Part shown: one piece after another, positions 1 through 64,000 of the stretch
Numbering within the stretch: position 1 is the first letter of the stretch
Layout: each line of letters opens with the position of its first letter
NCBI RefSeq assembly: GCF_003073045.1
Contig: NC_037600.1
Span: 13,721,188-13,785,187 of the forward strand
DNA length: 64,000 nucleotides
Origin: Pomacea canaliculata
Lineage: Eukaryota > Mollusca > Gastropoda > Architaenioglossa > Ampullariidae
Reading direction: 5' to 3'
Notes under the pieces: generated by a model
Seen by the model: only the letters and a program-made list of their open reading frames with translations
Told to the model about the DNA's origin: nothing
Databases searched by the model: none
Made by a program: the position numbers and the translations under genes

Positions 1-870
1 TTTATACTGCACTTTTAAAAAAAATATAGTTTATATAAAACGGACAAAAAGTTCCTTGAAGCAACCAGCAAAATAATTTAAAAAAAAACAGACTTAATAC
101 GTAATTTTAATGCCAGCATATGTAGACAGACCGACGCACAGACACACCAACATGCATTCAGATTTCTCTACATCACTGGACACGTGCACTTGTTACTTGC
201 TGGTCTGTCTATGGCATCAACTTCTGTCCAAAATGTAAACATCCCTTGTCACGATCACAGTAAACGTCTATGGAAGTTGACGACACTTCACTTTTGTGTG
301 TGATGACATGTACACGTCGGGAGAATTACAGATGTCACGATGACAGTTCTGTGTACGGCCATCACATATGCAGTGATGTCAGCATCGTCTGCTCCATCTC
401 GTCATAGTACTGATAACTAACAGTATTAGTGTTTTTGTATGTGCATGCAAGTGATTTAACATTCCACGTTATCTTATATCTATTTCCTTCTCCAGTTCTC
501 TCATCATTTGTTTCAATTACTTGAAATCTATACCAGTTGAATACAACTTTATCAATTCAGAACAGCTGTAACACACAAGTATGGCAAAATTTGTGTAGAA
601 CTATATCATGTCAGAACTTGGTGAAGGTCCGATGATACACCCCCAATTAAGATTAATTACACGCACACTTTTTAAAAAGTTGCATGCCTACATTTATATT
701 GCCTGGCAAGCAGCCATGCAGCTATCCCTTTATTTGAAACGCGACGTGCATAAATCCTGAAAATGTCTTACAACAGCCTTTAAAAAAAAACCCTGCTGTC
801 TCACTGCAAACGATCGGCCCACAGAAGTCTGTGGACTGGCCGCTATTCTCTATCAAACCAAGTCCATGAT
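1..870. other. AT-rich non-coding flank
   Basis: No open frame with protein-like composition or splice context is visible on either strand. The stretch is AT-rich with short A and T runs. It probably lies upstream of the NKRF-like gene, whose candidate promoter begins just after it. Confidence 0.5.
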
Positions 871-879
871 CAAACCATG

Positions 880-1013
880 AATTACTTGTTCATGCAAGGT
901 CAACCTCGAGGTCAGCTGCGAGTAAACGACGTCACTTCCGGCAACTATACAGCTAACTTCCGTTCAGTAATCGAGATGGATCTATACTTTCGGCTGTGCA
1001 TTTTCATACAACA
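880..1013 (+). promoter_or_regulatory. Candidate promoter and non-coding first exon of the NKRF-like gene
   Basis: Around 927-941 a CRE-like core (CGACGTCA) abuts an ETS-type site (ACTTCCGG), and a second ETS-like site (AACTTCCG) follows near 955. This pairing is typical of TATA-less housekeeping promoters in animals. About 70 bases further on, a good splice donor (ACAACAG followed by GTGAAT, after 1013) could end a 5' UTR exon. The first coding exon of the NKRF-like gene opens with an acceptor at 5100 that lies 22 bases before the ATG, so an upstream non-coding exon is needed. Assigning this one is inference. Confidence 0.35.
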
Positions 1014-4000
1014 GGTGAATTTATTGCTTTTTACATATTTTGAAACTATTTTTAATATTATACCAGATTATCCCCCAAAGTTCCAGTGTCTTCGAAGACA
1101 AGTAAATGTAATTAAAACTACCTTTTTCGCATTGTCAACAATGACATGATTGTCTCTCACTTTCAGGCGTCTGCAGTTACTTAGTCGAAATAATCAAAGT
1201 TTTTAATCGATTTTAATTACGTTAAAGTTACAATTGTAAAGTTTTGTTTGAACAAAAGATATTACTTTTTTTTCACTATTAACTTCATCCTTATTCTTCA
1301 GTTTGTGAATAACAGTCACAAACGAAAATTGATATTAATGTACAAACTAGAACAATACAGACTTAATTATTCATGAATACAAAATACGTCATCTTAACAT
1401 ATCCTCATTTTTATGTTTAACATTTACAGTTTGTAAAAATTACTTCTTTAGATTGTATTTTTATTTTGAAAAGATTACATTCTAAAACCTTTGCTATGGT
1501 GCTTTTTCTGTACCATAAATTTATTATTGTTGTTAATAGTACTAAAACATTATGGGGTTCTTAAAGTATAATATTTGCAGTTAGTTCCAGATCGTGTCAG
1601 CCTTTGTTGCTAATAAAGCGAACTATGCGATTAGAGAATATTCTTTTAGTAAGAGAACAGTGTAGTCCAGTCTGGTTATAACTTTTTTGTTTGTTTTTTT
1701 TTTTCAACCAGAGGGATGCCTGATTTATCTTTCTCTGTTCTTCTACCATTATTGTTCAAGAGGGCTTGGGTCTTGAAAAATTAATTGCAGGTGCTGGGTA
1801 GCTTTGCAACAAAGGATCTGTTTTGATGGTGTCATGTCAAGATTACCCTGCTGCTATCATATTGCTGTAGTTGAGCTTATTCCAAAGATATAGTATGCTC
1901 TGCTGGCATAATATATTGACACTGCATGTGTTGTTATGGAAAGTAATCTGTAAGCACTTTTGGCTGGATGGCTACCTAATTTCCTTTAGATTGTGTATGG
2001 TGTCATCAGTATGTTCAGAGTTTATACAGTTCTTGTGCATTTTTTCATCCAGTTGAACACATGTTAAATGTTTATTATTTGTAATGGTCAGTTGTTTATT
2101 ACTTCTTTTTTAAAGCAGGGGCTGGAATACCACTATTAATTATAAGGATTTTGTTCCCTGAGTCTTGGCAGATGTTTGTGGTACAAGTGTGTGATCTATG
2201 GCTGGCAGTGAACTCATAATAAGTGTGAAACTAAGAGATTGTTGAGCTTGAAGTTTTTTTAAAATATGTGTTGGTAATATGTCAGAATCATAATACCAGT
2301 CCATAAAATTCTTCAAGTTCAACAGCAAAACTTTATTTATCTGCTGGTGCAGTTATTGTGGCTTGCTTGCTGGAAAATACACAGCTGCAGAAAAAAATTG
2401 TGATAGCAGAGATATAGCAGCTACACTGAGCACAGTTTATAACAACCCAAAGTAGACTATAAATTCAGGCTAGCTCAGCTCAAAACAATCATCACCAGTG
2501 TTGGTCAAATGGCATTGGCTCTCTGCAGTATTTATAGAGCATTTTCATATGTAAAAGGTAAAAAGCAGAACCTTTGTGATCTGAGGTTGCATAATCTTCA
2601 CAGGCAAATGGGTAATGTCTGTGTAGGTATTTTTCAGAAGGCAACTGCATTATCACTTCTTTCCAAAACCTGTATGCCTCTTTGTGTGACGCATTGCACA
2701 ATCTTGTAGAGCGATGACACTAACATTCTGAGTTTTAGCTTGTATACTTTAACTCTGTACAGTTTAAATATCTTTAGTTGATGAACCAATTTTTAAATGG
2801 TGGTTGATCAGGAACTCAGAACTGTAAACATTTAATTACCATTCCGCCAACCGTCCCTCTCGTCCCATTCCTATGTTGACCATAAGTATCTGTTTGACAA
2901 ATAAACTATCCTGCACAAGTCAAACTGTGGTAAAAGAGTGTGTTCATGTTGATAATATCAGAAGATATCATTGTGATGTTCTACACTTGAATGTCTTCTT
3001 CATTGTTAACATGAAATTTGATCACAGTGAAACTTACGGATGAAAGTTCAACAAAATTTTCCCAGTCCACAGCATTGCCTGTTAAACCTGGAGTCACCTG
3101 CTCTGCTGTAGTCCCATTGTGATCTGACTGCAGCACTCCTGTCATTTGAATTGACACATCAGCTTCTTGCTGTATTTCACCTGGAGGTAATTGCTGCACA
3201 GTTCACAAACTATTGTGTACATAGTAAGGTGCACATTTATAATTCCAAAGCAACAATGTCTTGAAACATACTGGAGAAAGAAAACATGAGATGAAGACTG
3301 CTTTTGGCAAATGTTGGGATATTTGTTTTTCTTTTGTGATCATGCGTCCATTTTTTTTTTTTTATGAACAGTTACTTTTCTTCCTGTTTTATTTTTTGAA
3401 GTGAGGTTGGGTAGGTAGCAGAGATTATGTTGTGAGAAACAGATTAAATACCATGGAAAGTGAACATTTACTTTTGGCTGCAATCCTTTCCCTGCAGTTT
3501 GCAAAATCATTGAATTAGCTTCCAGCTTTGAAGAAATATTTCCCATTGCTTGATTAGCAGAAAGTGGATAACTAAACTGTATTCTTCTTCTTCAGGCCTA
3601 GAGACATAATGTTTGGGGAAGCCATAGAAAACAACAAGACTGTACAAGTGTTAAAGACTGGTTTTTATGTCCCAACTGTGCAATAACTAGTGGTCATCTC
3701 ATTGCTGAAAACAATTTATGCATGCAAGGGAGCATGAAGTCCATCATAGCTGTCTCTGTCTTTAGATTTTTTTTTTCTTAAAACAAAACAGCTTGGACAC
3801 CAAAAATTCTACAAACTCATTACCTCTTGCTAGAGGAAGTGTGTAGTAAAAAAGCTTTGTAGAACATTACAACTACAAGTAGGCATTATTGTTACATGCA
3901 TACTGAAGCCATTGATACATACCCTGTTTCTTGTAAAATTTTAAAGGGTTGATAGCAAGTCACACAACTTGCATCAACTAGTCACGGAACCCCTAACCTC

Positions 4001-4111
4001 TCAAGTCCATGGAATGTGATCTGAATATGCTGGGAGAAGTCATTTCACTCAGGAAGTTTCATGATGAATTACAAGCTCTGAAGTTCAGAGCACACTCCTT
4101 GGTGAAATCTC

Positions 4112-4392
4112 CCAAGGCCTCGGTTATGAAGCAAGTATAAGGCATTACTTCTGCAACATGGGGAATTCAAGGACGAATGTCTTGTTACTGGTTATAAATC
4201 GATGTACAGACCATGCAGATGTTGTTTTACCCCTGGAGCTATATTATAAAGTCCTAGGGTAAAGAAAAGAAGTAGTGTTCACAGGGTCTGGAAACTGCTT
4301 TATAACTTCAGAAACAAGATGCTTTTCCTTAAGTTACCCATGTTGCCCTATGGCAATGCCTTACCCTCACTTCATAACTAGGACCTCAGCTG
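4112..4392. mobile_element. MITE-like element with about 50-bp inverted ends
   Basis: The left end (about 4112-4163, containing GGTTATGAAGCAAGTATAAG) is an imperfect inverted copy of the right end (about 4338-4392, containing CCTCACTTCATAACTAGG). Both ends share GTTATGAAG, then TAAGGCATT, then GCAACATGGG. The interior shows no coding capacity. No clear target-site duplication could be fixed, so boundaries and superfamily are uncertain. A sequence related to the right end recurs at 58,489-58,545. Confidence 0.45.
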
Positions 4393-4443
4393 TTGATGAT
4401 GCTGATCAGCCACCTTTAATCTGACTTTATCTTGGTGGTAACT

Positions 4444-4560
4444 ATTGCAGCCTGGTGGTGCAGTGGTTAAACACTTGCCATTAATATGGTGAGAATCATC
4501 TTTTTGGGGTTTGGAGTTTGCTGTGGGTATGCTGTTCTTTCTGTGCATGCAACACCTTTT
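4444..4560 (+). mobile_element. tRNA-derived SINE, degenerate copy
   Basis: The stretch begins with a box A-like segment (CTGGTGGTGCAGTGGTTAAA) and continues through GGTGAGAATC to a box B-like GGGGTTTGGAGTTTG, then GCTGTTCTTT. It aligns along its length with the better preserved copy at 15,838-15,945 (GGTGGCGCAACGGTTAGCGC, CTGGGTTGAGCTCTCG, GGTGTTCTTT). It is inserted in the probable first intron of the NKRF-like gene. Confidence 0.5.
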
Positions 4561-5122
4561 ACAGTCTCAGCTCCTTTGCCATGACTATAGCCTTAGTTGT
4601 TGGCTTGGCATTAATTACCATCCTTTTAGCCTTTGTTTAAGGAGTTTAATTACTGCTGCACAGATTAGCAGCAATTAGTTCATAAAAGTTTGTTTTTATT
4701 ATTTTTTAAATCATCACTGATATATAAAAATTAACCTAAAGATAGTTTGTTCTATATTTAAATGCAGCAACTCCTTCCCTAAAGTGGTCATTGTTGTTAA
4801 TACAATTTTCAAAATGACTGTAAGCCTAGCCAATGTTCAGCAGGAAACTCCCATGGTCTTATGAAATTGGCAACATTGTGTTAGGGGTGTGACTCCTCAG
4901 ATGTTTGTGGAGGAGAACATTCCCAGCAGTTTTTTTTTTTGTTTCACCACACCATACTCTCTCCTTCCACTCCATACTCATAGCATTGCTAATCCAGTCT
5001 TTATATTCTCCACAATTTCTTTCGATCTTTAAACAAAAGTAAATATGGTCACAGCTTTCAGTCATAATCACTGCAGATTTTGTACTGTTTATCATTGCAG
5101 CTAGTGGTCTGGTGCAGACATC

Positions 5123-8100
5123 ATGAGCACAAAACGACCATTTCCTCTGGGTGGGACCCAGGAATACAGTGAAGAGGCTTCGGCACCAAAGATAAAAACA
5201 GTGAATTATTCTGGGTCTCTGGATGCCATTAAGGTGAGAAAAGATCGGTGTGATGACCACAGAGACAATAGTAGTTTATTCCTTGTTACTCCTTGAGGTC
5301 GCAACAACACCTCACCAGCGGACCCAGTTTTGGGCAGCCCCCATCCCCTCCCCCTCAGTTGGGCCCATGGGGTTCCAACGTCCTTTGCCTCACTCTCTGC
5401 TGTTCTTTTCCAAGTCTGCTTTGGTCTCCCAACTCTCCTCTTCCCCTGAGTGTTCCAGTCAAGCAGAGACAATACTGTTAGATAAAAACAGTCGTCTTTA
5501 TTGCAGTTTGTAGCATGTAGTGGTCATGACTTTTGACAGAAAGTTTAGTCCCTGAAAATGTTGATACAAAAGCTCACTAGAGTTACACTGTCAGATCAAA
5601 CGCCCGCAGTTGAGACTAGCCTGCAGGCTGTGGAGTATGATATAGATTCATTAAGGCACAGGTTACATGTTACAGAGTATGTTGTTTCATAATTCAATTT
5701 GCTAGGTAGCTTTTGTTTATATATTGATAGAGATTTTTCTTTGCTTAGTCCCAGGATTTAGTATAGTGTGTGTGCATGCATGCATGCTTCATTTGCATGT
5801 ATAGAAACAGTAGTATCTCTCACTTCAGTCTTCATCTGGCATGTCATGCAGAGTGTCACCATTGCTCTTCTGTTTCTCATATTCCACAGATTGCATATGG
5901 CTACAGTTCTGGTACCAGCAAGAAGTGGATGGAGTCAGACGAAGATAAAATTGTAGGCTGCAGAAAGCCCGGCTACAGCCAAGACATGAAAAGATTAAGC
6001 AATAAAGACATCCATTCAACCACCAGTGGTAGTATCTTTTGTTTCCTAATGTCCACTGTAGCAGGTTGACAGGTTTTTGTGACTTTGAAAATAATTGAGA
6101 ACCGTGGGTTACAAGCTAGCTTGGCTGTTAAAATGCTAATGATTGTATTAAAACTAGAGTGCAAGTTAATGCTTAGCCCAGTGGTGCCCCACCTTTTCTT
6201 GCCTGAGGGCCGCACTGGACATGATATAAAATCTTGCGGGCCAGAACATGGCAGTTTTGGCAGAATCATGATGCTAAAAATGAAATTATATTGTGTCATT
6301 AAAATGAGTGGGCCAGATGAGGCATCTTCGTAGGCCACATGTGGCCTGTGGGCCGTAGGTTGGGCATCCCTGGCTTAGCCCCAGTGAAACATGAAGTTAA
6401 TCCCAAAGTTACTGACAGGTTAGTGAAACTGTTATTAGTTTGACACAAAAATGCATTATGTTTTTTTTTAAATCTACTTTTGATGTAATTGAAAGCCACA
6501 TTCATTTTGAGCACTTAGCACTTGTTACTGAGAAATTGCCATTGAACAAGTCTATTTGTGTAATTTCACAGGAAATAAGGTTTAGTCTTCTTTTCAGGCC
6601 ATATTGGAGAATTCTTATGTTCAAAAGATTTTTCTCGCATGTTGAACAGAGCTGTCAGCATCGATTTGGGGAATCAGTATTAGATAATGAACTCATACCA
6701 TAAAGTTGAAAATGATTTTATTCCCATGTGGGCATGTAAAATAGCTGACAGCATAACAATGTTGATGGCTTATCTAAATTGTTGTTAATTGGTTATCAAA
6801 CATCTGTCCAGTAAGATTCCATTCTTAGATTTGTAGCAGTCATGTATCTGAGAGCTGCCACAAAAAATATTTAAAATTAAATATGTTAGCTGTTATTTTC
6901 ACTTGTGGAGTTTAGACTTGGTAGTTGAATATATTTTTGAGTCCAAACTATTCTTTGTGTCCTAGGCACTTCTCAAGGTTTCAGTCATGGAGTAAGTGAG
7001 AGCTTGTCCAGAGTATCAGGGCAGACAATAACTTTTGATTACAATCATGGTTCCAGTACAGCAGGGCCAAGTAATTTTTCCAACTTCCAACATAGTGAAC
7101 TCTTCAGTGGTAAGAAAGGATTTGGCAGCTTTAAGCAGGAAGCAGCTGACTTGCAAGGGAATCAAATGCAGATTTCCAGAGGGGAATGTAATTATGCTGA
7201 TGATGCCGACATTGGTTCTGGCGGCAGCCCATGGGAGATAGGGAAAAACTGTGATCCCTCAGCTCATCAGCCAGTGAGATTTGACAAAGTGAACCAAGGA
7301 GATCAAGATTCCCACTGCAGGTTTACATGGAGAATCAGAAGAGGGAGTCAGATGGGGGTAAAAAATCTGAACCAGGATTTTGGTTTTGGGAGTGAGATGA
7401 ACATGAGAGGTAGAAGTTTCAGAGGTCAACCAAGTAGACAGGCGAAAACTCCCAACCAGAGCTTCATATCAGTGTTCAGACAGAGATCAGAGTCAAGTGG
7501 TGGTGAGGACGAGTCGGAAAATGCCACTAACACAAATTTTAGGATCACTCATTCTTTAGGAGTGGGAAGAGGTCAAAACTTTGGGAATCAAAAAATGAGA
7601 AAGCCAAGAACCTTTGGTGGACAGAACCATCCAGCAGAGTCCGAGAGCATGAATCATGGGTATGGCAGGGATCAAGCAAAGATAAAACATCAGATCCATG
7701 ATTTTGTTTTTGGAGATGTGGCAGACATGAGAGGTGAAAGTTTCACAGTTCGAGCAAGTAGACAAACTCAAAACCAGACATTCAGATCTGAAAGGGGCTC
7801 AGTGTTAGGACAGAGGTCAGAGTCAAGTGGTGGTGATGATGAGTCGGAACATGCCACTAGCACAAATTTTAGCATCACACATTCTTTAGGAGTGGGAAGA
7901 GGTCAAAACTCTGGGAATCAGAAAATGAGAAAGCCAAGATCTTTTGTGGACAGAACCAGTTAGCAGAGTCTGAGAGCATGGATCATGGGTATGGCAGGGA
8001 TCAGGCAAGGACAAAACATCAAAGCCATGATTTTGTTTTTGGAGATGTGGCAGACATGAGAGGTGAAAGTTTCACAGTTCAAGCAAGTAGGCAAACTCAA

Positions 8101-11100
8101 AACCAGACATTCAGACCTGAAAGGGGTTCAATGTTAGGACAGAGGTCAGAGTCAAGTGGTGGTGGGGATAATGGTGGTAATGATGTGCTAGAAAATGTCA
8201 GTGGTGAAAGTTTTGGCATATCCCAGTCTTTTGATTGGGGGCAAGGTCAGAAAAAGGGAATGTCAAGGTCTTTTTTGGGAGAGACCGAACAAGAGGAATC
8301 CAAGAGTAGGGGCTTTAGAGGTAGAGGGAATCATGGGAACACTAGCAAAGGAGACAATCCAGTAAGGCGTGGCCAGTTCAGAGAAAAACCTGAGCACCTA
8401 GTCATAAGTGGCTTAGACCAACAGGGACAATCAGGAGGTAATAGGTGTCCTGGAGCTTTTGGAGGAGGAAGAGGAGGTGGTGGTGATAATGGCAGTGGAA
8501 GCGTTGCTTTTGGTCGTGGGGCCAGCTTAGGCCGAGGAGCTGCATGCAGGTTTGCACGAGGAAGCAATAGTACTGTTGCACCAGTTCCACTTATGAGCAT
8601 AAAATTTGAAGGTCTGGAAAAGTGGAACAACCAAGGAGGACCAGGGAGGTGGAACACTCGGGGCCTGCAGTCGGGAAGAGGTGCTTTCTCTCACAGCAGA
8701 GGCAGAGGTAGCACTACAAGACTGGATGGCCACTCTGCTAGCTCAAGCAGCATAACTAGCAATAATTCACCCTTTGGCCAAGAGCAGCCTCATGCTGGGG
8801 AGAGTACAACCTTCAACAGGCCAGCCAATCAGAACAACCTTGGCGATGTGTCATGGTCCTGTCGATATGCTTTGATGTTTGGAGGCAGTTTGGACAACCC
8901 ACAGGTGTGTGCAACTAGCATCTGTCCTTAAAAGGAAGGCTTTACTGTACTTTTTTATGCAGACAATCCTCTTGCTGCATAATTTGATTTGATAATATGA
9001 TGATCATCATCCCCGAAATATTTACACATTATGTGTTAACATATGAAAGTGTTTAGGCGCCATAATATCAACTTGTGTATGCATGTATTCTTTTTCTGAA
9101 TCATATCACATTGCTACCCCTTTACGCTTTATGCATTTTTACTCCTTACAGACCCTTCATAACTGATATATCATCAAATGTGTGACTATATTTTGCAAAG
9201 TTGTTGTGAAATCTTTGCCAACCATAGTCACACATTCAATGGAAAACTTTCAAGAAACTATTTTGAGGTCCTGTGTTTCTTCATTTCTGCATACAGGCAG
9301 TGCGGCTGCAGCAGTTCAAAGACTTTTTAACAAACTTTCCAGAGCGTATCAATGCTATACAAACCATTATTAATGGCATCACTGCAAGCAGACTGAAGCT
9401 GACAGCTGACTTTGAAGCAGAACATTTGATGACAGTTATCAAGCCTCTGTTCACAGGCCGCCTCAGTCTTGGTGAGACCTTTCTCACTCGTGGCTTGGGT
9501 CTGAGCAAAAAGGCTGTCAAGGCAAGTGTTCAGAGTCCTTTTTGTATTAACTTTGTTATAAAGTCCTCATACTTTTTTTTAAAAGAAATTATTTATTGTA
9601 GATGATTGATTTTTGTAATTATAAAAGAGAGAAAGATCAGCATTTCTGAGTGCTGTTGCCAAGACCATCAAATCTTTGTTTCCTTTTAAAATTCTAACAT
9701 CACATTCTGAAAAGATCTGGTCATGTAAAGAAATTTAAGACATCCGCTTTTCTTGATTAGACCAATCTGAAAAATTGTCTTAGCAGTCAGAGATGGGGTT
9801 TCAGATGCCTTAAGCATGCTTATGCTTCATTATAGATTTATAGCAGAAGTATGCATTTGTTGAGTAATGATTTTCTCACTTTTAGCACGACTGTTTTACA
9901 CGTGGCCTGGAAATTTTGAAGACAAAGTCAGTGGAGGAGATTATGGCTCTTGAAGATTGTGGAGTCGAAGCTTTGAAGGAGGAAGTGCTTCAGCAGAGTA
10001 AAGAAGACTATGATGCTTTCAAGAAATTTATATATGTAGGTATTACAGTAGGCCAAAATGTGTTTCCCTTATGCTTATTAAACAGCACAATGAGAATATA
10101 TTCACATGACCATTGATCGCAGTGTTTTTTATCAAGTTAGTAAATAAGGCTAGACATGGTGAACTAATTAACCCTGTAAACAACTGCCACACTATAAAAC
10201 AATTTTTTAGAAATTGAAATCTGAGCATCATTCTCACTGGTTGATGCACACTTAATTTCTGAACAGCCTAAATTTAAATAGTCTTTTTTTTTTTTGCATT
10301 ATTTATGTATACTAAATTACTTGTTAATAAATTATATTAATTATTAAAGCAGATGAGAAGAAATGAAAATAGCTTATTTTTCCTTTTTTTTTTTTAAAGG
10401 AAAAACATGCTTCTGAATCTGACACCTCAGAAAAGATTCGTACAGCTGCTATATCAACAGTTAGGTCAACTGAGTGGCACTTTCCTCTGGCAGACAAAAT
10501 AATGATGTTTGCAAAAGAAGTTGAAAAGCCAGGCATGGAAGATGTTCCCCTCATATCTCGATTTGATGTCACTAGCTTTAAGGTATGATGACCTTTGTCT
10601 TATAAGAATACTAATTCAAGGTATGCCAAAGTTGCTTCAACATAGGGTTGTGGCATGTTGCTTTAAAAAAAAATATTCCATGTAAAATGAACTTGTTCCA
10701 AGTTAGGTTTCTTGAAATTCCTCCCAATAGTTCAGTGTAGCCAGTGGGAGATAATGAATATTTGAAGTTGTTGCTTTCATATTTGTAGTCAGATTTTCTT
10801 TACCTTAACTCATTGATAGTGGGACCCTGATTGTCATGATTCTACCTAGATGTACATGAAATTTAAACATTAAACCAAAAAAGAATGTGAAATACAGATG
10901 AGTAAATCTGAGTGATAATTAAAATTCACAATATGTAGAAATCAAATATCCCTACTTGCCATCATCATCTTTGAACAACTTTATTGCTTACATGTTTTCA
11001 AAAACAAATTCCAGTACGTCCGAATACTACCTTGTTTTGATCAGTGTTTCATCGGAGTCCTTGTTTCGTTCTTGAAGAGTAAAAGCAGAACTCCATCATT

Positions 11101-14100
11101 GCAGGTGGGCATAACTGTGACAGTGGTCTACAGGCTTGAGCAGGTACCTCAAGTAGCAGAGGACCAGGCTCCCAAAACAGCTTGTGGCCAGGATCAGAAC
11201 CTTCTTGTAAATTGCCACATTTACTTTGATGACACTCTTGTTGGGAAGGGATGTGCTAAGAGTCGTAAAGAGGCACAGAAACTGGCATATGAAAATTTGC
11301 AAAACAGACTTTGTTCTGAGTCATTTGCTGCCATTGCTGCTGGACCAAAGATACCAGAAAACCCATCCAGTTTGCCTGACTTCCTTGATGTTGTCTATAA
11401 AGGAGCAAAACCACAGCAAGGTGGGTTAACTCTTACCATATAGTATAAGAAGTACTCACTATATGTAGTGCAAGAAGTACCTTTTCTAAGATTCAGTAGC
11501 TTGCTCACAAAGGACAATTTTGTGGAGGTTTTTTTTCCTTTTTTTTTTTACCTGAGAGAATTGAGCTTAATAAGAACCAACAATTTTACCTGATAGTCTA
11601 AACTCTTTTATGGATGAGAAAACTGTTAATTAGTTGTATAGTGTGTGTAATACCATATTATAGTATTAATCTTGTGTTAATGTTGAAGATTTAAACACAC
11701 ATTCATCTTGCTTATAGGAGAGCTCATGGTATCTAAAAAAATAAAATACTATATGCTCAAACACTTCTATCCATCCAAACAACTTATATAATCGAATGTG
11801 CACAGAGAATTTGAAAAAATAAAAATTAAGCATAGGTATGCATTTATTTAAAGACCTATAACTTGCTTAAAATGAAAGATATTTATTTATTCAGAGTTAT
11901 AATAAAGGAATAATAAATATTTATAATATAGAAGGGGACAAGTCATTTAGAAAAGCAACCTTGTAAACTTCAGTTGTATCTAAGACCTTATGAAAAAGTT
12001 TTTCAACCAATTGTCTACAAATACTTTTCCACTTAGCTTAGAGACACAGTCAGTAATATTTTAAAATGTGTCCAAAATAAGTGATTTGAGCATTTTCATT
12101 TTTATAAATAAGTGAAATGAATAACGAAGGAGATTATCTTGAAAAAGCATCCCCTGTGGGTTGGGAATTGGATGTGTAGTACTGAAGGCTACAATAAGAG
12201 CATGTTCTTCACGTGATTTGTTAGGCAGCAACAGTCACAAGCTCAGCCTTATGAAGCTTCACCCACCGGATCCAAATGCCGACCCTGATGATATTGTCAT
12301 CATGGAGTCAGAAGGCGACAACCTAGAAGAAAATGCCTTTAAGGTACTGGAGTTTTCAGCCACCAAGAATGGCATGTTGCTCAGCTGGCGACAGCTGGAC
12401 AAGGGCAATGCTCCAGGCAGTTTCAGGTACATCGTGTTTTGTTTGAGAAATGTACCATGGCACCTCGATTTGCATTACTTGAGGGTCTTCATGAAACATA
12501 GTGATTTCTTATGCCTGAAGTGTACATCTTCCTCTTATTTTTTATATCTGAGTTTATCTTCCCCTCATTTTTTTCACCTGCCAACTTGCCATATATCCTC
12601 CACAAAGACACAGACGCAGTGGACAGTATATTGCAGGCATTTATACCATGGTTTACCATTGATTGAAGTGAATGGGCATGGAAATTATTTTTAAGTGACT
12701 TTGATCTAATCATATATTGATATGAGATTGATCAAGTCCAGTAAGTATAAGGGTTTATTTCTGTCTTTAGAAGTACATGTATGTAGACAAAACAAAATAT
12801 TATTGCTAAATAATTATGACCTTTTGAGTCAATATCTATAAGTCCTTTCAAGCCTACTGAATATAAACATTGAGACTATCAGGTCAGCTCTTTCCACATT
12901 TCTGCATATGTCTGTTTCTTCATATTATAGGGTACTAGTTAAATTTCCAATATTGGTTCAACCACCTTGCAGGTGGACTTTAGGCTTCAAGTGGTTGCTA
13001 TCAACCAACAACCAAATGAATGTCTGGTCATCATTTTCAGGTGTGAAATGATTCTTCAGAACACGAAAAAGGTAGTTGGAGTGTCTACATCCAAAACCAA
13101 GGCCCGCAATGCAGCGGCTGCCCTCATGCTGGTGGATATGTACCAAAACCAGGATGTTGTCAAGGTATTCAATCTGTACTAAGAAGTCTTTTTTCCTGTG
13201 CAGTTTTGTTTATGAAAATACAGAAATACACATTCTGACAAGACATCATTCCTTTTGAGAATTTAGTGTGGGTCACATCATTCAGGCTGTTTATAGATTT
13301 TGTGTTTTTTTCTTGTCTGGCGAGCAGCTAAAACAGTTTTTTTTCATCTTTGTCCTTAAGTGGATAGCATTAGTTATAGTTCATCGAAGACAGTTACAAT
13401 TTTTATGTGGGATGAATTTGCTACATCCGACTGCTGGGATCAGTCTTCAGACTTTCATCGCCATTTGTTCAGGCAAACTGCTGCTCATGACTTCGAACAG
13501 TGAAGAATTTGGAAGACCTTAGTTTAAAGTTATTAATGCAGTTCTCATTTACTTGCCTACATAAGACCCACATATTTTTGGATTAGGTCAATTTATGCAG
13601 TTAAATTCTATTGCTGCTGGCTGTCAGAACACAAAGACAGGTCCGCTGATGGCAGTAATAGTTTTAAGACGGCGTCATTGTCTATGGTCGGCAGATTTCC
13701 CTCCCAGACAACGAGGCTGGGAAAATATCATACAAAGAGATCGAAGAGCGAGCGAGGGAGTTGAAAGCGGAGGGTCCATACCGCTCCGAGCGAGTGGACT
13801 GTGACTTGACCGTGCCGGATGAACGAGCTGAGGAGAAATGCAAGGCCGTGAACCGACAGAAAGCAGGGGCACAGCAAAGCGACAAGGCGGCCGGCAGTCA
13901 GACCTGGGACAAGCCAGATACTGAGCTAAAGCAGTGGCTGGACAACGAACTTCGACCTTGGCTGGAAGACGCCATCGTGGAACGAATAGAAAAATACACA
14001 AGCAAGGTATGCATCTTTCGCCATTTTATTTATATATATATAGAGAGAGAGACTATATTGTGTCATGTCTCGGATATCGCCTGCCCTTTTCCCTTTCTTT

Positions 14101-14992
14101 TTTCTTTTTTTAACCCCGTTCGTTCTTTCTTGTGCTCCCTTTTTGTTTGTTTGGATTTTTTTCTCTCATCTGTTTGCTTGCTTGCTGTTAGCTTTGTTAT
14201 TACTTTTTTTATTATTAGAAGAAGGCTAGTTAACCCAAATTCTTTTTAATACAGTGTAGCAGTATTTCGGAAGTATCTTAAAGAACTTAAAAATAACCCG
14301 CACACTATTGAAAAGGCATGTTAACTCCTGTGGTTTCCAAGAGTTAACTTTTCTAAAAGAGATAACAGCAAAAATACACAGACGCGGTCGTTCCTAACAG
14401 TAATATCGATGCTCTCTGTGTGAAGCTGACCCTGGAGGAGCTGGTGTTCGAGTTCCCGAGGTCGGCACGAAGGTTCGCTCTGGCCGCGGCCCAGAGCTTC
14501 TACTTGGTGACAGGAGCACGTGGTTCACAGGACCAGGGCTTTTGGCCTGGTGCTCGACACCGAGGCCATACCCCACAGGTAGGTGTTTTGGATCTGTAGG
14601 TGTGTGGGCGTGTGAGCATGTTTTCTTTCCCTACCGAGTTTGGCGACTTGACAATATCTGCGGTCGGCTCTCCGTATCTCGATACAACAATTTCAGAACG
14701 AAAAAAAGTATGGTTTTGAGCTTCATTAATTGATGTATATATGTTTATTTTTAAGGAAATGGTGAAGATCTTGCATGTGAACAAGGGAAAAAGCGGCCGC
14801 TACCAGATAATCTTTGCCAACAAACCCTTCTCGGCGGCGCAACAGGCAGACTTCGTCCGCCGGTTCCCGGCGATCCACAAGGCCCGGGCCAAAGCCATGG
14901 CCGAGCGGGAACGACAGAGGAAGGACTTTGGCAGTGGTGACCTCAGAGAAGAACGAGAAAACCTCAAAGAAGTTGAAACTGAAGAAGACTGA
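5123..14992 (+). CDS. NKRF-like nuclear RNA-binding protein (dsRBD-like and R3H-like domains)
   Basis: Coding exons: 5123-5233, 5890-6028, 6966-8904, 9297-9521, 9886-10035, 10400-10582, 11105-11420, 12225-12426, 13041-13164, 13695-14006, 14426-14578, 14756-14992. All phases agree if one base is restored near 7946, giving about 1,363 residues. Exon 3 (residues about 84-730) is low-complexity, rich in Ser, Gly and Arg, with 110-residue repeats and RG-rich patches. Residues about 917-1020 and 1060-1130 are dsRBD-like; the second has RCEMILQNTKKVVGV then SKTKARNAAAALML, matching the order in human NKRF. Exons 11-12 resemble an R3H domain. NKRF is a nuclear/nucleolar protein linked to XRN2 and NF-kappa-B target repression. 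I see no G-patch, so orthology is uncertain; the vertebrate protein is about half this length. The intron after 9521 uses a GC donor. Confidence 0.6.
5270..5472 (-). mobile_element. LINE 3' end fragment (ORF2 C-terminus), antisense in intron
   Basis: Read on the minus strand, the frame from 5472 gives LDWNTQGKRRVGRPKQTWKR followed by ESEAKDVGTPWAQL. In a shifted frame it then gives WVRW, a stop, GVVATSRSNKE. The order GKR-x-RGRPK-x-TW, then a charged stretch, then W-R-x-x-V-A is the usual C-terminal tail of non-LTR retrotransposon endonuclease/reverse-transcriptase proteins. The fragment carries at least one frameshift and a stop, so it is dead. It starts about 35 bases after the donor of the first coding exon of the NKRF-like gene. 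Confidence 0.65.
6179..6372. mobile_element. hAT-type MITE with 8-bp target-site duplication
   Basis: The element begins CAGTGGTGCCCCACCT and ends with the near-complementary AGGTTGGGCATCCCTG, so the ends form an imperfect inverted repeat of the CAGNGGTGCCCAACCT kind common in hAT elements. It is flanked on both sides by the same eight bases, GCTTAGCC (6171-6178 and 6373-6380), the duplication length typical of hAT insertion. It is 194 bp long and has no transposase. It lies in the intron between coding exons 2 and 3 of the NKRF-like gene. Confidence 0.85.
7376..8200 (+). repeat. Coding tandem repeat, period about 330 bp (110 residues), about 2.5 copies
   Basis: Inside exon 3 of the NKRF-like gene, blocks of the same order recur: ADMRGESF, then a SRQTQNQTF-like stretch, then GQRSESSGG, then ITHSLGVGRGQN, then GNQKMRKPR, then ESMNHGYGRDQA. 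Corresponding ATG codons of the last block lie at 7649 and 7978, 329 bases apart instead of 330, which exposes the missing base near 7946. The third copy is partial and runs into a Gly-rich region. Confidence 0.85.
9522..9885 (+). other. GC-AG intron
   Basis: The intron starts GCAAGT after AAG and ends TTTTAG before CACGACTG. Phase 0 on both sides fits only this GC donor; the nearest GT (a few bases later) would shift the frame of the well-formed next exon. AAG/GCAAGT is the known consensus for the minor GC-AG class. Confidence 0.75.
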
Positions 14993-15567
14993 AGTCAAGG
15001 AGATGTGTGTGTATGTCAGTGCGCGCGTGTGTGCGTATGTATGCGCATGGGCTAGTCCGTCAGCAGCATGTGTCGAGATGTAAAAAGAGTGAAAAGATGA
15101 GGCAGAAATGTGACCTGTTCGATGACAGTGATAACAGACTGCACTGAAAAGGAAACATTTTGAAACTGATTGGACAACCAGGTTCCATGTTGGGTCATGT
15201 TGAAACTTCTCGTTCGGCTTCATCCTCATTTCCTTGCTCTCGGACGTGTTCCATTGCTTGTTGCATTCTGTATTCCATTTTTCTTCTAAAGCTTGAGAAA
15301 GAAGACATTGATGACTGCTCACGCTCCTGCTTGGGCGTGATCGCATGTTTAAGTCTGAACTATGACTATCATTCAAGCTGTAATGGAAACTCGTTTTCTG
15401 TTTGAACGAGATGGATGAATGTGAGAGTGGAGACACAGGTGGGCAGGCGTATACCTCATGGCATTATGTTGGTATGTTTCATGCATATCTATATTTTAAG
15501 ATTTTTGCAACGCAAAGAGAAATTAATTGATAGTTTGAAATTGTTCATATTGAATCTTGGTGGTTTT

Positions 15568-15573
15568 AATAAA
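15568..15573 (+). terminator. Candidate poly(A) signal of the NKRF-like gene
   Basis: This is the first AATAAA after the stop codon at 14990-14992, about 580 bases downstream. Use of this site is inferred from sequence only. Confidence 0.35.
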
Positions 15574-15635
15574 CTAAAAACATGCAGCTCGGTGGTTGTT
15601 ATAAACTCATCATTTGTTTTCCTTTGCTTTGACAG

Positions 15636-15700
15636 TACGTGGAGATCGGATATCGTGGGTTCGTGTCTCATCTCAGGCACGTCGTTACCACCCACTTGAG
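15636..15700 (+). mobile_element. Partial SINE remnant
   Basis: The stretch GTGGGTTCGTGTCTCATCTC followed by AGGCACG resembles the box B region of the SINE about 200 bases downstream (CTGGGTTGAGCTCTCGTCTC then GGGCACG). The box A half is not recognisable. Confidence 0.3.
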
Positions 15701-15837
15701 CATATGCCGGTTGCTTAGAAATGATATAACCTTTGTTGCTAGTTTAGTGCAAAGCATTTATTATTTCCCCATCCCCCCCTCGACACACACCCATAACTTT
15801 CACGTTCCCCTGCTCGCTGTCTCCCTTTCTGTCCCCG

Positions 15838-15945
15838 GGCGGTCCGGTGGCGCAACGGTTAGCGCTTTCAGCAATACAGTGAGAGTTGGCTGTCCTGGGT
15901 TGAGCTCTCGTCTCGGGCACGGTGTTCTTTGCCAAGTCAAACATA
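15838..15945 (+). mobile_element. tRNA-derived SINE, best preserved copy
   Basis: It has an RNA polymerase III box A-like segment (GGTGGCGCAACGGTTAGCGC) and a box B-like segment (CTGGGTTGAGCTCTCGTC) about 45 bases apart, as in tRNA-derived SINE heads. It cannot fold as a functional tRNA: the acceptor stem ends do not pair. Related decayed copies lie at 4444-4560 and, inverted, at 55,965-56,065. Confidence 0.6.
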
Positions 15946-16546
15946 TTTTCATAAACTGTCTTACACAGGTCTTAAAGACCAACCTGAAGGGTTTGCCTTT
16001 TGTTTTCAGATATCAGTAGACCTATATTTTTCTGACATAGCAGCTAGCAAATCTGTCAGAAGGAGTCCTTGGCGCATCGGACCGAACAGAACACTACTAT
16101 AGCAAAGAACATTAAGAATTTTTTTGGATTCAAACTCTCTTCGCTAGGGTGATATAGTCCATCGTCTGTTCTTCGTTGACCATGATTATGATAATACTTT
16201 ATCGCTCCTTGGCGAGACTGTACACCACCAAAGCTCGTCAGTAATAAAAGCCACAGATTACGACCACTCATCCACACATTACATAATAACAGAACACTTA
16301 TACAACTCATCAGACAGCAAATTAAAGGGATTCTAAAGGCAAAATAAAACTGCTTAGAATCGCGTACAGAGTAGGATAAATTTGAATCTCGTCTATTTAT
16401 ATGTGTGTTCATGTGGAAAATGTTGAAGGTTTTTAGTAGAATGTTGTGTTTAATAACAGAAATTACACGGGACTCTTTTTTTGCTTCGACTAAATCTCGT
16501 TCTCCGTCACGTGACCCTACGACGTGTGGTTTCCATAGTGAGAACC

Positions 16547-16655
16547 ATGCCTCGAGAATGTGCTGCACCCGACTGCCTCGAAAAGATGGGAAAAGAGGAT
16601 AATTTTTATGTCCTTGTTGTCCTTGTGCAATGTTTTGAAGCAGTTTTTCCTTAGT
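16547..16655 (+). pseudogene. THAP-like N-terminus, possible truncated exon
   Basis: An ATG at 16547 opens MPRECAAPDCLEKMGKEDNF and runs to a stop after 35 residues. M-P-x-x-C-x4-C is how THAP zinc-finger domains begin (in DNA-binding host proteins and P-element-type transposases), and NFYVLV sits where the conserved FxxFP would be expected. The rest of the domain was not found nearby. A CACGTG box lies at 16507-16513, before the ATG. With only two cysteines visible this could be chance. Confidence 0.25.
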
Positions 16656-17064
16656 TCCATCACTGAGAATAAAGATACATTATTAAAATTATAAAATATA
16701 CTTTTAACAAATTCATTATGCTTTCACTTTTTTCATGGATTATTTTAGTAGTTGTTTCCAACATCTCATGCCATACATTAAAAAAAATTACATAAATATG
16801 TCCCTGTTCTCAACTGACGAAAAACATTTTTTTCTGAATTAAGGTCTTTAACGGCAGCGACTGATGATTTACTGACTGTGACAATGAATATACAGACATA
16901 TAAAGGAATAATGCATGTTATCATTAATTCACACAACATTTTGAACTTCTTGTGACTGTACTAGATTCTGTGGTCTGGCGACAACAGTGACTGTGCCATG
17001 TACATGTCCTCCATGTGTGAGTGTCAAGACCCTGGGTCAGGCCGTGTGATGGACAGGAGAGTGC

Positions 17065-17432
17065 TATACTTTTGTAATAACACTCTTCCCGGAGCAAGTC
17101 GTCCTGTTGAATATCACGCCGCAAAGACTCTTTTTGACCGGATCGCCCGGTACAGGTAAAACTGTGGTGCTGTTGATGATGGCCATACAGTGGTTGCAAT
17201 GTGGTCACCACGTCTACATTGTGAGTGTCTGGAGATGCAGTGACGCAGTCTGCACCATCTGTATCACTTGTTGCTGCACACAATAAACACACAACAGTCA
17301 GAAGGTGTATCACCCAATCATCTTCACCTCCTGAAGTATAATTTTCATGACCGTAAAGAAGAAGAGAAGAACGTCAACGACTTCTCACAGGCGGCGAGCG
17401 GAGGGTCGTTGTACATCATCACTGATGACGTG
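17065..17432 (+). CDS. P-loop NTPase domain exon(s), frame-broken gene or remnant
   Basis: On the plus strand a frame reads FPEQVVLLNITPQRLFLTG, then SPGTGKTVVLLMMAIQWL and HHVYIVSVWR. GSPGTGKT is a textbook Walker A motif after a beta-strand. A one-base shift near 17258 leads into LYHLLLHTINTQQSEGVSP, then HLLKYNFHD and GGSLYIITDDV, which looks like a Walker B strand (four hydrophobics then D-D). Restoring one base gives continuous protein-like sequence to a good donor (GTGAT then GTGAGT) at 17432. It therefore resembles a Schlafen/DUF2075-like or superfamily-1-like NTPase core; the exact family is not established. The exon start is unclear because a stop lies just upstream of 17060. A one-base deletion may be a real lesion or an assembly error. 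Confidence 0.5.
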
Positions 17433-17837
17433 ATGTGAGTAGTACAGCGTGTGATGTGATGATAGACATCAAGGGATCTTTTATCTCATAATCACCACCA
17501 GGTGTTACACAGTATTTCCTCAATGGTTGTGACACCTGATGAAGGTGTTGTAATGTAACTAAACGAAGATTTGTCCTGTTTCACAGTTACACAAATTGTG
17601 GCATCATTTTTACGTCATTTGCACATCGTGTATTCGAGCTCATTTATTTATTTATTATTCACTCAATCACATATTCTAAATTGACACCAGCAGCATCTTC
17701 AGCAGCTGCTACTGACAGTAAGGTTTTATGTGAACTTCCACTGATTATATTTAGAGAATTAGATGTGCTTTCTTGTTGTGGGTTTTCATTAAGAGACCTA
17801 CAATTATCAGCGCTAAGAGACTTCGCTTTGCTTTTAG

Positions 17838-17960
17838 GGGCCACCATCAGACGGTCTGTTCCTGCATCACCATCATCCGCACCAGCAACGACTCTTACCA
17901 TATCAACTCACCCATTGTACGTGCCATCTTCAGAAGATTCACAGATGGGATTTTTATATA
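17838..17960 (+). CDS. Candidate further exon of the P-loop NTPase gene
   Basis: After the acceptor GCTTTTAG at 17837, a frame reads GHHQTVCSCITIIRTSNDSY, then HINSPIVRAIFRRFTDG. Its entry phase (one base, then GGC) matches the exit phase of the NTPase exon ending at 17432. The donor is uncertain: one giving the phase needed by the next candidate exon lies near 17918, another near 17960. The other frames here also look open, so confidence is low. Confidence 0.3.
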
Positions 17961-18005
17961 TGTATAAGGAGACTGTCGCTGATCGAAACATATTTTTGTT
18001 TCAGG

Positions 18006-18629
18006 TTTTGTATCTGAGCTATTTTGGTGGCCGCACACCAAAAGAGGCACTGTAAAGTCTGCTGAAGCATCTGCTTGCTCCAAAACTATTTTATACAGCT
18101 TGGAAGGGAGGAAGGAAAAACGAAGATTTAACACCTTGCAACATTTAAAAGCCACAATTTATGGTAAGTAGCATTCACAGCAGTTTTAGGGATTTGGGAT
18201 GGAGATTTTTAAGCTTACCTTTCCAGTCACAAAGAATGCCCTTAACACCTAGCTTGTCATTAATTTTAATTTGGCACCATTTTAAGAGCCCTTTTTTCTG
18301 CAACTTCCAAGACTCTAGTCTTTGATTTACATTAGTTGCTGTAAAAAAGTTCATATTTTAAAAATTAATCATGCCTTTGACAGTATGCCACCAGCAATAA
18401 TACACAATTTTCTCCTAAGCAAATGATGTTAAGACTAATGTAATTGCAAAGATAATTTCTTAGTGTATATTGTACACGTTTTTGGAAAGCTAACACCTGT
18501 TTCTTTTCAACTCACATGAAATTGCTTTCTTTTTTTTTTTGTTGTTGTCCAGAGCCCATACTGAAACGATACAACGATGTCACAATGGCCACTTTGGACA
18601 AGTACACAGGGGAATGGCTGGCCATATCA
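18006..18629 (+). CDS. Two spliceable exons of an unrecognised gene, possibly the 3' part of the NTPase gene
   Basis: Exon one (18006-18161) follows TTTGTTTCAG and ends in TATG then GTAAGT; it reads FVSELFWWPHTKRGTVKSAE and ends ATIY. Exon two (about 18553-18629) follows TTGTTGTTGTCCAG and reads EPILKRYNDVTMATLDKYTG then EWLAISG before GTGACT. Phases agree across the junction (one base plus two). The composition is protein-like and both splice sites of the intron are strong. I do not recognise the family. The frame can also run on past 18629 into low-quality sequence, so the 3' end is open. Confidence 0.4.
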
Positions 18630-19209
18630 GGTGACTGTGATGGAGGCCGCAAGTGGAGGGAGGGAAAAAAAGCAACAAAGTGTGTCGAACACTTCATCTT
18701 GATGTTTTTTTTTGGGAGGGATGCTTGTATATATTATGTGTATGAGTTTTATACTTGGGTGTTTTATGGCCTTTTGAATGGGGCATTTGTAAATAATATT
18801 GATGCCTTGATATTTATTTTATGTTTATTCATTTATAGATCTTTTGAGAGGGGTGTTTACATTTAGTATTGGTTTATATTTTATGTTGGTGCATTTTTTT
18901 AATCTTTATTGACAGTAAGTAGAAATAAAATGGCTATTATTCATATTTACCGTGTTCTCCTGGTTAAATCATGATAAAACAAATGTGTGTCTGCTGGTTA
19001 TGATAGGGAATAAATAATGTATCTTAATATGTTTTTGATAATATACAACAACTTGCAAGTAAATATAGCCATTGCTAGTCTTGTTCTAATGACTTGTCAA
19101 CTGAAGGACGTTTTACAGACCAAAACAAATAACAATGTTTTAAATGTATCGAACCAAGCTGTCTTCAGCTACAACACCGCAGCAAAATAGGGTTAATATA
19201 TACCACCAA

Positions 19210-19480
19210 ATATATCATTGGGGCAATATTGGTTGAATGTGGGGTTTCTTTGGGCAATGCACGAATGGCCCAAGATTGGCTTTATAGACTGGCCCAAGAT
19301 TGGGATAAGATGGGCGATACCTTAGTACCAAGATTCGACCAAGACTTGCCCAATGTTGGGCCAAGCATGGGCCAACTATCCCCTCCAAGGAAGATCCAAT
19401 AGAGAGACCAAGGAAGAGCCAATATTGGTTCCAAGGCAGACCAAGGATGCACCAAGCTTGGCTGAATGTTTGCTCGGAAG
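19210..19480. repeat. Degenerate short-period repeat rich in TTGGGCCAA-like words
   Basis: Variants of a palindromic word recur many times in either orientation: GGCCCAAGATTGG (twice), GCCCAATGTTGGGCCAAG, GGGCCAACT, and CCAAGGAAGA / ACCAAGGAAGAG / CCAAGGCAGACCAAGG. The spacing is irregular, about 15-30 bases. The open frame it creates on the minus strand (rich in Gly, Leu and Pro) is a product of the repeat and not a gene. Confidence 0.6.
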
Positions 19481-20330
19481 TTAGTGGCACGACACGAGGT
19501 TTAAGTCAGCTCTCAGTACAACAAATATGGGCTAACCCATTTTTAGAATAAGTTTGGGTTTTATACAAGAGACTTGTGACATCTGTCGACACTTACTCTA
19601 CTCTCCGGTTCTCACGTCCTTAACGTAAATGTCATCACGTTATCAGCATGTGAAACTGCACGTGTCACAGCCGTCTACACCTCGGGCTATAAGAGATGTT
19701 GGGCAACAAGAGAGATTAATACCAGGACAAAACTTGACAACGGTCATTATAGGGTGTCTATGATAACGCTGTGTTCTTATATGTAGTGTTATTTTTCTGG
19801 ACGACGATCCTAGTCACACAGTTAATTTAAGGTCGTCAAAATCAGGTAGGTGTAAATTAAAGCCGGTATTATCTCGGATATTGTTAGTGGGGGTTAATAT
19901 GGTCAGTGTCGTGTATTATATTGTCAGATGGGGTTATTATAGTCAGTATTGTGGGTAGAGATCTCTAGAAAAAAAGGTTTGACTATTCGACTTTCACCTT
20001 CGCTGTAGGGTACCCTGCCTCCTATACACGGTAAATTAATCATAGAATTAATCATAGACAATGTTAAGCCAGCAAGAATTTTGTCAAAAGATCAATTTAA
20101 AGGAAAGCTTTAAAATTTACAACTGACCAATTATGTCTACAGTGCATCTGATGGAAACGGCTCACTGTTAGTAACATTCCTGTGAAGGCCTTGTCAGAGG
20201 TCAACAAGCAATAATTTGGTTGCACTAGGTGAAAATATTTATGTAGACTTGATGCACTTTCAGCTGAAATTGATCAAAATATCTTAGAATTATAGGAAAC
20301 TATTAAAGTACTGGCATTAAAACAGATATA

Positions 20331-20350
20331 ACACACACACACACACGTGT
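20331..20350. repeat. AC/GT microsatellite
   Basis: An alternating AC run of about 16 bases continues directly into GTGTGT, making a small palindromic dinucleotide repeat. Confidence 0.85.
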
Positions 20351-20495
20351 GTGCTATGTCTTTGTACTTACACATTCCACGCTGTACAATTTCTTAAAAC
20401 TACTCAGGCCACAAAATTATTGCTACTAACCGGCGATACATAAGATAATCAGTCAGTTTAGCTGAAGTTTGGTAATTTCCAGGTGCATGTGAGAA

Positions 20496-22100
20496 ATGAC
20501 AATGGCCACGCTATCGACACTGTTGCTGGCGCTCACGCTGATGGTTTATGCGAATGCTGAGGTTGGCGTTTATCAGGAGATTATCGAAATCAATGCAAGG
20601 CTTGGTATGGACAGTGTGTGTGTTATAAAGATAGGGGATTATTCAGTCAATATTTTGGCACTGTAATAATACATGTGAATATCAATTTCCTAAATATTCT
20701 TTATTTTCAAGCCTCTAGTATTTGTATGTGAGCCTGTGACAAAAGTTCGACTCCTACAATGGGTCAAGTGTTGTAAAATTAATTTCAATACTCCTGTTTT
20801 GTTTTTTTGTTTTTTTTTTTTTTTTTTGGGGGGGGTGTTTTTGTTTGTTTGTTTGTTTGTTTGTTTGCTTGCTGCTTGGGCTATATTTGCTAAAGTTTGT
20901 GGCATAAAGTATCCATAAATGTAGCTGCCAAGATAACTGTCTATCTGGTTCTTGCTCCTGTAAAACGTCGACAGGTGTCAGTGAGACCTCACGGTCGTCA
21001 CCATCGGACAAAGTCTTTCAGTTTCAAGTACAATGTCTATGTTGCTGTCAGTCTGTTCGTGTTTCTGAAGTTCTTAGTAAAATTGTCGTTCAGGCAACCA
21101 TTTTGTACACACGACTCTCGTCGTCTACGAGACAACAGCGATTATCTCGGTGATCAAGGTTTTCGCGATTTGGGAACAAAGCACCATGACGACCGTCACT
21201 ATGAATTCAGATGACATTCATTGTTTACAGGAACATGTTGACAAATACTCTGTGTGCGTACATTGTAGAACTTTGTCAGGGGAAAAGTCTCAGTGCAGCC
21301 CGGACGTTGGAAACTGGGTAGTGTGAATAGAGTTGACGTCACGTGACGCATCTACGACCAGGCATTTTGTTTCGTCGACGATAACACAATTCACGCATCG
21401 AAACACACAAAACATGTAAACAACAACAACAATAACACACACAAGCCAGTACTATCATATGTCTTTCAGGAGACCTTTATTCATACAGTGATGTAGTTTA
21501 AGGTTCAACAAAGAAAAAAAATACGATGTTGTAAGCAATCTAAACCCGACGGTATGTCAGAGGTCAACTTTGGTCACAAGCTCATGTACTTATGTTTGTC
21601 CAGACAAACTTCATTTAAACAAAACGGACGTTTAAGCATTTTTTTTTTTCAAGATGATAGTATTTGTGCTTCAAACAGACTGAGTGATTGAAAGTACTTT
21701 TTGTTCAGATCGTCTTGAACGACACGTCTTTTTTATGGCGACTACCAGTTTGACGACGCTTCCGAGTGGCGCTCTAGTCTTTGGCGAAATCCGGGCCAAC
21801 ACAGGCGGCGCCTACAACCCAGCAACCGGCGTCTTCACAGCACCTGTGGCCGGCCTCTACTTGTTCACTGTTCAGACATACATCAGAGTCTCTGGCCGCG
21901 CAAAGCTTGAATTGCGTGTGAATGGAAGTTGGATACTGCGTGCAAAAACTGGGTATGGGGATGATGAGAGTAACCAGTTTGTGTACCCCTTGTACCTCAA
22001 TTCTGGAGATAAGGTGAACGTGGAAAACACCTATCCTCCCTTTACAATTTGGGCAGAGCATCATACGTTCTTCTCCGGATTGTTGTTTAGGGCCCTTTAA
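20496..22100 (+). CDS. Secreted C1q-domain-containing protein
   Basis: Two exons, 20496-20604 and 21709-22100, join in phase (one base plus two) to give 166 residues. Residues 1-22 form a signal peptide (hydrophobic core LSTLLLALTLMVYANA). After a short linker (EVGVYQEIIEINARLG, then DRLERHVFF), residues about 48-166 form one C1q globular domain: LVFGEIRANTGGAYNPATGV is followed by FTAPVAGLYLFTVQ, the Asn/Tyr/Gly/Phe landmarks of the family, and the end is FFSGLLFRAL. No collagen repeat or long coiled coil is present, as is usual for molluscan C1q-domain proteins, which are thought to act as secreted pattern-recognition or lectin-like molecules. The reading frame is intact. Confidence 0.88.
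20806..20871. repeat. Poly-T/poly-G run and GTTT tetranucleotide repeat in the C1q gene intron
   Basis: A T-run of about 18 leads into GGGGGGGGTG, followed by about six GTTT units. Length here is likely to vary between alleles. Confidence 0.8.
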
Positions 22101-22443
22101 TGTCTAAGATGAAGGCGATCATGAAGTCGTTTCCAGCAATCTAGGCAGTCTCAGAAATTGAAAACTAAAGACTCCACTCCCTTACGCTTAATGTTCAAGT
22201 CACTTCAGTGTGTGTATACTTCCAGAATAGAAATATGCAAAGCTTCTTCTCTTACTGACTTCTATTTTTAGACGTAATTAGCACGATCTAATTAAAGCTC
22301 GTATAGTCTTTTTAGACATCTCGTTCAAATGAAGGCGAAATTTAAAAAAATTACATCAGGAGCTTCCATTGTTTTCGCCGTGTAGTTGAAGAAATTCTCT
22401 TTTTGCTGTGTTGTCTTTATTTTATCCTGATGGTGATGATAAT

Positions 22444-22449
22444 AATAAA
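22444..22449 (+). terminator. Candidate poly(A) signal of the C1q gene
   Basis: This AATAAA lies about 345 bases after the C1q stop codon (TAA at 22098-22100). Confidence 0.4.
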
Positions 22450-22869
22450 TGCCTGTGACTGTATCACGCTGGTGAAACAATAGTGATGTCATTTTGCTTC
22501 ATTAACTCGAGAGGACCGCACTCTGTCTCGTCCACACATCTACGTTGTTTTCGGTAGCTCTTGTAGGTGTGAGGTATGTTGTTGTTGCTTCTTACACATA
22601 TTCTGCTTTGTTCTTTCTATACCTGCATCTTATTGTTTGTGGGCTCTTTCAACTGATCTGTACATTAAATGTTGATTGTTTGTTGATGGCCGAAAAGACA
22701 TGACACTGGTGAGAGAGAAAAGGGGAGACGAGTGGTCTAGTATCAAGAACTCTATATGTGTATATAATGTGTTGTGGCAGGTCTCGTGTTGTCTCGTGTA
22801 CAACGGTGTCTTCTGTGTGACGTCTTGTGTGCGTCATTTGTTCCACGTCATTTGAAGCAGAAAATGACG

Positions 22870-23090
22870 TCATATAAAAGAGAAAAGCAGTTGTGTGGAG
22901 TGTTCCTGGACATTGAGCGGGCCTACGACATGCTCTGGCATGACGGTCTGATCCAGAAACTCTACCACATGGACACTCCAAATAAAATTGTTCACTTAAT
23001 CAGATCCTTCTTGTCAAACAGAAAAATTTCAGTCAGAGTGGTCAGCCAGACGTCCAGACTGGATTTTTTCGATTTTTATAAACATCGGCA
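22870..23090 (+). mobile_element. Non-LTR retrotransposon (LINE) reverse-transcriptase fragment
   Basis: The plus-strand frame reads REKQLCGVFLDIERAYDMLW, then HDGLIQKLYHM, then IVHLIRSFLSNRKISVRV. The order V-F-L-D-I-E-x-A-[FY]-D then W-H-x-G-L and SFLSxR is the first palm block of Jockey/CR1-type reverse transcriptases. Only about 60 codons are recognisable. The catalytic YADD block and the rest of the ORF are absent, so this is a short, probably 5'- and 3'-truncated remnant. Confidence 0.75.
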
Positions 23091-23099
23091 GCCGACATA

Positions 23100-26000
23100 G
23101 TGCTAATAAGTGGTAATTAAGTGAGAAACGAATCATTTATTTCTCCTGTATCGCTCTCGTGCTCTGTCATTTTAACTAAATATAGTTTTGAAACGTCTGA
23201 CCGTCGCCACAGCCTTATCACAAGCCATGAGTATCCATTTAATGATATAAACCGGCTTGTCATCAGACAGCAAGTAGTAACAAAAGCAAGTAAAATCATA
23301 ATACATGGTAAGACTTAATAAAGGGTGAGAGATACTTCATGTACTTAACGAACTACAGACTTTGAACGCTGGGGCAGGCTCGGATCGTTACCTGCAAGTA
23401 GGTGTCCGGCAGGCTGCCAAAAGCCTTCTGCTGCTTTGACAAGAGCTGCGATTGTCGAGACCTCGCATGTTGAGAGACCCACAATCTTTGCAAGGTTCTT
23501 GACAAAGAGCAACGAACAGAACAAAGGGTGAAATAATAACTCAGTTGTTCACTTCGTCTAAAGCATGACATTTGGAAGGCAGACCCCCGAATTTTATTTT
23601 TCTGCCATCCATTATTACTATAGGGGTCACACTAGCTGGATGCTAACAGTAGCAGTAAGCTATTATAATGTATGAGCATTTTAGTTTACAGCACACGCCA
23701 AGCTGTATTATCTAAATAGCTCAACTTTCGGCCCCAGGAAGCCATTTCCTCTTTGGGGGAGATAATTTTCTTGTCACAGGCCACCTTCGGCTTTGTAATC
23801 AAGGGGGATAACCGCCAGGTTTCAATCGCTTCCCACGGTGAAAAAAGCAGATTACAAAAATATCTTTAAACATATTTTTAACAGCTCTCGTAAATTCCGA
23901 ATTTCTGCGAGTATATGTCCTCCACTTCCTTCCTTCTCCAGGAAATCTCTCGCTTTCTCTCTCGCTTAATTCTCGGTGAGCTATTTTTGGAAGAGGATTT
24001 GGTGGTAGACCAGCTTGATTGTATGTCGCTAAGTTAAAATCCAATTTACCTTGCCGTGTCGTTTGGGAGCTGTAAACCTGTGGGCGTTGGATTGATAAGA
24101 CATCAGTGGACTCAATGCATCAGGGTGTTGGGGGGCTTTTAGTTCAGTGGATACCCATCTGTGCGCTGTATGGAGGATTAATAGACTCTGTACCAGAGTT
24201 CTTTGATTTACGGCTGTGAACTTTGACCAACCGATATCTCACCATAGTGAAGGAGAAAACTAGCGACCTGTTGAACTCTCGAAATCTCTCGACAGATTGT
24301 ATATTAATCTGAAGTTTATTTTTTTTTTTTACACTCTTTGTAAACTGTTTAGATGTGTGCCTGGCTTCAACTGTAATTTATTACAATTTTGTACCCCTTC
24401 GATTTACACCCCAATAAAAGATTTATTTAATACATTCGGCGAAGCAATACTCTGATTTAAAGTATAATTTTTTAATATAATTTTCTGATAACAACATCAG
24501 TCTACCTAATCAAATATTGTTCGGAAATTAAACCGACTTTATTACATGAAATTTGTGCCATGTTTGAGTACGCGTTAGCACAAAGAATTTCTCACCACCT
24601 GCACCTGTTGCCCGGCCGATGATTTAAAATGACAAAAAAAAAAAAAAAAAAAAAAAAAAAGACAAACCACCTGAGGACAGCAGACGATAACTAAACTAAG
24701 GTTTCTCAAGTGCCGTTGAAAGATGTTATCAAACTCGACACATTCAGCACAAACCAGCTCCTTCGCTTTGACAGGAAGTGACGCAAGCATCCTGATTTAC
24801 GAACTGCGACCGAAGCTGTCTTCAACAATGGGAAGGTCTCACGACTAGTGGCATACTGTTCAGGTTCTGATAAGTCCTGAGACAGCTGGGTTATTTATTG
24901 GGTACACTGTCAAATTCCAAGCTTAACGGGTAGCCAGCGAGACAAATCTTTATGCTTCCTCCATCCACAACCCTCGCAAACACATGCGTCCTCAAGATCT
25001 GAGACCTTTAACCTTCTTCGGTATTGCTATTTTTTCTGTACATTCGTTCTCTTTATATGCTTGCATGGTAGGAATGTGAAAGTCTTCCTTTTGCGGCATC
25101 CTACTGGGCTTCTTAATTCATAGCTTGCAGTTTCTTTTTCATAGTTCGATGCACCACATTTCGGAAATTTGAGCTTCATTTCTCTTGGAAACTATTTGCC
25201 AAAGAATCTTTCTTCCCTCTATTTCTTACTTTCTCTTTCTCCCCTCCCTCCCCCACCCCACACACAGGTGTTTACCTCTCAGCACGCTCAGGTAGTCCAC
25301 ACACGGACATAATTTCAGGTTGAGAATTTCAAGAGCTGCACGTTCTATTAGATTACCCTTGTCAAGCTAATCCACCCCTCTTTTCACCTTCGGAACATGT
25401 CGTTTTTAATATCAGACACTTTAAAAAATCTTGCCTGATGCCTAGAAACAGACAAACAAGTAAATACTCTCTTGATCGCCTCTGTCAACACAAACTGATT
25501 TAATTGACACGCGTTTTAAATTTATCGTAAATTAAAAAAAATCTTCGTTTATCATTTTATTATGGAGGGATTCATGACTCAACAAAATACAAAAACCCGT
25601 AAAACGATTTTTTTTAAAAAGTGATTTGGTAGAAGTTCAGTTTACCTGCGTTAAAGCCTGAAATCTCATTTGAGTGGATCTTCATTAGTGCACTTTCTGA
25701 AAATTATCCAGATCTCTTGCTTCATGCTAACGATGAGAGAGAGACATTCCTAATTTCCTAAAACTTATAGTGGATTTTGCTACTAAAAATGCTTTCCGAA
25801 AATAGCTTGCCTTGTGGCTCAAAAACATTTTTTTTTATTTGTCAGTTCCACACACACTATATATATAGCATATTAAACCTCTATTACCAACACTTAAACA
25901 AATCTGATTGTCAACCATTTGTTCGTCCCGGAAGATAATCTGCTTAAGAGTTGGAGCCGCTCGTTTTAGTAGTCTGATTTTTTAAAAATTCCCAGACTAA

Positions 26001-27660
26001 AGTGGACATCATACCTGCCCACCCAAACAGCCACCCCCTACATTCATCCTTTCTTTAATTCCCTTACAAGATGACTGCTGCAATGATGAGGCTGAGCCTG
26101 GGGGTTGTCCTTACGTTGGGTTGGCACAGCCCCTGGTTCTTCATATGTTACCAGATATAATACAATCTTCAAACAAGCTTCTTTTAAGAGCTCTATTTAG
26201 CTCCGTGGCAGGCCTGGAAAACTCCACTCTAGGAAGATTTAAAGGACTTGTTTGAAATAAAAGATAAAACAACTGCATTAGTCCCGATACGTCCAGGTTT
26301 TTTTTTTTCTTCCCTGTTGCTTTCCGCTTTTTTCTGGTCTGAGCTTCTCTTAACGCTCTCGTTGCCAGACTTCTAAACTTTATTCGAAAAATGTCGATGT
26401 TGCAGAGTGAGAGTATTGGTACACAAATAAGACAAATAGTGTTAGGTTCCCAAGTTTTTAACACATCGAAAGTCAAAATCTTCTTAGTTTGAATCCTGTG
26501 AGACAACTGCTGGGGCCTCAAAGCTGCACAACTGTAAATCGAATGTCATAGTCTGATAGTCATGTAGTAAACCATAGTCATTCTACAAGTTTATAACTAC
26601 AGATATTGCCGATGACAGAAAGTCTTAAACCTCGTCTAAACCATATTCATTTTCCTATTTTTACAGGTATTGCCTATGAGTCATTTCTGTCCTTCCTTTT
26701 TATTCTTTGCTTCCTTTTCTATCTTTATGAATACATCGAAAAGTTTATTTTTCTTTTGTCTCGTATGTAAATCTTAATAAACAGAGGACCTAAAAGCTAT
26801 TTTTGTTGCGATTTATTAACTTAATAACTTAGACCTGTCGCTTTCTTAATTTCTTTTAAACATAGTTGACCGACTGACCGACTCAGCGATTGGCTGACCC
26901 ACTCGTTGACTCAGTGCCTTACGTTTGACTGCAGATTAGTAACAATAATTAACTTGAAATAAACAAACTTTTGAGCCAGAAGTTGCCTTTAAAGCTTCAT
27001 TCATTTGACATGGAGTGGGCGAGAGCCAAAACAGACGACCAGGTATGGCCACACCTGAATGTATGGCGACGCGGTGCATTATCAGCACCACAGCAGACGA
27101 CAAGACCAGCTCACCTTAAAATATGTCTTTCACTGACTCCTGAGGTCAGCAAGGCCTAACACTGACTTTTGCAGAAGGTTATCATGCAATCAGTGCATGT
27201 AAAGCCTACCAGCATCACATAAAGGAACGCTGCCAGAAAAAAAAAATAGTCCCTTCTCGCGGATTAGTCTGGTGTTTTATGAGTTTCCATTTTAAATCTC
27301 TTAAGTCTCTCGTCAAAGCAACATTAATTTCCGATAACGAATCAGCTAATCGCAAAAAACCGATTAAGTTAGGTGCAATTAGAATTAAATTTTTTTATTC
27401 TGTTTCAAATTTATTAGACGCCCACCTGTTGGATTGAGCAAAAGAAGGCGATTTGAGAGAAAATCCATGAGTGAGTCTTTCAAATAGTAAATGGAGGATT
27501 ACTCAGTGAAATGATCCCAAAAAAGCGATTAAAAAAAAAAACCTTGTGATCTGGGTGACTCAAATGCACGAATTCCCTTTCAGTGGGCAACAGTGAAAGT
27601 GTCAGTCAAGTGTTATCAGTCACGTGCACAAGAAGTAACCAATAGCGTCAGGTGTGAAAT
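23100..27660. other. Gene-poor intergenic region
   Basis: I find no exon with both protein-like sequence and splice context on either strand. The region is AT-rich with scattered T and A runs, including a 27-base A run at 24,634-24,660. Confidence 0.5.
24634..24660. repeat. Poly-A run
   Basis: Twenty-seven consecutive A. No retrotransposon body could be recognised directly upstream, so its origin is unknown. Confidence 0.9.
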
Positions 27661-27693
27661 ACCTTCAGTGATGTGAGGTGTGCACGGGTGGAC

Positions 27694-27700
27694 TATATGA
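27694..27700 (+). promoter_or_regulatory. TATA box of the unknown secreted-protein gene
   Basis: TATATGA lies 80 bases upstream of the ATG at 27774. A start site about 30 bases on would give a short 5' leader of about 50 bases. A TATA box fits a tissue-restricted, strongly expressed secreted product. Confidence 0.5.
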
Positions 27701-27773
27701 GCAGCGCACACAAACACCACAGACAGTAAGGTGTGTCAGACGGAAGACGAGAAAGAAGAATAAAAGATTCAGA

Positions 27774-30700
27774 ATGACGGGTCTGGCTGTGCTGGGATTT
27801 ACGTGTCTGGTTTGGGGTTTGAGTGCAGTGCAGGTAAAAATTAAAATAAGTTTTTAAAAATTTTGCACCGCCTAAAATGTCATAATTTCTCTTTGCTATA
27901 GTTGTGAGACACCCCATTTTATAAGTTTCGCATTTCTTAAAGGAATCAACAGTAGACCTTTTACAATTAGAATTCGCTGGTGCAACAAATATATGCGTGC
28001 GTGCGTGTTGCAGTGCAGCGATGTCCCTGCTCCTCCCCCATTGTTGCCAAGAACACAGTCTCCACACCCAACTCCCCTCCTGTGGCTGTATACCACGCCC
28101 AGCGGGAGGAGGCTGAGGTGAGCAGTAAACAAAGATGTTGGAAGGAGGTGGTGTGGCGCAGTGCTTATTTGTGAATTATCACCAGCTACTGGCTAGTCAC
28201 TATAAAAATACATCTATTAATCCCAGAAAAAAACTTAGCACAATACACATTCACTAGCATTAACTGTCTTTATTTCGATACATGTAGCAGAAGGTTTGTC
28301 AACCTATCACATGATAATTTTTTGAAATTAAAAAATGTTAACCTTAAGAAATGGTATTCCTTACAAGAATCATGGCTGGCTTATTTAGACAAAGTTAGGG
28401 TTATTCTCCATATATTTCTGATTAAGATGAATAACTTGTGTACTCTTTATTCAACATTAAAGCTACAAAACTTTGTCTTTAGTAGCAGCTATATGTTTTA
28501 ATTAAAGAAAGTGTGCAGTAATGATTCATTTGTCTGAATATTTCATTAATTTTCAATGATAAGACGAGATGTAGATACATTGGAAATTGTGCATAATTCA
28601 GATCATTTTCATCGTGTTTGTTTGTTGTTTACTTGTTGAAGGCACCACCTGCACCTCCACCGGTGAATCTGTATCACCTCCAGCGGGAGCAACAGAATAA
28701 AGAGGTCAGATCGGAGTGTAAGATTCTGGTTTTAGAAGTTTATTGTTGATGTAATTATTGAAGCGGTAGAAGGGACAGCCGTATAGAAGGATGAATAAAC
28801 GTCGCTGATAGTAACAAACCTACAAAATCGTAGGAAAATTTGTTTGCATTTGTTGACAAGCAAGTTTCCTGTTTCACTTTTATTTGCTCATGTTTTGACA
28901 GAGTAACCCAAGTCATTATGCACACACCACACACACAGACACTCTAAGGAGTGAGACATTAAATCATAAAAGCAAATTTGCTGTGTTTATCGATTATGTA
29001 ATTAATGAATAATATTAATCTGTTTGAAGACTGCTGATCCGTTATCAACTATTTTTAAAAGCACAGCTATCTTCTACGCCATAAATAAATAATTAAGATA
29101 ACTTATATGACTATCTTCTTTCTACAAAACACAAGTCTTTAAAGAAAGAAACAATTTAAGATTCCGTTGGTTTAGTCAGGAAAAGAGATAGCTTTTTAGT
29201 AGCAAGCCCTATTTCTAGAATATTGCGGAGGTTCCCAGTCACTTAATCCCCAGACACTTCATCCCCGACACTTCATCCCCGACACTTCATCCCCTAGACT
29301 TTTAATCCCCAGACACTTCATCCCCAGACACTTAATCCCTAAACTAAATCCTTAACTATAAAAATTATGAAGTCAGCGAAAAATGTAACTGAAATTCAAA
29401 TTCAAATCATGCTATTAACTTAACGTCATTTGAACATATACAACTTTAGTTAAAGTTCATATAAGCTAGTAAATTTAATGTTCTTCAACAATATGATATG
29501 AAAATTGTTGTTGAGTGTCGGGATGAAGTGTCGGGATGAAGTGGATGAAGTGTCCTGGGGATGAAGTGTCTGGGATTAAAAGTCTAGGGATGAAGTGTCG
29601 GGGATGAAGTGTCGGGGATGAAGTGTCTGGGGATTAAGTGACTGGACACCATTGCGGAATACAAAGCACTTTTGCCTTCCTCCTCTACATGGTCGCAGAT
29701 ATCGTTTGCTGTGTCGTTTGCAGACAGGCTTGGTGCGCCCTCTGGAACGGGAGCTGGACATCCCGTACAACCAGTTGCCTGACTCCTCCCTGCTGGAGAA
29801 CATCATTTACGACCTGCAGTCGGTATGAAATGCCTGCTTTCCTGCCACCAGGACATCCATTTAGTTATGATGTTTTACAATCACACTAATACATAATTGT
29901 CCGACCAGTCACATGCAAAATGAAATGGTTTTTACATTTGCTGGGATATCTCTGGACATTGAACTCTTCAGAGAAAGCTAGAAACACGCTGACGTGAAAT
30001 GAACTGAAATTAAAAAAGAGCATAATCGTAATTTTAAAATCCTTTCCGTCGTTATTTCATCAGCGTGGGTTGACCTACACTGTACTGAAATATATTGAAT
30101 AGAATTGATTCCTAAAAAAATGTCCGTTGTGATATTAAGTCAAAGCCCGCAGTGAGTTATTTTGGATTGATTTACAATTTGCAAAAGCTCTTTATAGTTC
30201 TCAATCCTTGTGTTCCCTGGTTTCTCTTTCTGTCTTCTTTGTTTTGTCTTTTTTTTTTTTTTGTCTGAATAGCTGTTTCTCCTTCTGCCTTTCGTATTCT
30301 GCCCATGCAAGCCTGCTCCTTCGTGAACGTGATTATGCACTATATAAATCACACTGTTCTTCTTCTTCTTTTTTTATATATTTTAGTAACCTATTGCATG
30401 GCGAGATTCATGTGCACCCTCTTTCTCTCTCTGTGCGTGTGTGCTAATACCCGTTAAAATTTCAAATGTGCATGTACAGAGTGGAGGCCTCACAGCACTG
30501 AAGGATGAAGATCTTCAAGTGTGTTTCATCGACCACTTCGTTCGGCCTTTCATCGTACCCCGAGAACAGCGCAGGTTCTACACACACGCCTTGGTCAGAT
30601 CCGTTTGCTTGTTTTGTTTTCCCAGAACACTTCCCTCCCTTCCCTGACCCCCAACCTTCCTCTATACATTTTTTCATAGACCTTTTGACCTTTTGAAATG

Positions 30701-31597
30701 CATCGATCCGCGTCACGTCTTGACGTCAATTGTCTGGTGACGTATGTCAGTGACGTCATTGTGTCAGTGACGTCAGTGTCTTTTCTGTACATGTTGCAGT
30801 CCTCAACTCTGGCGGAAAATGAAGACGACCACAAGGCCTTCAAGTCCATGGTGGGACAGCACATCTACGACCTGTGCCGAGGGATCAGGACTTACTGGCT
30901 GGACAGCAGACTGCTCTTTGAATATGAAACCACGTGCAGGTACAATAAACTGCTTGTATGCACGGCCATTTTGAATACTAGGACGAGTACTGTTGTTTAT
31001 CCTTTTATAGTTCTTGTGTTACTTGTTTGTTTTCCTGTCCCTCCTCTGCCATCTATGTTTCGTTCTTGTTCTTAAGAGCATGCTCCTTAGGAGTGTGAGT
31101 ATGGGCTTTACAAATTTTACATTTATGATTATTATTCTCTTTTTTCTGTATAGGGTGTGTGGGTGGGTGGCTTGGTGAGCGAATAATCGGGAGGGAATAG
31201 TTCCCAACAAAATCTTCACCAAAAGAATGATTCAAGCTTGCTGCAATACACTTAGTATTTCACTGAAATACGATATTAGCAGATGAATTGTTGTCCTTTA
31301 CTTTGTAACACGCAGAAGGCCATTCCAATATTGTCTAAGTTATTTGCACTCACTCGTACATCAATGTGACAGTGAAATCTTTCTCTCCTTTAGTCCGTTG
31401 CCAGAACCAGAGGCATGCCTCCTGCTCTTGGCTCCTCCAGTGGCATCAGGGCGCCACCCCCCGTTGCCCTGTATCGTGCACTGGCCGCGCAGCCACAGGT
31501 ACCCGTATACGCTGCACCACCCGCTCTGCCTGCCACTCCAGCCCCGGAGGTAAAAGCCCCACCACCTGTGGCTGAATACAGATTGCAGAATCCATAG
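27774..31597 (+). CDS. Secreted protein of unknown family with Pro/Tyr-rich repeats
   Basis: Seven exons: 27774-27833, 28019-28117, 28642-28704, 29724-29822, 30480-30593, 30800-30939, 31405-31597. All phases agree, giving 255 residues. Exon 1 encodes only a signal peptide (MTGLAVLGFTCLVWGLSAVQ). Exons 2, 3 and 7 carry a repeated unit: PPVAVYHAQREEAE, PPPVNLYHLQREQQ, PPPVALYRALAAQ, PPPVAEYRLQNP. Exons 4-6 encode a folded-looking core with LERELDIPYNQLPDSSLLEN, then DHFVRPFIVPREQRRFY and GQHIYDLCRGIRTYWLDSR. There is no transmembrane segment and there are few cysteines. The first usable acceptor of exons 2 and 7 is skipped for one 5 or 11 bases later, which the repeat frame requires. I do not recognise the family; a secreted matrix, mucus or reproductive-gland product is possible but is inference. 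Confidence 0.75.
29230..29650. mobile_element. Terminal-inverted-repeat (foldback/MITE) element with 8-bp target-site duplication
   Basis: The left end GGTTCCCAGTCACTTAATCC and the inverted right end GGTGTCCAGTCACTTAATCC match at 17 of 20 bases. The match continues for about 100 bases as iterated GACACTTCATCCCC units. The whole is flanked by ATTGCGGA at 29222-29229 and 29651-29658. The 170-base core (about 29346-29515) is AT-rich and non-coding. An 8-bp duplication with GG-starting ends and long iterated inverted arms suggests a Merlin-like or Mutator-like non-autonomous DNA transposon; the superfamily is not settled. It sits in intron 3 of the unknown secreted-protein gene, ending 74 bases before exon 4. 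Confidence 0.85.
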
Positions 31598-31991
31598 ACG
31601 GGGTCGTGGCTGCTATGTTGTAATTACGCACAAAATTGTTTTTCCTTCCTCTTCCTTCACAACTGACGGCTCCGGTTTTATTCTCCACGACAATGTAAAC
31701 AGATACCGGTTTTCAGTTTGATTTGGAGTTTTAAAAATTCACTACCTGTTTTCTCTTTGGAAAAATGTATTAGCGTTTGTGATCATCTTATTCAGAGTTA
31801 AATCCTTTATAACTAATGGTAACGTGATTTGTTTTTGTGACTATGACCAACCACAAAAAAATTCTGTGCTTGTGTGTAGTTTTTTTCAGCTTTTAGTTTG
31901 ATATTTTATTTGATGTTGAAAACTTTGTATTTTATTCATAGCACAGGGACAAAAAATACTAATAATCATTCGGCAGATCCATTTTGTTAGA

Positions 31992-31997
31992 AATAAA
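31992..31997 (+). terminator. Candidate poly(A) signal of the unknown secreted-protein gene
   Basis: This AATAAA lies about 395 bases after the stop codon at 31595-31597. Its use is inferred. Confidence 0.35.
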
Positions 31998-32599
31998 TCT
32001 TCAGAAATAGACAACTATGTGTACAATTAATGGAAATATTTCCTCTTTTATTAATTCTGATGAATTCAAATTAAATCTTTTTCTATAAACCTATTGTTTC
32101 GTCTCATTTATTGAATTGACTTGTGGTGTGTCTTGTTTGACCAATTCAAGTAGCAATGATAATAATTTGCTTATGACACGTTCCGCAGAGTATTCATATT
32201 ATCCTCATCTTTCCTGACGTTTCATGACCGTTGGCTGTTTAGAAACAGCATACAACCGATATAAATACAATTAACTGCGTAATACTTAAGAATAAAACAA
32301 TGGTAGTATTCTTCTCACAAACAGTCAAACTAATATATTCTGCACAGAATTAATTATAATGGATTGAAACGTGGTGGATACTCGGTCTTTATGTATATAT
32401 ATATATCATTTATTCAAACGCTCTCTAAGTCCACTGCTCTCAAGCTTGTCTGCTAATTCTTTTGTCCACCCCTTGTCTCTATGCATCACAGACGAGGTTA
32501 TATGTTACTATATTATTCTCAAGCTATAAGTCACTAGCGTCTAGACTACGGTAGGGTCAAATGCCAAATCCCTTAAACACTTTCTGGACACCAGAAACA

Positions 32600-32841
32600 T
32601 CTACTTCTACTCAAGCGGATCTTCTTTGGCCATGCGACCCGGCACCTTGTAAAGTAGTAGACGCCGCGGAGGCCAGAGAAAGAACTGGCTTACGAACATC
32701 AAAGACTGGACTGTCATCCTGTACAGGACCTGCTCACTGTTGCCCAAGCTAAGCAAAAGAGGCAGGCCCTGTCAGCTGCCACATCTATCCATGTGCTCCC
32801 CATCCTCCCAACGACAAGTGCGCCGATCAAGGGATGATTGA
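32600..32841 (+). mobile_element. LINE 3' end fragment (ORF2 C-terminus)
   Basis: A plus-strand frame from about 32661 reads RRRGGQRKNWLTNIKDWTVI and continues to RRSRDD and a stop at 32839-32841. G-R-Q-R-K-x-W-x-x-N-I-K-x-W and a terminal P-x-R-x-S-R-D are typical of the C-terminus of RTE/CR1-like endonuclease-reverse transcriptases. Upstream, FFGHATR in another frame matches the usual preceding FGHVxR block, so at least one frameshift separates them. It is an old, 5'-truncated copy. Confidence 0.65.
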
Positions 32842-34300
32842 CTGAAACACTCTTTCTAAGTCATTCGTGGATACGACATCGACCAGTTTATACTGGACAT
32901 GGGAATAATCAGGAAACGAATATTTAGTATGGTGAGACTTGATAAAGGGGTCGCTCCTACAACCCAAATCTCAATCTACGACTTTCTATTTAAAAAAAAA
33001 ACCCCAACAACAACACTGCAAAATGTAACAGAGAAAACCGTTGAAACGGGTAGAGAGAGAGAGAAGGTAGGGTGCCAGTAAAAGGTCTCTCATTTGGATC
33101 GTTGTCCTAAAGCGCAAACGGAAAACGGGGTGGGGTCGAGCGTATCCTACGGGTTATGTGTTTATATAGACCCAACACCATTAACAAATTGACTGACAAC
33201 ATGTTTCTGTAAGAATTTCATGATCTGCTTGACCAATGCAACACATTCAGTGGCATATCTGTGACCGATGTCCATTTTTACGAAAATAATCACCTGTATA
33301 CAAAGGATCACGGACCTGCTTAATATCTTCCAGTTCACCAAGTCGGTCACCGAGCTCATGCGTAAAAAAATCATATCCTTGATTGGGTGGTGCATAGAGC
33401 TGTTGATCATGTCATATACATGGTTACTGTGTCAAATGTATACTCTCTTCAGTTCATTATTTTGTCCACAAGATTCTTGACATCCAGGCTAAATTTGATT
33501 AACTGCCTGTGCACCCTTCAGCTCTAACCATGTTGACAGTCTGGCAAGGCCAAAGTGTTCATTTTTTTTTTTTTCTCAGCCATTCTCGGAAAGTAAACTT
33601 AGGGCCAAGTCAAAACCTACAACTTGTATACTGGACACAGTTCCTACTTCACTCCAACGTACTACCCTGAATTACTATTCTTAACTCTCTGGTAATACTG
33701 TCTGTCATGCTAACCATCATGTAACAACTCCATCTTAATATTTTTAATATCTACATCCCTTCATACCTTCATCCACTGTTTTACTCTTGTACCTCACCTT
33801 TATGTTGCTCACTGTCCACTGGGCACTGGCTATTATCTTTAATTTATCATTATCGGTCTGCGCAGAGAGTGCGATCTATCTTGGTTGCGCGTTATAAATT
33901 CCCATTGCTATTATATTAGCACGCACAAATGTATCTCCGCTGTGGATTAATAAACTTGTCTTGCCTTGTCTTTCACTCCGATAAGGTCAAGGTTAAGGAA
34001 AAGTTCACTTCCGTCTAAACAAGGAACGGTCACTCTTGTTTGCTCGCAGCCGGGGAGACAACGCTCTGCTAGTAGAAGGTCTAGCTTTGGCTTTACTCGT
34101 CAATTCAAAGCTTCGTGTTTCTAACTTTGGTTAGAAATTGTTGAAGTGGGAAACATTAAACGATAAAGAGGTATAATTTAAGCTATCAAAGTGTTTTTAG
34201 AGTAAACGTTGATATATGATAGCGCTGTATTAAACAATTCCAATGGCATACAGCATGTAACTTATCGCAAATCGTCCTCCTTGTATATTTAATTCGCAGG
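32842..34300. other. Intergenic sequence between the secreted-protein gene and ACTR5
   Basis: No supported gene was found. Near 33,890 GTTGCGCGTTATAAATTCCC resembles a 3' tail of short retroelements, without a recognisable body. The last 300 bases before the ATG at 34311, including an ETS-like CACTTCCG near 34006, probably contain the ACTR5 promoter. Confidence 0.4.
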
Positions 34301-34310
34301 TAAACGTAAT

Positions 34311-37300
34311 ATGGCAGAGGGGGATATTTTTTTCTTCAAAGATGAGAAGCCAGTTCCAGACAAAGTATTTGAGTACCTACCTCAGCTTCAAGAAGACAAA
34401 ACACCGATAGTAATAGACAATGGTAAGATTACAGTTTTTGCATTACAGTAATAATAAACAAAAATACTAACATGCCTGAATTACATGAATTACTGTATTA
34501 CAGTAATAATAAACAAAAATACTAATGTGCCTGAATTTTCATGGGCTTTTGGGACACGCATACCTTTTGTAGATCTGCAGAAAGTTGTTCAAGGCTTTTA
34601 CTTTTACGAAAAGTTAATAATTTGTATTTATTGTACCTTTTCTGTGCAATTGTTTCCTTGTGAAATAATCCTCTTTCAATATCCAAACCCATAAAATGAT
34701 TTTAGTAAATAAACTTAGCAAACACTATCTTTGTAATCATTATGCACATGTGAAAATATATATGTTTGCAGGCTCGTGCAGCTGCAGAGTTGGATGGGCT
34801 ACTGATAGGGAACCAAGAATGATATTTAGAAATGTCACAGCAAAACAAAGAGGGAAGAAGGTTTGCCTAATTTTATTTTTTTGTAGCTTTTTGATAAGAT
34901 TAGTTTTTTTAAGTGCTACTTTTAATTTCTCTTTTTACCCAGAAATGAAGAATAAAGTTTCGTGAATTACTTTTTCGCAATTATAATATGTATTTTGTTT
35001 TTCATTTTCTTATAACTTAGGTTTAAAAAGCAATTACATCATTCTTAACTTATATTCACAGGAAAATGAACTGCAGATAGGGAATGATATTGCCAACTTG
35101 GATGTCATCCGATGGATTCTTCGTACCCAGTTTGATCGCAACATTGTCACTCTTTATGATGTACAGGTATGTCATCATTAGAATTAAGAGAGCTTTTCCT
35201 TTTTTACTTGGCTGTATTTTTTATTTGACTTAATTTACTTATCTAAGTTGTATCAAATCAGTCACTATTTTTTTCAATGTCTCTGTTATTTTCTGTCAGA
35301 TGTTAAAGTGCTCAAACAGGTGGAAAAAACTGAGCAACAATTGTGTTAAATGAAAAAAAGTTTCCGATAGATAGAACAGAGAAATAATATACAAGGTTGT
35401 CACATATTTTATATGCAAATTTCTTTTTGCAGATGATTAAGGTGAAAAGCGTTCAGTACTGACTGGCATAGTCTATGAAATTTATGTAATTCAGATGGTA
35501 TTTGATGGACAACCTAGCTTGTGAAGTTAATTTTGTATGTATGCCATTTCATAGGAGCAGATTTTTGACCATGTGTTTACCCATCTGGGCATCAACACTG
35601 AAGGTTCCATCAAACATCCAATTGTGCTTACAGAAGCTGTGGCCAACCCCAACTACTGTCGACAGTGTTGGTAACTTTTTATTAGCACAGCTTCTGCTAA
35701 CTTAATTAGGACACACTAAAATGCCATTTTCAGTAGTGTTTGAGAATTTTCTGCAGATTAACAGATGTACTTTTCTACTCAGTAACAGGGATGGAACTAC
35801 TGCATTCAAAACTAAAAGCAAGATAAATTCTTTAGAGTTAATATCCTAAGGTTTATTTATTACATGGCATAAACAATAAATTATAAAAAAAACTATTTGG
35901 TGTAGTGATCCATAGATAATAATGAAGGAATGAAATTGCAATTCAAGCGATTTTTTTATCTCACAATTCCTCACAATTCCTCATGTACTTTGATAGTGTG
36001 TTGTATCTCAGTATGTTGAGGTGTTTTGGGCCTCTGTGCTGCTCTGTATCTTTGTACTACATTCAGTGGGCGGGGGGCAATGCAAGGGGTCATTATAAAC
36101 TGTACCTGTTATCTGCACATGTGCAGATTTGTTGCCTGGCTTGAACTTGATGATTTATTTGCTCAGTGTATTCCTTACTCCCATCTATAAACATGCTGGA
36201 TTTCTTTTTTTTTTTTTTTTTTTTTTTTTAGTGATGTCGGAGCTTCTTTTTGAATGCTACTCAGTGCCCAGTGTATGTTATGGTGTGGATTCACTCTTCA
36301 GCTTATTCTACAACCAGCCAAAAGCTCGTATGTTTTTGAATTTATATTTGTTTGATTTAGTGCTGTTGGGAAAATAAGGACGGGTAGATAGTGCTCTTGC
36401 ATGCTTATAGTGTGAGAGTGTTAGCTAGATATTCAGTCGTTCTTTTACATAAAAATAAAAAACTAATATAAGAAATCAGTGCTAATATTGTTGAGTCCAG
36501 AATTATCAGTCCAATGGGTTTAGTAACACTAAGGCTGGAGGCTTTCAGGCAAATACCTTCCACAGGTGTTCATGTCTTCATGCTTTTTATGGTAGCAGAC
36601 TAAATGAAATCGATGGGCATGAGAACAAATGTGAATAGCTCATTCCATCCTTATCAGCTCAAAATTCTAAATTCAGTTTAACATGAACGCCACTTGCAAA
36701 AAAAAAAAAAATCCTTCAATCTCAGAAAATAAACAGTTTAAGTTTATAAACAAATACTGAGACTTTTTTTGAGGGAATAAACAGCCAGAGCTGGAGGATG
36801 AAAAGCTGTAGGGGTAGGTCTTATATTGTGGGCTTAGATCCAGTAGTTCTGTGCTGCTGACGAAGCTTGAACTCTCCAGCGCAGTTTTTGTCTAACCGAC
36901 TATCCCAAAACTGAGCCTATTTACCAATTTTACAATATATTGGACAAAGAAAAGCTTGTTTTTCAAAGTAAATAAAATTCTTTGAATATGAAAATCAAAA
37001 ACAGGTGACAATAATTGTTACCAAACTTTGTTGGGAAGGTACAGCTATTTTTAAAAAGACTTCCCACACAAAATTTAAAGGCCATTCACATGCTAATAGA
37101 ACCACATAACTTTTTACATCAAAATGGAAGCACCATATCACCTGTTCATGAGACTATCTTTTCAATAAAAGTTCTCAATCATCCCTTTCTTTGCATTTTA
37201 CTTAACAGAAGAAATTATTTTTCATACTTTTTTGTGCTTTAGATGTATATATATATATCTTCTGTCCTTTCAGAGGATGGCATTATCATCAGCTGTGGAT

Positions 37301-40300
37301 ACCAAACAACCCATATCATACCTGTACTCAATGGTAGAATTGACTCCGCTAACTGCCGCAGGGTAAACATTGGGGGCGCTCACTCTGACTTCTTTATGCA
37401 GCGTCTGCTACAACTGAAGTACCCAGGCCACCTAGCAGCTATCACCTTGTCCAGAGCTGAAGTGTGTAACAGGTTTTTTGTTTTTTTTTCAATGTCTTTG
37501 CATTCACAGAATTCAGAATATCTTTACACCCACAGAATCCAGAGCATCTTGTGAAAATATTAAAGTAACTAAATATGCTATGGACTCAGCAGATGAGATT
37601 GGTGTAGCATCTTTTTGATTTGGATATGTTAATGAAATACAGCATGATCTCATCAATTAAGCCTTCAAAAACTATAGCTACTTTCCAAAGCTACAATTCT
37701 TTTTGTTGTAGGTCATTACCTTGCAGTCCAATATGTCATGATTAAAATTTAAATAACAAAGTTGTTTATGCAACCTGCACCCAGTTTTTAAGTTAAATCA
37801 TACTAAATTGTGTGATATAAAGGATGAACTTTGTGTATGGAGCAGCATAAAAGTAATTAAAAGTGGGAATAAAGAGCAAATCTTCACTAACTCTTTGCAG
37901 GAGCTGCAGCATGGCCATACATACTATGCTGAGGACTACAAGACGGAGCTAGAAAAGTGGGTTGACCAAGACTTTTACAGGAAGAATGTACACAAGTTTC
38001 AGCTGCCATTTACACCTGTAAGCAAAATAATGCTGAGATATTTATACTCATGCACATTTGTCTGGGTGGGTTAGTGAATGTGTGTGTGTGTGTGCATTTG
38101 GGTATGTGTATGCATGCCAACTTGTTTACATGCATTTGAAGGCAACACTTTAGCTCTTAAGTAGTGTGCTAAATGATCAGCACACCTAATTAAATTTTAA
38201 ACTCCCTACCTTGTCTTATGAAAAGTTAAACTTCTGATGTCTTGGCTAGCTACCTGGAAGTCAGGTAACTGCAGAACAACAGAAAGAGAGGCGGGAGCAG
38301 CAGATACAGAGGCTCAAAGAAGCCAACAAGCGGCGGCGAATGGAAAAGGTATGATGCTGTCTATCCAGCCTCTTTGGAAATCAGAATTAGACAAGCAAGT
38401 AGCATGCACGATCCTATTCTATATTTAGCATAGATTTAACAGATTTAGTTGATGCACATGACTTTGTACTATCAGTGAGTTTTTTTTTTTTAAATTTTAA
38501 ATGTATTCTGCCATGAGACTTTTTTTTAAAGTAATGTAATAACCCCCAGTCTTTAATTTTTCTTCTCCAAAAATGCACGAAGAGATTTGTTGTTAGTAAA
38601 ATGATTCCTAATTTATTTTTTGTTTTTTGGGTTTAAGTTTTACATCATAACTTATATTGCACTGTCTCACTTAAAATATACTGTAATATGTTATATGTTA
38701 GGTGGTGTGAAAATGACTTTTATCTTTTCAAGCAGATCTTGATTAAAAGTAGGTAATAATTGTATAGAGACATAAAACCCATTGCATGATAAAAAGAAGA
38801 ATTTGTTTACTAGCCCAATGACTTTGCACTAGGAATTTGTTTCCACGATTAAAGAAAAAAATAAGGCACAGAACAAAAGAATAACAAAAAAAAAAACCCC
38901 CAGGCATCTCATATCGTGATAGAACAGTAGTGGTAACAATATCGTTAGCAATTCATGTTAAGTCTGCCTTTTGTATCACAAGTTCAGTTCATAGTTGACA
39001 AACTATGAGGAAAGGAAACAAAGCAATTTAATGAATCAACGAAAATATTGAATGGTATAAAAAGTGTAGTGTAAAGCAATCTCCATGTAAAGCAATCTCA
39101 TGTTCTATGTCAATTCAGATGCTGGAAGAAGAAGAAGAACTTCAGAAGCTGATGAGTGTGCAGGATCTCATGATGGATGATGATGAGAATGCTTTTGCTG
39201 TGAGTAGCGTCCCTTGCACGTGTTTGTTATCCCTTGCACAATTTTCTGGTGGGTTTTCACTGGTATAGAATTCATCAACATTTTGTCTGTCTCCTTAACT
39301 GTTAAGCTTCTACCAGATAATCTGGGGTAGGCTTCTTGCATCTCTAGCTCCTCAGAGGTTATGAGTGGCTGTTTTATTCAGTATGACAAAGTAAAGGTGG
39401 AGTTATTTTATCTTGTATTTTTACATGTGCCAGATAAATATAACAGTTATCAAAATGCTACATCAGTGTAAATATGTCAGGTAAGAGTTGATGAGATTTT
39501 ATTTGTGTATTGATGCAACAACAGACAGCAATGAAGTATGCCGGTTTCAAGCGTGTTGAAGACCTCCAGGCTGCTGTGGACAAACTCACACTGAGCATTC
39601 AGCGTGCACGGGCCAAGATTTTGGGCACCGAACCACCTCCATTGGAAAGTGAGGTCAGTAGTCTGTTTAAGGCACATCATCGTTCCCAAAGCTTAGGACC
39701 TCTACCCTAACCTTCCGACCACCATGTTATATGCACTAATTTTGTCAGCTTTAGAGTGCAGTAGCTCCACCTTTCTTTGTCTACCATTTTCAGACCAAAG
39801 AATCATCTTTCCCCCTCTTGGACATTCCGGATGAGATGTTAACACCAGACCAGCTGGAAATCAAGAAACGTCAACGTATACTAAAAAGTGCTCAACAGGG
39901 CAGAGTTCGGGCCCAAGCCTTCAGCGTGAGAAAAGGCAGAAAGTAAGTAAAGTGAGGGTAGACATGCATACACAAATAGTAATGTTCAGGTTAGAAAATA
40001 TATGTTTATTTGTACAAAAGTAGCATCTGATGGGTAAATATTTAATACAGTGGAAATGGAACTGTAAGTTCAGGGTGAATTATAAAAATAATAAGTTATT
40101 TGGCAGTTAAATTAAATGTGACGGGTGATATTTGGAATAGTTTTGAAATTTGAGGCACAGAACAAAAGGATGCAGCTGTTATCACCTGGGACTAGTTTAC
40201 TTTTGTAAGGTGTCATTCTCTGCTTTGGTTTAATACTTTCTCTCTAAGAAAGAGCATTTTTGTTTGTTATTTAGGAATTACTAGAAGAAAGAAGACTGGA

Positions 40301-42631
40301 GGAAAGAAGGAAAATAGACTTCCAAGGCTGGCTGACTGAGGTTCGAAACAAACGCCAGAAGATCTTAGAAGCACGTACTGCTCGGCGTCAGAAGAAGGCC
40401 AACATGGCCAAGAGGGGGACTCTTGCATCACAGCAGCGTATGAAGATCATCTCACAGCTGGCTGCTCGTAAGTTACTGGTTGTACAATTAGTAGAAGCAA
40501 CCAAGAGACTGGCTGGAGACAAAAAAGAGGGAAATTAGAGTGTATTTTGTGCACAAGTATGTGTGTGGTGTGTGGGTGTGCACACCTTAATTTATGTGTG
40601 CCCATAGATGCTAATGTGAACTTCCTAAGGATAGATTTGGTTAAGAGGTGAACAAAACTTTTTTTCTTTTTTTAAAGACCTGTTTTTTCTGCATGTCTCA
40701 TAGTATGTTGTAAAATATTAATTTTAAAAAGCAGACCCTCTTGTAGTTATTTCACCCAATGATCTTTCACTTGTGTGCATTTTTCAATTTTTTTTTAATC
40801 ACCATTATAATTGCAGAAAACTCGAAAAAGGAAGACAATTTTGGGCAAAACGATGATGACTGGGATGTCTACAAAGAAATTGTGAGTTCTGTATCTGTGG
40901 GTTAAATAAAATTTGAACAATCTTTTGGACTCCATTATTTTTCATTTTCTTTAACCATAGTTATCACATACAGTCTTTGCACACATGTGGAAGGTTTAAG
41001 GCTATGTACATATACATGTGAGCTAGCTTCTGTTTTATGTTGAGTCATGTCTGTCTTTTGATGGCACAGAACACAGAGCAAGGAACAAGTGATTCAGAAG
41101 CAGAAGATGAGAAACTTGAAGAGCTGGAGACCATGTTAAAGGAGCATGATCCTGAGTTCCAGAAGTGAGTGGACATTAAACCTTTGTCATGTCCATTGTG
41201 TGTGTGCATGCTGAAATATTTCAAAGTAACATTTATGGTACTGCCTGGGCACAACTTCCGTGAACAGCGAGTCAAATAGCACTGAAGAAGATTTCAATTT
41301 ATATTTTAGTATTATTTATATATATTTTTTTCTTTTTCAGGGACCTGGACATGGGAGGATTGGCAGAAATAAATGTTGCAGAGTATTACCAGCTTCATGT
41401 TGGAGTTGAGAGGACACGGTGATAATGCAATATTTTCTGCTTGCCTATTCTGTTACTCAGAAACTGAAATGCATGTGACATTCTCACAGTTAAAGGCTGA
41501 TGCACAGTTTTCATAAATTAAAATAAAAAATTTTAACGACTTATGCCACAAAGTAATGTAACCTTTTGGGGGCACTTGTTCATGATAGGAATGGTTCAGT
41601 GAAGTTTCATTTAGATCCAATGAAATAGCATAAGAAGGGACAAAGCTCGTTAGCTCCACAGTTGAAGTTAACTCATAATCTGCTTGTTTTTCATTATCAT
41701 TTAAATTATGATGAAGTTAATAGCTCTAGGAATGTTATTTGTGCTTTCAGTTTGTACCAGTTTGCATTTTGAACTTGTGTATCATTTTTCAGAGTCCCAG
41801 AGCTGCTGTTTCAGCCATCAATGCTTGGTGTGGAGCAAGGTGGTATTGCAGAAACGCTGGACTACGTGCTGCACAAGTATGATGCTGAAACCCAGAACAG
41901 GCTGGTCCAGGTTGGTTCTTGTAGGATTTACATGTAGTAGACAGCTTGACTGTGCTGTAAGTGTGCAAATTTGTCAATGTGCATCTGGGAGAAAAAGTTC
42001 AGTGAAACAAAAAGCTAACAGGATGCTAATATGTGTCATGTGGTATCTAATATTTGGATTCTTGCGCTGTCTCAGAACTAAAGAACTTTAAATGCTTAGT
42101 ATGAAAAGCTATTTTGCACTCTTGAAAACTTAGAGCTTCAAAAGTTGTAAGGAAGACATATCGTTTCTTGCAGTGTGTGTTGATTTTTTTTTCTTCTCAC
42201 AGAACGTGTTTCTGACTGGGGGCATGGCGCATGTTCCAAATTTGAAAGCTCGTTTGGAACGTGAATTGCGGGAAATTCGTCCATTTCGATCAACATTTAA
42301 TGTGACCATTGCCAGTGAGTTTTATTACTGACTTCTCTGTACTTTTTGACATTTTAAATTTCTTTTGTATTTCCAATATAGTCCGTAAATTTTATTTCTT
42401 TGTTTTTGTTTTTTTGTGTTTGTCAAGATGAATAAATAAAATAATATCCACTATATATCCTCTTCTTCCATAGTATAGTTTTTTTTAAAAAAATATAAAT
42501 GCCATCTTTTGAAAGGTGACCCTGTCTTGGATTCCTGGAGAGGAGCACAGAAATATGCAAAACTTCCAGACTTGCCAAAATACAGCATGACAAGAAAGGA
42601 TTATGAGGAAATGGTGATGGTTACATCATAG
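34311..42631 (+). CDS. ACTR5: Actin-related protein 5, INO80 complex subunit
   Basis: Eighteen exons: 34311-34422, 34772-34860, 35062-35166, 35555-35666, 36232-36327, 37274-37461, 37901-38017, 38250-38348, 39119-39199, 39525-39653, 39794-39942, 40275-40467, 40817-40881, 41070-41164, 41341-41418, 41793-41910, 42203-42314, 42516-42631. About 684 residues once one base is restored near 39919. The N-terminal actin half has [15 protein letters not shown] (phosphate loop), [20 protein letters not shown] and [20 protein letters not shown]. Residues about 274-545 form the charged, coiled-coil insertion typical of ARP5 (many EELQ, KRRR, EERR). The C-terminal half has [20 protein letters not shown], then [22 protein letters not shown]5 is a nuclear subunit of the INO80 chromatin remodeller. 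Vertebrate ARP5 is about 600 residues; the excess lies in the insertion. The donor after 35666 (GTTGGT) is weak but needed for frame. Confidence 0.95.
34442..34538. repeat. Tandem duplication, 55-bp period, in ACTR5 intron 1
   Basis: The block starting ATTACAGTAATAATAAACAA at 34442 starts again at 34497 and continues nearly identically through ATACTAA, a two-base difference, then GCCTGAATT. It is 20 bases downstream of the exon 1 donor. Confidence 0.8.
36205..36229 (+). repeat. Long T-run serving as polypyrimidine tract of ACTR5 exon 5
   Basis: About 25 T run straight into the acceptor AG before exon 5 (36232). Length variation here could affect splicing efficiency. Confidence 0.8.
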
Positions 42632-43671
42632 AGCATCAAGCATCGAACAGATATTTCCCAACTCCAGGGGCTAAAGCAAAGTAGACATTCTCCATTTACA
42701 AAGACATTTTATGTTTTTTTTAAAATAATTTTTGTAATGATCTGTGGTTTGCATTTCTGTTGAATACATTTTAACAACCAAAAATGAATGAAGAACTGGT
42801 GTTGTGTTTATGATAGTGTTGAAAGAAAATTCTTGTCAGTGACTGTGAGAGCTTTCGAACTTTACTCCTACCTAGAAAAAAAAAAAGTATTACTATGTGA
42901 CCACACTCACAAAGAGTTGTCAACATGCCTGCTATGAGAGGTCTGTGGTCACAAATGTGTGCTGCTGAGACCTAAGTAACAGTCCTTTTTAACTCTAGAT
43001 ATAATTTAACTCGCTGACTCACGAGATACCTTTGTGTCACATGACACTCTTAAGGGTTTGATGCTAGAATCGCAGGACTGTGCGGTTGTGACTGCAGGTC
43101 TACAATCACACTGGGTGGCAGGCGATTAGTGCAAGCCATAAATGGACGAGTGGTCTGTGCTTATCATGGACTATTAACTGCCTGTCTACTGAAATTTCTG
43201 TTCTGTGTCAAGGTAAAAAGTATTTAGTATCTCCAGTTTTGTGATCATCTTTATTTTCTTCCAAGCCTTTTATAAGAACAAAGGGAAAAGAAACATTATC
43301 ATCCGAAAGGTAGTACTCCTATAATATTTATCATTTGACATTAAGCATTGAAACTGATAAAACAGGTTATAAATCATTGCCCAGTAACGGCCACAGTCTC
43401 TCACACACAAACTTTGTTTCCAGGCAGCAGCTATTCTTTTTTTCCTACCTGACATCACTTGTTCAATCACCATTAACGCGCGCGCTGAAACCACCACGAA
43501 CGTACAGTTTATTTATTCAACGATATCAAGTTACAAGATATCTAGAAATTATCTTCATTGCTCCGTCGAACTTGTCCTCTGGTCATCACTTATCTCGAGA
43601 GTGTTGTGTGATCATGTGCAGTAAGATCTGTGATAAGAAACGAAACTACACTCATCAAAAGGAAACTGAGA

Positions 43672-43979
43672 ATGCCGGCTTTGACAGGTAAGCAGGTGTC
43701 TACAGGTACCGTGGATGTGTTGGTGTTTGTGCTGTCAGTTCCTTTTGCGATACATTGCTTGCTACTACTGCCATAAAAACCTTCGTTGTATATTAGTATA
43801 TTATAATATATATTAATTATAATTACTGGGAAATGTTGACAATAATACATTTTTCTGTTCCTATTAGCGTGCACACAGACACACACACGTACAGGGGCAA
43901 ACGATAATTCAGTCATATTTTGACATTAACAGTTGTTAATAAAAATATCCATAACGTTTCTTTGACAACTAGATTTCAC

Positions 43980-44010
<31 letters not shown>

Positions 44011-47000
44011 GACAGTAAGCCCTCGAGTAATATTTTAACACGCAAGTATATGTGTGTAGATCATGTGAAGTCGTGTCAAGTGCTTTTTTTCTTTCTTATC
44101 TTCATCTCAAAATGTTCATTGTTTTTAATTACCATCCTTCAGAAAGTGGGTGTCTCGAAATTAACTATCTTGAGATTGTTGTGGTATTTGTGTTATTTTG
44201 AACAAGCATTACGTAAGACGTGTATTTATTTTGAGGGTCAATGGCGTTCGGCCACTTGTTCCGACGGAACGAGCAGACAGCCCCAGTTAGCAACCAATGT
44301 AGATAAAGTAATTAGAAAAGATTTCTCATACTGCATAAGCTTGGTTTATTATTATTATTTAGAATGTGCTGGAAAGTAAAACACCTGACTCTAGTGTGGT
44401 TTATTTTTTTTCCTTAGAGTATGAGCTCGAGGACAACAATTTCGATGTCACAGCACAGGTCAAGGACGATTTTAACAAGAAAGGTTACATTTTGGTTAGG
44501 TAAATGTTTTGAATTATTTATCGCTCGATCTCTTCTTTCTTTGTCAGAGTCGTCTTGCCAAACGGTTTGAAACGGCTCAGGGTTCACGAAAATGTGCAGC
44601 CATTATATGGGAAAAAAGTTAAATCAAACATAAGTGTGCTTATCTAATCAATCCTTGCCGACTTTTGTCTATCTTGCTTTGATATTTCTACATAGTAACT
44701 AATTGCAGCTACAAGAGATTTGCACGACAGACCTCAAGGGCGGTGTTGACACTGCTTTTTTTTTTTTTAATTTGAAAAATCAACAATAGCTCACGACCAG
44801 GACCGCATGCATGCACGCGCTTACGTAGAGGCGCTTGTTTAGACACACACATTTCAATATAAGTAAACAAAATAATCTTGTTTGCCTTTTTTAGTTTGTT
44901 TACTTGCATTCTCGTTATCTTGCCTTACAGTAACAAATTACTGAAGTCTATTTAAGTCATGAGTATTGTGCACAGACTGCATCATTCTGTATGATATTTC
45001 TGTGAACGTGTGTACAACACAATTATTACAGCCGATTGTTGTTTTGACAACAGGAAGTTGTTGTCTGATGCTGAGCTGAGTAGAGTTCGAGCTGCTCTAG
45101 ACAACCAAGGAGTGCTCAATGACTACGCTTACGATGTAAGATAAAATGTCGGCTGATGTCGAGGACAGACACTGTGTAATGTCTGTTCCGAGAGGTTTAA
45201 ATGTTCTCGCCTCTTTGGAATTTAACAGACCCACCATAAGTCACATTTGTTTTCATTTTCTGTTTTAATGATATCATAAGTATTATAAAAAAATCCAATA
45301 TGTTATTTATTATAAACATGACATTTTGTTAGTTGGAGTTTTTTCTAGGTCTGGTAAATAAAATGTTGGTAGAAATGCGATACAACTTTACTAAATGTTA
45401 AATGTTGCAAGTGTAAAAATATATGGATAAATATCCATGGATATATAGAGAGATATTACTGCGCGATGGTGGTCGTTAGGTTGATGATGGAGCAGACAAG
45501 CAGAGCCGGATGTGTCTTTGGCGCCACCCAGGAAATGACGTCACAGGAATGCTCGCGAGGAGCGAAAAGGTTGCGGGCACGAGCGAAAAGGTGATGGCTT
45601 GAGCTGCTTGTTCTTTTACACGCGTAAAGAACCATCTCAATCCAGACATAAATTCTTATAATTCATGACGATTCTGACACATTTCGTGTCTGGCCGCCAT
45701 GTAAACATTTGCAACATACATACACTCACACATATTTGACAATGTGTGGTTCATCGGACAAATATGGAGGAACGTGGCAAAGTGCTTGCATGGCGGCTAC
45801 TTTTACCAAACTTTGAGATTACAACTACTGTTCATTTATTCGTTTGTTATATTAAATTTGTTTTCTCTCGCTTTTAACCAGCTGCTGGATGGAGAAGTGT
45901 ATCATTACCACAGCAAGCTGATGATGAAAGAGGCGTATACAGGAGGTCGGTTTGTGTGGCATCAGGACTATGGGTAACTATTTTTGCTTTTTATCCAATA
46001 AATGATTAGCTACTGTTTATCATGCTGCTCAAACACTGAAATAGACACCTTCAATGAATCGGCAAATACAGGGCGATGAATATCTTGAAGGAGGGCAGGT
46101 ATCCTTGTTTGTGTGCAGATACTGGTACAAGAACACCTGCCTGTTTCCTGACATGCTCACGGTCTTCATCGCCATTGACCCGTGTCGACTTGAAAACGGA
46201 TGCCTTCCAGGTAACAATTTCGTTTCCCTCCACGAAAAAAAACCAACAAAAACACAAAAAGCTGACACGTGTCACCATCGTGAACATACAGACACAACGA
46301 TAAGATGCTAATAAGAGAAATACATTTAAAATTCTTTTATAATTGATCCCTCATAGAATGAATGTTCGATCCATCGTAGGACATCAAGCGAATTATTTCA
46401 TTAGTTCCTCATGTCAGAAGCGCTTGTTGCTAGGTGCTGGAGGGGTCTCATCGGTGCGGGAAGATTGAGCACGTGCTGTGTGGAGCTCAGTTGGGAGCAG
46501 AGCCAGAGCGACTGGAGCAGCTGAAGAGCCGCTGCCCCCTGGTTTCCGTGGAGATGAACCCAGGTCAGGGTTCACAGCTCAGGGCTCCTTACGACCCTCG
46601 TCTACTGTTCTGTCGCAGATCTCCACATTATGCGCCAAAATTTGCGAATTTAATGGCATATGATGACTATGTTTTGTCTTGTCTTATGAGAAATGTTGAG
46701 AGCCGAGAGGTATAGGTAAGGTTGGTGGATTGGTAATCGCTGTCCACCCTTATTACAAACATAAGACTAAAAGACGTAACGACGGCGATGTTGATTATGA
46801 TGAGTATGGTGATGGTTTCAAAAGTTCTAATTTGCCTATGCTGGTCACTAAATTACTGATGTAACAAGGATAATGATAATTATTTTTACCTGTTACTTAA
46901 TTCTCAATGTTTTACAAACAAAAAGTAAATGATCGGTCATTTCAAGTGTTTGGATGTTCGTGTCACCTCTGTGTGTAGGAGACGCCTCTCTTCTTCCACT

Positions 47001-47583
47001 CAACCTGCTCCACTGTAGCAGCCAGAACAACGGCCCCAACCGACGATGGGCCCTCGCTATAGCCTACAACCGCGCCGACAATGACCCCGTGATCGAGCAT
47101 CACCACCCCAAGTATACAAAACTGGATAAGGTTAGAATTTTCTGCTTAGCATTGAATGAACGAATCAATCTGCGGTTGTATCTCGGACAGAACATTTCTT
47201 GTAAAAATGACAATTTTATAACTGTCTGTGAGGAAACAGGGATACGCAATTTCTTCCGACACTAAAGAAATTTCTAGAAAACATCGTCATAGAAAAACAA
47301 GAAATATTTCTGTCATTGTTTTGTTATAATGCCGTCTCTGCAAGAATTATGGGATGTGCACACATTCTTTTAGAAGGAACAACTAGATTCATGGTGTCCA
47401 CGAAGGCCTTAAGTTCTCCACTGAGATATGTAATCTGACTGCTACACGTTTCCTCAGGTTCCCAACTCGGCCATCATGGAGACGACTGTTGACTGGGATC
47501 TGCCGTCCAAGGACATGTTCACTGGGACGAAACGCGCGGACTTCTTTGAAGAGTTGAAGAAAAATGAGCTGCAGAAAAACTGA
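43672..47583 (+). CDS. Phytanoyl-CoA dioxygenase (PhyH) family oxygenase, annotated elsewhere as L-proline 4-hydroxylase-like type
   Basis: Eight exons: 43672-43687, 44418-44499, 45054-45135, 45882-45973, 46119-46210, 46434-46563, 46979-47130, 47458-47583. About 256 residues if the junction before exon 6 is read one base shorter. The Fe(II) ligands are visible: His87 and Asp89 in [11 protein letters not shown] and His176 in [12 protein letters not shown] at 186-187 may bind the 2-oxoglutarate carboxylate. Other family marks are [19 protein letters not shown] and [11 protein letters not shown]. Such enzymes couple 2-oxoglutarate decarboxylation to hydroxylation; the substrate cannot be read from sequence. 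Exon 1 contributes only MPALT. The ATG at 43617 would be out of frame, so 43672 was chosen. The gene follows ACTR5 by about 1 kb on the same strand. Confidence 0.85.
43980..44007. repeat. Poly-A run in intron 1 of the PhyH-family gene
   Basis: Twenty-eight consecutive A, with no retroelement body recognised upstream. Confidence 0.9.
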
Positions 47584-48058
47584 AAAATTCGAACTTGGAA
47601 AAACTCGCGTTGTAATACTTGGAGATAATCATCTGGTCTAATGTACCTGCCAACTCTTCTCCTACTACAATGAAACTTGATTTGTGATGAAAGCTTTCTT
47701 TTCTTATTAAACGATGGCAGAGAGGAACCCACTGTGGAAGCGTTTGGCACGAACTCCTTTGGTATCCGATTTTTTCGAATCTATTTTTTTTTTAAATGCC
47801 ATCTGAAAAGAATGTGTTGTCTGGATACGGTTATATGCCAGTTAAAATGTAATTTTGTCGTGCCCTCACACGGACGTCAGTGCTGTAACCACTCGGCTAT
47901 CACAAAAACATGTGTGTGTGTGCGCGCGCGTACGTGGATGATTGAGCATGAATGCGTTTTGCAAGTACGCATGCGTGTTTGTATTGTGTGTATGTTCAAA
48001 CCATTCCACAACAAATAGAGTCGCTCTCTGTAAAATCGCAAAGTTTATACATCTGCAG

Positions 48059-48064
48059 AATAAA
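48059..48064 (+). terminator. Candidate poly(A) signal of the plus-strand PhyH gene
   Basis: This AATAAA lies about 475 bases after the stop codon at 47581-47583 and about 215 bases before the convergent PHYHD1-type stop. An ATTAAA at about 47,706 is an alternative. The 3' UTRs of the two genes may overlap. Confidence 0.3.
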
Positions 48065-48276
48065 AGAGCACATTTCATACAGTTCTGAGGTAGCATGAAC
48101 ATTATACGAGTAAAATGTTATGATACCATTAAAATCTGACTACAAGGGTAACATAGATAAACACATAGATAACAAGTAACAATCACAGGAATGAACATTA
48201 GATATCTCTGTACAGGAGAGTGATGATACAAACAACGGAAGTATGTATTTTGCGAGTGTTCCATTTTACATTGTTA

Positions 48277-54036
<5,760 letters not shown>

Positions 54037-54640
54037 TTTAAAGCAGCTGTCGATTTTAATCCGACTGGTGAAGCGTGCGATCTAGGTCACATCACATAAG
54101 CGTTTGAGTTAAATGGTGGGAATCAGGTTGCAGGCCTGGATGTCGTAAAGCTACAGTGTTGACCTAGATCAGGAGATTATTTTACAAGATGTAAACGTGG
54201 AACTTTATCGCAGTAGCAACTGCAGCCATCTGACCACAATTTCAAGGGAAATAACTTCCAGAGGAAATAAATGGACGAGACTCGAAAGTCAAACGAGTTG
54301 CGTCCCTTGAAAGCCCATGTCTCCTGTGACCGTTGTCTAGCGTCTAAAGTTTATTGGGTGCGTTGGGAAGTCTTTGATGCATCATCCTGAAAAATCATAC
54401 AAAGACTGAAAGCCAGAAGTCTGGCTGTAGCATAGCAGGCATTGCAAGCTTTGAAAGGAAACCCAGAGGCGCGCTGTTAAAATAATCAACATTGTGCGAC
54501 TTTGTCTTGTTCCGTGCGATGTTGTAGAGCTGCCGAAACTCGAACCCTGCCCGCAAGTGTTCAAGACGCCCCGCCCCCGCCACCCTTCCACAATCCCGCC
54601 CACCCAGATCTTGTGCAGTTCCTTGTTTTGCTAGTTTTTT
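54037..54640 (-). promoter_or_regulatory. Upstream region of PHYHD1 with a small GC-rich patch
   Basis: Directly upstream of the PHYHD1 start the DNA is mixed. At about 54,565-54,605 a C-rich block (GCCCCGCCCCCGCC, then CCCGCCCACCC) stands out from the AT-rich surroundings and resembles Sp1/KLF-type GC boxes. No TATA box is evident. The regulatory role is inference. Confidence 0.25.
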
Positions 54641-55552
54641 GGATGGTATTGATGATGGCCATCTGTCGGACTCAGAATTACACCAGGCTGAGGCAACCAT
54701 TTGCACGAGTCCCGGTGTGCATGCATGAGTGCGTTTTTGCGTGAATGATATGCTTGAGTGAGAGAGCGAACCAGCTCATGCAACGGTTTTTCATCTTTTT
54801 CCATGCGTGTGACCTAGTCAACAGATTTTGATTTTCCTCTCCACCCTCATTCTACATGAACTGTACCTCCTTCAGCATGCTTATTATATCTGACATCACA
54901 CGATTTTATTGAATATGCTACCCCTTTAACAGCTTTTTATTGCAATATAAAATATCAGTGGTAGAGGCGGGCACCATTATATACCAGCCTAGCGGATTAA
55001 ACATACTCGCACTCATAGAGTGATAAAATCCTGCATGAGTGGGTATCACCTCATTTCATGTCCACCCTCAGACGCCACTACAATGTGACCCGTCGTCAAT
55101 GCGTTTATGGACTTCTATCCGATTTTAGAACAGTTCATGGACTTTAATAATCCAACAGAAGTCTACGACTGCATATAAGTGTGTGGGACAACTTGGTGGT
55201 GGATGAGTGGAAGGGGTGGTGTAAGAGGAAGGATTCCATAATCCATTGCATGATCTCTTCTGTTTAATAATCTTTTCTAGAATATATTCCATAAAATAAT
55301 AACATCTAAACAGTATCTGAATATTCTGAAAGCAATGCCCGCGTTATTAACGACATTTTCTTAGATGTTCACACATGTAGGAAGTCTGTAGGAGCCAGAG
55401 TGAATCATTTCTTTTTTAGTACAGTTGTGTGCCGGAATAGTGGTAAGTGGCAGACTACTGACTGACTCTGTTGTCATTGCACAATGAGGCGACACACTGA
55501 CACAAGTGCCACGAGACAAGATCTCGGCCAGTGACCTTACCATTCTAGCTGC

Positions 55553-55587
<35 letters not shown>

Positions 55588-55950
55588 GAAGTGAGTATTT
55601 CTCCATAAAGTTGTCAGGCCATCCTATAGACACTACACAAATCATAAGCTAGATGGTTTGTGTATCTAATAAGAACTAATTAAGTTTATAACATGCACTA
55701 TTCACGACATTTGTTGTTTTCAATTCAAGAACCACTTACAAATAATAAAATCCGAAAATACGAAAAAAAGTGACGGTTACACTCACACTCACACACTGAA
55801 AGTATGATTTCAGATATATTTGATCGAAAAGTGCTTCCACCTTGTAGTGATTTAGCATCTTGTGGGAAAGGGGCAATGAAAAGAGAACCATGTGTTCTCC
55901 CCCCTGTCCCTCCCCCCATGTCAGGCTCCATGACGGACCAGGTGTCGCAG
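54640..55950. other. Intergenic sequence
   Basis: No supported gene was found. It contains a CAA trinucleotide repeat (55,552-55,587); the open frame with a valine run on the minus strand comes from that repeat. Confidence 0.5.
55552..55587. repeat. CAA trinucleotide microsatellite
   Basis: About twelve perfect CAA units, ending in AAG. Confidence 0.9.
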
Positions 55951-55964
55951 GCAGAATGCGGGTG

Positions 55965-56065
55965 AGACGAGATGTGGAGCCAAGACCTTGCGCATCGTTG
56001 TTGAGGGCGCGCGGCGACGAGCAAGCGTCTTACAGCCAGGTTGTCGGACCGCCCCGACACTGACA
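55965..56065 (-). mobile_element. Decayed tRNA-derived SINE, inverted copy
   Basis: Read on the minus strand it begins GGGGCGGTCCG, passes GTAAGACGCTTGC, and ends near GGTCTTGGCTCCACATCTCG. Order and spacing follow the SINE at 15,838 (GGGCGGTCCG, GGTTAGCGCTTTC, CTGGGTTGAGCTCTCG). Boxes A and B are heavily mutated. Confidence 0.35.
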
Positions 56066-56243
56066 CAAATTTAGAACGCAAGCTTTTATACCGCTGGTGT
56101 ATGCATATGAATGAGTGCACTCGACATTGGACAAAGCTTACGCGCACTTCGCCTCGGCTAAGCCCCGCCCACCTGCCTGCGTCACGTAGGGAGTGTTGAG
56201 CGTTTGTCGAGTGTTTTGGTCTTGGACATTCGCCTTGAAAAAT

Positions 56244-56285
56244 TGTGTGTGCGAGTGTGTGTGCGTGTGTGCGTGCGAGTGTGTA

Positions 56286-56369
<84 letters not shown>

Positions 56370-56421
56370 CGTGCGAGTGTGTGTGCGAATGTGTGTGTGC
56401 GAGTGTGTGTGAGAGAGAGAG
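56244..56421. repeat. Long interrupted GT microsatellite with GCGAG spacers
   Basis: About 180 bases of GT dinucleotides are broken at quasi-regular intervals by GCGAG or GCGTGCGAG, and it ends in a GA run. The 154- and 136-residue open frames here are only translations of the repeat. Confidence 0.95.
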
Positions 56422-56499
56422 AGAAGGGTGAACCGAGAGAGGCAAACAAAGGCACAGTCACACAGGACTTAATAGAGAAGAAAACGAGAGGCAAGCACG

Positions 56500-56535
56500 C
56501 ACACACACTCTCTCTCTCACACACACACACACACT
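56500..56535. repeat. CA/CT microsatellite
   Basis: Short CA and CT runs (CACACACAC, TCTCTCTC, then CACACACAC) follow the GT array by about 80 bases and complement it in composition. Confidence 0.8.
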
Positions 56536-56659
56536 TACTATCACACACAAGTAGTGTACCCCTCTATCAACACTCTTTCACCAACAAATGCGAAATTATC
56601 GTCATAGATCCTTTTCAGTGTACTTCAACCTCAACCTTTACTCGAAGCCACTGTTAAAT

Positions 56660-58480
56660 TTTTTTTTATTGCATTTGTCTCAGAGCAGCTTCACCGTTTT
56701 CTTGCTTTTGCAAAGGAGTGCAACATGATGTTCCCTACTGCTTGTAAAGAAAGAAGTGAACTATTTAAAGGAGGTTCAAGTGTCACAAAAAGTTGATGAG
56801 TTCTGCCTGGTTCACCCCCCTCCACTCAAAAAAATGAAAGAAAGAAAGGACTCAGAATAAATGTTGGTTACGTTTGTTTGAAGGTTTTTCAGACTCTGTT
56901 TTTCCTAATTTCTTTTGCTTCCTCTTATTTCTGTTACTCTTAAAATAGTAAACATGTGGAGGACAAAATTCTGGAGACTGTTTAATATCGTTAATACAGA
57001 GATGGGCATTGTGAGGAAAACGCTATTTCGTCTTCTGCACTATGCCAGTCATAATTCATAAAACGATCACGTGATCACTAATGCTATCGGTTTTCTGCTT
57101 TGCGTAAATATTTACAGCTAGAGACAGGATTCGTCATCATTCGTGCGTCTGTCCTAAAAAAAAAAAAGTTCTGAGGCACTCATGTGTTTGTCATCTAGCT
57201 CAAATTATTTGCCCTTTCCTCTTAACCAGCGACCACTTGTTTATGAAGCACTTGAGCGGTTGTGACTTCTATGAAATTAACTACTTAATTACCCATCAAA
57301 GTAAGCGTCCAGACCCCAGTCGTGACAGCTTATCGCCAGCACGAAATACACTTCTACTTGTATTGCTATATTCGTCGCTTGTCTATGAAAATCGAGGTCC
57401 TCCTACAGACCACGACTCACATTCAGTCTAGGAAGCTGTTGACAATGACACTTTAGGAAGTCATTGCCTACTCAGCTGACCACGTGATCGCTTCATGAAC
57501 TTGTTAGGGTGCAATATCGTCTTCCTATGGTTAAAGGCCAACCCGAGTCAATCATAAAGGTTGGTGGCAGAATACAAGAGTTGTTAATTTGACGCAAAAT
57601 GGGTTAAAATGTTTGTAGAGAAGCAAACATGACTGACTAATTTCTAACTTGTAAGGTTTCTAATTTTTAACTTTTAAGATCATTAAAGACAGCAGTCCAT
57701 GTGGGATCTTCCAGTACATGCTGATGAGGCGTTACCAGTAAAGTCTGCTTACTTTTGTGACCTCCCAAGTAATAATATCATGACTTCCATCTCACAACTA
57801 GATTGATGAGAATGTCAACATTCAAGGCCTTAAATCGGAAGGCGAGTTATTAACTCAGATTTGAAGAGTATCTTTTAAGAACAAACTCATTCGCCTGAAA
57901 ATAATACTATACTCCGGTTCGGCTTTAACTTGTCGAAGCTTTATGTTTCGTGCATCTTGCATGGCTAATCTTACCGTTGGCCACGTTAGCGGGCGTTGGG
58001 TCTGTGGTTGAGGTTATTGACGCGAAAGAAGGAAGAAAGAGATAAGATTCACAACCAATTGGAAGGATGAACGGGGGATAGCAGGGAACCCTATAGCCAC
58101 AATGAAACCCGATATCCTTTGAGAATGAAGCTTTCTGACACAGAACGTCGAGATATGCAAGGAGACCCCACCATTAGACCACAAAGCCTCATGCAGGTTT
58201 CACGTGACTCAGATAAGTTAGGTGAAAGCTTTTTCTGAGGCAGGAGGGAGAGGAGAAAGAGAAGAGGAAAAGTGATAGATGACAAAAGAAAGAAAAAAAA
58301 AAGAGAGAGAGATAGGAGTGATGGGCTGAAAGAAATAACGAGAAAGTCCGGTGCCCCATCAGTCTACAATTTAACGGTCGTCACCAGGTTAGACAGCAGA
58401 CGTTGGATTACAGAGCCAGTAGTCATTAGACAACAGATGCAATCAGGTCTGGACACCGCTAGACAGCTGAGACAGGACGC
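56660..58480. other. Intergenic sequence without a supported gene
   Basis: Open frames are short and lack splice or protein context. At 58,060-58,200, read on the minus strand, GTGGTCTAATGGTGGGGTC looks box A-like, but no matching box B could be placed, so no element is called. Confidence 0.45.
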
Positions 58481-58488
58481 TTACCCCT

Positions 58489-58545
58489 GATTTCCCCACT
58501 TTGCCCACGGGGGTAAGGAATTACCCTCGCTTCATAACTGCTGCT
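58489..58545. mobile_element. Solo end related to the MITE at 4112-4392
   Basis: TTTCCCCACTTTGCCC, then TACCCTCGCTTCATAACT, parallels the right end of the first element (TTACCCATGTTGCCC, then TACCCTCACTTCATAACT). No partner inverted end was found nearby. Confidence 0.4.
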
Positions 58546-58934
58546 CCAAAACAGAACAGCACCAGAAATAAATATAAAGCTTTGCACTACAAGCTGCAAA
58601 TCATCTGTAACATTATTGACATTATTTAACGCCCCATAAACGAACCGAAAAGACCTAGCAGATGGAGCGGAGAGGAACTGCTAAGAAACAAACGTAGAGC
58701 TTTTTCTGCCCGGTAAACAATTAATTAAAAAAAAACCAACAACTCAAAAGCATTAAATGCTGGGGTGGGGTAGGGGGAACAGGAGGGGTCGCTTGTTTGG
58801 TGTCATGAGAGTTTCATACACTCGCTTTGTTTTTACATCTCAGAGTGCCTCTGCTCAAAACTGTCGAGGATGCTTCCAGATGTGACATTAGCTGTAAATC
58901 TCCAAAAACTCATGACGAATGTGTAACAGTCCTT

Positions 58935-58954
58935 AAAAAAAAAAAAAAAAAAAA
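58935..58954. repeat. Poly-A run
   Basis: About 20 consecutive A in otherwise unannotated intergenic DNA. Confidence 0.85.
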
Positions 58955-59502
58955 CAAAGACTAAAAACGAGCGAACAGAAGCGCTGAAGTTGCAGGCTAC
59001 AAATCTTCTTGGCTAATTTGGGAACCGTGCGTGCAGCTGGTGTTCGAGTGCGGGTGTGGCTGGAAACGTTGGCTGATCTACGTCCTCGTCACGTAAATCA
59101 CAGAGTCAGCTGTCAGCTGTCAGCATCTCGCAGTGCACGGCCTGGGGAGAGATTCTCGAATCCTTTATTATTTTGCCTTCAAATCGATAGATACATAAAC
59201 TAAAATAAAATGAAACTAGAGAAAAAAAAAAAAAACAGAGAAAGAAGAAGACGAAGGAATGAACAAATAAACAGTAGCAAAAACAAATAAATGAACAAAC
59301 ATAAACAAGCAAATAAAAAATTCACTGTCTTTTCCGCCATCTTCTTTGTGACTCTCTCGGTGACATTCCTCAGATTTGGGCCTCTTCGATTCCATTCACC
59401 TATAAATCTCTTCCTCCTCCTCGCCATCTGCGGGGCTGTTCGAGTTGTTGTGTGTGTAATATGTCGTGCGCGTGCAAGGTTAGTGCACGTTCGTCATATT
59501 AC

Positions 59503-59559
59503 AACAAACAAACAAACAAACAAACAAACAACAAACAAACAAACAAACAAACAAACAAA
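59503..59559. repeat. CAAA tetranucleotide microsatellite
   Basis: About fourteen CAAA units with one unit shortened to CAA near the middle, which splits the array in two phases. Confidence 0.95.
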
Positions 59560-60319
59560 TATGCTTGTCGTTTCAATGACCGCCATGTTTTTTTGTTCTG
59601 TCTCTCGGGGCTTCTATTACTGTTTTATTTCTCCCATAAATTTTGATCGCTTGGCTTGGGTGGGTTGTGATTAGGTTTACAATGAACGGATGGACATAAT
59701 TTTTGATTTACCTGATTGATCTTTGAATGTATGAAGAAATACGGGGCCAGCAGTTTTAGTCAGGCGAAATCTCTAACGTGGGAAAGTTACTTTGCTAGTT
59801 GGGTGTAAGGGTGGAGGAAACCTTGCAACGGGACAGTGCATGCGACTGGTTGCGATGGTTACACATTATACACCTCCACGTCCTCTTGGGAAAGAAGAAG
59901 AAAAAACTGGAAAAACCTGTCCTTGTGGAGAGGAAGCACCTTGCTGCTGTGACCTTAGATGGTAATTGTTGACATCACTGATGTAAAACGACTGGATAGA
60001 CGACTATAGTAGTGGAGCTTGAAGCTGTATTATTAAGTCATGTAAACAAACATGGGAATGCCTTCTCGGTTCTGAGGTGGAAATAAATCTGAAGTATTTT
60101 AAGAAAAAAAAATATGCAACGTTGATAGTTTGGTGAAAATTAAAAAAAGACACAGCGACAGAGAATTCCCGACTTTGAGAGAGAAGTAATCGTCCAGGAG
60201 TACCAACATGGCGGCTAGAAGGCTTCAAGCAGAACCAGCAACGGTCCACTGACTAGTTTCACATCAGTGGTTGGCACCCAAGACTCCTGTCGTTTGCTGT
60301 TTGTTTAGTGTTAGCAGTT

Positions 60320-60530
60320 TTAGCTACCAAGTTCTGCTTGTAGGTTTGGACACTTTGTTCTGTTTGTAATTTAAATATCAGGCTCAGTAACCAAACTATG
60401 TGTTTGAGATGTTTTTAAGGCTGTTTTTCCCTAGCCAGGGTTACAATGTTTTGTTACCAGGCTGCCCCTCACTAACCCGGCGATGTGTTTGTAGATTTAG
60501 TTGCCAGGCTCTGTGTTTCTGTTCATTCAA
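60320..60530. repeat. Degenerate tandem repeat, period roughly 55-65 bp
   Basis: Related segments recur in the same orientation: TTTTAGCTACCAAGTTCTGC, CTCAGTAACCAAACTATGTG, TTTTGTTACCAGGCTGCCCC, and ATTTAGTTGCCAGGCTCTGT. Each is followed by TGTTTGTAGATTT-like sequence. About four copies are diverged from one another. Confidence 0.5.
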
Positions 60531-60879
60531 CCGTGACTGATCTGAGCGTGTCTCTGCATTGTTCATGCACAGCAAAGTCCGTTAGTTTGTACAAGGTCCG
60601 TACAATGACAGCGGCGTCTGGGGAGTGAATCATAGTTTGTCTGTACACGACACAGTCGTCTTTTATACATCATATTCTTAAGGACCCTGCCCATTCTCTC
60701 TCTCTCACACACACACACGTATGCACGCACTCAAGCAGTCCAGTCAATGTTTCTCATAAATAAAGCAGAGTGTGGCAATGCGTTTTTATGGCGGTCCTTG
60801 AAATCTTAATGCAAGTCCATATCCTTCGTTCGATCCTTATTAAATTTGGTAGAAAATTTCTGTCGATTATGGTTCGGCC

Positions 60880-61085
60880 TCCTTAAAGAGAGATAGATGG
60901 AGAAGAAAGTTATATAGGGTGGAGAGAGGGTGAAGACAGGTAGGGTGGGAGACAAAGATTGGAGATAGATGTAGGGTGGAGAAAGATATATATGGTGGAG
61001 AGAGACAGGATGCAGAGAGGTGAAGACAGTGAAGAGAGTTTGGAAAAATCGAAGTGGAAAGCGAGAAAGAAAGTATAAGGAGAAA
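60880..61085. repeat. Purine-rich degenerate repeat of GGTGGAGA-like words
   Basis: GGGTGGAGAGAGGGTGAAGA, GGGTGGGAGACAAAGA, GGGTGGAGAAAGATATAT and GGTGGAGAGAGACAGG recur at 30-40-base spacing on a strand that is almost all purine. Confidence 0.7.
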
Positions 61086-61308
61086 GTGGACATGGCGATT
61101 AATAATACTTTTTTAAAAATTCAAATGTCGCCTCATCGGTACAGATATTGGACACGCCCGGAAATACTTCAGTCGTTAGGTGACGTCACAGAAATGTCTT
61201 TCATATTGGAGCTGGGCGTGAGCACTTTACATTTGCTCTCTCTACGTGCCTTCCACGACCTTAGGTGATGTTATCTCTCCTTCCAGCCTCCTTCTTTCAA
61301 TAAAAGCG

Positions 61309-61329
61309 TCAAAAAAAAAAAAAAAAAAA
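61309..61329. repeat. Poly-A run
   Basis: About 21 A directly after AATAAAAGCGTC. An AATAAA followed within ten bases by poly-A could be a processed retrocopy end, but no gene body is recognisable upstream. Confidence 0.8.
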
Positions 61330-62403
61330 TGATGACGATGAAGCAGGTAAATGCCGCCATTTGTAAGACCTCCATTGCGCATGCGCTTTCCTGAATTTAA
61401 ACACAGCAACATAAGACATGCAATCTGTCGCAGGACTCACTCACTGTGTATTCCTTGGCGACCACAAGGTTCCACTTCCTATTCTAGTGACACAGTTTAA
61501 ACATTAGGTAAGCTTGTGATAGCGAGCTTTATATCTCCTTCTCGCGTATCATTCATCAAACGCTTCCTACGACCTCATACATGACCCAAGCAACATGCCA
61601 TTCTTTTCTGCACCACCTCTTCTTAGATAAAGATCATTAATAAATTAACCCACACCTATGTAATCTTTATGTTTGGATTTTTAGGGGTCGGAGGTAGATT
61701 GTAAATATTTGAAACCTCGTCAAACATCATTCCGAACGAGATTAGAAACGAAGAAACGTGTGTAGAAAATATTTCTTTTCCCATTTTTCTTTTCGGTCTG
61801 AGTTTTATCCAAGCTTGTTTGGTTTACAGCTTTCCCCCCATCAGTCTATCTTACAGACATTACCTTAACACTTCTAGCTCCTGATGTGAAGAACTGTGAT
61901 TCCGAATAGAATAACGGAAACGGTTTTTGAATTTCTTTTATATCTGATGCATTTCCATATTATAAGTATGGCCAAACCAGTAAGAAATTGAACAAAAATA
62001 AATAAAATAAAAAAAAGTACTGAGACAGGTGTGTAATAGATGCAATACACCGACATAACCATTTTCGTCCACAGAATCTTTCCCTCAGCTACTATGTCTA
62101 CTCCCTTGACTTTTACATATTTCTTCTTCATTTTCAGTGGTGTCTGTTATTATTGTTATTAGTGTTAGCGGCCACGAAGCTGCAGCACCTCTGAAAAGGC
62201 GCCCTTGTATGCGGAGACACGGAGTGTCTAAACTTTGAGCAACGTGAATACGCTTAATGCGCAGGTGAGGTTGCAGGGTGCAAAGGTCGAACATTAAGGT
62301 GCAAACGTCTCCGCCTGTCGTTGTGAGCGTCGGGTGTGAGTCAGCCGTCTTGTGTCAGGTGTGTTTGTGGTCAGGATGTCTCAAATTTGAATTGTAGATG
62401 AAA

Positions 62404-62740
62404 TAAGAGTTTTTATTGGAGGTGGAAGGATGGAAAAAGAGCTGTCTAAAGGAAACTGCAGAAAAACGGAGATTGGAATCAGGAGAAAAGGAAAGAAAGA
62501 CAAAAAGAAAAGAAAAAGTAAAGAGAGAGAGAATAAAAGGAAAAAGAATAAAGGAGAGAGCTGTAGAAAGAAATAGAATTAAAAATACAATGAAACAGAG
62601 ACAAATAAACTTGATATACAAAAAAGAAAAAAATCGATATATATATAAAGAGATAGAAATAAATCCAGGTATACAAAACGAAGGAGAAGGAGGACAGACA
62701 GAAAGACAGACATACAGAGAGAAAGAAAGGTGATTATTTT
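62404..62740. repeat. Long polypurine tract
   Basis: About 300 bases are mostly A and G on the plus strand (GAAAGAAAGACAAAAAG-type sequence) with only scattered pyrimidines. The 142-residue minus-strand frame rich in Phe, Leu and Ser is the translation of the complementary polypyrimidine strand and not a gene. Confidence 0.85.
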
Positions 62741-64000
62741 TCACACAGGCGGCAGAGTTATGCCTAGACACCAACCTGACCACGATGCCAGGTCTCGCCC
62801 ACAGTGTAATGGGATCATGTCTCAGTCACTGTAAACAATCACCTGACGATAAAATACCATCTGGCGTGTCTCTCCCCCCTTCTCTCTCTCTGTCACACAC
62901 ACACAGTTTATACATATACCACAGAGACGTAGTGAGCTTGTTGCGACTGAGGTAAGTCTTGTAGTCTGGACTTCCATCACTGGGAGTGGCATGTGATGTG
63001 GTGACTATTTCTTACACAACACTGATAATCAAACATGTGACGGGGAGAAAAAGTGTAAAAAATCTAACGAAGGGAAAGTGGGGAGAAGCCGGTTTGAAAC
63101 GCATCCCCTCTGATGACGAGAACAGAACCGTTTGGAGAAAAAAAAAACAGATTTGCAAATGTTTCTTAAAGATGCTGAAAATACTGAGTAAAAATGGAGA
63201 AGGGACTGACTAAGACAGATACCTCCTTACCGTGGATTTTTAAAGGGATTTTTTTCCCCCTGACAGTTGCTCTGATGCGCTTGTTGTTCATGGATGACTA
63301 GAATGAAGATGCTCTCCCTATGAAAAGATATTTTCGGGATTTTCTTTTTAAGATTGCAATTCTCGATTTAACTGATGTCGCACACCTTTAAGGTGAATAT
63401 AATCTCGCTTCAACGTAGTTTTGAAAACAAAATATCAAAAATAAAAGCAGCTTATGTTATGTTTTTGCATATGTGAGAGTTTTTCCAGTCAAGATTTTGC
63501 TCGGGGTTTGGGAACCAACGAGCAGGTAGGTGGCAGGATGGAGGGATTCGAGAGGGACGATCACGAAAGGAGGAAAAAAAACCAACCCAAAGAAAAACAA
63601 AATGTATAGAAAGAAAAATACATAGATATGCAAGCAAAGAAAGAGATACTTTGGATGAAAGATAAACACACGCACACACAACTATGCAAGCACACGACAC
63701 ACCCAACAGACACATACACAGGCGCACACATACAGACGTACACACATACACGTGCGCAGAACGAATAAACAAACAAGCCTGAAGGGAAGAGGGTGGGGCC
63801 CGGATGCCTCGTAGCAAAAATAGTCCTCATTAGGAGGTAGAGTCTGAGGGCTGGCCTCTCACCAGACCCAGGCCTGTCTACAGGACTGGCTAGATTACTA
63901 GTGACAGAAAGAAAAAAAAACGAGATGAGAAGATTGAGGACTAGGAGTAAACTCTGTGTGTGTGTGTGAGAGAGAGAGACAGACTTTCAGGCATTAAATC
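62741..64000. other. Intergenic sequence with minor CA and GT/GA repeats
   Basis: No gene is supported. A CA-rich stretch lies at 63,660-63,760, and GT then GA dinucleotides lie at 63,955-63,980. The minus-strand open frames between 63,450 and 63,830 are Cys/Val-rich by-products of the CA stretch. Confidence 0.5.

Follow-up and report, generated by a model that had tools for sequence, protein, structure and literature searches.

A seven-exon gene in a 64,000-nucleotide stretch of DNA from the gastropod Pomacea canaliculata (NC_037600.1, positions 13,721,188 to 13,785,187; hereafter, the window) probably encodes an unusual, proline-repeat member of the known BRICHOS family, not a member of a new family. 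Sequence comparisons make it very likely (probability roughly 0.9) that the core of the predicted protein is a diverged BRICHOS domain. The BRICHOS domain family is already known; what is new here is, most likely, the presence of proline-rich repeats on both flanks of the domain.

Gene model and feature map

Joining the exons from the DNA gives a gene on the + strand, at positions 27774-31597 of the window, with seven exons that encode a 255-residue protein, from an ATG at 27774 to a TAG stop at 31595-31597. The seven-exon gene looks real and looks intact. In the 255-residue model, all six introns are of the GT-AG type, introns 1-5 being in phase 0 and intron 6 in phase 2; G+C content is 0.53-0.63 in exons vs. 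0.31-0.46 in introns. The features of the gene are as follows:

27694..27698, + strand: TATA-like TATAT, 80 bases 5' of the ATG; a pattern match, no proof of function
27774..27833, + strand: exon 1; start codon and hydrophobic, signal-peptide-like segment, residues 1-20
28019..28117, + strand: exon 2; residues 21-53, with CPC close to the putative mature N-terminus and repeat copy 1
28076..28108, + strand: repeat copy 1, PPVAVYHAQRE, residues 40-50
28642..28704, + strand: exon 3; residues 54-74, holding repeat copy 2
28654-28689, + strand: repeat copy 2, PPPVNLYHLQRE, in exon 3
29724..29822, + strand: exon 4; residues 75-107, where the putative BRICHOS core begins; Asp104 at 29811-29813
29799..30898, + strand: Pfam BRICHOS match, residues 100-178; contains introns 4 and 5
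30480..30593, + strand: exon 5; residues 108-145, middle of the putative BRICHOS core; Cys122 at 30522-30524
30800..30939, + strand: exon 6; residues 146-191 plus two bases of codon 192, where the putative BRICHOS core ends; Cys171 at 30875-30877; gastrokine-like LLFEYETTC, with Cys191 at 30935-30937
after 30955, + strand: alternative donor of exon 6
31394 and 31411, + strand: alternative starts of exon 7
31405..31597, + strand: exon 7; last base of codon 192 to residue 255 plus stop, a proline/alanine-rich tail
31454-31477, + strand: repeat copy 3, PPPVALYR, in exon 7
31559-31588, + strand: repeat copy 4, PPPVAEYRLQ, in exon 7
31992..31997, + strand: AATAAA, candidate polyadenylation signal; a pattern match only

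The initial annotation of this gene held that all seven exons join cleanly. The claim stands for the open seven-exon model and for its phase-0 introns 1-5; it needs qualification at exon 2, where two acceptors lie 5 bases apart (28014 and 28019) and only the second preserves the frame, and at the exon 6/7 junction, which is ambiguous (see below). The TATA promoter in the same account is present as the TATA-like TATAT, at the level of a pattern match, and such a box says little about abundance of the product. A tblastn search within the window returned, apart from the gene's own exons, a match of the repeat of exon 2 to exon 3 (E 0.16) and matches with E-values of at least 0.87; no other copy of the gene was seen in the window. 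Searches for relatives with the single protein as query gave 18 pattern matches in prokaryote contigs and 9 in viral contigs, none of which was confirmed, and Rfam gave nothing at gathering score among 4227 families.

Evidence for a probable BRICHOS core

An hmmscan search of the 255-residue protein against 24,736 Pfam models gave BRICHOS (PF04089) as the top match, with a score of 22.1 bits and an E-value of 1.8e-4, in an alignment spanning profile positions 6-91 of 91. The score was 22.0 bits with a 264-residue model that has a different exon 6/7 junction and 24.6 bits (E 3.1e-5) with the core alone, so that none of the three scores (22.1, 22.0 and 24.6) reaches the gathering score, which is 25. 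The match comprises 79 residues; the published range for BRICHOS domains is 83-104. As positive controls, proSP-C scored 68 bits and a GKN1 sequence not drawn from a database record scored 106 bits; as decoys, five shuffled cores and one reversed core matched no Pfam family. Other matches were taken as chance: MerE (E 0.063 with the full protein in Pfam; a MerE model was also the only match in NCBIfam, E 0.1), CsiD (E 0.081 with the full protein and E 0.018 with the core, for which it is the next row after BRICHOS), and divDNAB (E 0.089) and POLH-Rev1_HhH (E 0.19), both with the core in Pfam.

Profile and pairwise comparisons gave concordant results, with the limit, bearing on every comparison with GKN1 and ITM2B, that these two sequences were not drawn from database records. 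An hhalign comparison of the core with a profile of three sequences (proSP-C, and the GKN1 and ITM2B sequences just mentioned) gave, over 83 columns, a probability of 89.8 and an E-value of 1.8e-6; for the reversed core, the values with the same profile were 0.1 and 0.52. In Smith-Waterman comparisons, the real score was reached by 0 of 1000 shuffles for GKN1 and by 2 of 1000 shuffles for ITM2B; proSP-C alone gave no signal, with 195 of 1000 shuffles reaching the real score. The end of the core, which reads CRGIRTYW...LLFEYETTC, is most like gastrokine-1, with 14/34 identity to GKN1 (CRGI.TY...F.Y..TC; E 1e-5, in a single comparison); identity to ITM2B is 26/115 (E 0.003). Proximity to gastrokines is read from these pairwise scores only.

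According to Hedlund 2009 (PMC2751770), only three residues are invariant across the BRICHOS superfamily: one Asp and two Cys (D144, C160 and C219 in ITM2A numbering). Residues D104, C122 and C171 of the protein align with these three residues.

A phmmer search of the core against PDB sequences gave no match up to E 10; a PDB sequence search with GKN1 gave three chance matches (E 0.82-1.8), with no BRICHOS among them. Single-sequence AlphaFold models of the whole protein and of the core were both poor (pLDDT 46.4 and 43.0, respectively), and both contained helices only, unlike the BRICHOS fold with its five-stranded sheet and helix-strand disulphide, a difference that carries little weight at such pLDDT values.

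The suggestion that the core has an unrelated fold that resembles BRICHOS by chance, and hence represents an undescribed family, would account for Pfam scores under the gathering score, for PDB without a sequence match to the core, for poor, helical structure models, and for proSP-C similarity no better than that of shuffles, but has very little chance of being right, given that Pfam, Smith-Waterman (GKN1 and ITM2B) and hhalign are concordant, with decoys in each, and that all three superfamily-invariant residues are present. The initial annotation had described a core without obvious family and had proposed an undescribed gene family, to be given up upon a match of the core to a known family; the core matches PF04089 BRICHOS in both Pfam and hhalign, just under the gathering score in the former. 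An undescribed family was set aside as leading reading on the strength of the Pfam and hhalign results and of the alignment of D104, C122 and C171.

Flanking repeats and the exon 6/7 junction

The motif PPV..Y[HR] occurs in four copies, at residues 40, 59, 210 and 245. Among 20,000 shuffles of the flanks (linker plus tail), one copy was seen in 25 and two or more copies in none; with the looser motif PPV..Y, one copy was seen in 455 and two copies in 3, all of these counts being for motifs defined post hoc, from sequence already inspected. The repeats are not chance. The PPPVxxY repeats that the initial annotation placed on both sides of the core are thus borne out as four shuffle-supported copies, with the amendment that only three of the four have PPPV, copy 1 being SPPV. 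Likewise, "exon-encoded" is apt for copies 1 and 2, which have one exon each, and not for copies 3 and 4, which are both in exon 7. In the 255-residue model, the tail that carries the latter two copies is 25% Pro and 21% Ala and has no Cys; its net charge is +3, vs. -6 for the core.

The frame of exon 7 follows from the choice of donor and acceptor at intron 6. Donor 30939 with acceptor 31405 or 31411 keeps the repeat frame, giving 255 or 253 residues, and donor 30955 with acceptor 31394 also keeps it, giving 264 residues and all introns in phase 0. Donor 30939 with acceptor 31394 shifts the frame, with loss of the exon 7 repeats. It is decidedly improbable that this last combination makes the main transcript, such that the PPPV reading of exon 7 would be minor or unused and the protein beyond Cys191 would end in another tail, 53 residues long and with three cysteines of its own. 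Consistent with that combination, 31394 is the first AG past the pyrimidine tract of intron 6, the shifted frame is open through all 53 residues, and donor 30939 outscores donor 30955 (0.63 vs. -1.06) in a hand-made matrix, a comparison that does not settle the junction. Arguing against it, the PPPV frame of exon 7 contains the motif of exons 2 and 3 twice, in other synonymous codons; it reaches a stop shortly past the second of these copies; and flank shuffles with at least two motif copies numbered 0 of 20,000. Third-position G+C content, at 0.52 in the PPPV frame, 0.77 in the other frame and 0.66 in exons 1-6, is not decisive. We favour the PPPV frame because copies 3 and 4 agree with copies 1 and 2 at the protein level and use different synonymous codons, a codon comparison biased by the fact that the copies were picked for protein similarity.

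Family placement and possible function

The most hydrophobic 15-residue windows of the protein begin at residues 1-5, with the top value within residues 1-19 (Kyte-Doolittle maximum of 1.98, vs. 1.33 for the highest value elsewhere, at residue 119), and no region precedes this hydrophobic segment. Secretion of the protein is plausible because of the N-terminal hydrophobic segment and because the layout is as in gastrokines; the signal peptide and secreted product that the initial annotation had taken as given are plausible to that extent, from hydrophobicity and layout.

A gastrokine-like secreted layout is likely: a signal peptide, a proline-rich linker that would carry two PPxVxxYHxQRE repeats, one BRICHOS domain at approximately residues 95-192, and a proline/alanine-rich tail that would carry two PPPVAxYR repeats. 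The order of hydrophobic segment, linker, domain and C-terminal region is the four-region BRICHOS plan, and the linker (~75 residues) and tail (~64 residues) are inside the ranges in Table 1 of Hedlund (PMC2751770), with domain limits set by ourselves. The fit to gastrokines follows from the lack of a region ahead of the hydrophobic segment, since gastrokines are described as having no N-terminal region before it (PMC2751770). Two features that are common among BRICHOS proteins are absent. A furin-like site that separates the domain from the C-terminal part is reported as one of them (Sanchez-Pulido and Ponting, PMC9714404); no furin-type site (R-X-K/R-R) precedes the tail in the 255-residue model, in which RR at 138, the sole dibasic pair, and the looser RxxR at 135 and 172 are all inside the core. 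Two C-terminal Cys (C244 and C261 of ITM2A) are reported as conserved except in group A and in one stickleback TNMD, and proSP-C as having no C-terminal region (PMC2751770); the 255-residue model has C191 and no Cys after it, and the frame-shifted tail made by 30939/31394 would add three. Because the layout fits and the furin site and second Cys are missing, we file the protein as a BRICHOS carrier that is gastrokine-like and variant in its flanks.

With gastrokines (GKN1, GKN2 and chicken ovocalyxin-21) the protein shares the extreme N-terminal hydrophobic segment, the single BRICHOS domain, the Asp and the pair of Cys that are invariant, and a core that ends in CRGI.TY...F.Y..TC; it differs in having PPPVxxY repeats in linker and tail and, in the 255-residue model, in having no second Cys past Cys191. 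Bri2 is a membrane protein from which a peptide is released by furin; with ITM2/Bri2 the protein shares the patterns NI.YD...LTA.....C and IY.LC....TY.L, and it differs, in the 255-residue model, in having neither a cytoplasmic part nor a furin-type site. A further likeness is the charge pattern reported for ITM2 (PMC2751770), in which the core is negative and the tail positive, here -6 and +3. With proSP-C (PDB 2yad) the Asp and the Cys pair align, whereas pairwise similarity is not significant (195/1000 shuffles as good) and the mature peptide of proSP-C is described as preceding its domain (PMC9714404).

The published work that we consulted in part presents BRICHOS proteins as chaperones, as antimicrobial precursors in polychaetes and as predicted antimicrobials in corals; it also includes a transcript from mussel digestive gland and a protein of the chicken eggshell (PMC9714404, PMC2751770, PMC4203926, PMC9756803, PMC11767717, PMC6780910, PMC2827412, PMC12960093, PMC7761999, PMC10745061, PMC4666066). 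The mollusc case is one row in a table of transcripts that are up-regulated in the digestive gland of mussels (PMC4203926). The eggshell case is chicken ovocalyxin-21, a gastrokine and an eggshell-matrix BRICHOS protein (PMC2827412, PMC4666066), which is called gastrokine-1 in the abstract and gastrokine-2 in the text of PMC4666066. It offers a precedent for the abundant shell, mucus or egg-fluid product that the initial annotation suggested. A BRICHOS domain with PPPVxxY repeats on its flanks was described neither in the parts consulted nor in a wider set of BRICHOS papers, surveyed mostly by title and start of abstract and with few subscription journals covered, at which level absence is unproven.

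By analogy with the family, a chaperone function in an extracellular matrix may be proposed tentatively, at slightly less than even odds. BRICHOS is an ATP-independent anti-aggregation chaperone for beta-prone segments. A Cys122-Cys171 disulphide would stabilise the domain, and the client could be the protein's own LLFEYETTC strand or a partner secretory protein; the tail, being Pro/Ala-rich and free of cysteine, probably does not serve as the usual hairpin client. From their composition, the repeats may be extended spacers or matrix-binding segments that would keep the domain within mucus or some other extracellular matrix. Five Cys follow the hydrophobic segment (C22, C24, C122, C171 and C191), and, because this number is odd, at least one should pair with a partner or with a second copy, or stay free. 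GKN2 pairs with TFF1 through such a cysteine link. Asp104 would be the residue tied to pH-dependent regulation in the family (PMC9714404).

A somewhat unlikely variant is that the protein is a structural matrix protein in which the repeats are the working part, as a scaffold of mucus, shell or egg fluid that might be cross-linked via Tyr or Gln, and in which BRICHOS merely keeps the product soluble until secretion. The four repeats, similar as protein and encoded by different codons, and the tail with 25% Pro and 21% Ala speak for this variant; against it, there are only four short copies, the papers found that join BRICHOS with shell matrix are all on avian eggshell, and ovocalyxin-21 is reported as identified only in chicken eggshell matrix and as not found in zebra finch eggshell (PMC4666066). 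Unlikely, too, is a bolder combination: a secreted BRICHOS chaperone in which proline-tyrosine repeats on either side of the domain replace the usual cysteine-hairpin client, so that the chaperone becomes part of an extracellular polymer such as shell, mucus or egg coat, and in which exon 6/7 splicing could swap the repeat tail for a cysteine-bearing tail. The odds that we give to the readings do not add up to one because the matrix-protein reading and the 30939/31394 transcript are compatible with the BRICHOS assignment.

There is a slim chance that the protein is an antimicrobial-peptide precursor of polychaete type, with BRICHOS as pro-region and the proline-rich tail released as peptide. 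Several annelid BRICHOS proteins are known as such precursors, and the protein shares with the polychaete examples (arenicin, alvinellacin, capitellacin and HfBRI) an invertebrate origin and the order of signal, linker, BRICHOS and variable C-terminal part; its own tail has a net charge of +3. However, the hallmark of these precursors, a dibasic site followed by a cationic, mostly cysteine-bearing peptide, is absent from the 255-residue model: there is no R-X-K/R-R and no K/R-R site before the tail (RR 138 and RxxR 135/172 being inside the core), whereas all 13 of 13 reported Heteromastus transcripts have Lys/Arg-Arg ahead of a cationic C-terminal part; the tail has no Cys and is not strongly cationic; and repeats of the same type also lie N-terminal to the domain.

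The BRICHOS assignment serves mainly to correct the annotation, in which the gene should figure as BRICHOS-containing instead of as an orphan. Research interest in BRICHOS domains concerns their role as natural anti-amyloid chaperones, and the functional work we consulted is on vertebrate and polychaete members. If the assignment is true, a secreted member that lacks the usual cleavable hairpin and is flanked by repeats would raise the question of what the domain guards once its client is missing from the customary place, and could extend the single matrix case in the work consulted, that of chicken eggshell.

An inverted-repeat element in intron 3

Intron 3 of the BRICHOS gene, the seven-exon gene for what is probably a secreted BRICHOS-domain protein, contains the following element:

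29230-29650 (29222-29658 with flanking duplications), element of about 420 bases

Within this element, a 14-base unit is present in arrays, the arrays are oppositely oriented, and the arms, 64 bases each, exhibit 97% complementarity. Matches to CACTTCATCCCC with at most one mismatch number 13, vs. 0.21 expected, and all 13 fall within the element. The element is bordered on both sides by an exact 8-base duplication, ATTGCGGA (29222-29229 and 29651-29658), and, because of this duplication, we take it to look like a non-autonomous hAT-type element.

Intron 5 and exon 7

Inspection by eye reveals a cluster of palindromic GACGTC sites in intron 5 (30710-30780), comprising one occurrence of TTGACGTCAA and two of GTGACGTCA; these sites resemble CREB sites. 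Exon 7 has two open frames at 31394-31553 (+): the PPPV frame, that of repeat copies 3 and 4, and a 53-residue frame, which contains three cysteines and would result from use of the exon 6 donor at 30939 with the first acceptor.

Open frames elsewhere in the window

6941-8931, +, two long open frames, of 340 and 352 aa, that overlap each other
10919-11443, +, exon-like frame with partial double-stranded-RNA-binding motif (PF00035, E 9e-5)
21684-22100, +, open frame with C1q domain (PF00386, E 4.9e-13)
22768-23100, +, reverse-transcriptase fragment (PF00078, E 2e-7)

The two frames at 6941-8931 are abundant in Gly, Ser, and Arg and contain internal segment repeats (e.g., FRxERGSxLGQRSESSGG); a Pfam search returned a single, weak row for the first frame (E 0.039) and no rows for the second. 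The C1q-domain frame lies upstream of the BRICHOS gene. The reverse-transcriptase fragment is probably a retroelement remnant.
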